From Clostridia bacterium (GTDB taxonomy: Bacteria > Bacillota > Clostridia > Oscillospirales > Acutalibacteraceae), in the NCBI GenBank assembly GCA_017466365.1, contig JAFTUG010000011.1:124001-188000 (forward strand): a stretch of DNA of 64,000 bases. Direction: 5' to 3'. A program made the translations under genes and the position numbers. Of the stretch, positions 1 through 64,000 are shown piece after piece. A model generated the notes under the pieces. The model had not been told where the DNA came from, ran no database searches, and saw only the letters and a program-made list of their open reading frames with translations. How positions within the stretch are numbered: position 1 is the first letter of the stretch; each line of letters starts with the position of its first letter.

Positions 1-23
1 GGGTAAACCTTTGTTTTTTCCAT
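1..23 (-). CDS. N-terminal fragment of a minus-strand gene cut by the window edge
   Basis: Only the first seven codons are inside the window, reading MEKTKVY on the minus strand. The ATG is the complement of 21-23 and is preceded, at 7 nt spacing, by AAAGGAC (complement of 31-37), a good ribosome binding site, which is why I call it a gene start. The product cannot be assigned from seven residues; DUF362-type ferredoxin-like proteins of Clostridia begin similarly, but that is a guess. Confidence 0.5.
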
Positions 24-211
24 GTTAAACGTCCTTTCGATTTGGTTTGTAATGCTTATCGAATGAAAAGCGAAAAATTAATGATACCCATATGAAAGTA
101 TTATTGCACGGCAAATATGGAAAAAACTGTCATTTTTTCATTGAAAATTCCGATACGGACAAAAAATTTTTTGTAAAATTGATAATAATACTGTTCAATT
201 GCATATTTTTA

Positions 212-220
212 TGTTATAAT
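212..220 (+). promoter_or_regulatory. Extended -10 promoter of rlmB
   Basis: TGT-TATAAT at 212-220 is a consensus extended -10 element. No good -35 hexamer is visible at 16-18 nt upstream, as is common for TGn promoters. It lies 37 nt ahead of the rlmB start. The remainder of 24-257 is AT-rich and shows no other gene. Confidence 0.55.
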
Positions 221-257
221 AACGTGATTATAGTTGAAAATAGGAGGAGTCTGCTCT

Positions 258-1001
258 ATGGAAATGCAGAATGAGCGTCAGGGGCTTATTATCGGACGCA
301 ATGCCGTTGCGGAAGCTCTCAAAAGCGGCAGGGCAATTGACTGCCTTATGGTCGCAAAGGGAGAAAGAGGCGGCTCCGTGGGTAAAATCATCGGACAGTG
401 CCGTGACAGAGGCATTGTAGTTAAAGAAACGGATAAAAGAAAGCTTGATAAAATCTGCGAGGGCGAAAATCATCAGGGTGTTGCCGCATGGGCGGCGGTG
501 CATGAATATTCGTCAATCGATGATATTCTCGAAAATGCAAAATCAAAGGGTGAAGCACCTTTTGTTATCATATGTGACGAAATCGAGGACCCCCACAATC
601 TCGGTGCGATTATCAGAACAGCCGATGCCTGCGGTGCTCACGGAATAATCATTCCCAAAAGACGAGGCGTTGCGCTGACATATGCGGTAGGCAAGGTTTC
701 TGCGGGTGCGGTTGAATATGTGCCCGTTGCAAGAGTTTCAAACCTGCCCTCCGCCATCGATGAGCTAAAGGAAAAGGGCTTTTGGATTTACGGAGCCGAT
801 ATGGACGGCACAAGCTGGGATAAGCAGGATTATTCGGGCAGCGTTGCGCTTGTTGTAGGCTCGGAAGGCAAGGGAATGGGCAGACTCGTAAAGGATAAAT
901 GCGATTTTATAGTTTCCCTGCCGATGAAAGGAAAAATCAACTCTCTCAACGCCTCCGTGGCGGCAGGAATTTTAATGTACGAAATTGCAAAACACAGGTA
1001 G
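258..1001 (+). CDS. rlmB: 23S rRNA (guanosine-2'-O-)-methyltransferase RlmB
   Basis: This SPOUT-fold methyltransferase of the TrmH/SpoU family is predicted to methylate the ribose of G2251 (E. coli numbering) in the peptidyl-transferase loop of 23S rRNA using SAM. The 247-aa length fits the family. The N-terminal third is the L30e-like substrate-binding domain (IIGRNAVAEALKSG); the C-terminal part has the three SPOUT motifs NLGAIIRTADACG, VVGSEGKGM and LPMKGKINSLNASVAAG. I place the start at 258 because TAGGAGGA at 241-248 sits about 10 nt upstream; an in-frame ATG at 234 has no ribosome site and overlaps this one. A TrmH paralogue with another rRNA or tRNA target cannot be excluded. The following gene starts at the next base. 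Confidence 0.9.
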   Translation: MEMQNERQGLIIGRNAVAEALKSGRAIDCLMVAKGERGGSVGKIIGQCRDRGIVVKETDKRKLDKICEGENHQGVAAWAAVHEYSSIDDILENAKSKGEAPFVIICDEIEDPHNLGAIIRTADACGAHGIIIPKRRGVALTYAVGKVSAGAVEYVPVARVSNLPSAIDELKEKGFWIYGADMDGTSWDKQDYSGSVALVVGSEGKGMGRLVKDKCDFIVSLPMKGKINSLNASVAAGILMYEIAKHR

Positions 1002-3857
1002 GTGAATGAATTGAGCGATTATTTAAACAATAACTCGGGTGACAGCGAGCTTGATGCGATTCTTGCCGAGGTCAGGAAATCAAAGGATGCGCAGTCGGAG
1101 CCTTTATCCGAAGAGCCCTCGAAAACCTGGTCGCTTGACGATATCGACAGGCTGATTGCCGGAGCAAACGGTGAGGAATATGTTCCGAAGCCGAAAAAAG
1201 AGCCGACTCCCGACGAGGATTTTGAAAGAATACTCAGCCGTGAGTTCGATACGGGCATATTCACCGTCAAGCCTCTTGCACAGGATAAGCCCGAAAAGAA
1301 AGAAATGCAGGATATTTCCTCCATGTCGTCCGATTCTGAAATGGACGGTCAGGAAAAATTCTTTGAAGCGGAGGAAATCGACGATTTTGACGAGTCTCTG
1401 TTTGAAATAGAAACCGTAATCGTTCCCGAGGATATCCCTGCCCCTCCCGCACCGATGTTTGCATGGCAGGAAACTGAAAAGAAGGAAGAGAAGAAGGAAG
1501 AGAAAAAATCCTCCGAAATAAAAACCTTCTATGAAGGAGAAATTCCCGCCTCGGAATTCTTCGGTCAGCCCGAGGAAAAGCAGGAGCATATAACAGAAAA
1601 TGATTATAAAACCCGATTCTTCTCAAAGCTCGTGCTTGAGCATACGGCGGAAATCGAGCTTCCCGAGGAGGAGGGTCCCGTTGACAGGTCGGGAATAGTA
1701 ATCGAGAAAACGGGCGCAGAGACCGAAAGCGGTCTTGAAGCCATGCCCAGAGTCCATGCAGCGGAGGATATAAAGGAAGTTGTTGACGAAAAAACCCGCA
1801 TCATGGAAAAGGTAGGCTCATCCGATAAAAAGGAAGAGCAGGCGGGCGATGACGTTGAGGGTCAGATAGTCCTCACGGGCTTTGACGATGACGATGAGGA
1901 ATTGCCCGAGCAGGATACGGATACCGATGTTGAAGAGAGCCTTTGGGAAAAACGCAAACAGAAGGCAAAAAACTTCAGGCTCGTGAATGCAATTGACCTT
2001 GATTCCGATTTTGAAGGCGATTTTGAAGCGCCTCCCGAGGAGCGTGCAAAGGAAGAAAAGGCACGCAGAAAGAAAGAAAAGCGCATGGAGCTTGAGCAGG
2101 AGGAAGCAAGACCCGTTGCAAACGAATATTCCTCACCTGCCGAACGTGCCGCAATACATACATCATTAAGCGAAAAAAGCAAAAAGGCAGGAATGAGTCT
2201 TTTATTGGTAGGAGCAGTTGAGCTGATTGCGGTTTTGCTCAACATCATCCCCTTCCTTGCCGAAAAGCTTTCAATCGAAACCGAGCTTTTTGTTGCGGGT
2301 TCGGTACCGATGAACGTTATCAATGCCGTGCTTATCATAGCTGCGGCTGCAATAGACAGCGTAAAATTCTTTGACGGAATTACGGGCATTTTAAAACGCA
2401 GAATAACAAGCGATACGGCAATAAGCCTTGCTCTCGTTGTTGCGCTTCTTCAATGCACTCTGGCGGCAGTTATCGGAAGTGAGGGTCCGCAGACGGCGGT
2501 ATTCTCTGCGGCGGCAATAGCGGCTGTGCTTATCGGAAAAATCGCCGATAAAATGGATGCGCAGAGAATTCTCGGCAATTTTGAGGTATGCGCCTATAAA
2601 TATGAGCATAATATGTATGCAGTGCACCCGATTGAAAACGAATCCGAGATTTTTGAGCTTGGCAGAGGTCTTATGATGGGCAATGCAGAGCTTCTCTATT
2701 CTTCAAAGCTCTCTTTCCCCTCCGATTTCATCAAAAATTCAAATGCCGATTCGGGCGAGAAAAAGCTGATGAAAATTCTTATTCCTGCGGCTTTTGCGGC
2801 GGCGGCAATCGTTGCGATAACGGCAGGAATAACCGCAAAGAGCGTTATGACGGCATTCTCCGCATTTACGGGCACCTTCTGCGTATGTGCCCCTGTATTT
2901 TCGGCGTTCATTCCCGCATTCATAATGAGAATTACCAATGCTTCCCTCAATTCCGAGGGCACAATGATAGTAAGCCTCGATGCGGCGGAAAAAACCGCCT
3001 GCGCCAATGCGGTTGTAATGGATTCGGCAGATATCTTTGACCGTTCAAGATGCACCATGCACGGCATGAAGGATTTCAAGAATATCCGTATTGACGATGT
3101 TCTTCTTTATGCGGCGGCAATGGTAATCAAATCGGGCGGACCGATGCGTGAAAGCTTTGAGCAGGTTGTTGACGGCAGGCAGGATTTGCTTCCCCCTGTT
3201 AAGGAGCTTGTTTATGAGGATAAGCTTGGTATTTCCGCAAGAATTCACGGTCAGAAGGTGCTTCTCGGCAACAGAAACATGCTTGTTCACCATAATATCG
3301 AGGTTCCCGAAAAGTCGCTTGAGGAAAGATATTCCCACAGCGGAAGAAAGGTTATCTATCTTGCCGTTGCGGAAAAAATCGCCGCCCTTTTCGTTGTCAG
3401 CTATGCGGTTGACAAAAACCTCACGGGTTATTTCAAGGCACTCGAAAATAACGGAATTCAGGTGCTTGTACGCACCAACGACGTTAACGTAACAGAGGAG
3501 CTTATTTCAAAGAGCTTCGGCATGCCGCAGGAGAATTTCAAAATTCTCTCCTCCGTTGCGGGCAGACTTTTCAAGAGAAGAAGAGAAGCGGTCTGCGACA
3601 GACTGCCCTCGGCTATTGTTCACGACGGCACGGCATATTCAATGCTCAAATCCGTTGCGGCAGCCTGCTCAATCGGCTCGGGCATAAAGCTCGGCTCGAT
3701 AATCCAGATAATATTGAGCGTGCTCGGCTTTGCTCTCTGCATGGCGCTTTACTGCACCTCGGCCGGAGCCGTTCTCAACGGAATAACAGCCGCTTTGTTC
3801 ATCGGAGCAGGGCTTGCGATATCCGCAGGAGCAATGTTTTTTGGCAAAATCAAATAA
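1002..3857 (+). CDS. Large membrane protein resembling a catalytically dead P-type (P1B-like) ATPase
   Basis: A 951-aa protein in two parts. Residues 1 to about 390 are highly acidic, Glu/Lys-rich and probably disordered. The rest has hydrophobic segments near 397-418, 428-450, 469-488, 497-513, then 592-612 and 625-643, then 897-916 and 925-948: the 4+2+2 layout of heavy-metal P1B ATPases. CAPVFSAFIPAFIM aligns with the CPC-containing helix, and VLLGNRNMLVHHNIEVP plus GRKVIYLAVAEKIAALFVV resemble the nucleotide-binding domain. The phosphorylation motif DKTGTLT is replaced by DSADIFD (D674), no TGE motif is seen in the short actuator region, and GDGxNDAPAL is reduced to HDGTAYSML. I infer a non-transporting pseudo-ATPase. 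GTG at 1002 is adjacent to the rlmB stop; TTG at 1011 is an alternative with AGGTG better spaced. Confidence 0.7.
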   Translation: MNELSDYLNNNSGDSELDAILAEVRKSKDAQSEPLSEEPSKTWSLDDIDRLIAGANGEEYVPKPKKEPTPDEDFERILSREFDTGIFTVKPLAQDKPEKKEMQDISSMSSDSEMDGQEKFFEAEEIDDFDESLFEIETVIVPEDIPAPPAPMFAWQETEKKEEKKEEKKSSEIKTFYEGEIPASEFFGQPEEKQEHITENDYKTRFFSKLVLEHTAEIELPEEEGPVDRSGIVIEKTGAETESGLEAMPRVHAAEDIKEVVDEKTRIMEKVGSSDKKEEQAGDDVEGQIVLTGFDDDDEELPEQDTDTDVEESLWEKRKQKAKNFRLVNAIDLDSDFEGDFEAPPEERAKEEKARRKKEKRMELEQEEARPVANEYSSPAERAAIHTSLSEKSKKAGMSLLLVGAVELIAVLLNIIPFLAEKLSIETELFVAGSVPMNVINAVLIIAAAAIDSVKFFDGITGILKRRITSDTAISLALVVALLQCTLAAVIGSEGPQTAVFSAAAIAAVLIGKIADKMDAQRILGNFEVCAYKYEHNMYAVHPIENESEIFELGRGLMMGNAELLYSSKLSFPSDFIKNSNADSGEKKLMKILIPAAFAAAAIVAITAGITAKSVMTAFSAFTGTFCVCAPVFSAFIPAFIMRITNASLNSEGTMIVSLDAAEKTACANAVVMDSADIFDRSRCTMHGMKDFKNIRIDDVLLYAAAMVIKSGGPMRESFEQVVDGRQDLLPPVKELVYEDKLGISARIHGQKVLLGNRNMLVHHNIEVPEKSLEERYSHSGRKVIYLAVAEKIAALFVVSYAVDKNLTGYFKALENNGIQVLVRTNDVNVTEELISKSFGMPQENFKILSSVAGRLFKRRREAVCDRLPSAIVHDGTAYSMLKSVAAACSIGSGIKLGSIIQIILSVLGFALCMALYCTSAGAVLNGITAALFIGAGLAISAGAMFFGKIK

Positions 3858-3872
3858 TTTTGCAAAAAACAC

Positions 3873-3901
3873 TTGACAAACCGTCGATTATGTATTAAAA
3901 T
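3873..3901 (+). promoter_or_regulatory. Sigma-A promoter of the infC-rpmI-rplT operon
   Basis: TTGACA at 3873-3878 and TAAAAT at 3896-3901 are separated by exactly 17 nt. Transcription should start near 3908 and run into a leader of about 165 nt before infC. Confidence 0.8.
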
Positions 3902-3907
3902 GACTTG

Positions 3908-4073
3908 CACAATAAAGCAGAGCAGGTTTTGCTCTCACCTTCCGGGGAAGTCCCGCGTCGGTCAATAGCTTCTGTTTAATCGGGCTTTTATGCCCGTGAA
4001 AAGCGTTGATTTTATGCGAGGTCGGGGTTTTCCTGCCCTCGCTTTTTTATTTAATTTCAGGAGGTGCTTCAAC
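3908..4073 (+). promoter_or_regulatory. Structured leader of infC-rpmI-rplT (ribosomal-protein attenuation type)
   Basis: The leader holds successive hairpins: GAGCA/TGCTC (3920-3924 with 3930-3934), CGGGC/GCCCG (3981-3985 with 3992-3996) and a terminator at 4016-4048. In Bacillus the orthologous operon is controlled by L20 binding to its leader and promoting a terminator. The position and the presence of a terminator fit that scheme; I did not derive a full L20-leader fold. Confidence 0.6.
4016..4048 (+). terminator. Attenuator terminator in the infC leader
   Basis: GCGAGG at 4016-4021 pairs with CCTCGC at 4037-4042, followed at once by TTTTTT (4043-4048). It lies between the promoter and the AGGAGG of infC, so it can act only as an attenuator for the operon. 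Confidence 0.75.
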
Positions 4074-4592
4074 ATCAGCAAGCAAGAGCAGCAAATCAAT
4101 GAGGAAATCCGTGATAAAGAAATAAGACTTATTTCAGATGACGGCGAGCAGCTCGGCATCATGTCCGCAGCGGAGGCTCTCAAAATTGCCGAAAGCAGAA
4201 ATCTTGACCTTGTTAAGATTGCTCCCATGGCAAAGCCCCCCGTATGCAAGGTTATGGACTACGGTAAGTTCCGATTTGAAAAGGCAAAGAAAGAGAAAGA
4301 AGCAAAGAAAAATCAGAAAACCATCGAGATTAAAGAAATCAGACTTTCTCTCAACATCGATACGCACGATTTCGACACAAAGATTAACCATGCAAAGAAA
4401 TTCATTGCATCGGGTAACAAAGTTAAGGTTTCCATACGTTTCAGAGGCCGTGAAATGGCTCATCCCGAGCTTGGTCACGTTATTATGAACCGCTGTGCAG
4501 AGGCCTGTGCGGATTGCGCTTCGGTTGAAAAGCCCGCAAAGCTTGAGGGCAGACAGATGCTGATGTTCCTGGCTCCGAAAAGCGGTAAATAA
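4074..4592 (+). CDS. infC: Translation initiation factor IF-3, apparently starting at an AUC codon
   Basis: IF-3 binds the 30S subunit, prevents premature joining of 50S and rejects non-canonical start codons. The 172-aa product has the N-terminal domain (INEEIRDKEIRLI, LDLVKIAPMAKPPVCKVMDY), a lysine-rich linker and the C-terminal domain ending LEGRQMLMFLAPKSGK. No ATG, GTG or TTG is available: AGGAGG at 4059-4064 is 9 nt from ATC at 4074, which begins (M)SKQEQQINEE. In-frame ATGs at 3990 and 4014 lie before the attenuator and lack ribosome sites. A rare start codon is a known trait of infC (AUU in E. coli), where IF-3 represses its own translation through it. First gene of an operon with rpmI and rplT. 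Confidence 0.93.
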   Translation: MSKQEQQINEEIRDKEIRLISDDGEQLGIMSAAEALKIAESRNLDLVKIAPMAKPPVCKVMDYGKFRFEKAKKEKEAKKNQKTIEIKEIRLSLNIDTHDFDTKINHAKKFIASGNKVKVSIRFRGREMAHPELGHVIMNRCAEACADCASVEKPAKLEGRQMLMFLAPKSGK

Positions 4593-4635
4593 AAAAGCAA
4601 GAATTATAATGTAAATTATTAAGGAGGAAACAACC

Positions 4636-4833
4636 ATGCCTAAAATTAAGACACACAGCGGCGCAAAGAAGCGCTTCAAACTTTCAAAGAACGGCAAGCC
4701 CATGCGTGCACATGCTTACAAGTCACACATTCTCAACAAGAAGAACACAAAGCGCAAGAGAAATCTTCGCAAGACAACTGTTGCTGACGTAACAAACTGC
4801 AAGCAGATCAAGCGTCTTGTTCCTTATAAATAA
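4636..4833 (+). CDS. rpmI: 50S ribosomal protein L35
   Basis: A 65-aa basic protein beginning [17 protein letters not shown] and ending in the YK typical of L35. It is preceded by AAGGAGGAAA at 4620-4629 and lies in the invariant order infC-rpmI-rplT, so L20 feedback on the leader should control it too. L35 sits at the base of the 50S central protuberance. Confidence 0.97.
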
Positions 4834-4881
4834 TTTCGGAACTTTGTAAAACAACTTAAAGATTAACGGAGGATATAAAAA

Positions 4882-5238
4882 ATGGCTCGTATTAAAGGCG
4901 CTATAATGACTCGTAAGAGAAGAAATAAAGTACTCAAGATGGCTAAGGGCTACTACGGCTCAAAGAGCACTCTTTTCAAGACTGCAAAGCAGGCAGTTAT
5001 GAAGAGCGGTAACTATGCTTATATTGGCAGAAAGCAGAAGAAGCGTGATTTCCGTCGTCTTTGGATCACAAGAATTTCAGCAGCTTGCCAGGCAAACGGC
5101 ATGAACTATTCAACATTTATCAACGGTCTCAAGAAGGCTGACATCAGCCTCAACCGCAAGATGCTTGCTGAAATCGCTGTTGCAGATCCCGCAGCATTCA
5201 CTGCTCTTACCGAAAAGGCAAAGGCAGCTCTTAACTAA
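4882..5238 (+). CDS. rplT: 50S ribosomal protein L20
   Basis: This 118-aa protein has the full L20 pattern: [32 protein letters not shown] and the C-terminal block with [19 protein letters not shown]. It binds 23S rRNA early in 50S assembly and in Firmicutes is the repressor acting on its own operon leader, here the hairpins at 3908-4048. It is the last gene of the operon, followed by a strong terminator. Confidence 0.97.
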
Positions 5239-5252
5239 TCATAGCAATCGGT

Positions 5253-5296
5253 ATCAGAGATGTGGCTCTATGTTACATCTCTGATTATTTGTTTTT
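5253..5296 (+). terminator. Rho-independent terminator of infC-rpmI-rplT
   Basis: A perfect 11-bp stem, ATCAGAGATGT (5253-5263) with ACATCTCTGAT (5275-5285), is followed by TATTTGTTTTT. Confidence 0.85.
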
Positions 5297-5320
5297 ATTA
5301 TATATAAAGGTATCAAATAT

Positions 5321-6106
5321 ATGGTAATGGAAAAAATAACCGCACGCACAAACGATAAAATAAAACACGCAGTTCGTCTTGGAGAAAGTGCTTCACTCCG
5401 CAAAGAGGCAGGGGAATTCTTTCTCGAGGGCGCACGGCTTTGTTTTGATGCCGTTCAGACGGGTATCGAAATAAAGCAGGCGTTTTTTACGGCAAAGGCA
5501 CTTTGGAAATATTCCGAGTATACCGAATGTATAATCGCCAAAAGCGGCATATGCTATGAAATAAGCGCAGAGGTTTCGCAAAAGCTCTCGGACACGGAAA
5601 ATCCGCAGGGAGTTTTCTGCATTTGTGCAATAAGAAACGATGTCTCAACGCAGCTTAATCCCAAAGGTAAATATATCGCCCTTGAAAATCTTCAGGACCC
5701 TTCAAATCTCGGTGCGGTCTGCAGAAGTGCAGAGGCGCTCGGTCTTGACGGTCTTATTGTCAGCGGCGGCTGCGATATTTATAACCCCAAGGCATTGAGA
5801 GCGGCGATGGGTTCATCCTTGAGAATGCCCGTTATAACATCCGATAATCTTCCTGCGCTTCTCAAAGAAGCCGAGGCTCTCGGAATGCAGACTCTCGCTT
5901 CCGTGCCCAGAAGCACGGCAACGGATATACGCAGAATTTCCATGGAGGGCGGAGTTATCTGCTGCGTGGGAAATGAGGGCTCGGGTCTTTCCGAGGAAGC
6001 AATCGGTGCTTGCGGCGCACTTGTAACAATTCCCATGAGCGGCAGAGCGGAATCCTTCAATGCATCTGCTGCTGCGGCAATTCTTGCATGGGAGCTGAAA
6101 AGATGA
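5321..6106 (+). CDS. TrmH-family RNA 2'-O-methyltransferase (YsgA/TsnR-like)
   Basis: A second SPOUT methyltransferase, 261 aa, with the N-terminal substrate-binding region (RKEAGEFFLEGARLC) and the catalytic motifs NLGAVCRSAEALG, CCVGNEGSGLS and IPMSGRAESFNASAAAAIL. B. subtilis carries a homologue (ysgA) close to rplT, matching this context. The nucleotide modified is not deducible. Start at 5321 is preceded by AAAGG at 5306-5310; ATG at 5327 is an alternative. It overlaps dprA by 4 nt (ATGA), so the two are translationally coupled. Confidence 0.88.
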   Translation: MVMEKITARTNDKIKHAVRLGESASLRKEAGEFFLEGARLCFDAVQTGIEIKQAFFTAKALWKYSEYTECIIAKSGICYEISAEVSQKLSDTENPQGVFCICAIRNDVSTQLNPKGKYIALENLQDPSNLGAVCRSAEALGLDGLIVSGGCDIYNPKALRAAMGSSLRMPVITSDNLPALLKEAEALGMQTLASVPRSTATDIRRISMEGGVICCVGNEGSGLSEEAIGACGALVTIPMSGRAESFNASAAAAILAWELKR

Positions 6107-7227
6107 GTATAGGCAAAAAATATTGGATATGGCTTGCAGCCGTACTCGGAGCCGGTGCAAAAACCGAAGAGATATTCACAGCATTCAAATCTCCGCTTGA
6201 AATTTATAACGCAACTCCTGCGGAGAGGCAGCTTGCAGGCGTTTTCACAAGGAAGCAAATCGAAAGATTTTCAACGGAAACTCTCGAGAAAGCCGAGAGA
6301 ATTCTCGCTCTGTGCGAGCGCAACGGCTGGCAGGCAGTAACCCCCGAGGACAGAGAATATCCCGCAGGGCTGCGCAAGCTGCGTGATATGCCGCTTGTGC
6401 TTTATGTTGACGGAGATATAACCTGCGTCAGAGGAAGGGTTATGATTGGCGTTGTCGGCACAAGAAAGCCCGGAGTCGAGAGCATAACAATCACCCATAA
6501 TATCTGCACCGACCTTTCTGCGGCGGGTGCGGTAATCGTAAGCGGCGGTGCTCTCGGAATAGACAGCGCGGCGCACGAAAGTGCAGTTTACGCAGGCGGA
6601 AAAACTGTCTGTGTGCTCGGCTGCGGCTTCGGCGTAAACTATCTCATGGATAATGAGGCGCTTCGCAGGGATATCAGTCGAAACGGTGCGCTTGTTACGG
6701 AATTTCCTCCGAATACCAATGCATCAAAAGCAACCTTCCCGATAAGAAACAGAATTATTTCGGGAATGAGCCATGCGGTGCTTGTTGTTGAGGCGGGCGA
6801 AAAAAGCGGCTCGCTCATAACGGCAAGAACTGCATTCGAGCAGGGCAGAGAGGTTTTTGCAATTCCGGGAAGCGTGCTTTCAAGTGCCTATACCGGCGCA
6901 AACAGGCTTTTGTCTGAAGGAGCAAAGGCGGCAACGAACGCAAGGGAAATGCTTCTTCCCTATTCGCTGATGTATCCCGACAGACTTAACATGAATTTAA
7001 TCGGCACAATAAAATACGGGGAAAGCTTGAGAAAAAAGGAAATTCCCGCAGGTCTTGACCCTGATATGGAGGCGGTTTATAATGTTCTCAATACCGATGC
7101 GCTCCATGTTGACGATATAGTTGCAATGAGCGGTCTCAACCGTTCGGATGCCGTAACCGCAATTATGCAGCTTGAGCTTGCAGGGTTTATAAAGCAAACG
7201 GAAAGCAAGAAATATATTTTAAACTAA
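6103..7227 (+). CDS. dprA: DNA-processing protein DprA
   Basis: DprA/Smf binds incoming single-stranded DNA and loads RecA during natural transformation. The 374-aa protein has an N-terminal helical region, the extended Rossmann fold (GVVGTRKPG, SGGALGIDSAAH, VLGCGFGVNY, FPIRNRIISGMSHAVLVVEA, SGSLITA) and a C-terminal winged helix (VDDIVAMSGLNRSDAVTAIMQLE). The start at 6103 overlaps the preceding TGA; a much longer reading from 6010 would run deep into the methyltransferase gene. dprA followed by topA is a common Firmicute order, and its presence alone does not show competence. Confidence 0.93.
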   Translation: MSIGKKYWIWLAAVLGAGAKTEEIFTAFKSPLEIYNATPAERQLAGVFTRKQIERFSTETLEKAERILALCERNGWQAVTPEDREYPAGLRKLRDMPLVLYVDGDITCVRGRVMIGVVGTRKPGVESITITHNICTDLSAAGAVIVSGGALGIDSAAHESAVYAGGKTVCVLGCGFGVNYLMDNEALRRDISRNGALVTEFPPNTNASKATFPIRNRIISGMSHAVLVVEAGEKSGSLITARTAFEQGREVFAIPGSVLSSAYTGANRLLSEGAKAATNAREMLLPYSLMYPDRLNMNLIGTIKYGESLRKKEIPAGLDPDMEAVYNVLNTDALHVDDIVAMSGLNRSDAVTAIMQLELAGFIKQTESKKYILN

Positions 7228-7244
7228 ATTTAGGAGTCAGATAA

Positions 7245-9347
7245 ATGTCAAAGCTTATTATAGTTGAGTCGCCTGCCAAGGCGAACACAATCAAGAAGTA
7301 TCTCGGTAAGGATTATGACGTTGTTGCTTCAAAGGGTCATATCAGGGATTTGCCTGCCGCAAAGCTCAGCGTTGACGTAAAGAATAACTTTGCACCGAAA
7401 TATGCGCTCATAAAAGGAAAAGAAAAGCTCGTAAAAGAGCTTAAGGATAAAGTTGATGTCAGCGAAGCCGTTTATCTCGCAGCCGACCCCGACCGTGAGG
7501 GAGAAGCAATTTCATGGCATCTTGCAACGGTGCTCGGTCTTGACCTCAACAAGGCAAACCGTGTTACCTTTAACGAAATTACGAAAACGGGCATTGCAAA
7601 CGGTATGGCAAACCCCAAGAAGGTCAACACAGACCTTGTTAACGCACAGCAGGCAAGAAGAATTCTTGACCGCCTTGTGGGCTACAGACTCAGCCCCTTT
7701 GTTTCGCAGAAAATCAGAAGAGGTCTTTCCGCAGGCAGAGTGCAGAGCGTTGCGCTTAAGATAATTGTTGACCGTGAGGACGAAATCAACGCATTCAACC
7801 CCGAGGAATACTGGATTATCGAGGCAAAGCTTGCCACCTCGCAGAGAAGAACCTTCACCGCAACTCTTTATTCCGACGAAAACGGCAAGGTGAAGATTTC
7901 CGATGAGGCGCAGGCAAAGAAATATCTTGACCGCCTTGACGGTGCGGATTATTCCGTAAAATCCGTTAAGAAGGGAACAAGAAAGAGAAATCCCGCTCCT
8001 CCGTTTATTACCTCGACCCTTCAGCAGGAGGCTTCAAGAAAGCTCGGTTTCCAGGCGGAAAGAACAATGAGAGCCGCACAGGAGCTTTACGAAGGCGTTA
8101 ACGTAAAGGGTATGGGCATGACGGGTCTTATAACCTACATGAGAACAGACTCGCTCCGTATCTCCGAAGAAGCAAGAGCGGCGGCAAACGACTTTATAAC
8201 CAAGACATACGGCGGAGAGTATCTCCCCGAAAAGCCCGTATATTATAAATCGAGAGCAAATGCGCAGGACGGTCACGAAGCAATCAGACCTTCGATTCCG
8301 TCACTTACCCCCGATGAAGTAAAGGGCAGCCTCACAAGCGACCAGTATAAGCTTTATAATCTTATCTGGAAGCGCTTTATGGCAAGCCTTATGGCAGGCT
8401 GCGTTCAGAATACCGTGAAGGCTGAAATTCTTGCAACAAAGGATGAAAGCTCAAAGGAATTCTGCATCTTTACCGCAGCAGGTTATTCTATTAAGTTTGA
8501 CGGCTTTACAAGGCTCTATGAGCTTCCCGAAGAGGATGCCGAGAAGGGCGTTCTTCCCGAATTCAAGAGCGAAGAAAAGCTTAAGCTTCGCGAAATGCTC
8601 CCCAATCAGCATTTTACACAGCCCCCCGCACGCTATACCGAGGCTTCTCTTATCAAGGAGCTTGAAGAAAACGGCGTAGGCAGACCCAGCACCTATGCAA
8701 CCATACTTTCAACCATCATTAAGAGGGGCTATGTACAGAGAAAGTCAAAGCAGCTTATCCCCACCGAGCTCGGCGTTGCGATAACGGGACTTCTCAAGGA
8801 TAAATTCCCCAAAATTGTTAACACAAAATTCACCGCACAGATGGAAACCAACCTCGATAAGGTAGGCTGCGGCGAATTCGACTATATCAAGATGCTTGAT
8901 GAGTTTTATACCGATTTGGAAAAATCGCTTGATAAAGCCAAGTCCGAGATGAAAAACGTCAAAATCCAGCTTGAAGAGGATACAACCGATATCCCCTGCG
9001 ACAAGTGCGGAAGAATGATGGTTATTAAAACGGGCAGATACGGCAGATTCCTCGCATGCCCGGGTTATCCCGAATGCAAAAACGCAAAGCCGCTTATCGT
9101 TAACACGGGCGCAAGATGTCCCGAATGCGGCGGCGAAATTATCGAAAGAAAGTCCAAAAAAGGTCATGTATTTTACGGCTGCGGCAATTGGCCCAAGTGC
9201 AACTTTATGAGCTGGGATGCTCCCGCAGGCGAAAACTGCCCCGAGTGCGGCAAGGCACTTTTCAAAAAGAAAACGGGCAAGATTGTTTGCATGACGAAGG
9301 ACTGCGGCTATGAAAAATCCGCAGGAAAGAAAAAGAAAGATGAATAA
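7245..9347 (+). CDS. topA: DNA topoisomerase I
   Basis: Type IA topoisomerase that relaxes negative supercoils. The 700-aa protein has the N-terminal TOPRIM domain (LIIVESPAKANTIKKYLG and the acidic DPDREGE), the active-site tyrosine in GLITYMRTDS, and three C-terminal cysteine ribbons (CDKCG...CPGYPEC, CPECGG...CGNWPKC, CPECGK...CMTKDC). AGGAGT lies 9-10 nt before the ATG. The gap to dprA is 17 nt, and the last 8 nt overlap trmFO. Confidence 0.97.
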   Translation: MSKLIIVESPAKANTIKKYLGKDYDVVASKGHIRDLPAAKLSVDVKNNFAPKYALIKGKEKLVKELKDKVDVSEAVYLAADPDREGEAISWHLATVLGLDLNKANRVTFNEITKTGIANGMANPKKVNTDLVNAQQARRILDRLVGYRLSPFVSQKIRRGLSAGRVQSVALKIIVDREDEINAFNPEEYWIIEAKLATSQRRTFTATLYSDENGKVKISDEAQAKKYLDRLDGADYSVKSVKKGTRKRNPAPPFITSTLQQEASRKLGFQAERTMRAAQELYEGVNVKGMGMTGLITYMRTDSLRISEEARAAANDFITKTYGGEYLPEKPVYYKSRANAQDGHEAIRPSIPSLTPDEVKGSLTSDQYKLYNLIWKRFMASLMAGCVQNTVKAEILATKDESSKEFCIFTAAGYSIKFDGFTRLYELPEEDAEKGVLPEFKSEEKLKLREMLPNQHFTQPPARYTEASLIKELEENGVGRPSTYATILSTIIKRGYVQRKSKQLIPTELGVAITGLLKDKFPKIVNTKFTAQMETNLDKVGCGEFDYIKMLDEFYTDLEKSLDKAKSEMKNVKIQLEEDTTDIPCDKCGRMMVIKTGRYGRFLACPGYPECKNAKPLIVNTGARCPECGGEIIERKSKKGHVFYGCGNWPKCNFMSWDAPAGENCPECGKALFKKKTGKIVCMTKDCGYEKSAGKKKKDE

Positions 9348-10656
9348 AGTTAAAGTAATCGGCGGCGGCTTTGCAGGCGTCGAAGCGGCATGGCAGCTTG
9401 CAAACAGAGGAATAAGTGTTGAGCTTTACGAGATGAAGCCCGTGAAGTTTTCACCTGCACATACGGGCGAGGGTCTTGCGGAGCTTGTCTGCTCAAATTC
9501 CTTCAAGGCAATGCGTTTAGGCTGTGCGGCAGGCATGCTCAAAGCCGAAATGGAGCTTATGGGCTCTCTCTGCGTTGAGTGTGCAAAGGCAACGGCTGTG
9601 CCTGCAGGCGGCGCCCTTGCGGTTGACAGAGATAAGTTTTCCACTCTTGTTACCGAAAAAATTCTTTCCCGCCCCGAAATAACTCTTATCAGGGAAGAGG
9701 TTACGGAGATACCCGAGGGAGTTGCCGTTATTGCGGCAGGGCCTCTTGCTTCGGAAGCCCTTTCCGAAAAAATAAAAGAGCTTTGCGGCGGAAACTTAAG
9801 CTTCTTCGATGCGGCGGCGCCGATAGTTACGGCAGAAAGCATCGACCTTGAAAGAGCCTTCATGCAGTCGAGATATGACAGAGGCGACCCCGATGATTAT
9901 ATCAACTGCCCGATGAACAAAGAGGAATATGAAGCTTTTTATGAGGCACTCATCAATGCCGAAAGTGCGCCGACCCATGAATTCGATAAGCGCAAGGGCG
10001 TTTATGAGGGCTGTATGCCCATCGAGGTCATGGCATCGAGAGGTCACGATACAATACGTTTCGGGCCGATGAAGCCTTCGGGACTTCTCGACCCGAGAAC
10101 AGGTCACAGACCCTGGGCAAATCTTCAGCTTCGCAAGGAAAACACCGCAGGCACAATGTATAACCTTGTCGGATTTCAGACAAATTTAAAATTCCCCGAG
10201 CAGAAAAGGGTGTTTTCAATGATACCCGCTCTTAAGAATGCGGAATTTGTCCGTTACGGCGTTATGCACCGCAACACCTTCATCGATTCGCCGAGGCATC
10301 TCGGAAGCGATTTCGGTTTCAAAGAAAAAGAAGGTCTTTATTTTGCAGGGCAGATAACGGGCGTTGAGGGCTATATGGAATCCGCCGCTTCGGGTATTCT
10401 TGCAGGCATAAATGCGGCAAATAAAATTCTCGGAAAGGAAGAATTTCTCCCCTCCGAGCTTACAATGACGGGCGCACTTGCCCGATATATAAGCGACGGC
10501 AGCGTTAAGAATTTTCAGCCAATGGGCGCATCCTTCGGTCTTCTTCCGCCCCTCGGCGAAAAAATCAGAGATAAAAAGCTCCGTTATGAGGCACTTGCCG
10601 AAAGAGGACTTCAAAATCTGAAGTCCATGATTGAAAAGGAAAATTGTTATGACTAA
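9340..10656 (+). CDS. trmFO: Folate-dependent tRNA (uracil-54-C5)-methyltransferase TrmFO
   Basis: TrmFO makes ribothymidine at position 54 of tRNAs using methylene-tetrahydrofolate and FADH2, the Gram-positive alternative to SAM-dependent TrmA. The 438-aa protein opens with the FAD-binding motif VIGGGFAGVEAAWQLA and contains the family block ELVCSNSFKAMRL and GLYFAGQITGVEGYMESAASG. The ATG at 9340 overlaps the topA stop; an upstream in-frame ATG at 9310 lies inside topA. topA-trmFO is a classic Firmicute pair. Confidence 0.95.
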   Translation: MNKVKVIGGGFAGVEAAWQLANRGISVELYEMKPVKFSPAHTGEGLAELVCSNSFKAMRLGCAAGMLKAEMELMGSLCVECAKATAVPAGGALAVDRDKFSTLVTEKILSRPEITLIREEVTEIPEGVAVIAAGPLASEALSEKIKELCGGNLSFFDAAAPIVTAESIDLERAFMQSRYDRGDPDDYINCPMNKEEYEAFYEALINAESAPTHEFDKRKGVYEGCMPIEVMASRGHDTIRFGPMKPSGLLDPRTGHRPWANLQLRKENTAGTMYNLVGFQTNLKFPEQKRVFSMIPALKNAEFVRYGVMHRNTFIDSPRHLGSDFGFKEKEGLYFAGQITGVEGYMESAASGILAGINAANKILGKEEFLPSELTMTGALARYISDGSVKNFQPMGASFGLLPPLGEKIRDKKLRYEALAERGLQNLKSMIEKENCYD

Positions 10657-11326
10657 AGAAATAGAGCAGCTCCAAAAAAATCTCGGCTATAAATTCAAAA
10701 ACCCGCTTCTTATAGAGAATGCGCTCACCCATTCATCCTATGCCAACGAAAAGGGTGCCTGTTTCAGAAGCAACGAGCGCCTTGAATTTCTCGGCGACTC
10801 CATTCTCGGCTTCCTCTCGGCAAACTATTTTTACAGACACTTTACCGGCACGGAGGGTGAAATGACCAAGCACAGAGCGGCAAGAGTCTGCGAAAGCGCA
10901 CTCTGCTCCTTTGCAAAGGAGCTTCAGATAGGCGAAGCGCTCCTTCTCGGCAAGGGTGAAATCAGAATGGGCGGCAGAGAAAAGCCCTCCATTCTTGCAG
11001 ATGCCTTTGAGGCGGTGCTTGCGGCAGTCTATCTTGACGGCGGACTGAATGAGGCAAACAAAATCGTTACCCGTTTCATTCCCAGAAAGGATACCCTTGA
11101 AACAAACAAGGACTATAAAACCACTCTGCAGGAGGTTATTCAGCGTAACCGTGAGGAAAAGGTTGAATATGTGCTTGTTGATGCCACGGGTCCCGACCAC
11201 GATAAAACCTTCACCGTTGAGGTGCATCTCAACAGCAATGTTATCGGCAAGGGTATAGGCAAGAGCAAGAAGCTTGCGGAGCAGCAGGCGGCAAAGGAAG
11301 CTCTTGCGCTCATGGGAATAAAATGA
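10649..11326 (+). CDS. rnc: Ribonuclease III
   Basis: RNase III cleaves double-stranded RNA in rRNA precursors and mRNA. The 225-aa protein has the RNase III domain with the signature NERLEFLGDSILGFL and the downstream acidic cluster (KPSILADAFEAVLAA), followed by a C-terminal double-stranded RNA-binding domain (KTTLQEVIQ to EQQAAKEAL). Start at 10649 overlaps the trmFO stop by 8 nt and has AAGGA upstream; an in-frame ATG at 10631 is less well placed. It ends in a 4-nt ATGA overlap with the next gene. Confidence 0.95.
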   Translation: MTKEIEQLQKNLGYKFKNPLLIENALTHSSYANEKGACFRSNERLEFLGDSILGFLSANYFYRHFTGTEGEMTKHRAARVCESALCSFAKELQIGEALLLGKGEIRMGGREKPSILADAFEAVLAAVYLDGGLNEANKIVTRFIPRKDTLETNKDYKTTLQEVIQRNREEKVEYVLVDATGPDHDKTFTVEVHLNSNVIGKGIGKSKKLAEQQAAKEALALMGIK

Positions 11327-12321
11327 AGCATATAAATATTGCGCTTTTTGTGGTGCATAAAGGATGTCCGCATATGTGTTCATTCTGCAATCAGCGGAGC
11401 ATTTCGGGCAGCCAAAAGGATATAACTGCAGAGGATGTTCATTCTGCGGCGGAAACGGCAATCGCTTCTCTTTCCGAAAATGAGGCTTCGGGCGGTGAAA
11501 TCGCATTCTTCGGCGGCAGCTTCACCATGGTAGAGCGTGAATACATGCTTTCTCTGCTTTCGGCGGCGCATGAATATATCCGAAAGGGGATATTCAAAGG
11601 AATAAGAATTTCCACAAGACCCGACGGAATCACTCCCGAAATCTGTGATATTCTTAAGAAATACGGCGTTACGGCGGTTGAGCTCGGCGCACAGAGCCTT
11701 GATGATAAGGTTCTTTGCATGAACGAGAGAGGACACACCGCAAAGCAGGTTGAAGATGCAACGCTGATGCTGAAAGAATACGGCTTTGAGGTTGGTCTGC
11801 AGATGATGACGGGTCTTTACGGCTCTCAGGATGCCGACAGCCTTGAAACAGCACGGAAAATCGTTGAGCTTATGCCCGATACCGTCAGAATTTATCCCAC
11901 GGTTATCATAAAAGGCACAAGGCTTTATGAGCTTATGAAAAGCGGCGAATTCAGCCCGAAGGGCATACCCGAAACGGTTGACCTTTGTGCAAAGCTTATC
12001 CCGATGTTTGAAAATTCGGGAATAAAGGTTATCAGAGTGGGTCTCCACTCGGGCGGCGGAGTTGAGGAAGGGTATGCAGGCGGTGCATATCATCCTGCGC
12101 TGCGTGAGCTTTGCGAGGGCAGAATTTATTATAACAATGCACTTTCTCTGCTTGAAAAAATCGGCAAGGGAAGTTATGTTTTAAATGTTAATCCCCGTGA
12201 AATTTCCAAAATGACGGGTCAGAAAAAAGAAAACCTGTTAAGACTTCGAGAAAAAGGCTATGAATGCACCGTAAAGGGCGCAGAGGGTCTTGCGAAGTAT
12301 GAAATTGAAATACAGAGGTAA
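11323..12321 (+). CDS. Radical SAM protein, Elp3-like uncharacterised family
   Basis: The N-terminus carries the 4Fe-4S ligating motif CPHMCSFC (CxxxCxxC), and FFGGSFTMV and ISTRPDGI match the Elp3/MiaB-type radical SAM barrel. The 332-aa protein lacks the C-terminal acetyltransferase domain of Elp3. The same type of gene often sits between rnc and smc in Clostridia, but I know no proven substrate. It overlaps rnc by 4 nt and is 4 nt from smc, so it belongs to the same transcript. Confidence 0.82.
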   Translation: MKHINIALFVVHKGCPHMCSFCNQRSISGSQKDITAEDVHSAAETAIASLSENEASGGEIAFFGGSFTMVEREYMLSLLSAAHEYIRKGIFKGIRISTRPDGITPEICDILKKYGVTAVELGAQSLDDKVLCMNERGHTAKQVEDATLMLKEYGFEVGLQMMTGLYGSQDADSLETARKIVELMPDTVRIYPTVIIKGTRLYELMKSGEFSPKGIPETVDLCAKLIPMFENSGIKVIRVGLHSGGGVEEGYAGGAYHPALRELCEGRIYYNNALSLLEKIGKGSYVLNVNPREISKMTGQKKENLLRLREKGYECTVKGAEGLAKYEIEIQR

Positions 12322-12325
12322 TCAA

Positions 12326-15300
12326 ATGATATTAAAATCACTTGAAATGCAGGGCTTCAAATCCTTTCCCGATAAGACGGTGCTTGAATTCGGAAAAGGC
12401 ATAACCGCAGTTGTCGGCCCCAACGGCTCGGGCAAGAGTAATATCTCCGATGCCGTGCGCTGGGTATTGGGTGAGCAGTCAACCAAAACCCTCCGTGGTG
12501 CAAAGATGGAGGACGTTATCTTTGGCGGTACAAGCCAGAGAAAGGCTCTCGGCTATGCCGAGGTAACTCTGCGCCTTGATAACTCGGACAGAAGCCTCAA
12601 CAACTACGAAAAGGACGATGTTGCGGTAACACGCCGCTACTATCGCTCGGGTGAAAGTGAATATAAAATCAACGGCGAGGTCTGCCGCCTGCGTGATATC
12701 CACGAGCTTTTCATGGATACGGGTCTCGGCAGAGACGGTTATTCAATGGTCGGTCAGGGCAGAATAGCCGACCTTGTTTCCGCACGCTCAACACAGCGCC
12801 GTGATATGCTCGAGGAGGCTTCGGGTATTTCCGCATTCCGCTACAGACGTGCAGATGCAAACCGCCGTCTTGACCAGGCGGAGGAAAACCTCGTAAGACT
12901 GCGTGATATCCTTGCAGAGCTTGAATCGAGAATCGGACCGCTCAAAACACAGAGCGAAAAAGCAATGAAATTCCTTGCCCTTGCCGATGAAAAGAAAACT
13001 CTTGAAATCGGCTTGTGGCTTCATACGATAGAAAAATCCAAAAACGGTCTGCGTGAGCAGGAGCATAAGCTCTCGCTTGCCTCATCGCAGTATGAGCAGA
13101 CCGAAAACGAGCTTGTTGAGCTTATCGAGCAGATTGAGCAGGCTATCAAAGAGGGTCAGGATTTAACTCTCGAAATTGAACGCTTAAGGCAGAGCATTGC
13201 CGACGGCGAGGAGGCTGCGGCTGTTATCGGCGGCGAAATTGCCGTTAAAAAGAACACCATTGAGCATAATAATCAGACCATTGAGCGAATTATGAGCGAT
13301 ATGGGTGACAGCGAAAGCTCCAAAGCCGAAATCGATGCGCAGATTGAGCAGGCAAAGGCGGATATTTCCGAAAAAGAAAAAGCCGTTGAGTCAAAGAAAA
13401 AGGAGCTTGCCGAAGAAATCGGCAGACTCAATAATCTTCTCGGTCAGAACAGCGAAAACAGCGAAAAGGCTCGTGAAATCAGCGAAAAAATAACCGCCGC
13501 CGCTTTGAAGCTTGCGGATTTGAGGGTTGAAAAATCAACCGCACAGTCGGCACGCAGAGAGCTTGCGGCAAGAATAGAAAATATCAATGAGGTTATCGAA
13601 ACAAGAGGCGGAGTTATCGTTACTCTCGAAAACGAAAAAGCCGCCGCTCAAAAGGAGCTTGACCGCCTCAATTCCGAAGCTGCAGAGCATGAAAACGCCC
13701 TTGACGGCTATAAAATGATTATCGGCACAAGAGCGGATAAGGTTGAGCGCTTCCGCAAGGAGCTTGACGAAATAACCCTTGATATTTACCAGAAAAACGC
13801 AAGAATAAAGATGCTTGATGACCTTGAAAAGAACCTTGACGGCTATGCAGGAAGCGTTCAGAAGGTTATCAAAGAGGCAAAGAGGGGTGCGATTAAGGGC
13901 ATCCACGGCACTCTTTCGCAGCTTATTACAGCCCCTGCCGAATATGCCGTTGCAATCGAAACGGCTCTCGGTGCGGCAATTCAGAACATAGTTACCGATA
14001 ACGAAAACACCGCAAAAAGAGCGATTAATTTCTTAAAAGACAACAGAGCGGGACGTGCAACCTTCCTTCCGCTCACCTCCGTTCAGTCAAGACCGTTTAC
14101 CGAAAAGGGTCTTGAGAAGTGCGAGGGCTTCGTTGATATGGCGGATAAGCTTCTCGAATTTGACCCCAAATATTCGGGAATTATCGGCTCGCTTCTTGCA
14201 AGAACGGCGGTTGTTGATAATATCGATAACGGCATCGACATGGCGAAGAAATATTCCTACCGCTTCAAGATTGTTACCCTTGACGGTCAGGTGCTCAACG
14301 CAGGCGGCTCAATGACGGGCGGCTCGAGAGGCTCGGGCGCAGGATTTTTGAGCAGAGCCACCGAAATAGAAAGCCTCAAGGAGAAGGTTGCCGAGCTTGA
14401 AAAGAAGCTTAATGAAAAGCAGGAAAGCTTCAAAACTCTTTCAGAGGAGCTTGCTCTTGTTCAGGCGGAGCTTGATGCAAGCGAAGCCGAGCTTATAAAA
14501 ACGCAGGAAGATATCATTAGGGCAGAAAGTGCTCTCAATCTTATAAAAGACAGATATTCAGCCGCAAAGGGTCATATTGACGAGCTTGAAGCCGAAAAGG
14601 TGAGAGCGGCGGCAAGAATTGAAGAATCTGAAAAAGCCGAAAGCAAGGCGGATTCTGAAATTGAGGTTGTTACCGCAGAAAGCGACAAACTTAATGCAGA
14701 GCTTGAAAAACTCAATGAACAGAAAGAATCTCTCGATAAGCTCCGTGAGGAATCGGCAGAGGTACAGAATGCATTAAACCTTGAAATCGTTGCCCTTTCA
14801 AAGGATATCGAAGCGGATAACGAAATCATCGCAGGCTGCCTTGAACGCAAGCAGGCATTTGAAATGCGTGCAGGAAAGCTCGGCGAGGAAATCGACCTTA
14901 TCAAGAAAGAAAACGAAGAAACCGAGGCTCTTATTGCCGAATTGGAAGAAAAAATCGCTTCGGCAAAGGAAAATTCGGTTAAAACCCGTGAAAGAATAGA
15001 GCAGCTCATTGAAAAACGAACACAGGGCGAGGCAAAAAGCACGGAGCTTCGTTCAAAAGAGCGTGAAAAAACCTCTGAAAGAGAAAAGCTCACCGCAGAG
15101 CTTGCAAGGCTCGAGGAGCGCCGTGACTCAATGCAGAGAGAGCTTGAAACGGCGCAGAATAAGCTCTATGACGAATATCAGCTCACCCTCCGTGAGGCGG
15201 CTGAAATGGATATCGTGCTTGAGGATATCCCCAAGGCGCAGCGCACCTTGCAGGAAATCAAGAATAAAATCCGTGCACTCGGCAGCGTAAACGTCGGTGC

Positions 15301-15898
15301 GGTCGAGGAATACAAAGAGGTTTCCGAGCGCTATGAATACATGAGTGTTCAGATTGGCGATATCGAAAAATCCAAGGAAGAGCTTATAAAGCTTATTGAA
15401 GAGCTTACGGGCAAAATGGCAGAGCGCTTCAGAGAGCAGTTCAGACGAATCAACAATAATTTCACCGAAACCTTCAAGGATTTGTTCGACGGCGGACGTG
15501 CAGAGCTTGTTCTCGACGACCCGCAGGACGTTCTCGAATGCAACATCAACATCAGGGTACAGCCCCCCGGAAAGAATGTTCAGAATATCGACCTTCTTTC
15601 GGGCGGTGAAAAGGGTCTTGCCGCTATTGCGCTCCTTTTTGCAATTCTCAAGGTCACTCCCGCACCCTTCTGCATTTTCGATGAGGTTGAAGCGGCGCTT
15701 GACGATATCAATGTTTCCCGTTATGCGCAGTATGTAAGAGGCATGACCGACCGCACACAGTTTATTCTCATCACCCACAGACGAGGCACAATGGACGAGG
15801 CGGATATGCTCTACGGCGTAACCATGCAGGAAAAGGGCGTTTCAAAGCTCCTTGAACTCAAAACCGCAGAAATGGCGAAAAAACTCGGTCTTGAGTAA
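12326..15898 (+). CDS. smc: Chromosome partition protein SMC
   Basis: The ATPase of the SMC-ScpAB condensin that extrudes DNA loops and organises the chromosome. The 1190-aa protein has the Walker A motif GPNGSGKSN near residue 32, a long coiled coil, the hinge near residues 520-660 (GIHGTLSQLI, RATFLPL), the returning coil, and the C-terminal signature LLSGGEKGLAAIALL with Walker B FCIFDEVEAALDD. The signature is slightly divergent from the usual LSGGEKALTALAL. Start at 12326 follows AGAGGT; an in-frame ATG at 12290 lies in the previous gene. Highly Glu/Lys-rich coils are normal for the family. Confidence 0.97.
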   Translation: MILKSLEMQGFKSFPDKTVLEFGKGITAVVGPNGSGKSNISDAVRWVLGEQSTKTLRGAKMEDVIFGGTSQRKALGYAEVTLRLDNSDRSLNNYEKDDVAVTRRYYRSGESEYKINGEVCRLRDIHELFMDTGLGRDGYSMVGQGRIADLVSARSTQRRDMLEEASGISAFRYRRADANRRLDQAEENLVRLRDILAELESRIGPLKTQSEKAMKFLALADEKKTLEIGLWLHTIEKSKNGLREQEHKLSLASSQYEQTENELVELIEQIEQAIKEGQDLTLEIERLRQSIADGEEAAAVIGGEIAVKKNTIEHNNQTIERIMSDMGDSESSKAEIDAQIEQAKADISEKEKAVESKKKELAEEIGRLNNLLGQNSENSEKAREISEKITAAALKLADLRVEKSTAQSARRELAARIENINEVIETRGGVIVTLENEKAAAQKELDRLNSEAAEHENALDGYKMIIGTRADKVERFRKELDEITLDIYQKNARIKMLDDLEKNLDGYAGSVQKVIKEAKRGAIKGIHGTLSQLITAPAEYAVAIETALGAAIQNIVTDNENTAKRAINFLKDNRAGRATFLPLTSVQSRPFTEKGLEKCEGFVDMADKLLEFDPKYSGIIGSLLARTAVVDNIDNGIDMAKKYSYRFKIVTLDGQVLNAGGSMTGGSRGSGAGFLSRATEIESLKEKVAELEKKLNEKQESFKTLSEELALVQAELDASEAELIKTQEDIIRAESALNLIKDRYSAAKGHIDELEAEKVRAAARIEESEKAESKADSEIEVVTAESDKLNAELEKLNEQKESLDKLREESAEVQNALNLEIVALSKDIEADNEIIAGCLERKQAFEMRAGKLGEEIDLIKKENEETEALIAELEEKIASAKENSVKTRERIEQLIEKRTQGEAKSTELRSKEREKTSEREKLTAELARLEERRDSMQRELETAQNKLYDEYQLTLREAAEMDIVLEDIPKAQRTLQEIKNKIRALGSVNVGAVEEYKEVSERYEYMSVQIGDIEKSKEELIKLIEELTGKMAERFREQFRRINNNFTETFKDLFDGGRAELVLDDPQDVLECNINIRVQPPGKNVQNIDLLSGGEKGLAAIALLFAILKVTPAPFCIFDEVEAALDDINVSRYAQYVRGMTDRTQFILITHRRGTMDEADMLYGVTMQEKGVSKLLELKTAEMAKKLGLE

Positions 15899-15929
15899 TA
15901 AAATTAACACATTCGGGCGATTATGCCCC

Positions 15930-15958
15930 TTGATTATTTAAAATTTGCATGATATAAT
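15930..15958 (+). promoter_or_regulatory. Promoter of the class III aminotransferase gene
   Basis: TTGATT (15930-15935), 17 nt, TATAAT (15953-15958), with TG at 15950-15951 giving an extended -10. The consensus match agrees with the strongly adapted codon use of the gene behind it. Confidence 0.75.
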
Positions 15959-16016
15959 AAAATAGTAAAATTATGAAGCAACGAGAGAAGGTTGCTGACA
16001 ACAAGGAGGATACAAC

Positions 16017-17498
16017 ATGTCAAACCACGGTATTATTAATTACCCCGATGCTCAGGCTGTTCAGAAGCAGCTCGACGAGCTTATCAAAAAACCTATTTAT
16101 TCAATCAGCCCCGAGGCTCTTAAGAATTACGAAACAGAGTATTTCGATAAGAAGTGTGCAAAGTCAAAGGCTATGATTGAAGAAGCAAAGACAATCATCC
16201 CCGGCGGCGTTCAGCATAACCTTGCTTTCAACTATCCGTTCCCCCTCGTTTTCACAAAGGCAGAGGGCGCATATCTTTATGATATCGACGGCAACAAATA
16301 TTATGACTTCCTTCAGGCAGGCGGCCCCACCGTTCTCGGAAGCAATCCTCCCGCAGTTCGTGAAAAGGTTATTGAGCTTCTTAACGATTGCGGACCTTCA
16401 ACAGGTCTTTTCCACGAATATGAATATAAACTCGGCAAGAAGATTTCCGAGCTTATTCCCAACGTTGATATGTTCCGTATGCTCGGTTCAGGTACCGAAG
16501 CTTGTATGACAGCTATCCGTGTTGCACGTCTTGCAACAGGTAAGAAGAAGATTCTTAAGATGGGCGGTGCTTACCACGGCTGGTCAGATCAGCTTGGTTA
16601 CGGCATCCGTGTTCCCGGTTCAAAGTGGACTCAGGCAACAGGTGTTCCCCTCTTCTGCTTCAGAGATACAGAAGAATTCTTCCCCGGCGACCTCAATGAC
16701 CTTGAAAGAAAGCTCAAGGCTAACAAGCTCAAGGGCGGCACAGCAGCAGTTATGCTCGAGCCCGTTGGTCCCGAAAGCGGTACAAGACCCGTTGATAAGA
16801 ACTTCTGCAAGGGTGTTGAAACACTCTGCCGCAAGTACGGCGCACTCCTTATCTTTGACGAAGTTGTTACAGCTTTCCGCGTAAGCATGAGCGGTGCACA
16901 GGGCTACTTTGGTTGTTCACCCGACCTCACCGTATTCGGTAAGGTTATGGCAGGCGGATATCCCGGTGCAGGCGGTCTCGGCGGTAAGAGAGAATACATG
17001 AAGTATCTCGGCGCAGGTCTTGACGATACAGGCAAGAAGATTAAGAAGGCATTCTGCGGCGGCACAATGTCTGCTAACCCCCTCAGCTGCGTTGCAGGCT
17101 ACACAATGCTTGAAGAAATGGAAAAGGCTGATGCATGCTATAAGGCAGCTCTTATGGGTGACAGACTTACAGCAGGTCTTCAGGAAATCATCAAGAAGAG
17201 AAACCTTCCCTTCGTAGCATTCAATCAGGGCTCAATCTGCCACCTCGAAACCGTTGGTACTCTTAACTTCTCCATCAACTGGAAGAAGCCTTGGGGCATC
17301 CCCGGCGTTCTCGATGCAACATCGGCACGCAAGAAGGAAATGACTCACATGGGCGCAGCTTACATGGCAGAAGGTCTCGTAACTCTCGCAGGCAGCCGTC
17401 TCTACACAAGCGCAGCTTACACAGAAGAGATGATTGACGATGCAGTTGCAAGATTTGATAAGGTATTCGAGAACATAGTTTGCATCGACAAGAAATAA
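16017..17498 (+). CDS. PLP-dependent class III aminotransferase, glutamate-1-semialdehyde aminomutase-like
   Basis: The 493-aa protein follows the class III (fold type I) pattern: FQAGGPTVLG-like N-terminal core as DFLQAGGPTVLG, GSGTEACMTAIRVAR, GAYHGWSD, LLIFDEVVTAFR with the cofactor Asp, and VFGKVMAGGYPGAG with the presumed PLP lysine. It resembles HemL-type 2,1-aminomutases, but is about 60 residues longer, and no other tetrapyrrole gene is present. It is monocistronic, with its own promoter and a hairpin after it, and AAGGAGG at 16002-16008 before the ATG. It lies next to the aldolase of a fucose locus; whether it acts on an aldehyde from that pathway is unknown. Confidence 0.8.
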   Translation: MSNHGIINYPDAQAVQKQLDELIKKPIYSISPEALKNYETEYFDKKCAKSKAMIEEAKTIIPGGVQHNLAFNYPFPLVFTKAEGAYLYDIDGNKYYDFLQAGGPTVLGSNPPAVREKVIELLNDCGPSTGLFHEYEYKLGKKISELIPNVDMFRMLGSGTEACMTAIRVARLATGKKKILKMGGAYHGWSDQLGYGIRVPGSKWTQATGVPLFCFRDTEEFFPGDLNDLERKLKANKLKGGTAAVMLEPVGPESGTRPVDKNFCKGVETLCRKYGALLIFDEVVTAFRVSMSGAQGYFGCSPDLTVFGKVMAGGYPGAGGLGGKREYMKYLGAGLDDTGKKIKKAFCGGTMSANPLSCVAGYTMLEEMEKADACYKAALMGDRLTAGLQEIIKKRNLPFVAFNQGSICHLETVGTLNFSINWKKPWGIPGVLDATSARKKEMTHMGAAYMAEGLVTLAGSRLYTSAAYTEEMIDDAVARFDKVFENIVCIDKK

Positions 17499-17510
17499 TT
17501 GCGATAAATG

Positions 17511-17580
17511 CGCCGAATGACATTTTTTCGCAATCGACGTATACCCGATACGCCTTCATGCGAGAAAAATGCCATTCGCC
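17511..17580. repeat. Imperfect inverted repeat between aminotransferase and aldolase genes
   Basis: Bases 17513-17532 (CGAATGACATTTTTTCGCA) and 17559-17580 (TGCGAGAAAAATGCCATTCG...) are inverted copies with one gap and one mismatch, enclosing about 26 nt. It could fold into a large hairpin in the transcript or be a relic of a small element. Confidence 0.5.
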
Positions 17581-17609
17581 ATCATTTCTCATCAATTATA
17601 AAAAACAAC

Positions 17610-17640
17610 GGCGGGATAACCGATATCCCGCCTTATTTTA
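17610..17640 (+). terminator. Terminator after the aminotransferase gene
   Basis: GGCGGGATA (17610-17618) pairs perfectly with TATCCCGCC (17624-17632), followed by TTATTTTA. It lies 25 nt before the aldolase start, so the aldolase is either read through or has a promoter I could not identify. Confidence 0.7.
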
Positions 17641-17664
17641 AAATTATACGAAAGGAAATCGTAT

Positions 17665-18867
17665 ATGGACGTTTTAACCGCTAAAAAGCTTGTTATAGAA
17701 GCAGGCGAAAGACTTGTTGAAACAGGTCTTATCGCAAGAACATGGGGCAACGTAAGCTGCCGTGTTGACGATAAAACATTTGTTATAACTCCCAGCGGAA
17801 AGCCCTATATCGGACTTACCCCCGATGATATCGTTGAGGTTGCAATCAACACTCTCGAATGGGGCGGCAACGTTAAGCCCTCATCCGAAAAGGGTATTCA
17901 TGCCGAGGTTTACAAAGAGCATCCCGAAGCAAATTTTGTTATCCATACCCACCAGAAGGTTGCTTCCGCAGTCAGTGCTCTTTCAACCGGCATCGAAAAG
18001 GTTGCAGGCGAAGCTGCAAGCCTTATCGGCAGCGTTGTTCATCTCGGAGGCTACGGTCTTCCCGGCACAAAGAAGCTCAAGAAGGGCGTAACAAGCGCAC
18101 TCAAGCTCAGCCCCTCAAAGGCTGTAATTATGGCTCACCACGGCGCTCTTTGCTTCGGTAAGGACAGCGAAGAGGCTTTTCAGGTTGCAAGCTCACTTGA
18201 AAAGGTTTGCACCGACTATATTCTTGATGCTGCAAAATCAAAGCTCGGTTTAAAATCGGATAATCTTGATGATTTCTGTTCAGAAATTGCAGATAAGCTT
18301 ACAAAATCCGAAAAAACTGTTGAAATTGATAATTCAATGCTGTATAATAGTACATGCAACAGAGAGAGCGGCGAAATTGTTTTCACAAACAAGGCTGACG
18401 GCTCTGAGCTTACAATGGAACTCAACGGCGCGGCATCGGCTATCGGCGAGTCGGCAGAGGTTATGCTTGCTCATAAGGATATCTACGAAGCCTGCCCCAA
18501 ATTCAATAATATAATTCATAATACTTCAAGCGAGGTTGTTGCCGTTTCCAGACTCGGCAAAACAATGAAGCCTCTGCTTGATGACTTTGCTCAGATTTGC
18601 GGTCCTACCGTTAAATGCGCAAAAACTCCCGAAAAAGCTGCAAAGAAAATCAAGAATAAGAATGCAGTTCTTATCAAGGATATGGGCGCACTTTGCTGCG
18701 GTGCCAACGAAGGCGACGCACAGGCGGTTGACATGATTATGAGCAAAAGCGGCCTCACCTTGCTCACCTCAAAGGTTTTCGGCAAGACGAAGGCAATCAA
18801 CCCCGCCGAAGCATGGCTTATGAGAATAGTTTATACTCTCAAGTATTCCAAGCAGGCGGAGAAATGA
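17665..18867 (+). CDS. Tandem-domain class II aldolase/adducin protein, probable L-fuculose-phosphate aldolase
   Basis: Class II aldolases split fuculose-1-phosphate into DHAP and L-lactaldehyde with a zinc held by three histidines. The usual protein is about 215 aa; this one is 400 aa and holds two copies of the fold. The first (about 1-205) has EKGIHAEVYKEHP, the H94-T-H96 pair in VIHTHQ, and AHHGALCFG (H158, H159). The second (about 225-395) mirrors it, with IIHNTSS at 284-290 and KDMGALCCG at 338-346: the HTH has become HNT and the HHG has become DMG, so it cannot bind zinc in the same way. Start has AAAGGAAA upstream. Context with fucU, a sugar kinase and fucI supports the fucose role; a related pentulose-phosphate substrate is possible. 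Confidence 0.78.
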   Translation: MDVLTAKKLVIEAGERLVETGLIARTWGNVSCRVDDKTFVITPSGKPYIGLTPDDIVEVAINTLEWGGNVKPSSEKGIHAEVYKEHPEANFVIHTHQKVASAVSALSTGIEKVAGEAASLIGSVVHLGGYGLPGTKKLKKGVTSALKLSPSKAVIMAHHGALCFGKDSEEAFQVASSLEKVCTDYILDAAKSKLGLKSDNLDDFCSEIADKLTKSEKTVEIDNSMLYNSTCNRESGEIVFTNKADGSELTMELNGAASAIGESAEVMLAHKDIYEACPKFNNIIHNTSSEVVAVSRLGKTMKPLLDDFAQICGPTVKCAKTPEKAAKKIKNKNAVLIKDMGALCCGANEGDAQAVDMIMSKSGLTLLTSKVFGKTKAINPAEAWLMRIVYTLKYSKQAEK

Positions 18868-18869
18868 TA

Positions 18870-19147
18870 TAAAGTGAATGGAATAATCCTAACCGTGATT
18901 TTCACGGGCAGATTTCCGCTCACTCATCGTTAAAATACTCGTAAATCCACAAAGGATTTGCTCCGTTTTGTGCCTTGATTGACCAAAAATCTTCTCCGTG
19001 AAAATTCTTCGACCCGAAAGCGAAGAATTTTCAGACGATTTTTGGTTGTTGAGGTTGCAGGAAGGCTAACGCCTTTCAATGCCGAAACTCCGAAAAGCGG
19101 CGAAAAGACTCGCATTCGGGCAGGTTCGGACTATTACATTCACTTTA
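18870..19147. mobile_element. 278-bp MITE-like element with 20-bp terminal inverted repeats
   Basis: The ends TAAAGTGAATGGAATAATCC (18870-18889) and GGACTATTACATTCACTTTA (19128-19147) are inverted copies matching at 18 of 20 positions. Inside is a long two-part hairpin: ACCAAAAATC (18982-18991) with GATTTTTGGT (19037-19046), and GAAAATTCTTCG (19000-19011) with CGAAGAATTTTC (19021-19032). No credible gene is present; the ORF across its right half has no ribosome site. It sits between the aldolase stop and its downstream terminator. A structured RNA is the alternative reading. Confidence 0.65.
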
Positions 19148-19195
19148 CTTTGACCACTACCATCTTTTGTCCCCCCCGTTTTATACGAGAAAAAT

Positions 19196-19225
19196 CCGAG
19201 GCTGCGATGCCTCGGCTTTTTCTTT
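19196..19225 (+). terminator. Terminator downstream of the aldolase and the 278-bp element
   Basis: CCGAGGC (19196-19202) pairs with GCCTCGG (19209-19215), followed by CTTTTTCTTT. Confidence 0.8.
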
Positions 19226-19253
19226 ATACGGGGAATTTTTTATATATAAACCC

Positions 19254-19282
19254 TTTACAAATTCCTTTTTTTGTTACATAAT
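19254..19282 (+). promoter_or_regulatory. Promoter of the ABC exporter gene
   Basis: TTTACA (19254-19259), 17 nt, CATAAT (19277-19282). Expected start of transcription is near 19289, which argues against the ATG at 19288 and for the one at 19321. Confidence 0.6.
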
Positions 19283-19320
19283 ATACTATGTATAATTATA
19301 CAGAGAAAGAGGAAAAGAAA

Positions 19321-21114
19321 ATGAAAGGAAATCCGCCTCCGATGCCCCCAGAGCAGACGAAAAATTCAATGAAAAAGAATATTTCGCTCATCAAGAGATT
19401 TTTTCCGTATCTCAAAAAGCATCTCGGCACCGAAGCGCTTGTGCTTTGCTGCGTTGCCGTAACGGCTGCGTGCGATATAGCTCTGCCGCTTATCGTTCGT
19501 GAAATCACCAATGCGGGTGTTGAGGATATAGCATCGCTTACCCTCAAAAGAATTCTCGGAATCTGCCTGTTTTATGTCGGCTTCAAAGCAATTGCTTGCC
19601 TTGCAAGCTATTGCCAGTCGTATTACGGCCACATAATGGGCATTAAAATCGAAAACAAAATGCGTGAGGATATGTTTGACCATCTCCAAAAGCTTTCCTT
19701 CACATTTTTCGATAACACAAAGGTCGGTCAGCTTATGAGCCGCATGACCTCCGACCTTTTCGATGTTGCCGAATGGGCGCACCACTTCCCCGAAATGGTG
19801 TTTATGACGGTTGTCAAATTCCTTGCAAGCTTCTTTATTTTTGCTTCAATGGATTGGCGTCTTGCGGTGTGCGTTTTTGCAATGATGCCGTTTATGATAA
19901 TTCTCACAAAGAAAACACGCACAAAAATGCGTGATACCTTCCGTCAGAGCCGCCATCAGGTCGGCGAAATCAATGCCAGAATTGAGGACAGCCTCCTCGG
20001 CGTAAGAGTTGTCCGCTCCTTTACCAATGAAAAAACCGAAAAGGATAAGTTTTCAAAGGGCAACAAGGAATATGTCAAAATTAAAAATAAGAGCTACAGA
20101 TATATGTCCAAATTCCACGCAACCGTAACAATGATTGACGGCACGATGTATATTGCGGTTGTGGGAGTCGGCGCATATTTCATGCACCGAGGCATTACCT
20201 CTCCCGGCGATTTTACCGCAAGCCTTCTGCTTGTTTCCACTCTTCTCGGTTCAATCCGTTCAATCGTTGATTTCAGCGAGCAGTTCAGCAGAGGCATAAC
20301 GGGTATTGAACGCTTTGCGGATATTATGGACGAAGAGCCCGATATCATTGACAGCCCTGATGCGGTTGAAATCACCGATGTAAAAGGCGATATCGTTTTC
20401 AAGGATGTTTCGTTCAGCTATGTAAAAGGCGAGAAAACAATTCTTAACCACCTTGATTTGCATATCCCGAGCGGCTCAAACGTTGCGCTTGTGGGACCGA
20501 GCGGTGGTGGCAAAACAACGCTCTGCAATCTCATTCCGAGATTTTATGAGGCAGAGAGCGGCGAAATCCTGCTTGACGGCAAGAATATCAAGGATATAAC
20601 CCTTCGTTCGCTTCGCTCGAATATCGGCGTTGTTGCACAGGATGTATACCTTTTCTCCGGCACAATCCGTGATAATCTTATTTACGGCAAGCCCGATGCA
20701 ACCGAAGAAGAGATTATTGAAGCAACCAAAAAGGCGGGCGCATATGACTTTATCAGCGCACTCCCCAACGGCTTTGATACATATATCGGCGAAAGAGGCG
20801 TAAAGCTCTCGGGCGGTCAGAAGCAGAGAATCTCAATTGCGAGAGTTTTCCTCAAGAATCCTCCCGTGCTTCTGCTTGACGAAGCAACATCTGCACTCGA
20901 TAACGAGAGCGAAAAGCTTGTTCAGGAATCGCTTGAACGCCTTGCCGAGGGCAGAACAACCCTCACCATCGCCCACCGTCTTACAACCATCCGCAATGCC
21001 GATGAAATTATCGTTCTCACCGAAGACGGCATCGCAGAGCACGGTTCACATTCCGAGCTGATGCAAAAGGGCGGAATTTACAGTAATATGTATAGTATGT
21101 ATGCAATAATGTAA
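19321..21114 (+). CDS. ABC transporter, fused permease and ATPase (multidrug/lipid exporter type)
   Basis: A 597-aa half-transporter expected to work as a homodimer or with a partner not in this window. About residues 30-320 form the six-helix type I exporter domain; the ATPase follows with Walker A GPSGGGKTT, Q-loop VVAQDVYLFSG, signature LSGGQKQRISIARV, Walker B VLLLDEATSAL and the H-loop TIAHRLTT. AGAGG at 19308-19312 is 8 nt from the chosen ATG. The Pro-rich N-terminus (MKGNPPPMPPEQ) is common in this subfamily. It is monocistronic and its substrate is not evident; the nearby fucose genes do not imply sugar transport, since this is an exporter fold. Confidence 0.88.
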   Translation: MKGNPPPMPPEQTKNSMKKNISLIKRFFPYLKKHLGTEALVLCCVAVTAACDIALPLIVREITNAGVEDIASLTLKRILGICLFYVGFKAIACLASYCQSYYGHIMGIKIENKMREDMFDHLQKLSFTFFDNTKVGQLMSRMTSDLFDVAEWAHHFPEMVFMTVVKFLASFFIFASMDWRLAVCVFAMMPFMIILTKKTRTKMRDTFRQSRHQVGEINARIEDSLLGVRVVRSFTNEKTEKDKFSKGNKEYVKIKNKSYRYMSKFHATVTMIDGTMYIAVVGVGAYFMHRGITSPGDFTASLLLVSTLLGSIRSIVDFSEQFSRGITGIERFADIMDEEPDIIDSPDAVEITDVKGDIVFKDVSFSYVKGEKTILNHLDLHIPSGSNVALVGPSGGGKTTLCNLIPRFYEAESGEILLDGKNIKDITLRSLRSNIGVVAQDVYLFSGTIRDNLIYGKPDATEEEIIEATKKAGAYDFISALPNGFDTYIGERGVKLSGGQKQRISIARVFLKNPPVLLLDEATSALDNESEKLVQESLERLAEGRTTLTIAHRLTTIRNADEIIVLTEDGIAEHGSHSELMQKGGIYSNMYSMYAIM

Positions 21115-21127
21115 TTTTTTGTTTTCC

Positions 21128-21241
21128 AATCCTCCGTCATTTTCTCACGAAAATGCCACCTCCTTTGCCAAAGGAGGCTGAGAAACAGAAAGCTGTTGTT
21201 TGGGCTCCTTAGAAAAGGAGCTGTCCGTAGGACTGAGGATT
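21128..21241. repeat. Palindromic intergenic repeat, copy A
   Basis: Begins AATCCTC and ends GAGGATT (inverted), with internal hairpins CCTCCTTT/AAAGGAGG and CTCCTT/AAGGAG. The block CAGAAAGCTGTTGTTTGGGC recurs at 23771-23790. It ends 15 nt before the start of the first DUF559 gene. GTCCGTAGGACTGA within it recurs in inverted form at 24185-24199. Confidence 0.75.
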
Positions 21242-21256
21242 GATAAAAGGTGTATT

Positions 21257-21628
21257 ATGAATAAAAGACTTCCGAGAAACAAGGAATTGAAAAACTTTTC
21301 AACAGCTTTAAGAAACAATGCTACGGCAGAAGAGAACAAGCTTTGGTACGAGTTTTTGAGAATATATCCTGTCCGTTTCAACAGACAAAGAATAATCGGA
21401 AGCTATATAGTTGATTTTTATTGTGCAAAAGCAAAAATTGTTGTTGAACTTGACGGTTCACAGCATTATGAAAACAAAGGAATTAAATCGGATACAGAAA
21501 GAACAAGGTTTTTAGAGAGTCTTGGTTTAAAGGTTATCAGATTTTCAAATCTTGAAGTCAACGAAAACTTTTATGAGGTCTGTACGGTTATAGATTCAGA
21601 AATACAAAACAGAACAAGAAAGGAATAA
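21257..21628 (+). CDS. DUF559 endonuclease-like protein, copy 1
   Basis: A 123-aa protein of the DUF559 family, related to very-short-patch-repair and restriction-like nucleases. It has EENKLWYEFLR, FNRQRIIGSYIVDFYC, the probable PD-(D/E)xK core VVELDGSQHY, and a C-terminal LGLKVIRFSNLEVNENF. ATG at 21257 follows AAAGGTG; an ATG at 21200 in frame lies inside the palindromic repeat. The stop is 5 nt from fucU, so this gene interrupts or co-opts the fucose transcript. About 50% identical by eye to copy 2 at 23827-24177. Its cellular role is unknown. Confidence 0.8.
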   Translation: MNKRLPRNKELKNFSTALRNNATAEENKLWYEFLRIYPVRFNRQRIIGSYIVDFYCAKAKIVVELDGSQHYENKGIKSDTERTRFLESLGLKVIRFSNLEVNENFYEVCTVIDSEIQNRTRKE

Positions 21629-21633
21629 ATCTT

Positions 21634-22059
21634 ATGCTCAAAAATATCTCCCCCATCATTTCCCCCGAACTTCTCAAAATTCTTATGGAAATGGGCCACG
21701 GCGACGAAATAGTTATCGGCGACGGCAATTTCCCTGCAGCTTCAATCGCACAGCGCCTTGTTCGTCTTGACGGTCACGGAGTTGACGAAATCCTCTCCGC
21801 TATTCTCAAGCTCATGCCCCTTGATACATATGTTGACGCTCCCGTTGCTCTCATGGATAACGCAGACCCCTCAAATCCTCCTCCCATCTGGGAAGATTAC
21901 AAAAAGACAATTCTTGCCGAAGAAGGCGAAAAGAATATTGAGCTTGTTGAGAGATTTGCTTTCTATGACAGAGCAAAGAAGGCTTATGCCGTTATCGCAA
22001 CGGGCGAAACAGCTATCTATGCCAACATCATCCTCAAAAAAGGCGTAGTTATTCAGTAA
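21634..22059 (+). CDS. fucU: L-fucose mutarotase (RbsD/FucU family)
   Basis: FucU interconverts alpha and beta anomers of L-fucose, giving the anomer used by fucose isomerase. The 141-aa protein has the family start ISPELLKILMEMGHGDEIVI with the catalytic histidine, GDGNFPA, and the C-terminal ETAIYANIILKKGVV. D-ribose pyranase RbsD is the sister family, but the context of fucI and an aldolase favours fucose. It has no promoter of its own that I can see and follows the DUF559 gene by 5 nt. Confidence 0.87.
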   Translation: MLKNISPIISPELLKILMEMGHGDEIVIGDGNFPAASIAQRLVRLDGHGVDEILSAILKLMPLDTYVDAPVALMDNADPSNPPPIWEDYKKTILAEEGEKNIELVERFAFYDRAKKAYAVIATGETAIYANIILKKGVVIQ

Positions 22060-22110
22060 AATTTTTATTTAAATAAAATGTTAAAACGAAAAACTGTGGC
22101 TTTTGTTTGG

Positions 22111-22248
22111 GCTTCCTCTGATGAGGAAGCTGGCGCATGGCGCCTGAAGGAGAGAAGATTTTGCGTAACAAAAAATTCATTATGCAACCAACTTTTCTCT
22201 CCCTCCGTCTTTTGCTTCGCAAAATCCACCTCCCTCGTCAGAGGGAGG
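22111..22248. repeat. Palindromic intergenic repeat, copy B (117-bp core shared with 24301-24417)
   Basis: Starts with a GCTTCCTC...GAGGAAGC palindrome, then GGCGC/GCGCC, then two further hairpins including TTTTGCTTCGCAAAA and CCTCCCTC...GAGGGAGG. The 22132-22248 core matches 24301-24417 at 115 of 117 positions, so the two copies arose recently or are homogenised. Confidence 0.85.
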
Positions 22249-22296
22249 TAAATCGCTGTCCGTAGAATTGATTTCAGTTTTTCAAAGGAGAACACC

Positions 22297-23766
22297 ATGG
22301 ATAAAAGAGTATTAGCCATTGACTTCGGCGCATCGAGCGGAAGAGCCATTCTCGGCAAATTTGACGGTGAAAAAATAACCCTTGAAGAAGTTCACCGCTT
22401 TTCAAACGACCCCGTAAAGGTCGGAAAGACCATGTACTGGGACGTTCTGCGCCTTTTCTATAACATAAAGCAGGGTATCATCAATGCCAAAAATGCAGGT
22501 GGTTTTGACAGCATCGGTATTGATACCTGGGGCGTTGATTTCGGTCTTATCGATGAATTCGGCTGCCTTCTCGAAAATCCCGTTCATTACCGTGACGAGC
22601 GCACCGTCGGTCTTATCGAAGAATGTGCAGAAACAATCCCAAACAAGGATTTTTATTTCAAAACGGGCATTCAGTTTATGGAGCTTAACACAATCTATCA
22701 GCTCTATGCGCTCAAAAAATACCGTCCTCATATTCTCGAAAGAGCAGACAGACTTCTTTTCATGCCCGACCTTTTCGGCTATATGCTCACGGGCAAAATG
22801 ACAACCGAATATTCAATCGCAACAACCTCACAGATGATTGACCTTGAAACAAAGTCATGGGCAACCGACTATATCGAAAAGCTCGGTATACCCTCAAGGC
22901 TTCTCGGCGAAATCGTTCCTTCGGGATCGGTTCTCGGCAAGGTAACAGACGATATCTGCGAGGAATGCGGCATCAAAGATGTTGACGTTATCAGCGTTTG
23001 CGGTCACGATACGCAGAGTGCAATAACAGCCGTACCTGCCGAAAGCGAGGATTTTGCTTTCCTTTCAAGCGGCACATGGTCGCTTTTCGGAACAGAGCTT
23101 AAAGAACCCATCGTCAACGAAACATCTCTTGCAATGAATGTTACAAACGAGGGAGGCTGCGATTCTTCCGTCGGCTTCCTCAAGAACATAATCGGTCTCT
23201 GGCTCATTCAGGAGAGCCGCAGACACTGGAACAGACACGGCAGCGATTATTCATATGCAGACCTTGAAAAGCTCGCTCTTGCAGCAGAGCCCTTCAAGTG
23301 CTTTATCGACCCCGATGCGCCCGAATTTGTTCCTCACGGAAACATCCCTGAAAGAGTTCGTGAATATTGCCGCAAAACAAATCAGCCCGTACCAGAAAGC
23401 GTTGGCGAGGTTATGCGCTGCATTTATGAAAGCCTTGCTATGAAATACCGCCTCACTATTGATAATCTTGAGGATTGCACGGGCAAGACCTATCCCGTTA
23501 TCCACGTTATCGGCGGCGGCACAAAGGACACTCTTCTTTGTCAGATGACTGCTTCATCATGCGGAAGAACAGTTATCGCAGGACCTATCGAAGCAACCGT
23601 TCTCGGCAATATCGCCGTTCAGCTCATGGCATGCGGTGCAATTGAAAATGTTGCACAGGCAAGAAAAATTGTCAAGGCAAGCGAAAAAACAGTTGAATAT
23701 TCTCCCGAAAATGCCGATGCATGGTCAGAAGCATACGAGAGATTCAAGAAAGTTGTCGGCGCATAA
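22297..23766 (+). CDS. FGGY sugar kinase, rhamnulokinase family, probable L-fuculokinase here
   Basis: FGGY kinases phosphorylate a sugar with ATP; the 489-aa sequence is closest to RhaB by its N-terminal AIDFGASSGRAILG, GIDTWGVDFGLIDEFG, the catalytic-region SVCGHDTQSAI, the SSGTWSLFGTE block and the C-terminal VIGGGTKDTLLCQM. No rhamnose isomerase is in the window, while fucI, fucU and an aldolase are, so I infer that it phosphorylates L-fuculose in this cluster. AAAGGAG lies before the ATG. It stands between palindromic repeats B and C. Confidence 0.82.
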   Translation: MDKRVLAIDFGASSGRAILGKFDGEKITLEEVHRFSNDPVKVGKTMYWDVLRLFYNIKQGIINAKNAGGFDSIGIDTWGVDFGLIDEFGCLLENPVHYRDERTVGLIEECAETIPNKDFYFKTGIQFMELNTIYQLYALKKYRPHILERADRLLFMPDLFGYMLTGKMTTEYSIATTSQMIDLETKSWATDYIEKLGIPSRLLGEIVPSGSVLGKVTDDICEECGIKDVDVISVCGHDTQSAITAVPAESEDFAFLSSGTWSLFGTELKEPIVNETSLAMNVTNEGGCDSSVGFLKNIIGLWLIQESRRHWNRHGSDYSYADLEKLALAAEPFKCFIDPDAPEFVPHGNIPERVREYCRKTNQPVPESVGEVMRCIYESLAMKYRLTIDNLEDCTGKTYPVIHVIGGGTKDTLLCQMTASSCGRTVIAGPIEATVLGNIAVQLMACGAIENVAQARKIVKASEKTVEYSPENADAWSEAYERFKKVVGA

Positions 23767-23770
23767 TTCG

Positions 23771-23802
23771 CAGAAAGCTGTTGTTTGGGCTCCCTCTGAC
23801 GA
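23771..23802. repeat. Palindromic repeat, partial copy C, left flank of the second DUF559 gene
   Basis: Contains the block identical to 21187-21206 of copy A. Its last 18 bases, TTGGGCTCCCTCTGACGA (23785-23802), are inverted at 24207-24224 with one mismatch, so the DUF559 gene between them is bracketed by inverted repeats about 440 bp apart end to end. Confidence 0.75.
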
Positions 23803-23826
23803 ACCGCATATCAAGAAGGAGATTAT

Positions 23827-24177
23827 ATGTTACCCTACAAAAAATCAAATGTCCCTCTTGCTAAAAATCTGCGAAAAAACATGACACCGTGGGAACGTAA
23901 GCTGTGGTATGAGTTTCTTTCGGGATATCCTGTAAGATTTCAACGGCAAAAATCAATCGGCGACTTTATTGTTGATTTTTATTGTGCAAAAGCAAAGCTT
24001 GTTATTGAACTTGACGGATCACAGCATTATAATGAAAACGATATGGCAAAGGATAAAATCCGCACGGAAAAGCTTGAAGAATTTGATTTGACCGTTATCC
24101 GCATTCCGAATAATGAGATTGATGAGAATTTTTATGGTGTGTGTGAATACATAGATTCTTTTGTTAACAAAAAATAA
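23827..24177 (+). CDS. DUF559 endonuclease-like protein, copy 2
   Basis: A 116-aa paralogue of the gene at 21257, with ERKLWYEFLSGYPVRFQRQK, IGDFIVDFYCAKAKLVIELD, GSQHY and LTVIRIPNNEIDENF. The conserved D and E/xK-type residues of the restriction-like core are retained. AAGGAG sits 6 nt before the ATG. It lies between inverted repeats (23785-23802 and 24207-24224). Codon use is more AT-rich than in the flanking fucose genes, which suggests separate arrival. Confidence 0.8.
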   Translation: MLPYKKSNVPLAKNLRKNMTPWERKLWYEFLSGYPVRFQRQKSIGDFIVDFYCAKAKLVIELDGSQHYNENDMAKDKIRTEKLEEFDLTVIRIPNNEIDENFYGVCEYIDSFVNKK

Positions 24178-24179
24178 TC

Positions 24180-24224
24180 TCTCCTTCAGTCCTACGGACA
24201 GCTTCCTCGTCAGAGGAAGCCCAA
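24180..24224. repeat. Palindromic repeat, right flank of the second DUF559 gene
   Basis: CTCCTTCAGTCCTACGGACAG followed by CTTCCTC/GAGGAAG and ending CCCAA. It is the reverse complement of the right half of copy A and supplies the right inverted repeat of the DUF559 segment. Confidence 0.75.
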
Positions 24225-24280
24225 GGGGTAAGCAAGATTTATGCAGAAAATTTTTGAAAAGAAGAAACTTTCTGTATTGG

Positions 24281-24417
24281 CTCCTTCTGATGAGGGAGCT
24301 GGCGCATAGCGCCTGAAGGAGAGAAGATTTTGTGTAACAAAAAATTCATTATGCAACCAACTTTTCTCTCCCTCCGTCTTTTGCTTCGCAAAATCCACCT
24401 CCCTCGTCAGAGGGAGG
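24281..24417. repeat. Palindromic intergenic repeat, copy D
   Basis: Same layout and orientation as copy B: CTCC...GGGAG palindrome, GGCGC/GCGCC, then the TTTTGCTTCGCAAAA and CCTCCCTC/GAGGGAGG hairpins. Core 24301-24417 differs from 22132-22248 at two positions only. Confidence 0.85.
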
Positions 24418-24495
24418 CAAATTAAGCATAAACATTTCAAGTTTATTATTAAAAATAATAATACATATTCTCTATACAGAAAGGAAGATGCTATT

Positions 24496-26292
24496 ATGGC
24501 AAAAAGCAGACTTATCGGCGATTATCCCGTAATCGGTATTCGCCCCATCATCGACGGCAGAAGAGGACCCCTCAAGGTAAGAGAATCCCTTGAAGACCAG
24601 ACCATGAACATGGCAAAGGCAGCAAAGGCTCTCTTTGAGGAAAATCTTCGCTATTCAAACGGCGAACCCGTAAAGGTTGTTATCGCTGACACAACAATCG
24701 GCCGTGTTGCAGAAGCAGCAGCTTGCGCAGCAAAGTTCAAGAAGGAGGGCGTTGACATCACTCTTTCCGTTACTCCCTGCTGGTGCTACGGCTCCGAAAC
24801 AATGGATATGGACCCCACAACAATCAAGGGCGTTTGGGGCTTCAACGCTACCGAAAGACCCGGCGCAGTTTATCTTGCAGCAGTTCTTGCAGCTCATGCA
24901 CAGAAGGGTCTCCCCGCATTCGGCATCTACGGCAAGGACGTTCAGGATGCTGACGACACAACAATGCCCGATGACGTTAAGGAAAAGCTCCTTCGCTTCG
25001 GTAAGGCAGCTGTTGCAGTTGCAACAATGAGAGGCAAGAGCTATCTCCAGATCGGTTCAACCTGCATGGGTATCGCAGGTTCGGTTATCGACCCCGACTT
25101 CATCGAAGAATATCTCGGCATGAGAGTTGAATCCGTTGACGAGGTTGAAATCATCCGTCGAATGTCCGAGGGCATCTATGACGAAGCTGAATATCAGAAG
25201 GCTCTCGCATGGACAAAGGCAAAGTGCAAGGAAGGCTTCGATAAGAACCCCGAATTCGTCAGAAAGAGCGACGAGCAGAAGGAAAAGGACTGGGAATTCG
25301 TTGTTAAGATGATGTGCATTATCAAGGATCTTATGAACGGCAATCCCAACCTTCCCGAAGGCAGAGAAGAAGAAATGGTTGGCCACAATGCAATCGCAGC
25401 AGGCTTCCAGGGTCAGAGACAGTGGACAGACTTCTATCCCAATGCTGACTTCGCAGAGGCTCTTCTCAACACTTCATTTGACTGGGAAGGCACAAGAGAG
25501 CCCTATATCCTTGCAACAGAGAATGACGTTCTCAACGGCATCGGTATGCTCTTTATGAAATTACTTACCAACAGACCCCAGATGTTTGCAGACGTTCGTA
25601 CTCACTGGAGTGCAGACGCTGTTAAGAGAGTTACAGGCTATGATATCGAAGGCAAGGCAAAGGATGCAGGCGGATTTATCCACCTTATCAACTCCGGCGC
25701 ATGCTGCCTTGATGCCTGCGGCGAAGTTAAGGACGAAAACGGTAACGGCGTTATCAAAGAATGGTACAACGTTACCGAAGAGGATGCGGACAAGATTCTT
25801 GAAGCTACCACATGGAACGCAGCAGACAACGGCTACTTCAGAGGCGGCGGATATTCTTCACGTTTCCTCACAAGAGCTGAAATGCCCGCAACAATGATTC
25901 GTCTTAACCTCGTTAAGGGTCTCGGCCCCGTTCTTCAGATTGTTGAAGGCTGGACAGTTAACCTTCCCGACGAAGTTTCCGATATCATCTGGAAGAGAAC
26001 AGACTACACATGGCCCTGCACATGGTTCGCACCCAGATGCACAGGCGAAGGCCCCTTCAAGTCGGCTTATGACCTTATGAATAACTGGGGCGCAAACCAC
26101 GGCGCAATCTCCTACGGCCACATCGGTGCTGATATCATCACAATGGCATCAATGCTTCGTATTCCCGTAGCTCTTCACAACGTTCCCGATGAAAAGATTT
26201 TCCGTCCTGCATGCTGGGGCGCATTCGGAACAAAGGACCTCGAAGGTGCAGACTTCAGAGCTTGCGAAAACTACGGTCCCCTTTATAAATAA
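24496..26292 (+). CDS. fucI: L-fucose isomerase
   Basis: Converts L-fucose to L-fuculose with Mn(II). The 598-aa length matches the family (591 in E. coli). Metal and active-site regions are intact: ATENDVLNG (Glu), [12 protein letters not shown] (Asp) and [20 protein letters not shown] (His). The N-terminal [20 protein letters not shown] is also typical. GAAAGGAAG precedes the ATG. It is the first step of the pathway with the kinase at 22297 and the aldolase at 17665; a strong bidirectional terminator follows. Confidence 0.96.
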
Positions 26293-26304
26293 TATCAAAT
26301 AACA

Positions 26305-26346
26305 AAAAGGACTTTCGCGGGTTTTGTTCCGCGCAAGTCCTTTTCT
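26305..26346. terminator. Bidirectional terminator after fucI
   Basis: AAAAGGACTT (26305-26314) pairs with AAGTCCTTTT (26335-26344), with an inner GCG/CGC stem. Runs of T on one strand and A on the other suit both fucI and the minus-strand peptide gene. Confidence 0.85.
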
Positions 26347-26357
26347 GCTTTGGCAAA

Positions 26358-26462
26358 TCAATCTTTGTCCCCGTCGTTTGCCGAGTTGAAATCACAGCTT
26401 TTCACGCTTGAAATACTTATTGCAACTATTATTACAAGTAGCAATGCCATGATAAACACCAT
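26358..26462 (-). CDS. Possible 34-aa single-pass membrane peptide
   Basis: The minus strand reads MVFIMALLLVIIVAISI-SSVKSC followed by a short acidic tail DFNSANDGDKD. GGGG lies about 9 nt before the ATG and the reading ends just before the bidirectional terminator, as a real gene would. A longer reading from 26549 has no ribosome site. No family recognised; the Cys at the membrane edge could be a coincidence. Confidence 0.4.
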   Translation of the reverse strand: MVFIMALLLVIIVAISISSVKSCDFNSANDGDKD

Positions 26463-26520
26463 CTTTTTTGTCCCCTTTTTTGTTCTTCTGTATATATAGT
26501 GTCGAAAAGAGGGGTTTTTG

Positions 26521-26557
26521 TTGCATAAAAAATAAAAGAGCCGATGCACGGCTCTTT
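26521..26557 (-). terminator. Terminator of the asparaginase operon
   Basis: AGAGCC (26537-26542) pairs with GGCTCT (26550-26555); on the minus strand the stem is followed by TTTTATTTTTTATG. Confidence 0.75.
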
Positions 26558-26563
26558 TTGGTT

Positions 26564-27541
26564 TTATTTTATAATTTCGTTTGCTATCGGCTTTTTGGCA
26601 AATTCAACGATATCCTTACCAAGGCTTACGGCAGTCCATATTTTCATGTATGCGGAAATATATGTGCCGAAAGGCAGGGGGATTATGCCCATTTCGTCAA
26701 AAAGCTTTGTGCTTTCATAGTTTATTCCGGGAAGAACGTTTGCAACAAAAACGGGAATGCTTTTCTCCTTTGCCCTTTTGCAGAAGCTTCGCAATGCAGA
26801 ACTTGCCGTGTTGAGCGTTGCGGAATGATAAGGCTTAATAAGAACAGCCTTTATGCCGTCAAGAGAATAAGCAAAGCTGTCGCCGGGGCGACTGTCAATA
26901 ACAAGGATATCCGAAGACTCGGTAAAAGGAATAAATCCCAATCCATTGCAGTTAACCGCAACGGTTTTACCCGTGTTGATTATTTTTTTGCCGTCATATG
27001 AAGCATACGGAAAACCGTCAATGCTGAATATATTTGCGCTGCATTCGCTGTGCTGAAATATATGGGAAGCAATATGGATGTCCGCAAATTCCCTGTTGTC
27101 ATTTTTATAAGAAACAAAAATACCGCCCGCCGGTTTGCTTCGTATAAACTCAACCGCCGCTTTGAAGTTGGCATGTCCGTTCGTTCTTTCGTCCTCAAGA
27201 GGATAATCCGAAGAAACAAGAACAACGGGGATATCGCATCCGCAAACCGAGTATTCAAGAGCCGCTGCGGTGTATTGCAGAGTGTCTGTTCCGTGAGTGA
27301 CAATAATCCCGTCATAATCGCCCTCAAGAGCGCTTATGACCTCTTTTTGCAGCATGTTAATTTCAGCGGCAGATAAATTTTCGCTCAAAACCGTATAGGG
27401 TGCCTTTGTTTCAAAAATAACATCATCAGGTGATTGATAAGTGTTTATCAGGGTGTATTTTGAATTGCTGTCAGTGGAAAGCCAGCCTTCTTTAACGACG
27501 CATCCGATTGTTCCGCCCGTAAAAATAACAAGAATTTTCAT
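26564..27541 (-). CDS. Type I L-asparaginase
   Basis: Hydrolyses L-asparagine to aspartate and ammonia. The 325-aa protein has both catalytic threonine motifs: FTGGTIG at residues 7-13 and VTHGTDTLQYTAAAL around 80-95, plus VVLVSSDYPLEDERTNGHANF. No signal peptide is seen, which fits the cytoplasmic type. It is the third gene of a minus-strand operon, 50 nt after the TIR-V4R gene, an unusual company for a catabolic amidase; a broader amidase activity is possible. Confidence 0.87.
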   Translation of the reverse strand: MKILVIFTGGTIGCVVKEGWLSTDSNSKYTLINTYQSPDDVIFETKAPYTVLSENLSAAEINMLQKEVISALEGDYDGIIVTHGTDTLQYTAAALEYSVCGCDIPVVLVSSDYPLEDERTNGHANFKAAVEFIRSKPAGGIFVSYKNDNREFADIHIASHIFQHSECSANIFSIDGFPYASYDGKKIINTGKTVAVNCNGLGFIPFTESSDILVIDSRPGDSFAYSLDGIKAVLIKPYHSATLNTASSALRSFCKRAKEKSIPVFVANVLPGINYESTKLFDEMGIIPLPFGTYISAYMKIWTAVSLGKDIVEFAKKPIANEIIK

Positions 27542-27591
27542 GTTAGTCCCTTTCGATTATTTATGGTTATTGAAATTACGATATGTAGGAA

Positions 27592-28587
27592 TTATTTTGT
27601 TTTTAATTCAAACACGCATCTTGTTTTAAATTTACTTTTTAACGGACACTCAACACAGGTAAGCTCAACCTCGACAGAGTTTAAAAGTGTTTCAACAACT
27701 CCTGAAGAATAGCCGCGAATAAAAGAGCAGATTTTTCTTTTCTTTTTATGATCAACAATAAAAGGCTCGTTTATGCAGATTTTTCCGTTAAGGCAATCGT
27801 TTTCTTCGTCGATAAACAGATTTGAGGAGAAATGTCCCCAACCAACAGCTGAATCGAATTCACACCACTTATTGATTTTCATTTTGATATCCTCAAATGA
27901 ATACCCGGTGTCCCATTGATTGTTTATTCTTTCGGCAAAGTTTTTGCCACTGACATAACCGCTTTCAAAAAAGATATTTTCAGCTTCTTCGCTTCCTGCA
28001 AGAGACTCAACCTTCTCATAAATACCGCCCATCATGCTTACAAATGTATCTGTTCTGAAGCTTACATTTCTTTGATGATCCTTGGGATTGACCATTATGC
28101 CTCTTTCAGGATAATAATCAAAAACGGTGGTTTTGGATAAGTCCTCGCGCTCGTTTTTTACGGGGTTCGGTTCTTTGACACGAAGTGTAGTGGGGATATA
28201 CTTTGAAACCTCATTGAGAATATCAGAAAAATAGACTTGAGGATTATCGGGATATGCAATAATCCAATGCTTTCTGCCTAAATAATATCTGTAATCATCA
28301 ATCAGCTCAAAATCTTCGATGAAGACGGGAAGCAAAGTCTTTTTCTTCTCGAAAATCACATCAACTTCATTGAGAACATGTTCGGATTCATTTATCGCCT
28401 TTGATGCAATAAGCAAAACAGCAGAACTCTTGTCAATAGCATCAATCAAAGCGGATGCATAGGGTTTTCCGCCGTCTATATCTCTGGGCGCAATAAAACA
28501 TGATATATCATGTTTTTCAAGATACTCCATCAATTGATATGCAATAGTTTTATCATGACTCGAATAGCTTATAAATATCTTCTTCAT
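27592..28587 (-). CDS. TIR domain fused to a V4R-type sensor domain
   Basis: A 331-aa cytoplasmic protein. Residues 1 to about 135 form a TIR domain: KKIFISYSSHDKTIAYQLM, CFIAPRDIDGG, SAVLLIAS and LLPVFIED, with E74 in VLNEVDVIFE at the position of the NADase catalytic glutamate. Residues about 195-331 look like a V4R (4-vinyl-reductase) ligand-binding domain: FFESGYVSGKNFAER, then ICSFIRGYSSGVVETLL and the cysteine cluster C311, C314, C324 before VFEL. TIR domains in bacteria often cleave NAD or signal in defence; V4R domains bind small ligands or metals. I infer a ligand-gated TIR enzyme. ATG at 28587 has CAGGG 7 nt upstream; in-frame ATGs at 28593 and 28605 are worse placed. Confidence 0.78.
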   Translation of the reverse strand: MKKIFISYSSHDKTIAYQLMEYLEKHDISCFIAPRDIDGGKPYASALIDAIDKSSAVLLIASKAINESEHVLNEVDVIFEKKKTLLPVFIEDFELIDDYRYYLGRKHWIIAYPDNPQVYFSDILNEVSKYIPTTLRVKEPNPVKNEREDLSKTTVFDYYPERGIMVNPKDHQRNVSFRTDTFVSMMGGIYEKVESLAGSEEAENIFFESGYVSGKNFAERINNQWDTGYSFEDIKMKINKWCEFDSAVGWGHFSSNLFIDEENDCLNGKICINEPFIVDHKKKRKICSFIRGYSSGVVETLLNSVEVELTCVECPLKSKFKTRCVFELKTK

Positions 28588-28627
28588 ACACATACCCTGA
28601 CCCATAAAATCAAATTTTTTAATAAAA

Positions 28628-28942
28628 TTATTCTTCTATTCTGTGACCGTCCTTGAATTTAACCTTGCCGATGAAGGGGATTTTGAGGAATCCGTCAAAT
28701 TCGTCACCGTCAAAAGTGATGGTTAATTCAACGTCTTTGCCGGGGAGAAGAGATGTTCCTGCAACGGCATAAATAGAATCGCCGTCCTCTTCAACGCTCT
28801 TGATTTCGATATCGGGAATTTCAATTCCGGGAATATCAAGCTCAAAGCCGTATTCACCGTTATTGTCAAAAACGTTTATCTTAACTTCGCCCGAAAAAAA
28901 CATTGTGTTAACATTACAAGCCCATTTGCCGAGACCAATCAT
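28628..28942 (-). CDS. Conserved-looking 104-aa protein of unknown function, first gene of the TIR operon
   Basis: A small acidic protein rich in predicted beta strands (FFSGEVKINVFDNNGEY, IPGIEIPDIEIKSVEEDG, VELTITFDGDEFDGFLKI). It has no signal peptide or membrane segment. AAAGGAGA lies 8 nt before the ATG, and a good promoter lies directly upstream, so it is well expressed. It is 40 nt from the TIR-V4R start. I do not recognise the family; its place suggests it is co-regulated with, and perhaps binds or inhibits, the TIR protein. Confidence 0.75.
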   Translation of the reverse strand: MIGLGKWACNVNTMFFSGEVKINVFDNNGEYGFELDIPGIEIPDIEIKSVEEDGDSIYAVAGTSLLPGKDVELTITFDGDEFDGFLKIPFIGKVKFKDGHRIEE

Positions 28943-28977
28943 AATTATTTCTCCTTTCGCATTTCGATATTAAATTT

Positions 28978-29006
28978 ATTCTACCATATTTAATCTGTTA
29001 TGGCAA
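28978..29006 (-). promoter_or_regulatory. Promoter of the TIR-V4R-asparaginase operon
   Basis: On the minus strand, TTGCCA (complement of 29001-29006), 17 nt, TAGAAT (complement of 28978-28983), with TGG before the -10 making it extended. Confidence 0.72.
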
Positions 29007-29046
29007 GAATTTTTATTTTCTGTCCGTTGGGGAGAATAATTATACC

Positions 29047-29066
29047 CACCACATTATATTGTGGTG
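29047..29066. promoter_or_regulatory. Perfect 7-bp palindrome between divergent promoters
   Basis: CACCACA (29047-29053) and TGTGGTG (29060-29066) around TTATAT. It lies about 40 nt upstream of the minus-strand -35 and 135 nt upstream of the ribosomal promoter, in a very AT-rich stretch. It could be an operator or a weak hairpin; no regulator identified. Confidence 0.35.
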
Positions 29067-29201
29067 TTAATTATATATTATATATACATTTTATATATAT
29101 GCTTTTGCGGCGGACATCGGTTCAATGCGTTAAAGCACCAAAACCCTTGATATACTTAGGTTTTCGGGCAAAAAAATTTCAAAAAAATTGTAAAAAAGGT
29201 A

Positions 29202-29230
29202 TTGACATTGTTGACATATGATGTTATTAT
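29202..29230 (+). promoter_or_regulatory. Promoter of the S10-spc-alpha operon
   Basis: TTGACA (29202-29207), 17 nt, TATTAT (29225-29230). A second TTGACA at 29211-29216 has no suitably spaced -10. A-rich tracts at 29168-29197 upstream resemble an UP element. Confidence 0.7.
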
Positions 29231-29237
29231 AACAAAG

Positions 29238-29548
29238 CACGGTTTCTGGAAAAGGGGTTAGTATGCCCGAAAGCAACAGAAAACCATGCAGATATGCGTT
29301 GATGCAGGAGGTGGCCGCTCGTCGAAGCGGGAAATTTCTGCGGAGTATGTCCGATTTTAAACCGGGCGATTTGTGTCCTTGCTTAAGGTCTGCCGTTCCC
29401 GGGCAGCCTTGTTGCGGGGATAACTATGTGCAAATGCGAAAGCTACCCGGAAATATGTTTTTCCGGTTTTTAAAATCGGACGGGTTGAAACACCCGGGTC
29501 GGTTTTCACGAATTTGCAGCCCGCCAATTTTTTAAGGAGGCGTTCCAC
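29238..29548 (+). ncRNA. Structured 5' leader of the S10-spc-alpha operon
   Basis: About 310 nt separate the promoter from rpsJ. TCCGATTTTAAA (29350-29361) is perfectly complementary to TTTAAAATCGGA (29469-29480), with G29349-C29481 and CCGG/CCGG extending the stem to about 17 bp. Inside, AAGG-CTGCC pairs with GGCAG-CCTT (about 29385-29410). A 90-codon ORF (29263-29535) runs through it, but has no ribosome site and no protein-like composition. I infer a regulatory leader, possibly for a ribosomal-protein autoregulator such as L4; no known fold was recognised. Confidence 0.6.
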
Positions 29549-29860
29549 ATGGCAGTTAAGGGAAAAATCAGAATCAGACTCAAGGGCTATGACCACAGCC
29601 TTGTTGACAAGGCAGCGGAAAAGATAGTTGAGACAGCAAAGAGAACAGGCGCTCAGGTATCAGGTCCCGTTCCCCTTCCCACAGAGAAGGAAGTCGTAAC
29701 CATTCTTCGTGCTGTTCACAAGTATAAGGACAGCCGCGAACAGTTTGAGCAGAGAACACACAAAAGGCTTATCGACATTATCAGACCCTCAGCTAAGACA
29801 GTTGAAGCTCTGACAGGTCTTGAGCTTCCCGCAGGTGTTGAAATCGAAATTAAGCTTTAA
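29549..29860 (+). CDS. rpsJ: 30S ribosomal protein S10
   Basis: 103 aa with the S10 signature [21 protein letters not shown] and [16 protein letters not shown]. It sits in the 30S head and, as NusE, takes part in antitermination. AAGGAGG precedes the ATG by about 9 nt. First gene of the run of 30 genes that extends to rplQ; the str operon genes do not precede it here. Confidence 0.98.
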
Positions 29861-29927
29861 TTTCAACATATGCAGGTCATGTTGGTCTGAAAAGGATCAA
29901 CCAATAACCTAACAGGAGGAAAGCAAT

Positions 29928-30554
29928 ATGCAGAAAGCACTCATCGGCAAGAAGATCGGTATGACACAGATCTTCGACGAAAAGGGAAATGTAGTTCCCG
30001 TAACAGTAGTTGAAGCAGGCCCCTGCACAGTCGTTATGAAGAAGACAATCGAAAACGACGGTTATGAAGCAGTACAGCTCGGCTTCGGCGACGTAAAGGT
30101 TCAGCGTGTGAACAAGCCCATGATGGGCCACTTCAAGAAGGCTGACGTAGCTCCCAAGAAGACACTCAAAGAGTTCAAGCTCGAAGGTGATCTCAATGTG
30201 GGCGACACAATCAAGGCAGACATCTTTGCAGCAGGCGACAAGGTTGACGTTGCAGGCACAAGCAAGGGTAAAGGAACTGCCGGTTCAATCAAGAGATGGA
30301 ACTTCTCAAGACTCAAGGAATCCCACGGTACCGGTCCTGTTGCAAGACATGCAGGTTCACTCGGTGCTTGCTCCGACCCCTCAAGAGTTTATAAGGGAAA
30401 GAAGCTTGCAGGTCACCTTGGCTGCGAAAAAGTTACCATTCAGAATCTTGACGTAGTTAAAGTAGACGCAGAAAACAACCTCATCGCTATCAAGGGCGCC
30501 ATCCCCGGCCCCAAGGGCGGCATCGTTGTTATCCGCAACTCAGTTAAAGCATAA
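29928..30554 (+). CDS. rplC: 50S ribosomal protein L3
   Basis: 208 aa; begins [20 protein letters not shown] and carries the extended loop reaching the peptidyl-transferase centre ([42 protein letters not shown]). AGGAGGAAAG lies upstream of the ATG. Confidence 0.98.
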
Positions 30555-30572
30555 GGAAAGGAGTAGAGAATA

Positions 30573-31196
30573 ATGGCTAAAGTTAAAGTTTTTGACATGG
30601 CAGGTAAGGCACTTGCTGATATGGAACTTGCAGACAGCATTTTCGGTATCGAGCCCAGCATTCCCGCTATGCATCTCTGCGTAGTCAGCTACCTTGCAAA
30701 TCAGCGTCAGGGTACACAGTCTACTCTTACCAGAGCAGAAGTAAGCGGCGGCGGAAAGAAGCCCTGGAGACAGAAGGGTACAGGCCGCGCAAGACAGGGT
30801 TCAACAAGAGCTCCCCAGTGGTATCACGGCGGTATCGCTCACGGACCCAAGCCTCGTGATTATCACAAGGACGTAAACAAGAAGGTAAGAAGACTTGCTA
30901 TCAAGTCAGCTCTCTCTGCAAAGCTTGCAGACAACGAGCTTATCGTTCTTGAAAGCCTTGCTCTTGATGCAATCAAGACAAAGGAAATCGTTAAGGTTGT
31001 TAACGCACTTGAAACAGGCAAGAAGGTTCTTTTCGTTCTTCCCGAGAAGAATGATATCATCTATCGTTCAGCTCGCAACATTGCAGGCGTTAAGACAACT
31101 CTTGCTTCAACACTCAACGTTTATGACCTCCTTAACTGCGACACAGTTGTAGTTCTTAAGGATGCCGTAAGCAAGATCGAGGAGGTTTACGCATGA
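30573..31196 (+). CDS. rplD: 50S ribosomal protein L4
   Basis: 207 aa with the exit-tunnel loop [20 protein letters not shown] and the globular domain after [18 protein letters not shown]. In E. coli L4 represses its own operon by acting on the leader; that would be the candidate regulator of the 29238-29548 leader. Ends with a 4-nt ATGA overlap with rplW. Confidence 0.98.
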
Positions 31197-31489
31197 GCAG
31201 ATTAGCACAGGATATCATCCTCCGTCCCATCATCACAGAAAACAGCATGGACGGCATTGCAGACCGCAAGTACACCTTCGAGGTTGCCAAGGATGCAAAC
31301 AAGATTGAGATTGCAAAGGCAGTTGAAGAGCTTTTTGATGTTAAGGTTGCAAAGGTTAACACCATCAACGTTGACGGCAAGCTCAGAAGATACGGCCGTT
31401 TTGAGGGCTTCACAGCTTCAAAGAAAAAGGCAATCGTTACTCTTACCGAAGACTCCAAGACAATCGAGTTCTTCGACGGTATGATGTAA
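31193..31489 (+). CDS. rplW: 50S ribosomal protein L23
   Basis: 98 aa; [20 protein letters not shown] and the [20 protein letters not shown] region match L23, which sits at the tunnel exit and docks trigger factor and SRP. The 101-nt gap that follows, before rplB, is the largest in the S10 part and contains a possible hairpin (GGCGG/CCGC with GGAG/CTCC inside, about 31531-31571). Confidence 0.97.
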
Positions 31490-31590
31490 TCACTACTTTA
31501 TAAAGTATAAAATAAAGTAACCAAAATCCGGCGGTAAAGTATGGAGAATGACATTGCTCCGCAAAGCCGCTATAAGGAGAGTGTAGAAAA

Positions 31591-32424
31591 ATGTCTATTA
31601 AGGTTTATAAGTCGACCACTAACGCAAGACGTAACATGTCGACTACAGATTATTCCGAGCTCTCAAAGGTTGCTCCCGAAAGAAGCCTTCTTGTTTCTCT
31701 CAAGAAGAACAGCGGACGTAACAGCTACGGAAGAATCACCGTTCGTCATCGCGGCGGCGGAATGAGAAGAAAGTATCGTCTTATCGATTTCAAGAGAGAT
31801 AAGTTTGATATTCCCGCAACGGTTGCAAGCATCGAATACGATCCCAACCGTTCAGCTTTCATCGCACTTCTTCAGTATGAAGACGGCGAGAAGAGATACA
31901 TCCTTCAGCCCGCAGGCTTGAAGGTAGGCGATACCGTTGTTGCCGGCACAGGCGCCGACATCAAGGCAGGTAACGCACTTCCCCTCACCAACATCCCCGT
32001 TGGTACAGTTGTTCACAACGTTGAGCTCTATCCCGGCAGAGGCGGCCAGCTTGCAAGAGCAGCAGGTAACTCCGCTCAGCTTATGGCTAAAGAAGGCGCT
32101 TATGCACTTCTCAGACTTCCCTCGGGCGAGCTTCGCAATGTTCCTGCAAACTGCATGGCTACAATCGGCCAGGTAGGTAACGTTGACCACGAAAACGTTA
32201 AAATCGGTAAGGCAGGACGTAAGCGTCACATGGGCTGGAGACCTACAGTTCGCGGTTCGGTAATGAACCCCTGCGATCACCCCCACGGCGGTGGTGAAGG
32301 TAAGGCTCCCATCGGCAGACCCGGTCCTGTTACACCTTGGGGCAAGCCCGCTCTCGGTTACAAGACCAGAAACACCAAGAAACAGTCCGACAAGCTTATC
32401 GTAAAGCGTCGTAACGACAAGTAA
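31591..32424 (+). CDS. rplB: 50S ribosomal protein L2
   Basis: 277 aa with [20 protein letters not shown], the family motif [17 protein letters not shown] and the active-site proximal [12 protein letters not shown] containing the conserved histidine. Required for subunit association. AAGGAGAG lies upstream of the start. Confidence 0.98.
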
Positions 32425-32443
32425 GTGAAAGGAGCAGATAATA

Positions 32444-32725
32444 ATGGGCAGAAGCGTTAAAAAAGGACCTTTTGTGCAGCCTAAACTGCTCGAAAGAGTT
32501 CAGAAGATGAACGAAAACGGTGAAAAGCAGGTTCTTAAGACCTGGAGCCGTTCATCCACAATCTTCCCCGACTTTGTCGGCCACACATTTGCTGTTCACG
32601 ACGGACGTAAGCACGTTCCTGTTTATGTAACAGAAGACATGGTAGGCCACAAGCTCGGTGAATTTGCACCTACAAGAACCTTCAGAGGTCATGCAGGTTC
32701 AAAAACATCAAACAACGGTAAATAA
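32444..32725 (+). CDS. rpsS: 30S ribosomal protein S19
   Basis: 93 aa: [39 protein letters not shown] and [14 protein letters not shown] are diagnostic. S19 lies in the 30S head next to S13. Confidence 0.98.
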
Positions 32726-32748
32726 TCGGCGAAAGGAGTGTATTAATA

Positions 32749-33096
32749 ATGTCAGATATGGCAGTTGCAACAGCAAAAGCAACTTATATCCGTATTGCGC
32801 CCCGCAAGGTTCAGATTGTGCTTGATCTCATCCGCAATCAGCCTGTTGAAAAGGCAATGGCTATTCTCAAGTACACGCCGAAGGCCGCGTGTGAACCCTT
32901 GATGAAGCTTTTAAAATCAGCAATCGCAAATGCTGAAAACAATAATAATATGGACGTTAGCCGTCTTTACGTTGCAGAATGCAGCGTAAGCCAGGGTCCT
33001 ACTCTCAAGAGAATCAGACCCAGAGCACAGGGCAGAGCTTTCCGTATAAACAAGAAGACATCTCACATCACCCTTGTGCTCAAGGAAATGGAATAA
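32749..33096 (+). CDS. rplV: 50S ribosomal protein L22
   Basis: 115 aa: [20 protein letters not shown] and the beta-hairpin tip [20 protein letters not shown] lining the exit tunnel, where macrolide-resistance mutations arise in other species; the tip here looks wild type. Confidence 0.98.
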
Positions 33097-33115
33097 GCAA
33101 GGAGGAGGTTAAACA

Positions 33116-33799
33116 ATGGGACAGAAAATTAATCCTACCGGTTTAAGAATCGGTGTTATTAAGAACTGGGAATCTCGCTGGTATGCAGCTCCCAACAAGT
33201 TCGCTGATAATCTTGTTGAAGATTACGAACTTCGTGAGTACCTTCTCGAGAAGCTTGCTCCCGCAGGCGTTCCCAAGGTTGAAATTGAACGTGACGCAAA
33301 GCGCGTTTATATCAACATCCACTGTGCAAAGCCCGGTATGGTTATCGGCAGACAGGGCGCAGAAATCGAAAAGCTCAAGAGCCTTTGCGAAAAGAAGCTC
33401 GGCGGCAAAGAGGTTTCCCTCAACATCATCGAAATCAAGCAGCCCGACCTTAACGCACAGCTCGTAGCTGAAAGCATTGCTTCACAGCTCGAAAGACGTG
33501 TTTCCTATCGCCGTGCTCTTAAGCAGGCAATCGGCAGAGCAATGAAGCTCGGCGCAAGAGGTATCAAGATTCAGGCTTCAGGCCGTCTTGCAGGCGCTGA
33601 AATCGCTCGTTCGGAAACTTACAAGGAAGGTACAATTCCCCTTCAGACAATCAGAGCAGACATTGACTACGGTTTTGCAGAGGCAAAAACAACCTACGGC
33701 AGAATCGGTGTTAAGGTTTGGCTTTACAGAGGCGAAGTTCTTCACGAAACAAGAAGCAACTCACGCCCCAGAAGACGCAGAGAAGGAGGTAACAAGTAA
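33116..33799 (+). CDS. rpsC: 30S ribosomal protein S3
   Basis: 227 aa: [22 protein letters not shown] domain motif [14 protein letters not shown], and the C-terminal [12 protein letters not shown]. Part of the mRNA entry site. Overlaps rplP by one base (TAATG). Confidence 0.98.
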
Positions 33800-34224
33800 T
33801 GCTTTTACCTAAGCGCGTTAAGCACAGAAGAGTGCAGAGAGGCAGACTTAAGGGTAAGGCTACCAGAGGTAACAAGATTGCTTACGGTGATTTTGGTCTT
33901 GTAGCACTTGAACCCGCATGGATTACCTCAAACCAGATCGAAGCAGCCCGTATCGCTATGACAAGATACATCAAGAGAGGCGGTAAGGTTTGGATTGATA
34001 TATTCCCCGATAAACCCATCACAGAGAAACCCGCTGAAACACGAATGGGTTCAGGTAAAGGTTCTCCCGCATATTGGGTAGCAGTTGTTAAGCCCGGCAG
34101 AGTAATGTTTGAAATCGCCGGTGTTGACAGAGCACTTGCTCAGGAAGCTATGCGTCTCGCAGCTATGAAGCTTCCTATCAAATGCAAATTTGTAACTAAA
34201 GAAGAAATGGGTGGTGAGCAGTAA
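33799..34224 (+). CDS. rplP: 50S ribosomal protein L16
   Basis: 141 aa: [39 protein letters not shown]. Contacts tRNA in the A and P sites. Starts and ends in one-base TAATG overlaps with rpsC and rpmC, so translation of the three is coupled. Confidence 0.98.
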
Positions 34225-34427
34225 TGAAAGCCAGTGAAATCAGAAAACTTTCCGCCGCAGAGCTGGATGCTAAGCTTGTAGAGCTGAAGGATGAGCTGTT
34301 TAAATTGCGCTTTCAGCAGGCCGTAAACCAGCTCGACAACCCCATGCGAATCAGTGCCGTTAAAAAGGATATCGCTCGTATTAAGACAGTACAGAGAGAT
34401 ATCGAACTCCACGGCACTAAGGCGTAA
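34224..34427 (+). CDS. rpmC: 50S ribosomal protein L29
   Basis: 67 aa, helical: [40 protein letters not shown]. Located beside L23 at the tunnel exit. Normal length for Firmicutes. Confidence 0.96.
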   Translation: MKASEIRKLSAAELDAKLVELKDELFKLRFQQAVNQLDNPMRISAVKKDIARIKTVQRDIELHGTKA

Positions 34428-34448
34428 GGAAAGGGAGGTTAAAGTTCA

Positions 34449-34703
34449 ATGGAAAGAAACCTCAGAAAAACTCGCGTTGGTATTGTTACCAGCGATAAGA
34501 TGGATAAGACCGTAGTTGTTTCCGTTAAGGACAAGGTCAAGCATCCTCTCTATAAGAAGATCATCAACAACACTTATAAGCTTAAGGCACACGATGAAAA
34601 CAACGAGTGCGGCATGGGCGACAGAGTGCTTGTTATGGAAACCCGTCCCCTGTCCAAGGACAAGAGATGGCGTGTAGTTGAAATCATTGAGAAGGCTAAA
34701 TAA
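34449..34703 (+). CDS. rpsQ: 30S ribosomal protein S17
   Basis: 84 aa: [60 protein letters not shown], a complete OB-fold S17. AAGGGAGG precedes the ATG. Confidence 0.97.
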
Positions 34704-34732
34704 TTTAGCCGTTATGTAAGGAGGAAAACACT

Positions 34733-35101
34733 GTGATACAGCAGCAGAGTTACCTCAAGGTTGCCGATAACACCGGCGCGAAGGAAATCATGTGCATTCG
34801 CGTTCTCGGCGGTTCCGGCAGGAGGTATGCCAATATTGGCGACGTCGTTGTTGCTTCTGTTAAAAAGGCAACACCCGGTGGCGTAGTAAAAAAAGGCGAT
34901 GTTGTAAAAGCGGTAGTAGTACGCACCGCAAGCGGCCTTCGCCGTGACGACGGAACTTACATTCGCTTCGATGAGAATGCAGCCGTCATCATTAAAGAAG
35001 ATAAAAACCCCAGAGGTACCCGTATCTTTGGACCAGTAGCCAGAGAGCTTCGTGAAAAGGATTACACAAAGATTCTTTCACTCGCTCCCGAAGTACTTTA
35101 A
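34733..35101 (+). CDS. rplN: 50S ribosomal protein L14 (GTG start)
   Basis: 122 aa: [60 protein letters not shown]. The start is GTG at 34733 behind AAGGAGG; no ATG is available at the conserved N-terminus. L14 contacts 16S rRNA in an intersubunit bridge. Confidence 0.97.
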
Positions 35102-35115
35102 TCGGAGGTGCTATG

Positions 35116-35442
35116 ATGAGTAAGATGCATGTTAAAAAAGGCGACGAAGTCGTAGTAATCAACGGTAAGTACAGAGGCAAGAGAGGCAAGATTGTTGAAG
35201 CAAGCCCCTCAGAAGGCAAAGTTATCGTAGAAGGCGTTAACATTGTTACAAAGCATGTTAAGCCTCGCAAGATGGGTGAGCCCGGCGGCCTTATTAAGGC
35301 TGAAAGCGCACTCTATGCTGACAAGGTTCAGCTTATCTGCCCCAAGTGCGGCAGACCCACAAGAACCGGTCACAAGATCAATTCCAAAGGCAAGAAGGTT
35401 CGTACTTGCAAGAAGAGCGACTGCCTTGCAGAGTTTGAATAA
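35116..35442 (+). CDS. rplX: 50S ribosomal protein L24
   Basis: 108 aa: MHVKKGDEVVVINGKYRGKR (KOW motif), VEGVNIVTKHVKP. The C-terminal part has CPKCGRPTRTGH and CKKSDC, a cysteine cluster seen in Clostridia L24. Two ATGs in a row at 35113 and 35116; GGAGG at 35104-35108 is 7 nt from the second, which I chose. Confidence 0.96.
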   Translation: MSKMHVKKGDEVVVINGKYRGKRGKIVEASPSEGKVIVEGVNIVTKHVKPRKMGEPGGLIKAESALYADKVQLICPKCGRPTRTGHKINSKGKKVRTCKKSDCLAEFE

Positions 35443-35460
35443 TAAGGGAGGACATAACAA

Positions 35461-36003
35461 ATGGCAGCAAGATTAAAAGAAATGTATGTCAATGATGTTG
35501 CACCTGCTCTTATGAAGAAGTTTGAATATAAGAGTGTTATGCAGATCCCGAAGCTCGAAAAGATCGTTATCAACGTTGGCTGCGGCGAAGCAATTGCTAA
35601 CTCAAAGGTTCTTGATGCAGTTGTTTCAGACCTTAAGCAGATCACAGGCCAGACACCTGTTCTCTGCAAAGCAAAGAAGTCAGTTGCTAACTTCAAGCTC
35701 CGTGAAGGCATGACCATCGGTGCAAAGGTTACACTCCGTGGTGAAAGAATGTATGAGTTTATCGACAGACTCTTCAATCTCGCTCTCCCCAGAGTTCGTG
35801 ACTTCAGAGGAATCAACCCCAACTCATTCGACGGAAGAGGCAACTACTCAATGGGTATCAAAGAGCAGCTCATCTTCCCCGAAATCGATTACGATAAGAT
35901 TGACAAAGTCAGAGGCATGGACATCTGCTTTGTTACAACAGCTAATACCGACGAAGAAGCCAGAGAACTTCTTGCTCTCATGGGCGCTCCGTTCTCAAGA
36001 TAA
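35461..36003 (+). CDS. rplE: 50S ribosomal protein L5
   Basis: 180 aa: [60 protein letters not shown]. Binds 5S rRNA in the central protuberance. Confidence 0.98.
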
Positions 36004-36015
36004 GGAGGGATTACC

Positions 36016-36201
36016 GTGGCAAAAACATCAATGAAAGTTAAGCAGGCACGCCCTGCAAAGTACAGCACAAGAGCGTACAACAGATGTAAGATCTGCGGCA
36101 GACCTCACGCTTATCTTCGCAAGTACGGCGTTTGCCGTATCTGCTTCAGAGAGCTGGCTCATGCAGGTCAGATTCCCGGCGTTAAGAAAGCAAGTTGGTA
36201 A
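36016..36201 (+). CDS. rpsN: 30S ribosomal protein S14, zinc-binding type (GTG start)
   Basis: 61 aa, the short S14 type Z with [10 protein letters not shown] and [10 protein letters not shown] giving four zinc ligands. Start is GTG at 36016 after AAGGAGGGA. Presence of the zinc form here, with zinc forms of S4 and L36, means the operon carries no low-zinc paralogues. Confidence 0.97.
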
Positions 36202-36231
36202 TTGAGCAATTGCAAAAGGAGGTAAAACAGT

Positions 36232-36630
36232 ATGCAAATTACTGATTCCATCGCTGATATGCTGACTCGTATCCGTAATGCGAATGCGGCAAAGCACGAC
36301 ACAGTGAAGGTTCCCGCATCCAACATGAAGAAAGCGATTGCTCAGATTCTTGTTGATGAGGGATATATCAAATCATACAAGGTTGAGGATGACGGAAAGC
36401 AGGGCATGATCGAAATCGCTCTCAAGTACGGTCCCAACAAGTCTCAGGTTATCACCGGCCTCAGAAGAGTTTCAAAGCCCGGTCTGAGAATTTACACAAA
36501 CTGTGAGGATATGCCCAGAGTTATGAAGGGCATCGGCATTGCCATCCTCTCAACATCCAAAGGCGTTATGACTGACAAGGACGCACGCAAGGCCAACGTT
36601 GGCGGCGAAGTTCTTGCATTTATCTGGTAA
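36232..36630 (+). CDS. rpsH: 30S ribosomal protein S8
   Basis: 132 aa: [20 protein letters not shown], the C-terminal [20 protein letters not shown] and GGEVLAFIW. In E. coli S8 represses the spc genes by binding mRNA near rplE; whether that happens here is not visible. Confidence 0.98.
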
Positions 36631-36643
36631 GGAGGTGCCGTAA

Positions 36644-37186
36644 ATGTCACGTATAGGCAAGAAGCCCATCGAAATTCCCGCAGGCGTTGATGTACAGATT
36701 GACGGCACACTTATCACCGTTAAGGGTCCCAAGGGTACTCTTTCAAGAAATGTACATCCCAACATGATCGTTGAAAAGGACGGCAACACAATTACCGTTA
36801 GCCGCCCCAATGATGATAAGATGAACAGATCACTTCATGGTCTTACAAGAACTCTTATCAATAACATGGTAGTCGGCACAAACGAGAGCTACAAGAAGGA
36901 GCTCGAAGTTAACGGTGTCGGTTACCGTTGTGAAGTAAAGGGAAACGTTCTTACACTTAAGATCGGTTATTCACACGATGTTGTTATGACCGCTCCCGAA
37001 GGTGTAACAATTGAAGTTCCCAACCCCAACAAAGTCGTTGTATCAGGCCCCGACAAGCAGGTCGTAGGACAGTTTGCCGCTAATATCCGCGAAAAGCGTC
37101 CTCCCGAACCCTACAAGGGCAAGGGCATCAAGTATGTTGATGAATACATCCGTCGCAAGGAAGGCAAGGCCGGTAAAGGCAAATAA
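36644..37186 (+). CDS. rplF: 50S ribosomal protein L6
   Basis: 180 aa: MSRIGKKPIEIPAGVDVQID, GPKGTLSRNVHPNM and PPEPYKGKGIKYVDEYIRRK, two repeats of the L6 fold. A small hairpin (TCGGT/ACCGA) lies in the 57-nt gap before rplR. Confidence 0.98.
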   Translation: MSRIGKKPIEIPAGVDVQIDGTLITVKGPKGTLSRNVHPNMIVEKDGNTITVSRPNDDKMNRSLHGLTRTLINNMVVGTNESYKKELEVNGVGYRCEVKGNVLTLKIGYSHDVVMTAPEGVTIEVPNPNKVVVSGPDKQVVGQFAANIREKRPPEPYKGKGIKYVDEYIRRKEGKAGKGK

Positions 37187-37243
37187 TTATCCGCTCGGTC
37201 ACAGAACCGAACACTGCAAAGTCGAAATAAGGAGTGAAAAATT

Positions 37244-37603
37244 ATGGTTAACAGACCGGACAGCAATAAGGCAAGACAGACTCGCCATAAGAGAGTCCGT
37301 GCTAAGATCTCTGGTACTGCAGAGTGTCCTCGCCTTAATGTATTCCGCTCCCTCCAGAATATCTATGCTCAGCTGATTGACGACGTTAAGGGTGTAACCC
37401 TTGTGTCCGCTTCAACAGTTGAAAAGGATTTCGAGGAATACGGCGGAAACAAGTCCGCTGCTCACAAAGTGGGCGAATTATTGGCAAAACGTGCCGCTGA
37501 AAAAGGCATCGAAAACTGCGTTTTCGACCGTGGCGGCTATATCTATCACGGCCGTGTTAAGGAACTGGCCGACGGCGCCCGTGAGGGTGGCCTCAAGTTC
37601 TAA
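37244..37603 (+). CDS. rplR: 50S ribosomal protein L18
   Basis: 119 aa: [60 protein letters not shown]. Binds 5S rRNA with L5. Confidence 0.98.
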
Positions 37604-37620
37604 GAAGGGGAGGAATACTT

Positions 37621-38121
37621 TTGGCTAAGATTGATGCATCGGCATATGAGCTCACAGAGCGCGTAGTAGCCATTAACCGTGTTTCCAAAACCGTAAAGGG
37701 CGGTCGTATTTTTAAGTTTGCGGCTATCGTAGTAGTCGGCGACGGCAACGGCATTATCGGTTTCGGACTTGGCAAGTCAGGCGAAGTTCCTGACGCTATC
37801 CGTAAGGGTATTGAAGACGCTAAGAAAAACCTTATGAAGGTTGCTCTTAAGGGTTCAACAATTCCCCACGAAATCATCGGTAAGTTCGGAGCAGGCGTTG
37901 TTCTTCTCAAGCCCGCTGCACCCGGTACCGGCGTTATCGCAGGCGGCCCCGTTCGTGCGGTTGTTGAAACAGTAGGTATCAAGGATATCCGTACAAAGGC
38001 TCTTCGTTCAAACAATCCTACTAACGTTGTAAGAGCTACTATTGACGGACTTTCAAAGCTTCGCAATGTTGAAGAAGTTGCTGCTATCCGCGGCAAATCA
38101 GCAAAAGAAATTTTAGGTTAA
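37621..38121 (+). CDS. rpsE: 30S ribosomal protein S5 (TTG start)
   Basis: 166 aa: [40 protein letters not shown] and [19 protein letters not shown]. Start is TTG at 37621 behind AGGGGAGGA; no better codon exists at the conserved beginning. Confidence 0.97.
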
Positions 38122-38136
38122 GGAGGGCGGATTAAA

Positions 38137-38328
38137 ATGGCAGATATTCAGGTAAAGCTCGTTAAGAGCCTTATTGGAAGCACCAAGCCCCAGATCGCAA
38201 CCGCCCATGCACTTGGTCTTCATAAAATCGGCGACGTTTCAGTTCAGCCGGACAACGCTGCTACTCAGGGCAAGGTAAGAAAGATTTCTCACCTTGTTGA
38301 GACCAGCGAGCAAGGAGGTGCAAACTAA
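38137..38328 (+). CDS. rpmD: 50S ribosomal protein L30
   Basis: 63 aa: [40 protein letters not shown]. Ends in a one-base TAATG overlap with rplO; the AAGGAGG for rplO lies within its last codons. Confidence 0.96.
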
Positions 38329-38771
38329 TGAAGTTGCACGATCTCTCACCCGCAGCAGGCTCATCAAAAGAGCGTAAGCGTATCGGCCGCGGTCCCGCAT
38401 CAGGTCAGGGTAAAACAGCCGGTAAGGGTCATAAAGGTCAGAAGGCACGTGCAGGCAGAGGTATGCGTGCCGGCTTTGAAGGCGGTCAGATGCCCCTTCA
38501 GAGAAGAATCCCCAAGAGAGGATTCAACAACATCTTTGCAACAGAGATGGCAATAACCAATATTGCTACACTTGATAAGTATTTCGAGGACGGTGCTACC
38601 GTTACAATCGACGCTCTTATTGAGAAAGGCATCGTTAAAAAGACTTTGGACGGCGTCAAGATTTTGGGTAATGGCGAAATTTCGAAGAAGCTCACCGTTC
38701 AGGCAAATGCTTTTTCAGATAGCGCTAAATCAAAGATCGAAGCTGCCGGAGGAAAGGCAGAGGTGATCTAA
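38328..38771 (+). CDS. rplO: 50S ribosomal protein L15
   Basis: 147 aa: [59 protein letters not shown]. Two nt separate it from secY. Confidence 0.98.
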
Positions 38772-38773
38772 AC

Positions 38774-40117
38774 ATGCTTCAGACAATTGTTAATGCATGG
38801 AAAATCGCCGACCTTCGTAAGAAGATGCTCTTTACGGCATTGATCGTTCTCATCTTCAGAATCGGTTCGGCAATCCCCGTACCTTTCACAGACATCGGTG
38901 AGTCAGGCATTATTTCTGACCCCAATGCCGGTACATTTATGAACTATCTTGCTATGATGACAGGTGATGCATTCACATACGGAACAATTTTCGCTATGTC
39001 AATCACACCCTACATCAACAGCTCGATTATCATGCAGCTGCTCGCAGTTGCAATTCCCGCCCTTGAGAGACTTCAGAAGGAAGGCGAAGAAGGACGCAAG
39101 AAGATTGCTTCCATCACTCGTTTTGTAACAATCGGTCTCGGTCTTCTCCAGAGTACCGCTTATTACTTCTATCTTCGTTCACAGGGCTACCTTGTTGAGA
39201 GTGCAGCAGGCAAAGGCATTGCAGCTGTATTCGCAGCAATCGTTATCATCCTTTGCTTCACCGCAGGTACCGCACTTATCATGTGGCTCGGTGAACGCAT
39301 CAATGAAAAGGGTATCGGCAACGGTATTTCAATCATACTCTTTGCAGGTATCGTTTCAAGAATTCCTACTCTCGCAGCAACACTCTTCGGAAGCACAGGT
39401 TATTTCAGCCACGGCGGACCTTACTACTTCCTTTCACCCCTCGTTGCTGCTATCCTCGTTCTGATGATTGCTTTCATCGTTTGGATGGATAACTCCGAGA
39501 GAAGAATTCCCGTACAGTATGCCAAGAGAGTTGTAGGCAGAAAGATGTACGGCGGCCAGAGCACACATATCCCCATCAAGGTTAATATGTCAGGTGTTAT
39601 GCCCGTTATCTTCGCTTCTTCAATTCTTTCACTTCCTCCCACAATCGAGATGTTCGTTTCATCAAAGATTAAGGAAGGCGGTTTCTGGGATAGTTTCTTC
39701 GGAATCTTCTCCTATGAACATTGGTCATACTCAATCATTTATTTCGTATTCATCATTGCTTTCGCATATTTCTATGCAAGCATTCAGTACAACCCCATTG
39801 AAATGTCCAAGAATATCCGTGATAACGGCGGTTCAATCCCCGGCATTCGTCCCGGTGAACCCACATCAAGATATATCGGCAAGGTTATCAACAGACTCAC
39901 CCTTCTCGGTGCTCTGCTTTTGAGCGTAGTTGCTCTCTTCCCGATTATCTTCTCACAGGTAACAACCTTCTTCCTCAATATGTGGCAGGAAGGCGCATCA
40001 ATGAACGTTTCACTCGGCGGTACATCAATCATCATTCTCGTTGGTGTTGCACTTGAAACAGTTAAGCAGCTCGAGAGCCAGATGATGATGCGTCACTACA
40101 AGGGCTTCCTTGATTAA
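38774..40117 (+). CDS. secY: Preprotein translocase subunit SecY
   Basis: The channel of the Sec translocon, 447 aa with ten predicted membrane helices. Family regions seen: ALIVLIFRIGSAIPVPFTDI in helix 1, SIMQLL-type NSSIIMQLLAVAIPALERLQ, GERINEKGIGNGISIILFAG and the cytosolic loop RRIPVQYAKRVVGRKMYGGQ. Partners secE and secG are not in the window. In most Firmicutes adk follows; here map does, after a short hairpin (GCAGGC/GCCTGC, about 40130-40144). Confidence 0.98.
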   Translation: MLQTIVNAWKIADLRKKMLFTALIVLIFRIGSAIPVPFTDIGESGIISDPNAGTFMNYLAMMTGDAFTYGTIFAMSITPYINSSIIMQLLAVAIPALERLQKEGEEGRKKIASITRFVTIGLGLLQSTAYYFYLRSQGYLVESAAGKGIAAVFAAIVIILCFTAGTALIMWLGERINEKGIGNGISIILFAGIVSRIPTLAATLFGSTGYFSHGGPYYFLSPLVAAILVLMIAFIVWMDNSERRIPVQYAKRVVGRKMYGGQSTHIPIKVNMSGVMPVIFASSILSLPPTIEMFVSSKIKEGGFWDSFFGIFSYEHWSYSIIYFVFIIAFAYFYASIQYNPIEMSKNIRDNGGSIPGIRPGEPTSRYIGKVINRLTLLGALLLSVVALFPIIFSQVTTFFLNMWQEGASMNVSLGGTSIIILVGVALETVKQLESQMMMRHYKGFLD

Positions 40118-40160
40118 TAAGCCCTTCGCAGGCTTCGGCCTGCATTAACGGAGGATTAGC

Positions 40161-40910
40161 ATGATAGTGCTCAAAACAACAAGAGAACTCGGCCTGATGA
40201 AAGAGGCATGTGTTATCGCTGCAGGAGCATTAAAGGCAGCGGGTGAGGCAGTTGAGCCAGGTGTTTCAACCGAGGAAATCAACAGAATTGCCCAGAACTT
40301 CATAATAAAGAACGGTGCAATACCGACTTTCAAAGGATATCAGGGTTATCCTGCTGCCGCATGCATTTCCATAAACGATGAGGTCATTCACGGCATTCCG
40401 AGCAAGAAGCGCATAATCAAAGCGGGCGATATCGTCAGCATTGATGTCGGCGCAACCTTCAACGGCTATGTCGGCGATAATGCCGCCACTTTTGCGGCGG
40501 GCGATATTTCGCCCGAAGCACAGCGGCTGTGCGACACAACCAGAGAGAGCCTATATGAAGGCATCAAGGCGGCTGTCGCAGGCGGCAGACTCGGTGACAT
40601 CGGCTCAACAATCCAAAGGTATTGCGAGGAAAGAGGCTTTTCGGTGGTTCGTGAATTCACGGGTCACGGTGTAGGAAAGCAGATGCATGAGGACCCCAGC
40701 GTACCGAATTTCGGCACACCCGGCAGAGGTGTGCGCCTGCTCCCGGGCATGACCATTGCCATTGAGCCCATGATAAATATGGGCGGCGCAGGCATCAGGC
40801 AGTTGCCTGACGGTTGGACTATCAAAACAAGGGACGGCTCACTTTCCGCCCACTTTGAGCACACGATAGCCATTACTTCAAACGGCCCCGTGATTCTCAC
40901 AAAGATTTAA
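40161..40910 (+). CDS. map: Methionine aminopeptidase, type I
   Basis: Removes the initiator methionine from nascent proteins with a two-metal centre. 249 aa; the metal ligands are in SIDVGATFNGYVGDNAATFA (two Asp), TGHGVGKQMHEDP (His), AIEPMINMG (Glu) and HFEHTIAI (Glu). GGAGGA precedes the ATG. 9 nt from the KOW gene. Confidence 0.96.
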   Translation: MIVLKTTRELGLMKEACVIAAGALKAAGEAVEPGVSTEEINRIAQNFIIKNGAIPTFKGYQGYPAAACISINDEVIHGIPSKKRIIKAGDIVSIDVGATFNGYVGDNAATFAAGDISPEAQRLCDTTRESLYEGIKAAVAGGRLGDIGSTIQRYCEERGFSVVREFTGHGVGKQMHEDPSVPNFGTPGRGVRLLPGMTIAIEPMINMGGAGIRQLPDGWTIKTRDGSLSAHFEHTIAITSNGPVILTKI

Positions 40911-40919
40911 GGTGAGAAA

Positions 40920-41174
40920 ATGTTTGAAAGAGGAACGGTAGTAAGGTCGTCGGCAGGCAGAGATAAAGGAAAGCTGCTCGCAGTTATTCAGGCAGGCGAT
41001 AAGCTTGTTACTGTCTGCGACGGAAAAGAGAGACCCATTGATAGACCTAAAAGCAAGAATATTCGCCACGTTGAGTATGTCGGAGCTTCCTTAAGCGAAG
41101 CTGAGATGGCAACCAACCGAAAGCTGAAAAAAGCACTGGCGAGATTAGATGCAGAAATTAACGGCAACACTTAG
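40920..41174 (+). CDS. KOW-domain RNA-binding protein (L14e-like)
   Basis: An 84-aa protein with a KOW/SH3-like barrel, FERGTVVRSSAGRDKGKLLA, followed by VCDGKERPIDRPKSKNIRHV and a helical tail. Clostridia often carry it between map and infA. It resembles archaeal/eukaryotic L14e; a ribosome-associated role is inferred from fold and context only. Poor ribosome site (GGTGAG) suggests coupling to map. Confidence 0.8.
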   Translation: MFERGTVVRSSAGRDKGKLLAVIQAGDKLVTVCDGKERPIDRPKSKNIRHVEYVGASLSEAEMATNRKLKKALARLDAEINGNT

Positions 41175-41183
41175 GAGGTTACT

Positions 41184-41536
<353 letters not shown>

Positions 41537-41578
41537 TCCCGGCGAAAACCAATGTTAATTTGGAGGTGCAACTGACAA

Positions 41579-41947
41579 ATGGCGCGTATTTCAGGTGTTG
41601 ACCTGCCCAGAGAGAAGAGAATTGAAATTGCTCTTACTTATATCTACGGCATCGGTCGTAAAACTGCCAGCGACATCATCGCAGCAACCGGCGTAGATCC
41701 CGACCTTAGAGTTAAGGACATGACCGAAGACGACGTTTCAAAGCTTCGTGATTATATCGAGCATAACCTTACAGTAGAAGGCGATCTCCGCAGAGAAACC
41801 GCATTCGATATTAAGAGACTCATCGAAATCGGATGCTACCGTGGCGTTCGTCACCGCAAGGGTCTTCCCGTAAGAGGACAGAGATCAAAGACAAACGCAC
41901 GTACACGCAAGGGTCCCAAGAAGACCATTGCAAACAAGAAGAAGTAA
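41579..41947 (+). CDS. rpsM: 30S ribosomal protein S13
   Basis: 122 aa: [60 protein letters not shown]. Bridges the 30S head to L5. Confidence 0.98.
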
Positions 41948-41963
41948 GTCGAGGAGGGATATT

Positions 41964-42365
41964 ATGGCTAAAGCAGCAAAAAAGACAACAGGTACCCGCA
42001 GACGCCGTGAACGCAAGAATATTGAGCGTGGCGCAGCCCATATCCAATCCACCTTTAACAACACTATCGTTACAATCACAGACACCCAGGGTAATGCAGT
42101 TTCATGGGCAAGTGCCGGTGAAATGGGCTTCCGCGGCTCCAAGAAATCAACTCCCTTCGCAGCACAGACTGCAGCCGAAACAGCAGCAAAGATTGCTATT
42201 GACCACGGCATGAAGACAGTTGAAGTTTATGTTAAGGGCCCCGGTCAGGGTCGTGAAGCGGCTATCAGAGCTTTACAGACAGCAGGTTTGGAAGTTAACA
42301 TGATTAAGGATGTTACTCCCATTCCTCACAACGGATGCCGCCCGCCCAAGAGAAGGCGCGTGTAA
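41964..42365 (+). CDS. rpsK: 30S ribosomal protein S11
   Basis: 133 aa: [56 protein letters not shown] at 41964 follows GAGGAGGGA; the longer reading from 41928 overlaps rpsM. Confidence 0.97.
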
Positions 42366-42392
42366 CCAGAATAATTTGGAGGTGTAACCAAT

Positions 42393-43019
42393 ATGGCAAG
42401 ATATACAGGTGCTGTATGCAAGCTTTGCCGTCGTGAAGGCAAGAAGCTCTACCTTAAGGGTGAGCGTTGCTACACAGGCAAGTGTGCAATCGAGCGCAGA
42501 GCATATGCTCCCGGTCAGCACGGCCAGAGCCGCAAGAAGGCAACTGAATACGGTCTTCAGCTTCGTGCGAAGCAGCAGGCTAAGCGTTACTACGGTATTC
42601 AGGAAGGCCAGTTCTATAAGTATTTCCTTATGGCTGAGCGCAAGCAGGGCGTAACAGGTGAAAACCTGCTTCGTATCTGCGAAAGCAGACTTGACAACGT
42701 TGTTTATCTTCTCGGCTGGGCTAACTCCAGAGCAGAAGCAAGACAGCTTGTTACTCACGGCCATTATAAAGTAAACGGCAAGAGGGTCAACATTCCTTCA
42801 TATCTTATCAAGGCAGGCGACGAAGTTGCTATCTGCGATAAGAGCAAGGAAAGCACAAAGATTAAGGCAACAGTTGAAGCTAACGCTTCAAGACCTGTTC
42901 CCCAGTGGCTTGACCTCAACGCAGAAGCTCTTACAGGTAAGGTTCTTGCTCTGCCCACTCGTGAGCAGATCATGGTTCCCGTTGAAGAGCATCTTATCGT
43001 TGAACTTTATTCAAAATAA
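42393..43019 (+). CDS. rpsD: 30S ribosomal protein S4, zinc-binding type
   Basis: 208 aa: [12 protein letters not shown] and [19 protein letters not shown] supply four cysteines (C+ form); the S4 domain [20 protein letters not shown] follows. S4 is the first protein on 16S rRNA and in some bacteria represses the alpha operon. Confidence 0.98.
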
Positions 43020-43030
43020 TGCCTTGCCTG

Positions 43031-43050
43031 AAATGCCTTTTAAGGCATTT
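43031..43050 (+). promoter_or_regulatory. Perfect 20-bp palindrome between rpsD and rpoA
   Basis: AAATGCCTTTTAAGGCATTT, within a 114-nt gap, the widest of the spc/alpha part. Followed by TGG rather than a T-run, so it is more likely an mRNA-processing or stability hairpin than a terminator. Confidence 0.4.
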
Positions 43051-43133
43051 TGGCTCCGCATTGCAGCGACGTACGTTTTTGAATGCATTTTTAAGAGCAG
43101 GAGTTTCCTGCCTGTCTAAAAGGAGGGTTTTGA

Positions 43134-44084
43134 ATGATTGGTATTGAAAAGCCCAGAATTGAAACTGCAGAGTTTTCTGAGGACGGAAGATACGGTAAGT
43201 TTGTTGTTGAACCCCTCGAAAGAGGCTACGGCACAACTTTAGGTAACAGCTTGAGAAGAGTTCTTCTTTCTTCTCTCCCCGGTTACGCCATCACATCCGT
43301 TAAAATCGACGGAATTCTGCATGAATTCAGCACCATCCCCGGTGTTAAGGAAGACGTAACAGAGATTGTTCTCAACCTCAAGAACGTTATCCTCAAGATT
43401 CACGGTGACGGTCCCAAAACAATCTATATCGATGCTAACGGTGACGATGAAATCACCGCAGGCAGCATCAAGACCGATTCAGAGGTTGAAATTCTCAACC
43501 CCGAGCTTCACATCGCAACTCTCAATTCCGATGCACATGTAAGCATGGAGCTTACATGCGATAAGGGCAGAGGATATGTTTCCGCAGAGAGAAATAAGCA
43601 GATGATGCAGCCCATTATCGGTGTTATTGCAATAGATTCAATCTATACACCCGTATTAAAGGTTAACTACACAGTCGAAAACACCCGTGTAGGTCAGATT
43701 ACCGACTACGATAAGCTGACATTAGAGGTGTGGACAAACGGAACCATCAGCGCTATGGAAGCCGTTTCTCTCGGTGCCAAGATCCTCAACGAGCATCTCA
43801 ACCTCTTCGGTGACCTCTCAGGTGAGGCATACGATACAGAGGTTATGGTCGTAAAGAGCGACAATGGCAAGGAAAAGGTCCTTGAGATGACCATTGAGGA
43901 GCTTGACCTTTCTGTTCGTTCCTTTAACTGCTTGAAGAGAGCGCAGATTAATACGGTTGAAGATTTGATCAACAAGACCGAGGAGGACATGATGAAGGTC
44001 CGTAACCTCGGAAGAAAGTCCCTTGATGAAGTTGTTGCAAAGCTCAATTCACTTGGCTTTGACCTTCGCAGGGATGATGAATGA
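43134..44084 (+). CDS. rpoA: DNA-directed RNA polymerase subunit alpha
   Basis: 316 aa: N-terminal dimerisation domain with [20 protein letters not shown] and [21 protein letters not shown]-terminal domain [20 protein letters not shown] and [20 protein letters not shown], which contacts UP elements and activators. AAAGGAGGG precedes the ATG. Confidence 0.98.
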
Positions 44085-44122
44085 TCTTAAGATCCCACTA
44101 TCGGTAAAGGAGTGTGAACTAA

Positions 44123-44464
44123 ATGCCCGGTACCAGAAAGCTTGGCAGAGCAAGTGACCATCGTAAGTCAATGCTCAGAGGCCTTGTTACCTATCTGCTT
44201 GAAAACGGCAGAATCGAAACAACCGTTACAAGGGCTCAGGAAGTTCGCGCAATGGCTGAAAAGATGATCACCATTGCTAAGGACGACTCTCTCCACTCAA
44301 AGCGCAAGGTTCTTGCATACGTTACAAAAGAAGACGTAGTTAAGAAGCTCTTTGATGAGATTGCCCCCAAATATAAGGAAGTTAACGGCGGTTATTGCCG
44401 TATAATCAAGACAGGTCCCCGTAGAGGCGACGCAGCAGAGATGTGCATCATCGAGCTTGTCTGA
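44123..44464 (+). CDS. rplQ: 50S ribosomal protein L17
   Basis: 113 aa: [40 protein letters not shown] and a C-terminal [18 protein letters not shown]. Last gene of the 15-kb ribosomal transcript, followed by a strong terminator. Confidence 0.98.
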
Positions 44465-44487
44465 TTATAAGATAGCATAATTAATAG

Positions 44488-44523
44488 ACCCCCTTGCTCA
44501 ACTCGGGCGAGGGGGTTTTTCTT
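44488..44523 (+). terminator. Terminator of the S10-spc-alpha operon
   Basis: CCCCCTTGCTC (44489-44499) pairs with GGGCGAGGGGG (44505-44515), then TTTTTCTTTTT. Confidence 0.88.
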
Positions 44524-44579
44524 TTTCTCTGACGTCAAAATTAAGAATAAATTTTAACCGTATTGTCATACTTTTGTAA

Positions 44580-44608
44580 TTGTCTTATTCACAGTAATAT
44601 GATATACT
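44580..44608 (+). promoter_or_regulatory. Promoter of the WG-repeat/SH3 gene
   Basis: TTGTCT (44580-44585), 17 nt, TATACT (44603-44608), with TGA giving an extended -10. Confidence 0.65.
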
Positions 44609-44636
44609 CTTTTTAGGAAAATTATGGGGGTGCAAA

Positions 44637-45875
44637 ATGAAAAACATAAAATTCAAAAAGAGAAAGAAGGTTTCCCGCAATCTTATTGCGATAATCTGCG
44701 TTGCGGTATGTGCCGTTCTGATTGCAGGAATTTTCCTTGTTGCCAAAAGTCTTATAAATAAAGGCAACGAAACTCCGAAGCCCGAAGGCTATACCTTTGA
44801 AACGGAGGGCTTTGAGAATATTGCCTCAATATCGTGCCTTAACGAAACAATGGCAATTTTCACCGATGCGGAAACGGGCAAGGTCGGAATTATGACTCTC
44901 GGCGGTAAAATCACCGAAAAAGCTGAGCATAACGATATCACGGTTTGCAGCGATTCATGGAGAAACTATCGCTACATAGCCGACAGCCCACGTTCGGAAT
45001 ATCTGCTTCTCGTTGATGCCGAAACAAAAACAATTACCACCCGTCAGTACCACGGCTTGAAAACGCCCGAGATGATTCCGTGCTGGAGTGAGGTCGGAAA
45101 GCATCTTGCATGGACTGATGAAAAAGGCTATGCAGGCGAGGTTAAAACTAAAGAGGTTTCGCTTGAACCCGGTCTTTATCCCGTGGCAACCTCTCTCGGT
45201 GCGGATGCGAAGTACGGCTATGTCGGCAGAACTCTGCGCCTTGAAATTGCGGCGGTTTATGAAAATGCCCGTGATTTTTCAGAGGATATGGCAGCAGTCA
45301 AGCAGGGCGGTAAATGGGGCTATATCAACAATTTCGGCGTTACGGTTATTCCGTTTGAGTTTGACTCATGCAAGCTTGCCGATACGGCAGGCAATGATAT
45401 GTCATTCGGCTTCAGAAACGGTCTTGCGCCCGTTTGTAAGGGAGAAAAATTCGGCATTATCAACTCCGAAGGCGAAACTGTAGTTGATTTCACTTTTGAT
45501 GTAATTCTTCAGGGCGAAGGCGGCAAATATATTGCGTTAAGCGGAGGAAAATGGGGAATAATTACGGTTGACGAAGAGCTTTTCGTTCCCGAAACAACCG
45601 CTTCAACCTCTCCTGCAAATAATGAGCCTGCACTTGCACAGGGTAACTACATGGTAAAGACCTCGGGCAGCGTTCTCAACATGAGAGCGGAGGCAGATTC
45701 CGCTTCCGACGTTGTGGCAAAGATACCCAACGGAACAGTTCTCACCGTTACGAAATCCGTTCCCGGCTGGTCGTATGCAAAATACAATTCGTTTTCGGGC
45801 TGGGTCAGCTCATCATTCCTTATTGAAGCTCCCGTGACCTCTGTTTCCTCAACGTCAACAACCGTTGCCGCATAA
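44637..45875 (+). CDS. Membrane-anchored WG-repeat protein with C-terminal bacterial SH3 domain
   Basis: A 412-aa protein with a lysine-rich start and one membrane helix (about 15-38, LIAIICVAVCAVLIAGIFLV), so the rest is outside. Two to three WG repeats follow (QGGKWGYINNFGVTVIPFEF, GEKFGIINSEGETVVDFTFD, GGKWGIITVDEE), then, after a Thr/Ser/Pro linker, an SH3b domain at about 335-400 (LNMRAEADSASDVVAKIPNG, GWSYAKYNSFSGWVSSSFL). SH3b domains often bind peptidoglycan. Enzymatic function is not evident. GGGGGTG precedes the ATG. Confidence 0.8.
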   Translation: MKNIKFKKRKKVSRNLIAIICVAVCAVLIAGIFLVAKSLINKGNETPKPEGYTFETEGFENIASISCLNETMAIFTDAETGKVGIMTLGGKITEKAEHNDITVCSDSWRNYRYIADSPRSEYLLLVDAETKTITTRQYHGLKTPEMIPCWSEVGKHLAWTDEKGYAGEVKTKEVSLEPGLYPVATSLGADAKYGYVGRTLRLEIAAVYENARDFSEDMAAVKQGGKWGYINNFGVTVIPFEFDSCKLADTAGNDMSFGFRNGLAPVCKGEKFGIINSEGETVVDFTFDVILQGEGGKYIALSGGKWGIITVDEELFVPETTASTSPANNEPALAQGNYMVKTSGSVLNMRAEADSASDVVAKIPNGTVLTVTKSVPGWSYAKYNSFSGWVSSSFLIEAPVTSVSSTSTTVAA

Positions 45876-45913
45876 CAAAATTAAACAAAAATTCAAAAAT
45901 TTGCAAAAAACTG

Positions 45914-45942
45914 TTGACCTTTTAATCTTTATGGGTTATACT
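45914..45942 (+). promoter_or_regulatory. Promoter upstream of the metallophosphoesterase leader
   Basis: TTGACC (45914-45919), 17 nt, TATACT (45937-45942). Expected transcription start near 45949, about 115 nt before the gene. Confidence 0.72.
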
Positions 45943-46003
45943 GTTGGTGTATGATGTCACAGTCATATATCTGCATTTGTGAGCAACAATGTCAGAGCCA
46001 TCC

Positions 46004-46045
46004 GATAAAAGACGTAGAACGGTTTTCTGTTCTACGTCTTTTATC
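46004..46045 (+). terminator. Strong hairpin/terminator inside the metallophosphoesterase leader
   Basis: GATAAAAGACGTAGAAC (46004-46020) and GTTCTACGTCTTTTATC (46029-46045) form a perfect 17-bp stem with an 8-nt loop. The GACGTAGAAC core followed by TTTTAT can act as an intrinsic terminator. It lies between promoter and gene, so the 5' product would be a roughly 95-nt RNA. Confidence 0.65.
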
Positions 46046-46063
46046 ATTCAGAGGAGAAGTGAA

Positions 46064-46897
46064 ATGAAAAAAATAATTGCTTGTGTGTGCATTACCGCCA
46101 TTGCTGCAGGCGGATACCTTTATTGGGGCAACAACAGCCTCACCGTGAGCAGATATACAATTGAAAACGTAAAAATTCCAAAAAGCTTTGATGGCTTTAA
46201 AATCGTTCAGCTTTCCGATATCCATAACAAGGATTTCGGCGGCAGGCTTTCAGAAAAAGTGAAGGAACTTTTGCCCGATATAATCGTTATAACGGGCGAC
46301 CTGATTGACAGCCGAAAAACCGATATTTCCGTTGCGGAAAAACTTATCGCGGAGCTGAAAAGCATTGCTCCGATTTATTATATAACGGGCAACCACGAAA
46401 GCAGAATCGAAGCATATCCCGAGCTGCGTGCGGTGCTTGAAAAACACGGAGCTGCTGTGCTTGACGGCAAAACGGTTGATATAGAGAGAAACGGCGAAAA
46501 AATTACGGTTACGGGTATTGATGACACAACTTTTTTCGGTTCTGCCGTTTTGGATGAGAGCAAAATTATATTTTCTCAAAAGCTTAAGGAGCTTGCGGAA
46601 AACAGAGGTGATGGCTTCGGAATTCTTCTTTCTCACCGCCCCGAGCTGATTGATATTTATGCCGAACACGGCTATGACCTTGCTTTTACAGGTCATGCCC
46701 ACGGCGGACAGATTAGGCTGCCGTTTGTAGGCGGAGTTCTTACCCCAAATCAGGGCTTTTTCCCTGAATATGATGCGGGAGAATTCAAAAAAGACGGCTT
46801 GACCATGCTTGTTTCAAGAGGACTCGGCAACAGTCTTTTCCCATTCAGAATAGGAAACCGACCCGATATTGTTTTGTGCGAATTAAAGGGAGAATAA
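46064..46897 (+). CDS. Membrane-anchored metallophosphoesterase (YkuE/YaeI-like)
   Basis: 277 aa, N-terminal hydrophobic segment (about 3-20), then the calcineurin-like motifs QLSDIHN, ITGDLIDS, YITGNHES and FTGHAHGGQ that bind two metals. Homologues include B. subtilis YkuE and E. coli YaeI, phosphodiesterases at the membrane face. ATG at 46064 follows GAGGAG at 46051-46056; a reading from 45989 would translate through the leader hairpin. Paired with the following gene, 1 nt away. Confidence 0.87.
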   Translation: MKKIIACVCITAIAAGGYLYWGNNSLTVSRYTIENVKIPKSFDGFKIVQLSDIHNKDFGGRLSEKVKELLPDIIVITGDLIDSRKTDISVAEKLIAELKSIAPIYYITGNHESRIEAYPELRAVLEKHGAAVLDGKTVDIERNGEKITVTGIDDTTFFGSAVLDESKIIFSQKLKELAENRGDGFGILLSHRPELIDIYAEHGYDLAFTGHAHGGQIRLPFVGGVLTPNQGFFPEYDAGEFKKDGLTMLVSRGLGNSLFPFRIGNRPDIVLCELKGE

Positions 46898-46898
46898 T

Positions 46899-47564
46899 AT
46901 GAAAAAATTGCTGAAGAAAATAATAATCGCCGTCATATGCATAGGTTTGGTATGCACGGCGGCGGTCTTGGGAGTTAATTTCTATATTGTAAAATCATCG
47001 GAAAAGTATATTCTCGATATGGATAATGCGGGCGAGGGCTACGATTGCGTGCTTGTTCTCGGCTGCGGAGTATGGGGAGATAAGCCGAGCCATATGCTTG
47101 AGGACAGGCTGCTTGTAGGCATTGAGCTTTGCAAAAACGGTGCGAGTGAAAAGCTGCTTATGAGCGGCGACCACGGCAGAGACGAATATGACGAGGTAAA
47201 TGTTATGAAAAAGTTTGCAACCGACAGAGGGCTTGATTCAGAGGATGTTTTCATGGACCATGCAGGCTTTTCTACATATGAGAGCATGTATCGTGCAAGG
47301 GATATTTTCAAGGCGAAAAAGGTGCTTATTGTAACGCAGGAATATCACCTCTACCGTGCGATTTTTGTTGCAAGAAGGCTGGGACTTGATGCACACGGCG
47401 TAACGAGCGATTTGAGGGATTACGGAGGTCAGATTTTCAGGGATATTCGTGAAATTCTGGCAAGAAACAAGGATTTGGTTTATACAATTATAAAGCCCGA
47501 GCCGACATATCTCGGCGAAGCAATTCCCGTTCAGGGCGACGGAAATGCGACAAACGATAAATAA
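46899..47564 (+). CDS. SanA/YdcF-family (DUF218) membrane protein
   Basis: 221 aa with an N-terminal membrane helix (about 8-30) and the DUF218 core: CVLVLGCGVWGDKPSHMLED, KLLMSGDHGRDEYDEVN, GFSTYESMYRARDIFKAKKV and VTQEYHLYRAIFVARRLGLD. E. coli SanA affects envelope barrier function; the biochemical activity is unsettled. In an operon with the metallophosphoesterase. Confidence 0.85.
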   Translation: MKKLLKKIIIAVICIGLVCTAAVLGVNFYIVKSSEKYILDMDNAGEGYDCVLVLGCGVWGDKPSHMLEDRLLVGIELCKNGASEKLLMSGDHGRDEYDEVNVMKKFATDRGLDSEDVFMDHAGFSTYESMYRARDIFKAKKVLIVTQEYHLYRAIFVARRLGLDAHGVTSDLRDYGGQIFRDIREILARNKDLVYTIIKPEPTYLGEAIPVQGDGNATNDK

Positions 47565-47590
47565 AAAGAGGCTGTGAAAACAGCCTCTTT
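47565..47590. terminator. Bidirectional terminator between convergent genes
   Basis: AAAGAGGCTGT (47565-47575) pairs with ACAGCCTCTTT (47580-47590); A-run on the left and T-run on the right serve both strands. Confidence 0.85.
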
Positions 47591-47592
47591 CC

Positions 47593-48141
47593 TTATTCTA
47601 CAAATTCAGCTTCTTCAATCATATCGCATACCTTGAAATCGGTCAGAGCGAAAACTCTTTCACCGAGCGATTCATAGTATTCGTCATTATCGCGGTCACA
47701 GAGCATGGCGTAATTTTTGCCGATGCTTTCTTCAACGTTTCTGTTCTTTCTCACCGAAAGGAAATAGAAGGTGAAGGATGAACCGTCGGAAATATTCGCA
47801 AAAAATCCCGGTGCGGTTTCGCTTATTTCGGAATACATCGCATTAACAACCTGCGATGTGAGCATGGGATGCTGCATATATTTCTGCAATGCAATCTGCA
47901 CCGAAAAAACTATAAGCGCACGGAGCTGACGGACTTCGTTTGTTGTCAGCTTTGCGGCATCCTTCGGGCAGAGCATTTCGGGCTTAAGAGAAGCAAGCTT
48001 TTTGCCGAGCTCGGCGGCTTTGTCCATATTGCCGTTGCTGCGGAAGTTATCCATGAGCATCGCAAGCTCTGCAAGGTCCGCACCTGCACCGTCGGTTTTT
48101 TTCGGATGAAAGATTTTAATATCTTCGTCGTTTGCTTTCAT
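47593..48141 (-). CDS. Uncharacterised 182-aa protein
   Basis: No family recognised. The sequence is helical, with ADLAELAMLMDNFRSNGNMD, LTTNEVRQLRALIVFSVQIA and a C-terminal FYFLSVRKNRNVEESIGKNY then acidic end. No membrane segment. It starts 2 nt after the PHP gene stop on the minus strand, so it is co-translated with it. Confidence 0.75.
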   Translation of the reverse strand: MKANDEDIKIFHPKKTDGAGADLAELAMLMDNFRSNGNMDKAAELGKKLASLKPEMLCPKDAAKLTTNEVRQLRALIVFSVQIALQKYMQHPMLTSQVVNAMYSEISETAPGFFANISDGSSFTFYFLSVRKNRNVEESIGKNYAMLCDRDNDEYYESLGERVFALTDFKVCDMIEEAEFVE

Positions 48142-48143
48142 TT

Positions 48144-48998
48144 TTATTTATTCTCCGTTGCTGCTTTTTTCTTTTTCATTTTGGTTTTGTAGCTCATAAG
48201 AGCCTTAACCTGCGCATCGGGAGTTGAATATTCGCCGATGCTGATGGGCTGCTTTGAATACATGCCCCTGAACTCTGTTCCGCCAACGGTGAGAAGTCCG
48301 TTTGCCTTTGCTGCGGCGGCAAGCTTCTTTCCGAGCTCCTCGCTGATTTCGGGATTCCAAACCTCAACGCCGTCAATACCTGCGGGAATAAGCTTTTCAA
48401 AGAGCTCAAGGCTGTCAGGATGAGCAAGAACAGCAATTCCGCCCGCCTCGTGAATGGCATCAATAACCTCTTTCGGGTCAGGATAGCTGACCTTAACAAG
48501 AACATTGTCGGGGCTTTCGGGTGAGAAAAGCTCATAGTAAAGGTCGCCGTAAATCTTATCGGTAAGACCGCATTCAAGAAGAGCATGCATGATATGCTGC
48601 TCAAAAACTGCGGTTGCGCCCGTTGCACACTTGAGAACAAGCTCGGGTGTTATGGGATATTTTCTGGCAATTTTAAGAGTTATCAGCTGATTTGCCTTTT
48701 TTCTTGTAACAATATTTCTGTGGCAAAGACCTTCAAGCCTGTCCGGACTGTCGCTCAAATAGCAAAGAATTTCAACATTTTTGCCTGATTCGGAGTCGGT
48801 GGCAGAAATTTCCACGCCGGGGATAACGGTTACACCCCTGCGTTCGCCGATTATTTTGCCTCTTACCGTACCTGCCTGGCAATCACGGTCAGTTATGGCA
48901 ATGGTTGATATTCCGCGTTTCTGCGCAAGAACAATGAGGTCATCAATACCCATTGAACTATCGGAAAGCTTTGTGTGGCAATGCAAATCCGCTGACAT
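48144..48998 (-). CDS. PHP-domain phosphoesterase
   Basis: 284 aa with the PHP metal motifs DLHCHTKLSDSS, AITDRDCQAGT, VIPGVEISA, VLAHPDS and, near the end, VGGTEFRG. Similar to the YciV/RNase AM group, which acts on 3',5'-nucleoside bisphosphates and RNA 5' ends. The last motif in that group is normally GSDFHG; here it is GTEFRG, so metal binding may differ. Promoter and AGAGAGG lie directly upstream. Confidence 0.83.
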   Translation of the reverse strand: MSADLHCHTKLSDSSMGIDDLIVLAQKRGISTIAITDRDCQAGTVRGKIIGERRGVTVIPGVEISATDSESGKNVEILCYLSDSPDRLEGLCHRNIVTRKKANQLITLKIARKYPITPELVLKCATGATAVFEQHIMHALLECGLTDKIYGDLYYELFSPESPDNVLVKVSYPDPKEVIDAIHEAGGIAVLAHPDSLELFEKLIPAGIDGVEVWNPEISEELGKKLAAAAKANGLLTVGGTEFRGMYSKQPISIGEYSTPDAQVKALMSYKTKMKKKKAATENK

Positions 48999-49048
48999 AA
49001 ATTATACCTCTCTCAAAAAAATGCATAAAATGCTCAATATATACCATA

Positions 49049-49077
49049 ATTATATACCATTTATGATTTTTGTGCAA
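49049..49077 (-). promoter_or_regulatory. Promoter of the PHP-hypothetical pair
   Basis: On the minus strand TTGCAC (complement of 49072-49077), 17 nt, TATAAT (complement of 49049-49054). Confidence 0.7.
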
Positions 49078-49118
49078 GCATTTTTTGAATTTTAAGGCGC
49101 ATTTAAGGCGGATATTTC

Positions 49119-49146
49119 TTGATTTTCTGCGGTTTTGCACTATAAT
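49119..49146 (+). promoter_or_regulatory. Promoter of mnmA
   Basis: TTGATT (49119-49124), 16 nt, TATAAT (49141-49146), diverging from the PHP promoter. Confidence 0.65.
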
Positions 49147-49219
49147 ATATATTATAAAAAAATCAAAGCCGAAATATTATTTTTATTCGGAAAAATGTAT
49201 TATTGAGGGTGAAGCTCTT

Positions 49220-50269
49220 ATGAAAAAAATCGCAATCGGACTCAGCGGAGGTGTGGACAGCGCAACCGCCGCATATCTTCTTCTTGAAAAAGGATATGAT
49301 GTTACGGGCATTATTCTGCGCCTGAAGCCCGAATCGCTTGCCGATGCGGATATTTCCGATGCAAAAAGAATTGCAGATTTGCTCGGAATTGAGCTTTTGG
49401 TGCTTGACCGCCGTGAGGTTTTCGATAAGAGTGTTATCGAGCCGTTTGTTGCGGAATATCTTGCCGCAAGGACTCCCAACCCCTGCATTGAATGCAACAG
49501 CACGATAAAATTCGGTGCAATGCTTGATTATGCGCTTCAAATCGGTTGCGACGGCATTGCAACGGGTCATTATGCCAAAATCGAAGAAAACGGCGGCAGA
49601 TACCTGCTCAAAAGGTCGCAGAGTCCCAAGGACCAGAGCTATTTTCTTTACAGATTAAATCAGCATCAGCTCTCGCACACGGTTTTTCCGCTTGAGGGCA
49701 TGGAAAAAACGCAGATAAGGGAAATTGCCGAAAAGGCAGGTATTCCCGTTGCGGGAAAGGGCGACAGTCAGGAAATCTGCTTTGTGCCGAATGATGATTA
49801 TACAGCATATCTTGCTTCTCTCGGGGTGACTTCTCCGAAGGGCAATTTTATTGATATAAACGGCAGTATTCTCGGCACTCACAACGGAATAATCAACTAC
49901 ACAATCGGGCAGCGCAAGGGACTCGGAGCGTTCGGAAAGCCTATGTTTGTTACGGGAATTTCAGCAGAGAATAACACGGTAACAATCGGTGAAAACGGCA
50001 GTCAGTACAGCAGCGGGCTCATTGCGGACAGGCTTAATTTTATTTCGGTTGAAAATCTTACGCAGCCGATAAGAGCGGATGTAAAAATCCGTTTCCGTGC
50101 AAGACCCGAGCCTGCAACCGTAGCTCCGAACGGCGATGGCACGGTAAGCGTTGTTTTTGACGAGCCTCAACGCTCGGTAACGCCGGGTCAGAGCGCCGTT
50201 TTCTATGACGGAGATACAGTTATCGGAGGCGGAAGAATAATTAAAGCAATAATGAAGAGTGAAAAGTAA
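49220..50269 (+). CDS. mnmA: tRNA-specific 2-thiouridylase MnmA
   Basis: Adds sulfur at the 2-position of wobble U34 in tRNAs for Lys, Glu and Gln. 349 aa: PP-loop GLSGGVDSATAAY, catalytic cysteine in RTPNPCIECNSTIKFG, KDQSYFLYRL, the second cysteine in DSQEICFVP and GQRKGLGAFGKP. ATG at 49220 follows GAGGGTGA; the longer reading from 49070 includes the promoter. A cysteine desulfurase partner is not in the window. Confidence 0.95.
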   Translation: MKKIAIGLSGGVDSATAAYLLLEKGYDVTGIILRLKPESLADADISDAKRIADLLGIELLVLDRREVFDKSVIEPFVAEYLAARTPNPCIECNSTIKFGAMLDYALQIGCDGIATGHYAKIEENGGRYLLKRSQSPKDQSYFLYRLNQHQLSHTVFPLEGMEKTQIREIAEKAGIPVAGKGDSQEICFVPNDDYTAYLASLGVTSPKGNFIDINGSILGTHNGIINYTIGQRKGLGAFGKPMFVTGISAENNTVTIGENGSQYSSGLIADRLNFISVENLTQPIRADVKIRFRARPEPATVAPNGDGTVSVVFDEPQRSVTPGQSAVFYDGDTVIGGGRIIKAIMKSEK

Positions 50270-50326
50270 AGGATAGGCTCCGTCTATAACCGATTAAAAT
50301 TGGGTGTGGGCAACGTCCACCCTAAA

Positions 50327-51256
50327 CTATTCACTGAAAATTGTCTCAATAACCTTATCGCTGCCCTTGGGCGAATAATTCCATGAGTCAATATGCCCCT
50401 CTTTTATGAAATATTTCGGCGGCTGAATCGGATAATCCGCATCGAATGAATCAACGATAATCAGCTTTATTTTCATTTTTGAAGGCAAAATGCTTTTTAT
50501 ATATACTCCTGCATGGCAGCCTGCGGTTATCCCCTCGGAAAACTCCGCAAGCCCTGCAAGATTGGGTGTAAGCTCAACGAAAATTCCATATTTTTCAACA
50601 GAACGCACTATGCCGGGCACGGTTTCGCCAACGGTGAAAAGTGCCGCATTCTCCTCCCAGGTGCCGAGCAGCTCTCTGTGGCTTAAGGTGATTCTTCCGT
50701 TTTCGTCAATACCCTTCACAACGGCAAAAATATTCTGACCCGGAGTGAATCTTGCACTCGGGTGGGGGATTCTCGAAACGGAAATGCTGTCGATGGGCAT
50801 AAGTGCGCTTAAGCCTGCGCCGATATCGCAGAAAACACCGAAGCCCTCAATATGGGAAACGGTTGCGGGGATAACGTCGCCCGTCTTAAGGCCTGCAATA
50901 TAACCGTTCATGCATTCGCGCTGAACCTTTCTTCTTGAAAGAACAGCAACGGTCTCACCGCCCGAATCGGTGCGGAATCCCGTTACGGAAAACATGACGG
51001 GTTTGTTTACTCTGGAAATAAGAGCGATATCTCTTACCGTGCCTTCTTCTATGCCGACTGCACCCTCGTTTCGGGGAATTATTCCCCTCATGCAGCCGAG
51101 GTCAACGTGCAGATTATGCTCGCTGTCGCAGCGGGTAACCCTGCCTTCAAGCAAAGCATCGGAGTAAAATGCATCACGCAGTGCAAAAGTGCTGGAGAGA
51201 TATCTTTTGTTTTCTTCTGTTGATATTATCTGACCCTCGGGTTTAAAAAGCTTCAT
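50327..51256 (-). CDS. S1-domain RNA-binding protein (ribosomal protein S1-like)
   Basis: 309 aa with three S1 OB folds: about 35-110 (LEGRVTRCDSEHNLHVDLGC), 125-195 (GDVIPATVSHIEGFGVFCDI, then GRITLSHRELLGTWEEN) and 205-270 (VGETVPGIVRSVEKYGIFVE). Firmicute S1 homologues usually have four repeats and a role in mRNA binding is likely but unproven. The palindrome TTTCATATGAAA at 51279-51290 is upstream of its start. Confidence 0.82.
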   Translation of the reverse strand: MKLFKPEGQIISTEENKRYLSSTFALRDAFYSDALLEGRVTRCDSEHNLHVDLGCMRGIIPRNEGAVGIEEGTVRDIALISRVNKPVMFSVTGFRTDSGGETVAVLSRRKVQRECMNGYIAGLKTGDVIPATVSHIEGFGVFCDIGAGLSALMPIDSISVSRIPHPSARFTPGQNIFAVVKGIDENGRITLSHRELLGTWEENAALFTVGETVPGIVRSVEKYGIFVELTPNLAGLAEFSEGITAGCHAGVYIKSILPSKMKIKLIIVDSFDADYPIQPPKYFIKEGHIDSWNYSPKGSDKVIETIFSE

Positions 51257-51338
51257 TATTGACCACCGTTCCTATAGTTTCATATGAAATTTATATGTCA
51301 TAACCAATAAATTAATACCAAAAAATTAACGCATAACG

Positions 51339-51367
51339 TATACATTATTTATTGCTTGTGATATAAT
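51339..51367 (+). promoter_or_regulatory. Promoter of the DUF951-prfA operon
   Basis: TATACA (51339-51344), 17 nt, TATAAT (51362-51367) with TGA just before (extended -10). TATTACC is then repeated twice within 51379-51400. Confidence 0.6.
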
Positions 51368-51416
51368 ATATTATTAATGTTATTACCTATTATTACCTAT
51401 TTACGGGGAGATATTT

Positions 51417-51599
51417 ATGGATGTAAGAGTCGGAGACACACTTCTTATGAAAAAAAACCATCCCTGCGGCGAAAATAAATTTGCCGTTTTAAGAATCGGT
51501 GCGGATTTTCGCATCAGATGCCTCGGCTGCGGCAGAGAGATGATGCTCGAAAGAGTCAAGGTTGAAAAAAACATAAAAAAAATAATCCGTGAGGAATAA
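51417..51599 (+). CDS. DUF951 family small protein
   Basis: 60 aa: VRVGDTLLMKKNHPCGENKF, RIGADFRIRCLGCGREMMLE, and a lysine-rich end, the complete DUF951 pattern with three cysteines. The family is common in Firmicutes and has no assigned function; the basic, OB-like sequence would suit nucleic-acid binding. GGGGAGA precedes the ATG; 12 nt to prfA. Confidence 0.88.
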   Translation: MDVRVGDTLLMKKNHPCGENKFAVLRIGADFRIRCLGCGREMMLERVKVEKNIKKIIREE

Positions 51600-51611
51600 T
51601 TCGGAGGCTGT

Positions 51612-52679
51612 ATGCTCGATAAATTGATAAAGGTTGAAGAACGCTTTGAGGATATAAACCAAAAGCTCTGTGAAAGCGATGTTGTTTCGGATATGGCGCT
51701 TTATAAAAAGCTTATGCAGGAGCTTAAGGTTTTAACCCCGATTGTTGAAAAATTCCGCCAGCTTAAGGCGGCACAGGCTACCCGTGACGAAGCAAAGGAA
51801 ATGCTTGATGCAGGCGGCATGGAAAAGGATTTCCGTGACATGGTTTGGGAAGAATATGAGGAAGCAGGCAGAAACATTGAGGTTTTTCAGGAGGAGCTTA
51901 AGGTTCTTCTTCTGCCCCGTGACCCGAATGACGATAAGAACGTTATTGTTGAAATAAGAGGCGGCGCAGGCGGCGAAGAGGCATCTCTTTTTGCAGGCGT
52001 TCTCTACAGAATGTACTCAATGTATGCCGAAACAAAGGGCTGGAAAACGGAAATTCTCAATTCCAACCCCACGGAGCTTGGCGGATTTAAGGAAGTCAGC
52101 TTTATGATTGAGGGCGAGGGTGCATATTCACGCTTCAAGTTTGAAAGCGGTGTTCACCGAGTTCAGCGTGTTCCCGAAACGGAAAGTCAGGGCAGAATTC
52201 ACACCTCAACCGTAACCGTTGCCGTTCTTCCCGAGGCGGAGGAGGTTGATATTGAAATCAACCCTGCCGATTTGCAGATTGATACCTACCGTTCGGGCGG
52301 TGCAGGCGGTCAGCATGTTAACAAAACCGAAAGCGCAATCAGAATTACGCATCTTCCCACGGGAACGGTTGTTGAATGCCAGGATGAAAGAAGCCAGCAT
52401 AAAAATAAGGACAGAGCTATGAAAATTCTCCGCTCAAAAATACTTGAAGCAGAGCAGGCAAAGCAGCATGATGCCATTGCAGGCGAAAGACGTGCGCAGG
52501 TCGGCACGGGCGACAGAAGCGAGAGAATACGCACCTATAACTATCCGCAGGGCAGAGTCAGCGACCACAGAATTAACCTGACCCTTTACCGAATTGAAGC
52601 AATTCTTAACGGTGATCTTGATGAGATTATTGATGCTCTTGTTACTGCAGATACGGCAGAAAAGCTGAAGAATGAATAA
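51612..52679 (+). CDS. prfA: Peptide chain release factor 1
   Basis: Terminates translation at UAA and UAG. 355 aa with GGQ in [19 protein letters not shown] and the stop-codon recognition PET tripeptide in [18 protein letters not shown] (PAT in E. coli RF1), which marks it as RF1, not RF2. TCGGAGG precedes the ATG. The usual neighbour prmC, which methylates the GGQ, is not between it and the next gene. Confidence 0.97.
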
Positions 52680-52688
52680 GGAACAAAA

Positions 52689-54275
52689 ATGGAAACTCTA
52701 CATCTCAATTCAAACGATAAAAATGCAATAACCGCCGCTGCCGAAATACTCAAAAACGGCGGTCTTGTTGCTATACCCACCGAAACGGTCTACGGTCTTG
52801 CGGCGAATGCGCTTGACGGCGAAGCGGTAAGGAAAATCTTTGTTGCAAAGGGCAGACCCAACGATAATCCGCTGATTGTTCATGTTTCTTCCCTCGAAGA
52901 AATCGAACCTCTTGTTGAGTCCGTTGATCCGAGGCTTTATAAGCTTGCGGAAAAATATTGGCCGGGTCCGTTAACAATAATACTCAAAAAATCTCCGCTT
53001 ATTCCCGATGAGGTCAGCCCTAACCTTAATACCGTTGCAATCCGCATGCCCTCGCATGAATGCGCAAGGGCGGTTATCAAGGCGGCAGGAGTGCCTCTTG
53101 CAGCGCCGAGTGCCAATGCATCGGGCAAGCCGAGTCCCACAAGAGCGGCTCATGTAATCGAGGACCTTGACGGAAAAATCGATGCCGTTATTGACGGCGG
53201 AGAGAGCGATGTCGGCGTTGAGTCAACGGTTGTTACTCTTGTTACAGAGCCTCCCACGCTTCTTCGTCCCGGCGGAATTACCCCCGAGCAGCTTACAGAG
53301 GTTTTGGGTGAAATCAGAATTTCATCGGCGGTTTTTGAAAAGCTCAAGGACGGTGAGCAGGCGCAGTCGCCGGGCATGAAATATAAGCACTATGCCCCCT
53401 CGGCGCAGGTTACCATTATCAGGGGAAGCTTTGAAAACTATAAAAAATTCCTTCTTAATCAAAAAGATACGGTTTGCGCCGTATGCTTTGAGGGCGAAGG
53501 AAAGCATTTTGAAAAATATATTGAATACGGAAAAAAGAACGATGAAATGTCGCAGGCACACAGCATTTTCGATGCTCTGCGTGAGGTTGATGCCATGGGC
53601 TGCAAAAGAGCTTTTGTGCGCTGCCCCATGTCGAGCGGCGTTGGCCTTGCGGTTTATAACCGACTCCTTCGCTCTGCGGCATTCAGAATTATCGACCTTG
53701 ATATAAAAATTCCCGTAATCGGTCTTACGGGTCAGACGGGGGCAGGCAAAACAACGGTTGCTGCAATGCTCGAAAAGAAGGGCTATGCAATTGTTGATAC
53801 GGATATTCTTGCACGAAAAGCTGTTCAGAATCCCGAGGTTATCGCAATGCTCTGCAAGGAATTCGGCGGCGATATAATCGTAAACGGTGTTCTTGATCGC
53901 CGTGAAACAGCCAGAAGAGCCTTTGCAACAAAAGAAGGCACGGCGGCTTTGAGCGAGATAACCCACCCCGAAATAACCCGTCTTGCAATCGAGCTTATAC
54001 ATAAGGCATATGAAAACGGTGCAAAGGCGGCGGTTGTTGATGCCGCTCTGCTGTTTGACAGCCCGCTTGCATGCCTCTGCGATAAAACGGTGAGCGTTGT
54101 TGCGGATGAAAAAACCCGCCTTGAAAGAATAATGAAGCGTGACGGCTTATCGCAAAAGGATGCCCTTCTTCGTATAAATGCCCAGCCTCCGACGGAATAT
54201 TATATTGAAAAATCGGATATAGTTATCAGTAATGAGGATAACGGCAATCTCGAAGAACAGCTGAACCAATTTTAA
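52689..54275 (+). CDS. Fusion of threonylcarbamoyl-AMP synthase (Sua5) and dephospho-CoA kinase (CoaE)
   Basis: A single 528-codon frame. Residues 1 to about 200 are the YrdC/TsaC domain (GGLVAIPTETVYGLAANALD, KGRPNDNPLIVHV, GVPLAAPSANASGKPSPTRA, STVV), followed by a Sua5 C-terminal domain (GMKYKHYAPSAQVTII) to about 335; this makes the activated carbamate for t6A37 of tRNA. Residues 343-528 are CoaE, the last step of CoA synthesis: P-loop GLTGQTGAGKTT at 345-356, DTDILARKAV, VLDRRETARRAF, HPEI and VDAALLFDS. Both halves keep their motifs, so both are probably active. ATG is 9 nt after the prfA stop. Confidence 0.92.
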   Translation: METLHLNSNDKNAITAAAEILKNGGLVAIPTETVYGLAANALDGEAVRKIFVAKGRPNDNPLIVHVSSLEEIEPLVESVDPRLYKLAEKYWPGPLTIILKKSPLIPDEVSPNLNTVAIRMPSHECARAVIKAAGVPLAAPSANASGKPSPTRAAHVIEDLDGKIDAVIDGGESDVGVESTVVTLVTEPPTLLRPGGITPEQLTEVLGEIRISSAVFEKLKDGEQAQSPGMKYKHYAPSAQVTIIRGSFENYKKFLLNQKDTVCAVCFEGEGKHFEKYIEYGKKNDEMSQAHSIFDALREVDAMGCKRAFVRCPMSSGVGLAVYNRLLRSAAFRIIDLDIKIPVIGLTGQTGAGKTTVAAMLEKKGYAIVDTDILARKAVQNPEVIAMLCKEFGGDIIVNGVLDRRETARRAFATKEGTAALSEITHPEITRLAIELIHKAYENGAKAAVVDAALLFDSPLACLCDKTVSVVADEKTRLERIMKRDGLSQKDALLRINAQPPTEYYIEKSDIVISNEDNGNLEEQLNQF

Positions 54276-54293
54276 CACGAATAAGGATATTAT

Positions 54294-54875
54294 ATGACGG
54301 TTAAAGGCAAAATAAAAACGGCAATACTGATATTATTATCGGTTTCGATAGTGTTTACGGCGTTTTTTGTGACGGGCAGAAGTGTTATGAAAATAATTTA
54401 TCCGCTCAAATATTCAGAATACGTTGAGAAATACAGCGCCGATTTCGGCATTGATAAAAACCTGCTCTATGCGGTAATAAAAACCGAAAGCTCGTTTAAC
54501 CCCGATGCTGTGTCAAGCGCAGATGCCGTGGGTCTTACCCAGATTACCCCCGAAACATTTGAATGGCTTAAAACAAAGCTCGGCGAGGAGGAAAAGGATA
54601 TCAGCCTCACCGATCCCGAGGTTTCAATTAAATACGGTGCATTCTTTCTCGGCTATCTGCTTGATGAATTCTCAAATACCGATACCGCACTCGCCGCCTA
54701 CCATGCAGGCAGGGGCAGAGTCAACGAATGGCTGGAGGATGAAAGCATTTCACCCGACGGAAAAAATCTTGCCGAAATTCCGATTAAGGAAACCGCGCAT
54801 TATGTCAGAAAAGTAAACAAAGCATTGAATGTTTATAATAAACTTTATCAGGAAAGGAATAATCAGTATGAGTGA
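54294..54875 (+). CDS. Membrane-anchored lytic transglycosylase (SLT family)
   Basis: Cleaves peptidoglycan glycan strands. 193 aa: N-terminal anchor (about 8-30), then the soluble lytic transglycosylase domain with the catalytic glutamate in YAVIKTESSFNPDAVSSADA, VGLTQITPETF and the AAYHAGRGRVNEWLED block. Genes of this type often follow coaE in Clostridia. It overlaps the next gene by 8 nt. Confidence 0.9.
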   Translation: MTVKGKIKTAILILLSVSIVFTAFFVTGRSVMKIIYPLKYSEYVEKYSADFGIDKNLLYAVIKTESSFNPDAVSSADAVGLTQITPETFEWLKTKLGEEEKDISLTDPEVSIKYGAFFLGYLLDEFSNTDTALAAYHAGRGRVNEWLEDESISPDGKNLAEIPIKETAHYVRKVNKALNVYNKLYQERNNQYE

Positions 54876-56274
54876 AAAAACACAGGCAGAATTACTCAAG
54901 GAAGAGCTTTTCTATTCGGCACAGCATGCTTCATATACCTGCGATGACGGAGAAATTGCCGTTGCCGATGATTTTTGCGAAGGATATAAGGATTTTCTTA
55001 ACAGCTGCAAAACCGAGCGTGAGGCTGTAGTTTATGTTAAAGAGCTTGCAGAGAAAAACGGCTACATTCCCTTTGACCCCAAGGCTTATTATGCAGCAGG
55101 CGATAAGGTTTATGCGGATATCCGTTCAAAGGCACTCATTCTCTGCACCTTCGGCAAAAAGAGCCTTGAAAACGGTGCAAAGATTGTTGCATCCCACATC
55201 GATTCTCCCCGTCTTGACTTAAAGCCCAATCCGCTTTATGAGGATTCGCAGCTTGCTCTTTTCAAGACCCATTATTACGGCGGAATCAAGAAATATCAGT
55301 GGACTGCAACTCCCCTTGCTCTTCACGGAGTAATTTACCGCCGTGACGGTTCATGCGTTAATGTTTGCATCGGTGAGGATGAGGGAGACCCGCAGTTTGT
55401 TGTTACCGACCTTCTTCCGCATCTTGATAAAAAGCAGGCAAACAGACCTCTCGGCGAGGCAATCGAGGGCGAAAATCTCAATATTCTTATCGGCAGCCGT
55501 CCTTTCGGCAAGGATGAGGGCAGCGAGATGGTAAAGCTCAATATTATGAAAATTCTCAATGAGAAATACGGTATTGTTGAGTCGGATTTCCTTTCTGCGG
55601 AGCTCGAAGCTGTTCCTGCTTACAAAGCATCGGATATCGGCTTTGACCGCAGCATGATAGGCTCATACGGACATGATGACAGAGTTTGCGCTTATCCTTC
55701 AGTTATGGCAGAAATTGACACCGTTATGCCCGAATTTACAAGTGTTACCGTTATCACCGATAAGGAAGAAACGGGTTCAGACGGCAATACGGGTCTGCAT
55801 TCGGCATTTCTTAAGCATTTTATTGCGGATATCGCAAGAACACAGGGCCTTGAAGGCAGAGACGTTCTCCGAGCATCGGAATGCCTTTCAGCCGATGTTA
55901 ACGCAGGCTTTGACCCGACCTATCCTTCCGTTCACGATAAACTCAATGCGGCTTACCTCAATAAGGGTATTGTCGTAACAAAATACACAGGCTCAAGGGG
56001 AAAGAGCGGCACGAACGATGCAAGCGCAGAGTTCATGTCAAAGGTTCGCACAGTTTTTGATAATGCGGCGGTTTCGTGGCAGACGGGCGAGCTTGGCAAG
56101 GTTGATGAAGGCGGCGGCGGAACGGTTGCAAAATACGTTGCCAACCTCGGCGTTGAAGTTGTTGATGTGGGTGTTCCCGTGCTTTCGATGCACGCACCCT
56201 TTGAAGTTGTCTCAAAGCTTGATGTCTATATGGCATACAAGGGTTTTAAAGCTTTTTTAGAACAAAGTAACTGA
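54868..56274 (+). CDS. M18 family aminopeptidase
   Basis: Cytoplasmic zinc aminopeptidase with preference for acidic or neutral N-terminal residues. 468 aa: KIVASHIDSPRLDLKP (His, Asp), GHDDRVCAYPS (Asp), ITDKEETGSDGNTGL (Glu pair), and SADVNAGFDPT; C-terminal VPVLSMHAPFEVVSKLD provides the last His. ATG at 54868 follows AGGAAAGGAA; the reading from 54829 lies within the transglycosylase gene. Confidence 0.93.
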   Translation: MSEKTQAELLKEELFYSAQHASYTCDDGEIAVADDFCEGYKDFLNSCKTEREAVVYVKELAEKNGYIPFDPKAYYAAGDKVYADIRSKALILCTFGKKSLENGAKIVASHIDSPRLDLKPNPLYEDSQLALFKTHYYGGIKKYQWTATPLALHGVIYRRDGSCVNVCIGEDEGDPQFVVTDLLPHLDKKQANRPLGEAIEGENLNILIGSRPFGKDEGSEMVKLNIMKILNEKYGIVESDFLSAELEAVPAYKASDIGFDRSMIGSYGHDDRVCAYPSVMAEIDTVMPEFTSVTVITDKEETGSDGNTGLHSAFLKHFIADIARTQGLEGRDVLRASECLSADVNAGFDPTYPSVHDKLNAAYLNKGIVVTKYTGSRGKSGTNDASAEFMSKVRTVFDNAAVSWQTGELGKVDEGGGGTVAKYVANLGVEVVDVGVPVLSMHAPFEVVSKLDVYMAYKGFKAFLEQSN

Positions 56275-56447
56275 ATTCAGGCTGAAAATCGAACAAAATC
56301 AGTTTAAATAGGTCATTTGTTTACAGTTTGTTAACATTTCTACAACACTAATAAAGCAATTATGCAATATTATACAGATTGTCAAAAAGTTATTTGACAT
56401 TTGATATTGACAACTTCTTTTTTCATTTTTATTTTCTCTTTCCCCAA

Positions 56448-56486
56448 GTACCGCCGAATGCTGCACACATTCGGCGGTACAACTTT
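56448..56486 (+). terminator. Terminator in the gap between convergent genes
   Basis: GTACCGCCGAATG (56448-56460) and CATTCGGCGGTAC (56468-56480) form a perfect 13-bp stem; AACTTTTTAT follows on the plus strand. The rest of 56275-56447 is AT-rich with several TTGACA-like words but no gene I can support. Confidence 0.78.
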
Positions 56487-59084
56487 TTATCGGCTCAATA
56501 TTTTTCCCGCTTCGCCGATTATCAGGGTTATGAGAGAAAGCGACGCAACAATTGCCCATTGCACTCCGTTCATTGGCACCGTGCCGAAAATTTCCGCAAG
56601 CTGCGGTATTATCATAACCGCCGCCTGAAATCCCGAGCAAACTATAACTGCAAGATTCATCATTTTATTGCTGAAAATACCTGCTTTATAAAGAGGCTGA
56701 CTCGATCTCATGTTGACCGCATGGGCTATTTCGCAAAAGCTCAAGGTTGCAAAGGACATTGTTCTGCCAAGCTCAAGGCTGCCGAAAATGAGACTGCCGA
56801 TTGAAAATGCAAGCAGAGTCAGAATGCCTATAAGCAGACCTTCAAGCATTATATCAAGCCATAAGCCGTCGGAGAAAAATCCTTTTTTTGGCGAAATCGG
56901 CTTTCGTTCCATTATGTTTTTTTCTGTTTTTTCCGTGCCGAGTGCCATTGCAGGCAGAGAATCCGTAACAAGATTTATCCACAGAAGCTGAATGGGAATA
57001 AGCGGCTGTGAAAATCCGAGAAGCGATGCCGCAAAAACAGCAACAATTTCACCTATATTTGTGCCGAGCAGAAAATGCACGGCTTTTTTTATGTTGTCAT
57101 ATATCCCTCTGCCTTGCTCAACGGCTTTAACAATCGTTGCAAAATTATCATCGGTCAATATCATATCGGCGGCATTTTTGGCAACGTCTGTGCCGTTCTT
57201 GCCCATTGCACAGCCGATATCAGCCGCCTTAAGCGCAGGTGCATCGTTAACTCCGTCGCCCGTCATTGCCGCAATTTCGCCCCGTGAACGGAATGCTTTT
57301 ACAATTCTGACCTTATGCTGCGGATTTACTCTTGCAAAAACACGGCAGCTTTCCGTTGCCCTTGCAAGCTCTTCATCGCTCATCTGCTCTATTTCGCTGC
57401 CGGTTACCGCACCGCCGCCACAGTAAATTCCGAGCTTTTCCGCAACCGCACAAGCCGTTACCGAGTGGTCGCCCGTAATCATAACCGGTGTTATTCCTGC
57501 CTTTTTGCAGGTTTCAACCGCCTTCGCCGCCTCGGGTCTCGGAGGGTCTGTCATTCCGATGAGCCCTGCAAAAATAAGGTTATCCTCATTGTAATTTCCG
57601 TCGGCTTTTCTGTAAGCAACGGCAATAACACGCAGTGCATTCTGTGCCATGATATTATTCTGCTCGGCAATTTTCTTGCGGCGAGCCGCCGTCATGGGGG
57701 ATATTCTGCCGTTTATCGAAACTCCCGTGCATCTTTTTATAACCACATCGGGCGCACCCTTCACCGTAAGCTGCTCCGAGCCGTCAATTATATTTACCGT
57801 TGACATCATTTTTCTTTCGCCCGAAAACGGGTTTTCGTGAATTCTCGGATATTGTTTTGCAAGAAAAAACGCATCCGTGCCGTTTTCGTGTGCCGCCGAA
57901 AGAATCGCCGTTTCGGTTGGGTCACCGATAAAAACAACCGATTTTCCCTTTTTATCTGCGTGAGCATTGTTGCACAGCGCACCGTAAAAGAGAATATCCT
58001 TTGCGTTATCGCTTTTTATATCAACCTCGCCGAGGGAATTTTCAACCCTCACAACGCTCATTTTGTTTTGCGTGAGAGTACCCGTTTTATCCGAGCATAT
58101 CACCGTTGCCGCACCGAGAGTTTCAACTGCAGGCAGGTGGCGTATAATCGCATTGCTTTTAGCCATGCGTTGAACGCCCATTGAAAGAACGATTGTAACT
58201 ATTGCAGGCAGACCCTCGGGAATTGCCGCAACCGCAAGGCTTACAGAGAGCATAAATGAGGGCAGGATGCCGCTTTTTCTGATTATTCCGAGAACGAAAA
58301 CAGCACCGCAGATTGCAAGCGCACCTATTCCGAGCGCTTTGCCGATTTTTTCAAGGCGTTTTTGAAGCGGTGTCTGCGGCGATTCCTCACTCTGAAGCAT
58401 ATCTGCAATTTTGCCGACCTGCGTATTCATTCCCGTGTTCGTAACAACGGCTGTTGCATTTCCCGCAATAACATTTGTTGAAGCAAAAACCGTGTTTTTC
58501 ATTTCGGCGAGCGGAGATTTCTCGGCGCATATTATATCCGCCGTTTTTTCGCATGCCTCGGATTCACCCGTAAGCGCACTTTCCTGAACTCTTAATGCGT
58601 TTGAAGAAATAAGTCTCGCATCGGCAGGCACCATATCGCCGCTTTCAAGCAGTATAATATCTCCCGTCACAAGCTGTGATGAGGGGATTTTTTTGATTTT
58701 ACCCGAACGTTTAACAGTCGCCGTTGGTGCGGACAGCTTTTGAAGCGCATCAATCGCCTTTTCTGCGCGGCTTTCCTGATAAACGCCGATAACGGCATTG
58801 AGTATTACTATAGCAAGAATGACTATCGGCTCAACAAAATCGCCCTTGCCCTCGATTATGCCCGTCACAAACGAGATAATGCAGGCAACAAAAAGTATAA
58901 TAACGCAAAAATCCGAAAACTGCGTCAGAAACCTCCGAAGAAGCGAGGCTTTCTTTTTTTCGGCAAGCTTGTTTTCACCGTTTTTTTCCAAAAGCTTTTT
59001 TGCCTGTGAATCCGAGAGACCGCTCGATTTGTCCGTGCCGAGTTTTTTGATTACCGCCTCCGAAGATAAAAAATGACCGTCCAT
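56487..59084 (-). CDS. P-type cation-transporting ATPase, calcium (P2A) type
   Basis: 865 aa with a full catalytic set: ALTGESEACEK (actuator), CSDKTGTLTQNKMSVV (phosphorylation), KGAPDVVIKRCTG (nucleotide binding), MTGDGVNDAPALKAADIGCA (hinge). Transmembrane helix 4 has AAIPEGLPAIVTI, the PEGLPA signature of Ca2+ pumps, and helices 5-6 have NIGEIVAVFAAS and LLWINLVTDSLPAMALG. It likely exports calcium, possibly manganese. Start chosen at MDGHFL, with AAGGGA about 8 nt upstream; in-frame ATGs lie at 59102 and 59126. Confidence 0.92.
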   Translation of the reverse strand: MDGHFLSSEAVIKKLGTDKSSGLSDSQAKKLLEKNGENKLAEKKKASLLRRFLTQFSDFCVIILFVACIISFVTGIIEGKGDFVEPIVILAIVILNAVIGVYQESRAEKAIDALQKLSAPTATVKRSGKIKKIPSSQLVTGDIILLESGDMVPADARLISSNALRVQESALTGESEACEKTADIICAEKSPLAEMKNTVFASTNVIAGNATAVVTNTGMNTQVGKIADMLQSEESPQTPLQKRLEKIGKALGIGALAICGAVFVLGIIRKSGILPSFMLSVSLAVAAIPEGLPAIVTIVLSMGVQRMAKSNAIIRHLPAVETLGAATVICSDKTGTLTQNKMSVVRVENSLGEVDIKSDNAKDILFYGALCNNAHADKKGKSVVFIGDPTETAILSAAHENGTDAFFLAKQYPRIHENPFSGERKMMSTVNIIDGSEQLTVKGAPDVVIKRCTGVSINGRISPMTAARRKKIAEQNNIMAQNALRVIAVAYRKADGNYNEDNLIFAGLIGMTDPPRPEAAKAVETCKKAGITPVMITGDHSVTACAVAEKLGIYCGGGAVTGSEIEQMSDEELARATESCRVFARVNPQHKVRIVKAFRSRGEIAAMTGDGVNDAPALKAADIGCAMGKNGTDVAKNAADMILTDDNFATIVKAVEQGRGIYDNIKKAVHFLLGTNIGEIVAVFAASLLGFSQPLIPIQLLWINLVTDSLPAMALGTEKTEKNIMERKPISPKKGFFSDGLWLDIMLEGLLIGILTLLAFSIGSLIFGSLELGRTMSFATLSFCEIAHAVNMRSSQPLYKAGIFSNKMMNLAVIVCSGFQAAVMIIPQLAEIFGTVPMNGVQWAIVASLSLITLIIGEAGKILSR

Positions 59085-59144
59085 ATTTTCATTCCCTTTC
59101 ATGCAAATATTGCGTTTGATAATCATATATATTCAGCGGAGAAT

Positions 59145-59181
59145 AAAAAAATCCCCTGAAGAACCGAAGTCCTTCAGGGGA
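59145..59181 (-). terminator. Terminator of the AbrB-family gene
   Basis: CCCCTGAAG (59153-59161) pairs with CTTCAGGGG (59172-59180); the minus strand continues with TTTTTTATTC. Confidence 0.82.
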
Positions 59182-59200
59182 AGAAAGAGAGTGAACGGGA

Positions 59201-59449
59201 TTATTCGATGTTGGCCTTGAGCTTATCAATGCATGTTTTGCAGATATATTTGCCCTCAAACTCAACCAAATCGGTTTCCGACTTGCAGAAAGCGCAGTCA
59301 GCAACAGCCTTTCTGCAGATAATCTGCTTTCCGTCGGAGAACATTTCAACCTTACTGCCCGTTGCGGTAAGTCCAAGCTCTTTTCGCAGCTGCATGGGAA
59401 CAACTATTCTGCCGACGCTGTCAATTTCTCTGATAAATCCTGTAAACAT
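59201..59449 (-). CDS. AbrB/SpoVT-family transcription regulator with a C-terminal zinc-ribbon-like motif
   Basis: 82 aa. Residues 1-47 are the swapped-hairpin DNA-binding domain (GFIREIDSVGRIVVPMQLRK, ELGL) as in AbrB, Abh and SpoVT. In place of the usual oligomerisation tail there is C52-x2-C55 and C70-x2-C73, likely a small zinc-binding hairpin. Such regulators control transition to stationary phase or sporulation. It is monocistronic with a consensus promoter. Confidence 0.9.
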   Translation of the reverse strand: MFTGFIREIDSVGRIVVPMQLRKELGLTATGSKVEMFSDGKQIICRKAVADCAFCKSETDLVEFEGKYICKTCIDKLKANIE

Positions 59450-59490
59450 AATTGTACCTCCGTTTTAACTTCAACATATCCTGTGTCTGA

Positions 59491-59519
59491 ATTATACCAA
59501 TTTATGGGAAATTTGTCAA
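59491..59519 (-). promoter_or_regulatory. Fully consensus sigma-A promoter of the AbrB-family gene
   Basis: On the minus strand TTGACA (complement of 59514-59519), 17 nt, TATAAT (complement of 59491-59496), preceded by TGG. Strong constitutive expression is expected unless repressed. Confidence 0.88.
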
Positions 59520-59592
59520 GACAAAAACGGTATTTTTTGGAAATTTTTTACATATTATGTTATTAAATGCCAATTTAAGGGAGTTTGTTGCT

Positions 59593-60189
59593 GTGATTAA
59601 TTATATCTGGTCTTTTATGGTTGTTTTTTCGGTTATATCGGCAATTTTCGGTGGAAACATGCAGGTGTTGTCGAATGCGATTATTTCAAGCGCATCGGAT
59701 GCCGTAAATCTCTGTATTCGCCTTGGCGGCACAATCTGTCTGTGGGGCGGACTTATGGAAATTGCGGAGGAATCGGGGCTGACTGATGCGGTGTGCAGAA
59801 TTTTGTCGCCGCTTTTGAAAATCGTTTTTCCGAAAATGGATATGAAGGGTAAAACCGCAAAGGCGATATCTATGAATGTGACCGCAAACATGCTCGGTCT
59901 CGGCAATGCCGCAACACCTCTCGGGCTTGAAGCAATGCGCCGTTTGCAAGGCGAAAACGGAAAGAAAGAGAAGGCGAGTGCCGATATGATTAAATTTGTT
60001 GTAATGAATTCGGCGGCGTTTCATCTTATTCCTACCACCGTTGCCGCACTCCGCCGTGATTACGGCAGCGAAAACCCGTTTGATATTATGCCTGCATCGT
60101 GGATTTCTTCGGCGGCGGCACTTACCGTCGGACTGACTGCGGCAATAATAATGATAAAAATATCGGAGGGGATTTCATGCAGAAAATAA
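59593..60189 (+). CDS. spmA: Spore maturation protein A
   Basis: A 198-aa membrane protein of the nucleoside-recognition (Gate) family, matching the 196 aa of B. subtilis SpmA, which is needed with SpmB for spore core dehydration. LCIRLGGTICLWGGLMEIAE, MNVTANMLGLGNAATPLGLE and VVMNSAAFHLIPTTVAALR are diagnostic. GTG at 59593 is chosen because AAGGGAG lies 9 nt upstream; ATG at 59557 has no ribosome site. The 13-nt overlap couples it to spmB. Confidence 0.9.
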   Translation: MINYIWSFMVVFSVISAIFGGNMQVLSNAIISSASDAVNLCIRLGGTICLWGGLMEIAEESGLTDAVCRILSPLLKIVFPKMDMKGKTAKAISMNVTANMLGLGNAATPLGLEAMRRLQGENGKKEKASADMIKFVVMNSAAFHLIPTTVAALRRDYGSENPFDIMPASWISSAAALTVGLTAAIIMIKISEGISCRK

Positions 60190-60692
60190 CCGCCTTTATT
60201 CTTCCGATAATCACCGCCGTAATAATAATTTTCGGGCTTTTCAAGCGGATAAAGGTTTTTGACTGTTTTCTTTGCGGCGCAAAAAAGGGCTTTCACTCCG
60301 CTGTCGGACTCCTGCCCGCACTTGTTGGCCTTGTTCTCGGTGTCACTATGCTGCGTGAATCGGGCGCATTATCCGTAATAACAAAAATGCTGGAACCGCT
60401 TGCAGAAATAAGCGGAATACCCGTTGATGTTCTGCCTTTGGCGGTAATCAGCCCCGTTTCGGGCAGCGGCTCGCTGACGATGTTTGAGCAGATTCTCCGA
60501 GATTTCGGTCCCGATTCAATTCAGGGCAGGGTAGCTTCGATTATTATGGGTTCAACGGAAACAACCTTTTTTGCCGTAACGGTTTATTACGGCTCTGTCG
60601 GCATCAGGAAAAGCGGCTGCACCGTACCCGCTGCACTTCTTGCCGATATGACAAGCTTTGTTATGTCGGCATTCTGTGCAAGGTTTTTATAA
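60177..60692 (+). CDS. spmB: Spore maturation protein B
   Basis: 171 aa, membrane; AGKKGF-like entry (CGAKKGFHSAVGLLPALVGL), MLRESGALSVITKMLEPLAE, PVSGSGSLTMFEQILRDFGP and STETTFFAVTVYYGSVGIRK match SpmB. It starts inside the end of spmA. Together they are the clearest evidence in the window that the organism belongs to a spore-forming lineage. Confidence 0.9.
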   Translation: MQKITAFILPIITAVIIIFGLFKRIKVFDCFLCGAKKGFHSAVGLLPALVGLVLGVTMLRESGALSVITKMLEPLAEISGIPVDVLPLAVISPVSGSGSLTMFEQILRDFGPDSIQGRVASIIMGSTETTFFAVTVYYGSVGIRKSGCTVPAALLADMTSFVMSAFCARFL

Positions 60693-60697
60693 GACAC

Positions 60698-60853
60698 TTA
60701 TGGCTTACTGTTCATTAAAGTATAATAACAATCCAAACATACAAATAAATCTTTAACCTCGCCGTTATTTTCGGTTATTTCTATCCAATATGTATCTTTG
60801 CAAGGCACTCCGCAATGCTCACAAACATCTGTATCTTTTATTATAAGAGCCAT
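60698..60853 (-). CDS. 51-aa zinc-ribbon-like small protein
   Basis: The minus strand reads MALIIKDTDVCEHCGVPCKD, a middle part WIEITENNGEVKDLFVCLDC, and YYTLMNSKP. The CxxC-x3-C and CxxC pairs suggest one bound zinc. A near-consensus promoter lies upstream, overlapped by an inverted repeat; the ribosome site (ACGGATGA) is weak. Divergent to an XRE regulator. No family recognised. Confidence 0.6.
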   Translation of the reverse strand: MALIIKDTDVCEHCGVPCKDTYWIEITENNGEVKDLFVCLDCYYTLMNSKP

Positions 60854-60887
60854 TTATGATTCATCCGTTCGTATTTAGGTTATATTA

Positions 60888-60928
60888 ATTATACTCAATA
60901 TATTGGGCATAGTCAAGAGATTGAGTAT
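60888..60928 (-). promoter_or_regulatory. Promoter and inverted-repeat operator between the zinc-ribbon and XRE genes
   Basis: On the minus strand TTGACT (complement of 60911-60916), 17 nt, TATAAT (complement of 60888-60893). ATACTCAAT (60891-60899) and ATTGAGTAT (60920-60928) are perfect inverted copies that flank the promoter, a plausible site for the adjacent HTH protein. Confidence 0.65.
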
Positions 60929-60952
60929 GATAAGATTTTTTCGGTGATAAAA

Positions 60953-61153
60953 ATGATAAGCTACAAACCGTTCTATGAAACGCTTTATAAAAAAGGGATT
61001 ACCGAATATAACCTGATTTTTAAACAGGGATTTTCCGCAAACACGTTATATCGCATGAAAAAAGGTGAGGCAATAAGCACAAAAACACTCGATGCGCTTT
61101 GTTATGCACTTGATTGCGAAGTCAGCGATATAATCAAGTTTGAAAGAGAGTAA
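60953..61153 (+). CDS. Small XRE-family HTH regulator
   Basis: 66 aa, nearly only a Cro/C1 helix-turn-helix: YETLYKKGITEYNLIFKQGF, SANTLYRMKKGEAISTKTLD, ALCYALDCEVSDIIKF, similar to YozG-type repressors. ATG at 60953 is preceded by CGGTGA; GTG at 60944 is an alternative start. It probably binds the inverted repeat at 60891-60928 and controls the 51-aa gene. Confidence 0.85.
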   Translation: MISYKPFYETLYKKGITEYNLIFKQGFSANTLYRMKKGEAISTKTLDALCYALDCEVSDIIKFERE

Positions 61154-61225
61154 TATATGGGTGGATGAACAAAACAGCCGTGCCGATTAATACCGCATGG
61201 TCAATTATTATGGCAAAATTAGTTT

Positions 61226-61284
61226 TTCTTAATAATTTCTTAAGGATTTAACCGCTTTTTTCTTAAGGAATTAACTGCTATAAT
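61226..61284 (+). promoter_or_regulatory. Direct repeats and -10 upstream of a 28-aa peptide gene
   Basis: TTCTTAA occurs at 61226, 61237 and 61260 (spacing 11 and 23 nt), and ATTTAACCGC / AATTAACTGC at 61246 and 61269 extend the pattern. TATAAT is at 61279-61284, with no -35 (TTTTTT at that place). Direct repeats at one helical turn in place of a -35 are typical of OmpR/PhoB-type activators. Confidence 0.6.
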
Positions 61285-61338
61285 AAGACCATAACAAACA
61301 GCCGTGTAACGGCAAATAAAAAAACGGAGGGTATTAAA

Positions 61339-61425
61339 ATGGCAGTTTTTGCAGCAATCGTAGCAGTTCTTACAATCACAACAGGAGTTCTTCTCGTAAC
61401 AGATGAAACACCCGTTGTTGCTTAG
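61339..61425 (+). CDS. 28-aa hydrophobic peptide
   Basis: Reads MAVFAAIVAVLTITTGVLLV followed by TDETPVVA and TAG. ACGGAGGG lies 8 nt before the ATG, an excellent ribosome site. It has its own -10 with direct repeats, and a terminator 67 nt after the stop, so it forms an independent transcription unit. The sequence is one short membrane helix with a small acidic tail. Function unknown: membrane microprotein or secreted peptide. Confidence 0.65.
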   Translation: MAVFAAIVAVLTITTGVLLVTDETPVVA

Positions 61426-61491
61426 TCTTCAACCGAAAATTTTATAAGATTTTCCTTTCAAATCTTTTTACAATGTGGGGACAAGAGAATG

Positions 61492-61534
61492 AAAAACCGC
61501 AGAGGCTTCAACACCTCAGCGGTTTTCTCTTTTT
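61492..61534 (+). terminator. Terminator after the 28-aa peptide gene
   Basis: AAAACCGC-GAGG pairs with CCTC-GCGGTTTT (one A/A mismatch inside), followed by CTCTTTTTCT. Confidence 0.8.
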
Positions 61535-61568
61535 CTGTTCAATATTCTCTATTATCTAAAACCTTTTC

Positions 61569-61732
61569 GGGCGGATGATATCCGCCCCTATCGCAGAAAC
61601 GGTTTTTTGTAGGGGTCGGCGACCCGACGACCCGTCGCATCGTCAAGGTGCGGTAACAAATTTGAGATAAAAAATAAGAGATAATATTGAATAGATAATA
61701 ATGTAGGAGTCGATGCCTTCAGCGACCCTACA
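61569..61732. repeat. Cluster of GC-rich palindromes
   Basis: GGGCGGAT/ATCCGCCC (61569-61587), a GGGTCG/CGACCC palindrome (about 61615-61626), and TGTAGG-TCG...CGA-CCTACA (61702-61732), with an AT-rich stretch between. They resemble dispersed intergenic repeats of Clostridia. No gene is seen in 61535-61792. Confidence 0.6.
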
Positions 61733-61744
61733 CCCGATTTTCAA

Positions 61745-61778
61745 CAAAAATCCCCGATACTCATTGAGCATCGGGGAT
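61745..61778 (-). terminator. Terminator of the EF-G-like gene
   Basis: ATCCCCGAT (61750-61758) pairs with ATCGGGGAT (61770-61778); the minus strand then reads TTTTTG. Confidence 0.82.
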
Positions 61779-61792
61779 GAGTTGTTTATTGA

Positions 61793-63844
61793 TTATTCGT
61801 CGTCTGCGTTAGCCTTTGCTTCTTCGATAACCTTCTGTGCAACGTTTTCGGGAGCTGCTTCATAGTGGTCAAATGCGAATGAGAAATAGCCTCTGCCGAT
61901 TGTTACGGAGCGGAGAACTGTTGCAAAATCGCCCATTTCTGCCATGGGAACTTCTGCTACGAGCTCCTGCATCTTGGGGTCATCCTCGCAGGGTCCCATG
62001 CCGAGAACACGGCCTCTTCTCTTTGTGATATCGCCCATGATATCGCCGAGGTTATCGCCGGGCATATAAGCCTTGAGTGAACCGTAGGGTTCAAGGAGCT
62101 TGGGATTTGCCTGGGGCATACCGTTCTTATAAGCAATCTTTGCAGCCATCTTGAATGCCATTTCGTTGGAGTCAACGGGATGTGATGAGCCGTCGTAAAG
62201 AGTAGCTCTCAAACCAACAACGGGATAGCCTGCAAGGGGTCCCTTAAGGATAGCTTCGCGAAGACCCTTTTCAACTGCGGGGAAGAAGTTCTTGGGAACG
62301 GAGCCGCCGACAACTCTCTCTGCAAACTCGAATTCTTCGGAATCGATATGTTCAAATTCAATCCAAACATCACCGAACTGACCGCTGCCGCCTGACTGCT
62401 TCTTATGTCTGCCCTGAACGGCAACCTTCTTGCTGATTGTTTCTCTGTAAGCAACCTTGGGAACTTCAAGGTCAACCTCAACGCCGAACTTTGTCTTGAG
62501 CTTTGTAACAACTGAATCAAGATGCTGTTCGCCGAGACCCGAGATAATCTGCTCTTTTGTTTCGGTGTTGGTGTAGTACTTGATGGTAAGGTCTTCTTCT
62601 GCGAGTCTGTTGAGACCTGCAGCAACCTTATCTTCCTCGCCCTTCTTCTTTGCCTTAACAGCCATGGGAAGGCAGGGTGCGGGGAAGCTTACGCCCTTAA
62701 GCTTGATATCCGATTTGGGAGCGCACATTGTGTCGCCTGTCTTAAAGCCTGAAAGCTTGGTTACGATGCCGATATCGCCTGCAAGGATTGCGGAAGCTTC
62801 TTCCTGCTTGCCGCCCTTGGGGAATACGATTTTACCCATTCTTTCGGTTTCGCCTGTGCGTTCGTTATATGCGGGAGTATCGGGAGTAATTTTGCCCGAA
62901 ATAACCTTGAAATATGACATCTTACCAACGAAGGGGTCGGCAACTGTCTTGAAGCAGATAGCTGCAAGAGGTCCGTTTTCGTCGCATGTAAGGTCGCCTT
63001 CGGATGCAACGGAAGCTGCGTCGGGAGCGGACTGAACGATGCTGTTGTTGATAAGGTCAACGGCTTCAAGCTGATAACCGGAGCAAGCATAAACGGGGCA
63101 GATATCGCCTGCGAGAATACCTGTCTTAAGACCTCTGTCGATTTCTTCATCGGTGAGGGGCTCGCCGTCAAAGAATTTCATCATCAGATCTTCGTCTGCA
63201 GAAGCAACGGCTTCGATGAAGGCTTCCTTCATTCTGTTTGTTCTCTCATCGTTTTCGGGCATGGGAGCATCCGAACGCTTGCCGTCTTTATATGAGAAAG
63301 CTTCGTTTCTTGAGAAGTCAACGTAAGAAATAACCTTATCGCCTTCAACATAAGGAACAACAACGGGGCAGATCTTGTTGCCGTATTCTTCCTGAAGTGA
63401 ATCGAATGTCTTATAGAAATGAGCATTTTCAGCGTCGCACTTTGTGATTGCGAACATCTTGTTGATGCCTCTTTCTGTTGCTGCCTTATAAGCCTTTTCT
63501 GCGCCAACGTCAAGAGTGGAGCCTGAAGCAAGAACGATGAGAACAGCACCTGCTGCACGCATACCTTCGCTCATGCCGCCCGCAAAGTCGAAAAGACCCG
63601 GAGTGTCTATAATATTAATCTTTGTATTTTTCCATTCAAATGAAGCAACTGCCGAAGCAATTGAACACTTACGTCTTTTTTCTTCTGCGTCAAAGTCCAT
63701 AACGGTGTTGCCGTCGGGAACTCTGCCGAGTCTGTCTGTTGCATTGGAAATGTAGAGCATTGCCTCTGCAAGGGTGGTTTTGCCTCGTCCGCCGTGACCG
63801 GCAAGAACGATGTTTCTGATGTCTTTTGCGCTGTAAGATTTCAA
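61793..63844 (-). CDS. Elongation factor G-like translational GTPase (EF-G2 type)
   Basis: 683 aa with all five EF-G domains in order. G1 is GHGGRGKT (16-23), G3 DTPGLFDFAG (80-89), G4 TKCD. The canonical EF-G has AHIDAGKT and DTPGHVDF: the switch II histidine that activates water is replaced by L84, as other EF-G2 proteins replace it with Tyr. Domain IV (YRETISKKVAVQGRHKKQSG, GSGQFGDVW) and V (YGSLKAYMPGDNLGDIMGDI) are complete. A paralogue with a specialised role and slow GTPase is likely; the main fusA should be elsewhere, near the str operon. AAGGAGGAA precedes the ATG. Confidence 0.9.
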   Translation of the reverse strand: MKSYSAKDIRNIVLAGHGGRGKTTLAEAMLYISNATDRLGRVPDGNTVMDFDAEEKRRKCSIASAVASFEWKNTKINIIDTPGLFDFAGGMSEGMRAAGAVLIVLASGSTLDVGAEKAYKAATERGINKMFAITKCDAENAHFYKTFDSLQEEYGNKICPVVVPYVEGDKVISYVDFSRNEAFSYKDGKRSDAPMPENDERTNRMKEAFIEAVASADEDLMMKFFDGEPLTDEEIDRGLKTGILAGDICPVYACSGYQLEAVDLINNSIVQSAPDAASVASEGDLTCDENGPLAAICFKTVADPFVGKMSYFKVISGKITPDTPAYNERTGETERMGKIVFPKGGKQEEASAILAGDIGIVTKLSGFKTGDTMCAPKSDIKLKGVSFPAPCLPMAVKAKKKGEEDKVAAGLNRLAEEDLTIKYYTNTETKEQIISGLGEQHLDSVVTKLKTKFGVEVDLEVPKVAYRETISKKVAVQGRHKKQSGGSGQFGDVWIEFEHIDSEEFEFAERVVGGSVPKNFFPAVEKGLREAILKGPLAGYPVVGLRATLYDGSSHPVDSNEMAFKMAAKIAYKNGMPQANPKLLEPYGSLKAYMPGDNLGDIMGDITKRRGRVLGMGPCEDDPKMQELVAEVPMAEMGDFATVLRSVTIGRGYFSFAFDHYEAAPENVAQKVIEEAKANADDE

Positions 63845-63943
63845 AGAAATTCCTCCTTAGGGTAGTGAATATAATCCGCAAATTTCCGCAGCGGATTGAA
63901 AAATAAAATTTTCTTTTTTAAAATAAATACCGTATTAAATAGA

Positions 63944-63972
63944 ATTATATCACAAAAGTTTTGCCATTTCAA
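63944..63972 (-). promoter_or_regulatory. Promoter of the EF-G-like gene
   Basis: On the minus strand TTGAAA (complement of 63967-63972), 17 nt, TATAAT (complement of 63944-63949), with TGA giving an extended -10. About 93 nt of AT-rich leader precede the gene. Confidence 0.75.
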
Positions 63973-64000
63973 TGTTTTTTTTGTTAAAATTTACGAAGAA

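Follow-up and report, generated by a model that had tools for sequence, protein, structure and literature searches.

The question of which signal might govern a TIR domain joined to a V4R-like sensor is raised by an open frame on the minus strand of a Clostridia bacterium contig (27592..28587 of the window, by which the whole analysed stretch of 64,000 nucleotides is meant). To our knowledge, the sensor-fused TIRs of known input all sense nucleotide signals or nucleic acids, and V4R is known to date as the sensory domain of transcription factors and other regulators. A full-text search of the open-licence PMC literature returned no paper on a TIR-V4R fusion (the one that came up for the two domains together concerns a human receptor), none placing V4R in an antiphage context and none pairing an asparaginase with a TIR or NADase in a defence or operon context. 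The frame was singled out by a sequence-only reading, whose observation is borne out: it is open at these coordinates and encodes a TIR domain followed by a distant V4R relative. The rare TIR-V4R fusion is genuine. The frame can also be read from position 28605 (337 aa in the list of open reading frames); the ATG at 28587, giving 331 aa, is the start that aligns with the three relatives described below, and it agrees with the residue numbering used earlier. On the minus strand the TIR domain covers approximately residues 1-140 (28168..28587) and the V4R-like domain approximately residues 152-331 (27595..28134). Our best explanation, drawn from sequence comparison and advanced tentatively at a little under even chances, is that a ligand, a metal or the redox state would gate the protein as a TIR NADase, and that the asparaginase-like protein encoded beside it would have the ligand as its target or belong to the same response.

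Relatives of the fusion protein

The fusion is rare, and four distinct full-length members were found in all, the window protein and three further ones. A scan of one genome from each of 84,980 species, made with a single-protein query that reaches close relatives only, yielded two loci, one with 79% identity in a goat colon MAG (L032) and one with 45-46% identity in a dairy cattle colon MAG (L033); both records, from ruminant colon MAGs, are titled Clostridia. The remaining member, with 56% identity, came from the family sample (L003 in genome G064), in which 36 of 398 genomes gave some match, full-length in two of them and confined to the TIR part in the others. Matches were found in 13 of the 398 genomes of the phylum sample, full-length only in the window's own genome, which was also the single one matched by the C-terminal profile among the 394 genomes of the order sample. 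Within the genus, 9 of 45 genomes showed some match and two encoded the full-length protein, namely the window genome and G1306, the latter taken to be the same genome as that of L032, hence the count of four distinct members. The full-length protein was present in 1/22 genomes of the genus to which the L033 genome belongs, and in 1/2 of the genus of G064. No V4R protein with a TIR domain occurred among the eight V4R loci of the class search (7/148 genomes). The survey of TIR-V4R fusions and their neighbours that had been proposed added three full-length members, each next to an asparaginase-like gene.

Two further observations concern these families at large. A second TIR protein is encoded on the window's contig, outside the window, as a 589-aa frame matching the query TIR with E = 1.7e-12 (L002/L047). 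Stand-alone V4R frames of other Clostridia were accompanied by a GGDEF/GGEEF protein in the same 3-kb stretch at four of five loci (L052, L053, L054 and L056; none was seen in L055), which suggests that V4R provides the input to cyclic-di-GMP-type enzymes at those four loci.

Genomic setting of the cassette

The fusion gene is followed on the minus strand, 50 nt downstream, by a gene for a 325-aa asparaginase-like protein (26564..27541; PF00710, E = 3.1e-30), and a terminator-like hairpin downstream of the latter (26534..26558, minus strand) closes the unit. Since the asparaginase-like gene comes next in all four loci, the unit consists of these two genes; the operon makeup as proposed earlier had overlooked this PF00710 partner. 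The three genes earlier taken as one unit ahead of the ribosomal operon do run in line on the minus strand, diverging from rpsJ; the first of them, however, stands apart. That gene, P0003 (28628..28942, minus strand, 104 aa), lies upstream of the cassette and outside it: it matched in 30 of the 45 genomes of the genus, mostly without the other two genes, versus 2/45 for the cassette, and its candidacy as a cassette part was ruled out on these counts. A promoter-like site upstream of P0003 (28978..29006, minus strand; TTGCCA-17-TAGAAT, 10 of 12 positions) could serve the cassette too, although it is weak given that the region holds 16 such sites against 8.8 expected.

Within the limits applied, searches of Pfam, NCBIfam, PADLOC and PHROGs gave no match for P0003 itself. 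Many genomes of the genus encode this 104-aa type of protein, of no known family, in divergent orientation to the S10 operon (L124-L152); among 29 other loci, 12 have rpsJ next to it, and several of the 29 are cut by contig ends.

Among the cassette-less loci of that set, 18 of 28 carry a terminator-like hairpin at most 130 nt from the P0003 stop, as do 12 of the 14 most similar ones, and no hairpin was found within the same distance in the window and L133, which both have the cassette. In genome G1314 (L126), P0003 and its hairpin are followed by a fucose isomerase gene with nothing between them, and the latter is 91% identical over 977 nt to that of the window; rpsJ was not found on the other side of P0003 within the stretch examined there. 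Because G1314 thus presents an empty site, the cassette can be placed between P0003 and the fucose isomerase gene in the window as a segment that G1314 lacks. Its composition is also distinct: among the 42 window frames of at least 150 aa, the fusion gene has the lowest GC3 (0.36) and the partner the second-lowest (0.42; median 0.49), which suggests that the cassette was acquired here, not lost elsewhere. The cassette is a small accessory unit of two genes, patchily inherited.

Defence context

TIR NADases are common defence effectors, and a patchy accessory cassette of odd composition invites the alternative that the protein acts in anti-phage abortive infection, with the same TIR NADase output and a V4R half sensing a molecule made or released by phage. 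In PADLOC, moreover, the TIR half has matches to the TIR portions of models such as SAVED5--SAVED_TIR (E = 2.7e-7). The surroundings argue against this alternative. Ten neighbour proteins of the four loci (two in the window, three in L032, four in L033 and one in L097) were compared with PADLOC models, and the matches at E up to 0.01 were all weak or partial. The strongest came from a 116-aa frame at 23827-24177, matching mREase_II over 69 of its 116 residues (E = 1.1e-7), with DpdF at 2.4e-5 and two weaker models. A sigma-factor-like frame of L032 matched CARF3 within residues 124-173 (E = 0.0013 and 0.0027), and the neighbours in L033 matched TGT (0.0022, a phosphopantetheinyl transferase), PDC-S11 (0.0044) and PD-T4-5 (0.0061). 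A defence island was considered for these loci and rejected, the neighbour matches being judged partial or due to chance, with no complete system seen among these ten neighbours. The 116-aa frame lies about 2.4 kb from the cassette, past the fucose isomerase gene, and is of some interest in itself for its partial matches to endonuclease models.

The mobile-element records searched point in the same direction. A tblastn search with the V4R half (E up to 0.01) gave no match among 72,556 plasmid records or among 50,697 phage records, and no copy was confirmed on viral contigs in two scans (queries A1 and A2). The division of sequence change within the protein also bears on the matter, as the V4R half is better conserved than the TIR half in all six pairs of members (V4R/TIR identities of 85/74, 64/49, 56/34, 67/49, 56/39 and 59/41%). 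This is the reverse of what would be expected for a sensor engaged in an arms race with phages, and disfavours a link to defence; stronger conservation of the V4R half suits a fixed small ligand. The link to defence that had been envisaged for this protein found no support among the neighbours and records examined, and we regard the anti-phage alternative as rather unlikely; a defence role is possible, without positional support in the four loci.

TIR-STING and TIR-SAVED effectors are likewise sensor-fused TIRs, with sequence matches confined to the TIR part, but the fusion has neither a STING nor a SAVED domain and no cyclase was seen beside its gene. It differs from Thoeris in that the partner of the fusion gene is asparaginase-like and not ThsA: the partner gave no ThsA match in PADLOC that would make a ThsA/ThsB pair, and the match of the fusion protein to ThsB_TIR in Pfam is under the cut-off.

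The asparaginase-like partner

The partner resembles type I asparaginases and GatD, matching PF00710 and asparaginases of the PDB over its length with the TGGT and THGTD motifs, but it scores far under the NCBIfam equivalog cut-offs (83.5 bits versus 260.5 for the type I asparaginase model TIGR00519) and is therefore called asparaginase-like. Its active site is unusual. Of the Thr-Lys-Asp triad, T85 and D86 are kept; the position aligned with the catalytic lysine (K162 of the type II asparaginase from E. coli) holds no conserved lysine in 32 aligned relatives, and the alignment has a small gap there. The subfamily with this property is broad in the bacterial family, keeping TGGT, LSE and HG[TS]D with no conserved lysine at the usual catalytic place; it may be a different amidohydrolase.

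Whether this gene belongs functionally to the cassette is a separate matter, as it could be a passenger present by chance, in which case only the TIR-V4R protein would matter. The asparaginase-like family matched in 70 of 200 genomes of the bacterial family, 68 of which had no TIR-V4R match of full length, and no TIR-V4R protein was found at the asparaginase-like loci nearest in score (G190, G126, G080 and G139). Since the family mostly occurs without a TIR gene, the two genes may be only loosely paired. In a tree of 32 copies, moreover, the four linked ones are mixed with unlinked ones and three changes are needed, although a single clade of the four is not rejected (AU p 0.206). Against chance stands the arrangement itself: the four cassettes lie in four different gene neighbourhoods, and in each of them the partner is directly downstream, in the same order and on the same strand, at gaps of 50, 20, 9 and 9 nt. 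The partner profile matched once per genome in each of the four cassette genomes. A passenger is thus unlikely, and the reading in which the partner would act in the same response as the TIR-V4R protein is retained.

The TIR half

Residues 4-109 match the Pfam family TIR_2 (PF13676) with E = 2.9e-18, scoring 67 bits where the cut-off is 28, and the family is listed for all four members. The NADase-type glutamate claimed for this domain is present: E74 (codon at 28366-28368) is invariant in the alignment of the four members, as is S7, and position 68 is Ser in three of them and Thr in the fourth. The closest precedent is Cat1, the CARF-TIR effector of type III CRISPR systems, which also combines a TIR and a ligand-binding domain in one chain. 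The alignment between them is weak overall (E = 0.025) and ungapped up to E74, which falls on Cat1 E74, and with it S7 and S68 fall on active-site residues as listed in the available part of the Cat1 account (PMC12162218). The equivalent of Cat1 D33 is Ala in three members and Asp in one, and in that same part of the account the D33A change reduces activity in vitro only partly (PMC12162218). The likeness to Cat1 ends at the sensor, as its CARF domain senses cyclic oligoadenylate whereas that of the fusion is V4R-like, with no CRISPR gene among the neighbours examined. The invariant S7 and E74, the Cat1 alignment and the merely partial effect of D33A make NAD cleavage by the TIR half plausible.

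Some TIR domains serve assembly only, and the TIR half could accordingly be a non-enzymatic scaffold through which the protein regulates the asparaginase-like enzyme or another partner. The loss of the D33 equivalent in three of the four members would fit such a role, but S7 and E74 are kept although the TIR identity falls to 34% in the most distant pair of members, and we consider a mere scaffold improbable. An NADase-type output therefore stays in the favoured reading, in which it would be gated by the C-terminal half.

The V4R-like half

With the single sequence, Pfam gives two partial matches, XylR_N at residues 197-228 (E = 0.049, under cut-off) and V4R (PF02830) at residues 275-329 (E = 0.12; 12.9 bits versus a cut-off of 31), in the domain order of XylR/DmpR sensors. 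As its score is under the curated cut-off, the domain is filed as a distant homologue, V4R-like, and not as a member of the Pfam family; V4R is listed for all four members at E up to 1 (best E = 0.075). Profile comparison gives a significant match. When all frames of at least 90 aa in the collected loci were ranked against a profile of the four C-terminal halves, five V4R frames came right after the four members (E = 0.0074 to 0.26), and three multi-domain V4R frames were not among the high ranks. With hhalign, the four halves matched these five Clostridial V4R frames, which are the best-ranking five of eight against the same C-terminal profile, with a probability of 84% and E = 7.4e-6 over 121 columns, versus 0.4% and E = 0.14 for a control asparaginase profile. 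Adding three PDB sensors to the V4R frames gave 87.8% and a score of 43.5, while 30 column shuffles reached at most 20.4. Against those three phenol sensors alone (CapR, PoxR and MopR) the match was only 4.7% (E = 0.0086), and no V4R chain was found in the PDB by the profile of the four halves.

The residues conserved in the four members agree with this assignment. The GxxxG pairs G210/G214 and G292/G296 are invariant, and two such pairs are described for V4R helices 2 and 5 in the part of PMC2253512 available. Likewise invariant are C287, E308, C311, C314 and C324 (27616..27729, minus strand), a cluster resembling the zinc site of DmpR/MopR. The available parts of two accounts give three Cys and one Glu as the zinc ligands of MopR-type sensors (PMC10715001; PMC7264223); C287, E308, C311 and C324 align with them, the last spacing being 13 and not 8 and C314 being extra. 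The sequence-only reading was therefore right about a V4R-like C-terminus and too narrow on its details: its three-cysteine cluster is real and larger, with four cysteines and a glutamate, and the domain exceeds the residues 195-331 allotted to it, conserved sequence beginning near residue 152. That the half is instead an unrelated Cys-rich domain, as the Pfam score under cut-off, the missing PDB match and the weak match to the phenol sensors alone would allow, is very improbable, since the match to the V4R-frame profile, the shuffles, the GxxxG pairs and the Cys/Glu pattern agree on V4R.

The nature of the input can be narrowed by comparison with the known sensors. DmpR, MopR and PoxR share with the fusion the XylR_N-V4R order and the GxxxG pairs, and have a set of three Cys plus one Glu which the cluster of the fusion resembles, but their output is an AAA+/sigma54 module and that of the fusion an N-terminal TIR; the last two cysteines of DmpR, moreover, are spaced by 8 and those of the fusion by 13. 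In MopR, the Trp that anchors phenol lies 21 residues before the first zinc Cys. The stretch of the fusion between W250 and C287 contains no Trp, which makes phenols improbable as its ligand; for the other phenol-anchoring residue, a His, the comparison gave no reliable placement. MsvR, a V4R regulator of methanogens, also has three conserved cysteines in its V4R domain, which are thought to sense redox according to the available part of PMC3729527; its output is DNA-binding, and its last two cysteines are again 8 apart versus 13 in the fusion. A metal, heme-like or aromatic ligand had been suggested before. For a TIR-V4R fusion that combines an NADase-type glutamate with a cysteine cluster resembling a metal site, it is reasonable to suppose an input that responds to a ligand, a metal or redox.

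Proposed mechanism and implications

In the mechanism that we propose, two V4R halves would pair as a homodimer whose pocket is braced by zinc or thiols. The TIR domains would come together when a small ligand binds, or else when the cysteine site is lost or oxidized, and the assembled TIRs would form a composite active site and cleave NAD+, whereby the cell would be slowed or stopped. The most likely target of the asparaginase-like protein, which would share its transcript with the fusion, is the ligand or else a metabolite belonging to that response: as the protein is also found in relatives that lack the TIR gene, it would possess a substrate of its own to offer the sensor. A more specific version is possible but on the unlikely side, namely a two-gene NAD+-depletion system triggered by a small molecule or by redox, in which V4R would drive the TIR NADase and the asparaginase-like enzyme, lacking the usual catalytic lysine, would make or remove the trigger. 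If that version holds, the system may serve a metabolic or an interbacterial purpose and not an anti-phage one.

The partner, from a wide family whose active site is unusual, offers a tangible clue to the possible trigger, and the two-gene size of the system puts the trigger within reach of screens in which ligands and redox conditions are tried on the purified protein. If true, a V4R input would be a trigger of a kind new to TIR enzymes, and would extend the range of TIR triggers to hydrophobic ligands, metals or thiol redox.
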